A DNA stretch of 6,537 bases from Collinsella aerofaciens (GTDB lineage: Bacteria; Actinomycetota; Coriobacteriia; Coriobacteriales; Coriobacteriaceae). Position 1 is the stretch's first letter. Every line of letters starts with the position of its first letter. Below the pieces are notes generated by a model, which did not search any database, was not told the DNA's origin, and saw nothing but the letters and a program-made list of their open reading frames with translations. The DNA lies in contig RKAY01000162.1 in NCBI GenBank assembly GCA_014846205.1, positions 1 to 6,537 of the forward strand, given 5' to 3'. The translations under genes and the position numbers were made by a program. Positions 1 to 6,537 of the stretch are shown here, piece by piece.

Positions 1-61
1 GGGCACGGAAGCCATGGGTCTTGGCACGCTTACGCTTATTAGGCTGATACGTACGCTTCAT
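1..61 (-). CDS. rpmH: 50S ribosomal protein L34, N-terminal part (truncated by window edge)
   Basis: Read on the minus strand from the ATG at 61-59, the frame gives MKRTYQPNKRKRAKTHGFRA, the highly conserved beginning of bacterial L34, a small basic protein of the large ribosomal subunit that is usually about 44 residues long. Only the first 20 codons lie in the window. An ideal Shine-Dalgarno sequence (AGGAGG, 75-70) sits 8 bases before the ATG and fixes the start. rpmH pointing away from dnaA across the origin is a very common bacterial arrangement and supports the reading of 62-406 as origin DNA. Its promoter and leader are described separately. Confidence 0.97.
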   Translation of the reverse strand, partial: MKRTYQPNKRKRAKTHGFRA

Positions 62-89
62 CTTAAGTTCCTCCTGCTGCATTTCGAGT

Positions 90-107
90 GTCCGCGGGGG
101 CGCGGAC
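90..107 (-). other. GC-rich hairpin in the rpmH leader
   Basis: GTCCGCG (90-96) and CGCGGAC (101-107) form a perfect 7-bp inverted repeat around a 4-base loop. It lies in the predicted rpmH leader, between the -10 box (139-134) and the SD (75-70). No T-tract follows on either strand, so it is not a typical intrinsic terminator. A role in leader stability or in control of L34 synthesis is possible but is inference. Confidence 0.45.
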
Positions 108-133
108 GCAGATATAGACACGTGAGCTTGAAG

Positions 134-163
134 ATTGTAGGGAAATCAATGTTCAAATGTCAA
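134..163 (-). promoter_or_regulatory. Probable rpmH promoter (-35 TTGACA, -10 TACAAT)
   Basis: On the minus strand, TTGACA (163-158) matches the -35 consensus exactly and TACAAT (139-134) differs from TATAAT at one base. The spacer is 18 bp (157-140). Transcription would start near 127 and give a leader of roughly 65 bases that carries the hairpin at 107-90 and the SD at 75-70. This is the clearest promoter in the window, and it faces away from the ATPase-dnaA genes. Confidence 0.75.
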
Positions 164-239
164 GAAATCAAAGGTAAAAGGTTGCAGAGTGCACACGGTT
201 CCCCCATAAGCCCGTGAGCCCTCGGGGCCGGCGAAACAC

Positions 240-345
240 TTTTCACGATATTTCATCGAGTTTTCAACAGGTCATGTTGGCAATGTTGAGAACTTTTCGC
301 CTGATTTCCAAAGTTTTCAACAGGTTTTGAAAAGTTGTCGAAAGA
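240..345. other. oriC, upstream DnaA-box cluster
   Basis: This is the core of the 345-bp gap (62-406) between rpmH and the ATPase gene; the rest of the gap is the rpmH promoter and leader plus AT-rich DNA with no gene I can support. The box-like 9-mers are TTTTCAACA at 261-269 (+) and 314-322 (+), TTCTCAACA at 284-292 (-), weaker TTGCCAACA at 275-283 (-), TTTTCAAAA at 325-333 (-) and CTTTCGACA at 336-344 (-). The sites starting at 314, 325 and 336 are 11 bp apart, about one helical turn. The 14-mer at 259-272 recurs at 312-325. No exact TTATCCACA is present. Location, clustering and phasing support DnaA binding, which could both load the origin and repress the downstream operon. Confidence 0.75.
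310..331 (+). repeat. 22-bp origin repeat, upstream copy
   Basis: This 22-mer, centred on TTTTCAACAGG (314-324), recurs at 3563-3584 in the dnaA-dnaN gap with one mismatch (A320 versus G3573). Within this copy, TTTTCAA (314-320) and TTGAAAA (327-333) form an inverted repeat with a 6-base spacer, so it may hold two facing DnaA sites. One copy in each origin half suggests a shared protein-binding unit. Confidence 0.7.
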
Positions 346-406
346 TGAGAAACATTGCGAGCTGAGCTACTATTTGTTCGAAACCTTTTGAACGATTGCG
401 AGCAGC

Positions 407-1759
407 ATGTCAGACGACTTCTACACCATGGTTGATTCGGGAGACCCGGCGCCCGATAACGAGCACATCACCGGTGTGCGTGAAGAGCGGGTCGCGGGCA
501 ACGACGCGGCAAAAAAGGCACCGAGCGCCATGTATGCGGCGCGCATCGCCGTCTACGACGACATGCTGTCGACGCCGCGCGTGATCGTTATCGAGCCGCA
601 AGACGTCCGTACCTATCTGGAAGAGACGACCAACACCGTCTATCAGTGCATGAAGGAACAGGGCGGTCATATCTCGCTCATGGTGATTCGCGAGATCGTG
701 GAAAACTTCATCCACGCGCACTTCGCGGAGCCCATCATCTCCATCCTCGATGGGGGCGACACCATTCGCTTTGCCGACCAGGGACCGGGCATCGATGACA
801 AGGAACGCGCCTTCGACTTTGGCGTAACCAGCGCAAATAGCAGTATGAAACGATATATCCGCGGCACTGGAGCCGGTTTCCCCATGGTGCAGGAGTACCT
901 GGAAAACGCCGGAGGCGCGGTATCGATCGAGGACAACATGGGCAACGGCACCGTCGTGACCGTAAGCCTCAACCCCAAACGCGTGCAGGAGATCGAGCGC
1001 GCCGGTGGACGAGGAGCCGCCGTGCGCCCCGAGACGGAGCAGCCGGCATATCCCCTACCTGGAACTTTTACGCAGCAGCCCATGGCGCCGGTGCAAATGC
1101 AGCCCCCCGTGGGACAGATGCAGCAACCCGGAATGCTTCCTACACAAGAGCCCCAGGCGGCATCGATGTCGATGCCGCCAAACATGCCAGAGGCCATGCC
1201 GCTGGCGGATCAGAATGCAGCCACAATGCAGCAGGCGACGGGGGCGCCGGGTGGCCAGCAGATGGGCTATCAACCGTACCAACAGGGATATCCATATCAG
1301 CAGATGCCGCCACTGGGATATGGCCAGCAGTTCCCGCAGCAGTACCAGCAGGGATATCAGCAGCCGTACCAGCAAATGCCGCAGCAGCAGTACAACCCCT
1401 GGGCCCAGCAGATGCCTCCGCAACCCTATCAACAGTGGCCGCAAAGTTTTCAACAGCAGATGCCGCCAATGCAGAGTTCTCAACAACCGGCAGCTCAAAT
1501 GATGTATCCTAATGCGGCTCAGCAATATTCACAGCCGCCGGCGAACACATACGTAAGCGAACGTGGAAAGAAAGCGCTGGGCTATTTAGCTCAAAACGAA
1601 GCATGCGGAGCCACCGATTTGGCAAGGGCCCTTGGGAGTTCTGCCCCCACTTGGTCACGCACGCTCAACGACCTGGCGCAAGTTGGTTTGGTGATCAAGC
1701 ACGGCCAGAAATACCATCTGACCGAGCTCGGCAGAGACCGCGTGCAGGCGCAGGGTTAA
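407..1759 (+). CDS. GHKL-type ATPase with Q/P/M-rich linker and C-terminal winged helix, dnaA-linked
   Basis: I do not recognise this 450-residue protein as a named family, but its parts are clear. Residues about 45-190 form a GHKL (HATPase_c) ATP-binding domain: N-box E96-x-x-x-N100, G1 box D124-Q-G-P-G128 and G2 box G153-T-G-A-G157, all intact. There is no His-box, dimerisation helix pair, sensor or membrane segment, so it is not an ordinary histidine kinase; the domain alone resembles anti-sigma kinases such as SpoIIAB/RsbW. Residues about 208-380 are low-complexity Gln/Pro/Met/Tyr with many YQQ and QQMP units. Residues about 383-448 look like a winged helix (recognition helix near 413-427, wing near 429-439). 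The ATG at 407 has no good SD. M42 (530), preceded by AAAAGG at 513-518, is an alternative start and removes only an acidic, non-conserved stretch. The stop lies 15 bases before dnaA, implying an operon. A role in controlling initiation or dnaA expression is inference. Confidence 0.85.
   Translation: MSDDFYTMVDSGDPAPDNEHITGVREERVAGNDAAKKAPSAMYAARIAVYDDMLSTPRVIVIEPQDVRTYLEETTNTVYQCMKEQGGHISLMVIREIVENFIHAHFAEPIISILDGGDTIRFADQGPGIDDKERAFDFGVTSANSSMKRYIRGTGAGFPMVQEYLENAGGAVSIEDNMGNGTVVTVSLNPKRVQEIERAGGRGAAVRPETEQPAYPLPGTFTQQPMAPVQMQPPVGQMQQPGMLPTQEPQAASMSMPPNMPEAMPLADQNAATMQQATGAPGGQQMGYQPYQQGYPYQQMPPLGYGQQFPQQYQQGYQQPYQQMPQQQYNPWAQQMPPQPYQQWPQSFQQQMPPMQSSQQPAAQMMYPNAAQQYSQPPANTYVSERGKKALGYLAQNEACGATDLARALGSSAPTWSRTLNDLAQVGLVIKHGQKYHLTELGRDRVQAQG
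1426..1485 (+). other. Three DnaA-box-like motifs inside the Q-rich coding region
   Basis: CTATCAACA (1426-1434), TTTTCAACA (1447-1455) and TTCTCAACA (1477-1485) lie in one orientation, 21 and 30 bp apart, roughly two and three helical turns. The middle one is part of a 15-mer, CAAAGTTTTCAACAG (1442-1456), identical to 309-323 in the upstream origin cluster. The third matches the 9-mer at 284-292. The DNA encodes Tyr/Ser/Phe followed by Gln-Gln, so a coding origin is possible, but AGT TTT CAA and AGT TCT CAA are AT-rich choices in a gene whose linker mostly uses CAG for Gln. DnaA binding here is inference. Confidence 0.4.
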
Positions 1760-1774
1760 GGAACGGGAGAGACA

Positions 1775-3487
1775 GTGGACGAGGAAGCAAGCATCATCTT
1801 GGGAGACGCCATCGCCTTTTGCCAGCGCGATGGCCAAGATGCGCGCCTCATCAATATGCTGGGGCAATCGCGAGCCGTCAGCCTCACCGAAGACACCTTG
1901 ACGATAGAGGCCCCCTCGCGCTTTGCCATCGCCCAGCTCAAAAAGCACCAGCCGACCATCGAGGCGTACCTGGAAGAAATCGCTTTTGCGCCGATCGCGC
2001 TCAACATCGTGGCACCCCAAGGCGCCGCGGCAGATGGCGCCGCGCCTGCAGCACCCGTCGTCCCCCCGACGGCGCCCGTGGCCGCCGCAACGTCGGCTCC
2101 CGAACACCAAATCGGCGATGTTTCCCGTGAAACCATGTCTGCCGCACCGACGACAACGGCCCCCACGCCCCCTGTCACACACATGCCCATCGCGCATGAC
2201 GCAACACCGGGCGAGAATTCGGGCATCGCAATCAAAAATACGCTTTCGGCCGATGATTTCCGCCGCATGATGAATCAGATGAAAGGCGGCACGCCAGCAA
2301 AGAGCGAGCCCCGTGCCGCGGCATCGGTCGTGGCAGCTCCGGCACCCGCAGCCGCGGCACCGATCGAGCAGAACACCGATGGCGCGCCCCTCGCGGCCAA
2401 CTCAAAATTCACCTTCGAAAACTTTGTCTACGGCCCCGAAAACAGCCATGCCTATCGCTCGGCACTCAAGTTTGCCGCCCTCGCGGACGAGCGCGGCACG
2501 TGCACGTCACTGTTCATCTACGGCAAATCGGGCCTGGGCAAGACGCACCTGCTGCTTGCCATCAAAAACGAGCTTGCCGAGAAGTCACCCGAGATCAAGG
2601 TTAAGTATGCCAACTCGCAGGCATACCTCGATGACTTGATGACGGAGTTCGACCGCCAAAAGAAGAGCAATGCTCCCATCATGCAGGCATACCACGGTGT
2701 TGACGTGCTCATCATCGACGACATCCAAAACATCATCGGCAAGCGCGCAAGCGTGGACTATTTCTTCCAGCTGATGGATGAGTTTATCCGCAACAATAAA
2801 AAAGTCGTGATCGCCGCCGACCGCGCCCCCAAAGACCTAAACATGGACGAGCGCCTGACCAGTCGCTTTAACGCCGGCATGCTCTGTTTGGTGGCAGAGC
2901 CGAGCTACGAGATGAAATACAAGATTTTGCAGCGCTACTACGAAAACACGATCGCGGTATCGCCCGACGCGGACGACGACTCGCTGTTGGCGGCCTACGG
3001 CAGTGACTGCGGGCACTTGACCGACGAGCATTTTAAGCACATGGCCGAGGTCTCGGGCACCAACATCCGCGAGCTCGAGAGCTTTTGCGAGCGCTGCGCC
3101 GGCGAGGCGGGAGACCGCGAGCGCGAGGGCGGGGAGCTCACCTTTGACGACATCGACACCATCGCGAGCCAATACTTCGACACATCGGCCAAAAAGATCA
3201 ACGTGCAGACGGTTCAATCTGTCATCGAGGAGCAGTACGGGGTGACGCATGAGGAACTCATAGGCCCACGCCGCAACGCCAACATTGCCAAAGCACGTCA
3301 TATCGCTATCTATCTGGCGATTGAGATGTGTGAGATGACGACCACGGCCGTGGGTGCCGAATTTGGCAACCGTAACCACTCGACCGTCAGCACGAGTTAT
3401 AAAAAGGTTCAGAAGATGATCCAGGAAGACCGCACCGTAACCGAGGACCTCAAATCGCTGCGAGACAAAATCACCCTACGCTCGTAG
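1775..3487 (+). CDS. dnaA: Chromosomal replication initiator protein DnaA (divergent)
   Basis: DnaA is the AAA+ ATPase that binds oriC, opens the duplex and recruits the helicase. Residues 1-80 form a degenerate domain I lacking the usual N-terminal Trp. Residues about 81-210 form a long Ala/Pro-rich domain II with one helix-like island (about 155-170). The AAA+ core begins at TFENFVYG (213-220), with Walker A GKSGLGKT (250-257), Walker B LIIDD (312-316), arginine-finger motif SRF with R364, and sensor II GTNIRELE with R432. Domain IV (about 472-570) keeps R500 (E. coli R399) and H535 (H434), but the signature GGRDHTTV reads GNRNHSTV (531-538). At 570 residues it is long compared with E. coli (467). 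The start is GTG at 1775, preceded by GGGAGA (1765-1770). The 15-base gap after the ATPase gene leaves little room for a separate promoter. Identity is certain; the altered DNA-contact residues are discussed in findings. Confidence 0.97.
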   Translation: MDEEASIILGDAIAFCQRDGQDARLINMLGQSRAVSLTEDTLTIEAPSRFAIAQLKKHQPTIEAYLEEIAFAPIALNIVAPQGAAADGAAPAAPVVPPTAPVAAATSAPEHQIGDVSRETMSAAPTTTAPTPPVTHMPIAHDATPGENSGIAIKNTLSADDFRRMMNQMKGGTPAKSEPRAAASVVAAPAPAAAAPIEQNTDGAPLAANSKFTFENFVYGPENSHAYRSALKFAALADERGTCTSLFIYGKSGLGKTHLLLAIKNELAEKSPEIKVKYANSQAYLDDLMTEFDRQKKSNAPIMQAYHGVDVLIIDDIQNIIGKRASVDYFFQLMDEFIRNNKKVVIAADRAPKDLNMDERLTSRFNAGMLCLVAEPSYEMKYKILQRYYENTIAVSPDADDDSLLAAYGSDCGHLTDEHFKHMAEVSGTNIRELESFCERCAGEAGDREREGGELTFDDIDTIASQYFDTSAKKINVQTVQSVIEEQYGVTHEELIGPRRNANIAKARHIAIYLAIEMCEMTTTAVGAEFGNRNHSTVSTSYKKVQKMIQEDRTVTEDLKSLRDKITLRS

Positions 3488-3678
3488 GAAAATAACCACA
3501 CCTGTTGATAACTTGTCGAAACCCCGGGCATAAGATGTCTAAAACCAACCGGTCGGTGACGAAAAGTTTTCAGCAGGTTTTGAACGTTGAAAACGAGGTC
3601 GGTTGCACACAGGTTTCTGTCGAATCTCTTTTTAGGTCTGACCAGCGCTTTTGCGAGTATTCGACAGTTTCGTCAGTG
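3488..3678. other. oriC, downstream DnaA-box cluster (dnaA-dnaN gap)
   Basis: No gene is credible in the 238-bp dnaA-dnaN gap. Box-like sites are TTATCAACA at 3503-3511 (-), one base from the E. coli consensus; GTTTCGACA at 3514-3522 (-), 11 bp further on in the same orientation; TTTTCAGCA at 3567-3575 (+); TTTTCAACG at 3585-3593 (-); and a weaker TATTCGACA at 3658-3666 (+), just before the trio tract. The arrangement dnaA, boxes, AT-rich tract, dnaN matches the incC half of the Bacillus subtilis origin. No intrinsic terminator for dnaA is visible. Confidence 0.75.
3563..3584 (+). repeat. 22-bp origin repeat, downstream copy
   Basis: This segment matches 310-331 at 21 of 22 bases, with G3573 replacing A, so its box reads TTTTCAGCA. 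The facing inverted half is weaker here than in the upstream copy, but TTTTCAACG on the minus strand (3585-3593) follows directly. Confidence 0.7.
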
Positions 3679-3725
3679 CTATTACTATTATTAAGATATT
3701 TATATCTATAGAAAGGTATTAAAAG
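3679..3725. other. Probable DNA unwinding element with DnaA-trio tract
   Basis: The top strand at 3679-3693 reads CTA TTA CTA TTA TTA, so the bottom strand read 3'-5' is GAT AAT GAT AAT AAT. That fits the DnaA-trio pattern 3'-(G/A)AT-5', which DnaA filaments use to grip single-stranded DNA. Of the 46 bases at 3680-3725, 39 are A or T, the most AT-rich stretch I noticed in the window. The tract follows the box cluster and ends at dnaN, as at the B. subtilis unwinding site. The same bases hold TATTAT (3686-3691) and an extended -10-like TGCTATTAC (3677-3685), so a dnaN promoter may overlap, though no good -35 is visible. The dnaN SD (3711-3716) lies at its right end. Confidence 0.7.
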
Positions 3726-4829
3726 ATGAAGTTCACCGTCAGCCAAAGCTCGCTTACGCAAGCCATCGGCGTCGTCATGAAGGGCGTCGCTTCGGCATCT
3801 ACCCTCCCCATCCTGTCGGGCGTGCTCGTCAAGGCACAAGACGGTATCTTGGAATTTCAGACCTCAAACTACACCATCTCGATTCGCCACCGTATCGCGG
3901 CCCATGTCGAAGAGGAGGGCGAGATGGTTATTCCCTGCAAGATGCTCTCCAACATCACCAAGACCTTGCCCGACGCTCCGGTCACCTTTGAGCTCTCCGA
4001 GCGACAGGTGTTGATCGGTTGCGAAAAGAGCTCGTTCCGCCTCAACACGCTCGACGCCAACGACTTTCCGGAGTTTCCGGCCTACGCCATCGAGAGTGCC
4101 GTCGAGTTGCCGACCGACATCCTGTCCGAGATGGTCGGCCGCGTGTGGCGCGTCACCTCGACCGATAAAGCTCGCCCCATCCTGGGCGGCGTGCACATGA
4201 AGGTCGAGAACAACACCGTGCGCCTGGTGGCGACCGACTCCTTCCGCCTGGCCGTGTGCGACACCCAGGTCGAGACCTCGACGCTCGAGGGCTCGTTTGA
4301 GCTCAACGTCCCGGCCGATGCCTTTAACGACGCGCTCAGCATTATGGCGGGCCAAGCCACCATCATGATCGGCGCCACCGACACCCAGGTCGTCTTTGAG
4401 GCCGGCAACACCACCTATGTGTCGCGTCGTATCGAGGGCACGTACCCCAACTACAAGCAGCTCATTCCCGATTCGTGTGTGACGAGCGTCAAGATCGACG
4501 TGGCGGCCTTCAACGCCGCCCTTAAGCGCGTGGCCGTTATTGCCAGCGCCAACCCCGCCGTCAAATTCGAGATCGATGTCGAGAACGGCCAGATGGGCCT
4601 GTCCTCTATCTCCAACGACCAGGATCTGGCACAGGAGACCATTGACGTCGAGGCCGAGGGCGAGTCGGGCACCATCGCCTTCAACTACCACTACATCTTC
4701 GGCTGTCTCAATGCCCTGTCAAAGGAGAAAGAGATCACGCTGGAGCTCAAGAGCTATTCGCAGGCGGGCATCTTTAAGTCCTACGACAAGATCAACTACC
4801 TGTACCTGGTCATGCCGGTGCGCATCTAG
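3726..4829 (+). CDS. dnaN: DNA polymerase III subunit beta (sliding clamp)
   Basis: DnaN forms the ring-shaped dimer that tethers DNA polymerase III to the template and also serves as a docking platform for repair proteins. The 367-residue length is normal for the family and covers its three repeated clamp folds. Recognisable landmarks are TLPILSGV (26-33), RPILGGV (150-156), ATDSFRLAV (169-177), EGTYPNYKQLIP (237-248) and the C-terminal MPVRI (363-367), a variant of the usual MPMRL that lines the peptide-binding groove. The ATG at 3726 follows GAAAGG (3711-3716) with 9 bases between, a good SD. The gene sits right of the unwinding element and is followed 9 bases later by recF, so the two are probably transcribed together. 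Nothing looks broken. Confidence 0.98.
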   Translation: MKFTVSQSSLTQAIGVVMKGVASASTLPILSGVLVKAQDGILEFQTSNYTISIRHRIAAHVEEEGEMVIPCKMLSNITKTLPDAPVTFELSERQVLIGCEKSSFRLNTLDANDFPEFPAYAIESAVELPTDILSEMVGRVWRVTSTDKARPILGGVHMKVENNTVRLVATDSFRLAVCDTQVETSTLEGSFELNVPADAFNDALSIMAGQATIMIGATDTQVVFEAGNTTYVSRRIEGTYPNYKQLIPDSCVTSVKIDVAAFNAALKRVAVIASANPAVKFEIDVENGQMGLSSISNDQDLAQETIDVEAEGESGTIAFNYHYIFGCLNALSKEKEITLELKSYSQAGIFKSYDKINYLYLVMPVRI

Positions 4830-4838
4830 CGTCTATCG

Positions 4839-5945
4839 ATGACTATGTTCGCCCGCGAGCTTTCCGTCGCGCACTACCGCAGTTTCGATCGTTATCGTCT
4901 GACCCTGAGCGGCGGCGTGACGGTGCTCGCGGGGCCCAACGCGGCGGGAAAGACCAACCTCATAGAGGCGCTGCAGCTGCTGACGAGCGGTACCTCGTTT
5001 AGGCATCCGACCGCTGCCGAACTCGTGCACGACGGCGTGGGCTCGTGCAGGGTCGAGCTGAGGCTCGAAGGTGATGGGCGCGTGCTGGACATGGGGCTGA
5101 GCGTGGAAGATGGCAAGCGCTCGTTTAGCCGCAACGGCAAGCGGTGCGCGGCCGCCGGCGTGCGCGGCGTGCTGCCGAGCGTTCTGTTTTGCCCGGACCA
5201 CCTGGATATGGTCAAGCGCGGCGCCAGCGTCCGTCGCGCCGCGCTCGACGACTTTGGCGTGCAGCTGAGTGCGCGCTACGCCGACCTTTCGAGCACCTAT
5301 GGCCGCTGCGTGACGCAGCGCAATGCCCTGCTCAAGGAGAGCTGGTGCTGCCGCGAGATGCTCGGCGCCTGGAATGAATCGCTTGCCCGTGCGGGCTCGG
5401 CACTGCTCGTGCATCGCTTAGCCCTGGTCGACCGACTGGCGGGCCATGTGCGTGATGCTTACGGACAAGTGGCGTCCGGCGAGCCCGCGGACGTGTCATA
5501 CGTGTCCACGCTGGGAGATTTGCCCCAGACCGAGGACCGAGAAGAGCTGAAGGGATGGGCGTACGAGCGCATGTTGGCGGCGCTCGACGAACGCGCCGAC
5601 GAGGAGATGCGCCGTGGCGTGACGCTCGTGGGGCCGCACCGCGACGAGATTGAGTTTTCCGTTGCAGGGCGGTCCGCCCGTTCATTTGCCAGCCAGGGGC
5701 AGCAGCGAACGCTGGTGCTGGCCTGGAAGGTGGCGGAGGTGGCCGTTGCCCGCGGCATTTTGGGCACTGCCCCGCTGCTGCTGCTAGATGACGTGATGAG
5801 CGAGCTCGACGCCGGGCGCCGAGACGCTTTTCTGCAGTTGATCGGCGATGATATCCAGACGGTCATAACTACCACCAATCTGGGGTACTTTACCGATGAC
5901 CTGCTTGATCGAGCCAAGGTGGTGAGCATGGGTGAGGCGTGCTAA
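4839..5945 (+). CDS. recF: DNA replication and repair protein RecF
   Basis: RecF is an SMC-like ABC ATPase that binds gapped DNA and, with RecO and RecR, helps load RecA. The 368-residue protein has the family landmarks: Walker A GPNAAGKT (32-39), the RecF motif GPHRDEI (265-271), the ABC signature region SQGQQR (285-290), and Walker B LLLLDD (313-318) followed by the D-loop SELD (321-324). Two ATGs are possible, 4839 (MTMF) and 4845 (MF); neither has a clear SD, and the 9-base gap after dnaN suggests translational coupling. The N-terminus FARELSVAHYRSF matches the usual short beta-strand start of RecF and fits either choice. No yaaA-like gene separates it from dnaN, unlike in many Firmicutes. 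Its end overlaps the next gene by 14 bases. Confidence 0.97.
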   Translation: MTMFARELSVAHYRSFDRYRLTLSGGVTVLAGPNAAGKTNLIEALQLLTSGTSFRHPTAAELVHDGVGSCRVELRLEGDGRVLDMGLSVEDGKRSFSRNGKRCAAAGVRGVLPSVLFCPDHLDMVKRGASVRRAALDDFGVQLSARYADLSSTYGRCVTQRNALLKESWCCREMLGAWNESLARAGSALLVHRLALVDRLAGHVRDAYGQVASGEPADVSYVSTLGDLPQTEDREELKGWAYERMLAALDERADEEMRRGVTLVGPHRDEIEFSVAGRSARSFASQGQQRTLVLAWKVAEVAVARGILGTAPLLLLDDVMSELDAGRRDAFLQLIGDDIQTVITTTNLGYFTDDLLDRAKVVSMGEAC

Positions 5946-6495
5946 TTATGAGCGTGAGAACGGCACGGTTGCTTTCGGTGGCTTTTTAGATGCCGAGCGC
6001 CAGCGCATTATGGCCGCGGCGACGCCGGAGCGCCGTGCTCAAATGGAGGCCGCCGAGCAATCGCGCGCAATCTATCGCGCTTGGAACACGGTATGCGCGG
6101 GAACGCGCGAAGGGCGCCATGTGACGGGTCTGCGCTATCTGCCCGAGTCCAACGAGCTGTTGGTGTATCTCGACTCGCCCTCGTGGACGCAGGAAATGAC
6201 GTTGCTGCGCGAGATCATCCGCGCGCGCATGGAGCGCGTCGGCGCACATGTTGACGGCCTGGTGTTCAAGACGACCGCCCCCGGCCACACGCCGCCCGCC
6301 GCCAAAGAGCGCCTGCGGCCGGCCGAGATCGAGCGCCCGCCGGCTCCGCACGTCGACCTCAGCGAGTCCGAGCGCGCCGAGATTGAGCGCCAAGTGGCAC
6401 CTATCGAAGACCAAAAACTGCGCGAGGCCCTCGAGAATGCCATGAGAGCCAGTGCCGAGTGGGCCAAGGGCGTGCAGAGCAAAAAAGAGCCTTAA
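5932..6495 (+). CDS. dciA: DUF721 family protein, probable replicative helicase partner DciA
   Basis: DciA (DUF721) is the helicase-loading or helicase-assisting protein of bacteria that lack DnaC or DnaI and acts on DnaB at the origin. The DUF721 core spans residues about 46-114: a helix with the conserved Trp (W51), then strands around GLRYLPESNELLVYL (66-80), the motif SPSWTQEM (82-89) with W85, and a helix leading to VDGLVFKT (107-114). The C-terminal third is charged, with LSESERAEIERQVAPIEDQKLREAL (143-167) forming a likely helix pair of the kind I recall in actinobacterial members. The start is read as GTG at 5932, overlapping the recF end by 14 bases, with AAGGTGG (5916-5922) as SD. 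ATG at 6010 is a later in-frame alternative that would still keep the core. The last 42 bases (6496-6537) hold no feature I can support. Family membership is based on pattern recognition only. Confidence 0.85.
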   Translation: MRRANYERENGTVAFGGFLDAERQRIMAAATPERRAQMEAAEQSRAIYRAWNTVCAGTREGRHVTGLRYLPESNELLVYLDSPSWTQEMTLLREIIRARMERVGAHVDGLVFKTTAPGHTPPAAKERLRPAEIERPPAPHVDLSESERAEIERQVAPIEDQKLREALENAMRASAEWAKGVQSKKEP

Positions 6496-6537
6496 ATCGC
6501 ATCTGGTGGCCTTGTAGAGCCAAATACCCTCGTTCCC

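Follow-up and report, generated by a model that had tools for sequence, protein, structure and literature searches.

A GHKL ATPase-winged helix gene kept beside dnaA in Coriobacteriia, a candidate regulator of the dnaA operon or the replication origin

The control of replication initiation is largely open outside E. coli, Bacillus and Caulobacter, and the dnaA locus of Collinsella raises the question of what a protein that joins an ATPase domain to a predicted DNA-binding domain might do there. The window analysed here, a stretch of 6,537 nucleotides from Collinsella aerofaciens, is such a locus, and has near-identical relatives at the protein level, with named loci that reach 97-99% identity over 102 residues. 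On the + strand it holds, in order, the start of rpmH (on the opposite strand), an intergenic region of 345 bp, the gene of interest, dnaA, dnaN, recF and dciA (Table 1). The original prediction described the gene product as a GHKL ATPase with intact N, G1 and G2 boxes and no histidine-kinase dimerisation domain, fused through a prion-like linker to a winged helix and encoded 15 bp before dnaA at the origin, and it named no characterised counterpart.

Table 1. Features of the Collinsella aerofaciens window.
Feature	Position	Strand	Remarks
rpmH start (ribosomal protein L34)	1..61	-	translation MKRTYQPNKRKRAKTHGFRA; divergent from the gene
rpmH-gene intergenic region	62..406	.	holds DnaA-box-like 9-mers
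DnaA-box-like 9-mers in the rpmH-gene region	261, 284, 314		TTTTCAACA at 261; TTCTCAACA at 284 (- strand); TTTTCAACA at 314
Gene, GHKL ATPase - linker - winged helix	407..1759	+	450 aa
GHKL (Bergerat-fold) domain, residues 45-190	539..976	+	N-box E96/N100/H103, G1 D124-G128, G2 G153-G157
Low-complexity linker, about residues 204-380	1016..1546	+	low model confidence, taken as disordered
DnaA-box-like 9-mer TTTTCAACA within linker-coding DNA	1447..1455	+
DnaA-box-like 9-mer TTCTCAACA within linker-coding DNA	1477..1485	+	30 bp from the TTTTCAACA copy
Winged helix, residues 385-449	1559..1753	+	predicted model
dnaA	1775..3487	+	GTG start 15 bp past the stop of the gene
dnaA-dnaN intergenic region	3488..3725	.	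DnaA-box-like site at 3503 (- strand) and DnaA-trio-like run
DnaA-trio-like run CTATTACTATTATTAAG	about 3679-3695		in the dnaA-dnaN region, beside an AT-rich stretch
dnaN	3726..4829	+
recF	4839..5945	+
dciA	5932..6495	+	PF05258, 27.2 bits against a cut-off of 24

No Rfam family matched anywhere in the window at gathering scores, and scans for promoters and terminators gave 2 and 4 hits, against 2.0 and 4.9 in shuffled sequence. One 11-of-12 promoter hit on the - strand (163-134) is consistent with a promoter of rpmH. The Collinsella DnaA scored 305 bits, below the NCBIfam DnaA equivalog cut-off of 343.9; its DnaA domains are nevertheless clear.

Relatives of the gene were compared in several sets of loci. 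The named loci (L001-L080) are the best 80 of 96 and come from Collinsella, Enorma, Olsenella, Thermophilibacter, Lancefieldella and others; L081-L117 largely duplicate them and were left out of the counts. 'Coriobacteriaceae' (L021-L045) and 'Atopobiaceae' (L046-L080) are used as labels for groups made by similarity, and some records are labelled otherwise. Further sets were 29 more diverse Coriobacteriia loci with short flanks (L118-L146) and 40 loci that belong to deeper lineages or have longer flanks (L210-L249); 8 of the latter, all within L228-L249, come from genomes that are also in L118-L146.

A GHKL profile of 144 columns, applied at E<=1e-8, matched 264 of 296 Coriobacteriia genomes, once per genome save in five. 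Among the 32 genomes with no match, 20 were examined, and 13 of these also had no match to the DnaA C-terminal domain, so that the region seems to be missing from those assemblies. One other such contig (L180) begins inside dnaA. In six genomes (L174-L179) rpmH and dnaA are present but no gene of the GHKL-winged-helix type separates them, and the gene is therefore dispensable in some lineages. At E<=1e-10 a broader profile matched 158 of 396 sampled genomes of the phylum and left 238 without a match, some of the matches being Coriobacteriia already counted. The gene is present in Rubrobacter xylanophilus (P0225, P0226), in 'Candidatus Solincola' and in other Actinomycetota. A strain-specific gene was rejected, since relatives occur throughout Coriobacteriia and beyond. 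One scan of viral_contigs found no relative. A protein near that of L223 (P0170) is labelled Candidatus Bathyarchaeia archaeon and probably lies on a misbinned contig.

The ATPase domain was recognised by the Pfam profile HATPase_c (PF02518, cut-off 26.4 bits) at residues 93-189 of the window protein (42.8 bits) and in the Rubrobacter homologue P0226 (53.8 bits), and the same profile matched 30 of 30 members of alignment A3 (E<=1) and 46 of 46 of alignment A6 (E<=0.1). Across 348 distinct GHKL sequences, a count that ignores the close kinship of many of them, N100, H103, D124, G126, G128, G153 and G157 are invariant, while E96 is kept in 346 and G155 in 347. The near-invariance of these ATP-site residues argues for a working nucleotide site and agrees with the intact boxes of the original prediction. 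Among the matches listed for the GHKL profile are MutL, sporulation kinase B and, weakly, CheA, anti-sigma F factor and PDK; the MutL matches span the N and G1 boxes and the CheA match spans the G2 box. The 13 Pfam matches of the window protein (E<=1) do not include a HisKA/DHp domain, in agreement with the original prediction, and with HisKA unmatched and a winged helix fused to the ATPase the description 'orphan histidine kinase' was rejected.

The AlphaFold2 model of the window protein, built on a 74-row alignment, has a GHKL fold at residues 45-190, low confidence across about residues 204-380 and a winged helix at residues 385-449 whose ten-residue pLDDT means are 93-98. In the model of P0226 (268 aa) the same two domains are separated by 24 residues of pLDDT under 50. 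Profile scores for the C-terminus of the window protein fell just under the Pfam cut-offs (HVO_A0261_N, 32.9 against 35; MarR_2, 23.1 against 27), and the C-terminal half of P0226 exceeded the cut-off for TrmB (35.2 against 25.6 bits). We take the predicted winged helix to be real. A winged-helix match lies in the frame of the gene in 78 of the best 80 of the 96 named loci, the exceptions being L040 and L067, the latter with a broken frame. The segment is weakly charged, with a median net charge of -1 to +2 according to group, and is not strongly basic. The two proteins scanned with PADLOC had their matches within the winged helix, and the models matched were those of CasR/CARF/Csa3 regulators together with a single SoFic and a single WYL model; PHROG matches covered GHKL or HTH segments. 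The three-part architecture first proposed for the window, with its winged helix, is therefore upheld by profile and by model and is repeated in Rubrobacter. Two conditions that the original prediction named as refuting it, a gene confined to one strain and a structure prediction lacking a winged helix, were checked, and the outcome of each favours the prediction.

Databases name the relatives 'ATP-binding protein', 'HTH domain-containing protein' or 'hypothetical protein', and automatic names of others include 'anti-sigma regulatory factor' and 'ArsR family regulator'. The winged helix of L067, L227 and L124/L231 is shifted out of frame or gives no match, which may reflect sequencing errors or decay. 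When a strict pattern was applied to 54 sequences of L021-L080, 52 had a short N-terminal motif (window 407-436) that reads DFYPFV or a close variant, and the remaining 2 read DFYTFV; N-termini containing F[YF] occur in many distant family members, and the motif is possibly one for interaction.

The position of the gene was followed through the same sets of loci. In the best 80 of the 96 named loci rpmH is upstream and divergent in all 80, and in 79 of them dnaA follows the gene in the same orientation; only L040 departs from this, and its copy of the gene contains unknown bases. Among L118-L146 dnaA lies within the stretch in 27 of 29 and the winged helix is in frame in 28 of 29; the remaining loci retrieved alongside this set are kinases at other sites or, for the most part, contigs counted before. 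For L210-L249 dnaA was found in the fetched stretch in 34 of 40 loci and was the neighbour of the gene in 34 of these 34 (33 downstream in the same direction and 1 divergent), where neighbour was judged among rpmH, dnaA, dnaN and recF and small intervening ORFs are possible. The gene alone is flipped in L247 and diverges from dnaA. In four more loci dnaA is found at the opposite contig end, where a cut before dnaA in a circular chromosome would place it, and in L210 and L248 the contig ends before dnaA. Seven loci (L229, L230, L231, L232, L237, L239 and L244) have the gene and dnaA inverted together, as one unit flanked by dnaN and rpmH, so that the pair has remained intact through an exchange of its neighbours.

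The gap between the two genes is 15 bp in the window and about 6 bp in L214. Over 93 loci the distances among GHKL domains and among DnaA proteins are correlated (Spearman 0.78, against 0.23 for the highest of 200 permutations), as expected under joint vertical inheritance. The survey of dnaA loci thus finds the neighbour first seen in one strain kept across Coriobacteriia and beyond, and of all the evidence this lasting linkage speaks most strongly for a shared function. It falls short of proof, because regions flanking an origin are conserved in any case. Nor is co-transcription with dnaA universal, given the divergence in L247 and the gaps in many loci.

DnaA-box-like motifs surround the gene. 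They were sought with the pattern TTNTC[CA]ACA and compared with an expectation from dinucleotide shuffles in which kinship is ignored. Each of the 67 deeper loci tested (10/10, 7/7, 22/22 and 28/28) has such motifs 5' of the gene, and they number 24, 15, 63 and 95 in the respective sets against 0.10, 0.14, 2.58 and 1.92 expected; the sets hold only loci with enough upstream sequence (L211 and L118 were skipped), and the last two share genomes. Among the 9-mers of the rpmH-gene regions TTTTCAACA occurs most often, in 52 of 62 regions. Five of the six regions between rpmH and dnaA that have no copy of the gene (L174-L179) still carry motifs, which are therefore a feature of the origin and not a mark of the gene. 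No palindromic operator distinct from DnaA boxes was seen when the intergenic alignments were judged by eye. On these grounds the rpmH-gene intergenic region is probably the upstream part of oriC together with the control region of the operon.

Further boxes and a conserved run of the TATTACTA type are found between dnaA and dnaN. The DnaA-trio was considered for this comparison in its B. subtilis form. The run resembles the DnaA-trio of the basal unwinding system (PMC8287927). The dnaA-dnaN intergenic region is probably the unwinding side of oriC, and with boxes on both sides the gene and dnaA probably lie between the two halves of a bipartite origin. The placement of the gene at a probable origin, 15 bp before dnaA, agrees with the coordinates and with these flanking motifs.

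The Q/P/M/Y-rich linker of the window protein varies widely among its relatives. Its median length and glutamine content are 192 aa and 26% in C. aerofaciens-like proteins (21 sequences), 153 aa and 12% in L021-L045 (24 sequences), 99 aa and 19% in L046-L080 (34 sequences), 36 aa and 8% in other Coriobacteriia (49 rows, with 8 genomes counted twice), and 19 aa (range 14-33) and 1% in L210-L227 (17 sequences). The linker was accordingly rejected as a conserved functional core, its length and composition being lineage-specific. A conserved role of the prion-like linker in condensation is not supported by this comparison, and a role in condensates could at most be a later addition.

The DNA that encodes the linker is more informative. 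All 20 of the C. aerofaciens-like loci (L001-L020) retain both 9-mers of the window linker and their 30-bp spacing; these are close relatives, whose agreement counts for little alone. In the linkers of L021-L045 there are 21 boxes, in 11 of 23 scored genes (L021-L025, L027, L030, L034 and L043-L045), against 0.82 +- 0.88 expected from 200 synonymous codon shuffles (highest 4) in which kinship is ignored; 24 genes were given, and L038 was without the anchor motif. The other 12 scored genes have no box in the linker. In ten of the 11 box-bearing genes two boxes on one strand are spaced by exactly 22 bp. The reading frame of the second box differs between the C. aerofaciens-like group and L021-L045, with FST in frame 0 in one and SSQQ in frame 2 in the other, which suggests that in part of the family the linker DNA is constrained as DNA rather than through the protein. 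The GHKL-coding part of the same genes has 7 boxes against 1.76 expected (highest shuffle 7), an excess that is not telling because 6 of the 7 are codons of the N-box.

As the linker boxes exceed the codon-shuffle expectation, linker-coding DNA may itself be an origin element or a dnaA-control element in some Coriobacteriaceae-type genes. The linkers of L046-L080 have 0 boxes against 0.18 expected (32 genes given, 31 scored), and of the 13 gene-dnaA gaps inspected in that group 4 have two same-strand boxes and 3 have one. The simplest reading of these sequences is a putative DnaA-binding element just before dnaA, which some lineages would have in the gap and others within the gene.

What, then, might the protein do? 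We think it about evenly balanced that the gene product is an ATP-responsive DNA-binding regulator of the dnaA operon, of oriC or of both. In such a mechanism the C-terminal winged helix would bind DNA, most likely in the rpmH-gene region, the gene-dnaA region or both, and the N-terminal GHKL domain would bind ATP and might hydrolyse it. The nucleotide state would alter the dimerisation of the protein or its affinity for DNA, and by this coupling the protein would set the transcription of its own operon, which seems to include dnaA in Collinsella and Rubrobacter; it could also tune the assembly of DnaA on the adjacent origin boxes.

Three other readings draw on the same observations. A GHKL protein of the SpoIIAB/RsbW or PDK type might contact or phosphorylate DnaA or another initiator, with the winged helix serving only as a tether to the origin. 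The retention of the N-box residue E96 in 346 of 348 domains, the profile matches, though weak, to PDK, CheA and anti-sigma F factor and the co-inheritance of the gene with dnaA all suit this idea, but the RsbW-type profile HATPase_c_2 (PF13581) does not pick up the window domain at E<=1, finds no more than 5 of the 30 A3 members at that threshold (best E 0.0028) and gives P0226 16.6 bits, below its cut-off of 27.4, and a well-kept DNA-binding domain points to DNA before it points to a protein partner; we consider direct action on an initiator unlikely. Regulation of something unrelated to replication, such as the divergent rpmH or an unlinked regulon, is a little harder still to credit: the winged-helix fold is widespread, and rpmH is the other neighbour in all 80 of the best 80 of 96 named loci, yet in the seven inverted loci the gene remains directly before dnaA while rpmH lies on the far side of dnaA.

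Finally, the protein might act at the origin as a DNA clamp gated by ATP, or as an architectural protein, in the manner of the GHL proteins MutL, GyrB and MORC, in which ATP-driven dimerisation would hold DNA and disordered linkers would cluster. The N-box of GHL proteins and the motifs of kinases served for comparison here, and the layout E-x-x-x-N-x-x-H-A is nearer to GHL proteins than to kinases; MutL chains match the N and G1 boxes, and the linker is of low confidence, as disorder would give. Against this, the G2 box and lid are kinase-like, the GHKL domain is followed in both models only by linker with no transducer-like domain seen, and the linkers of 14-33 aa in L210-L227 make clustering unlikely as an ancestral role. 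A clamp is accordingly the reading to which we give the least credence.

For the regulator of the dnaA operon or origin, the near-invariant ATP site, the predicted DNA-binding domain and the lasting linkage to dnaA, throughout a class whose members are common in the gut and also in Rubrobacter, make the gene a strong candidate for a missing regulator of initiation, one that could connect cellular ATP to initiation. More speculatively, and on balance we doubt it, the regulator may go back to a common ancestor of Coriobacteriia, Rubrobacteria and further deep actinobacterial lineages, with a coding sequence that doubles as origin DNA in many Coriobacteriaceae, where a growing low-complexity linker would house DnaA boxes and its disorder would either result from cis-acting control of replication as a by-product or offer that control a host, unlike the DnaA regulators described so far. 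If that were true, the boxes in the coding sequence would show how an origin may spread into a gene and mould a disordered part of its protein.

With the DnaA regulators SirA, YabA, Hda and CcrZ the gene product shares a presumed role in initiation, and we know of no GHKL-winged-helix fusion beside dnaA among known DnaA regulators. Among the open-licence papers listed, judged by titles and abstract openings, no account of the gene was found, in keeping with the absence of a characterised counterpart in the original prediction, and passages of PMC5109545 and PMC8287927 do not describe it. Sensor histidine kinases and CheA (PF02518) share the GHKL fold and its N, G1 and G2 boxes and are among the best PDB matches in sequence and fold. 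The gene product differs from sensor histidine kinases in that it has no HisKA/DHp match and no sensor or membrane part was seen, its N-box ends N-x-x-H-A, a winged helix is fused to it and its gene is linked to dnaA. DIP2311 of Corynebacterium diphtheriae (PDB 3lmm) is presumably an AlbA_2-GHKL-winged-helix protein of the COG2865 kind; it differs in its chain of 556 residues, and we know of no link between it and dnaA. The window protein has no match to AlbA_2 or HATPase_c_4 at E<=1, HATPase_c_4 matches none of the 30 GHKL domains of A3, and Foldseek aligned the window protein with 3lmm over 273 columns but with an rmsd of 13.1. SpoIIAB and RsbW (HATPase_c_2) resemble the gene product as soluble GHKL domains without HisKA and through a weak profile match, and differ in that the gene product falls under the Pfam cut-off where it was scored and has a DNA-binding domain. 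The winged helices of MarR, TrmB, IclR and ArsR regulators and of Csa3 have the same fold, which here is a C-terminal appendage of a GHKL domain.
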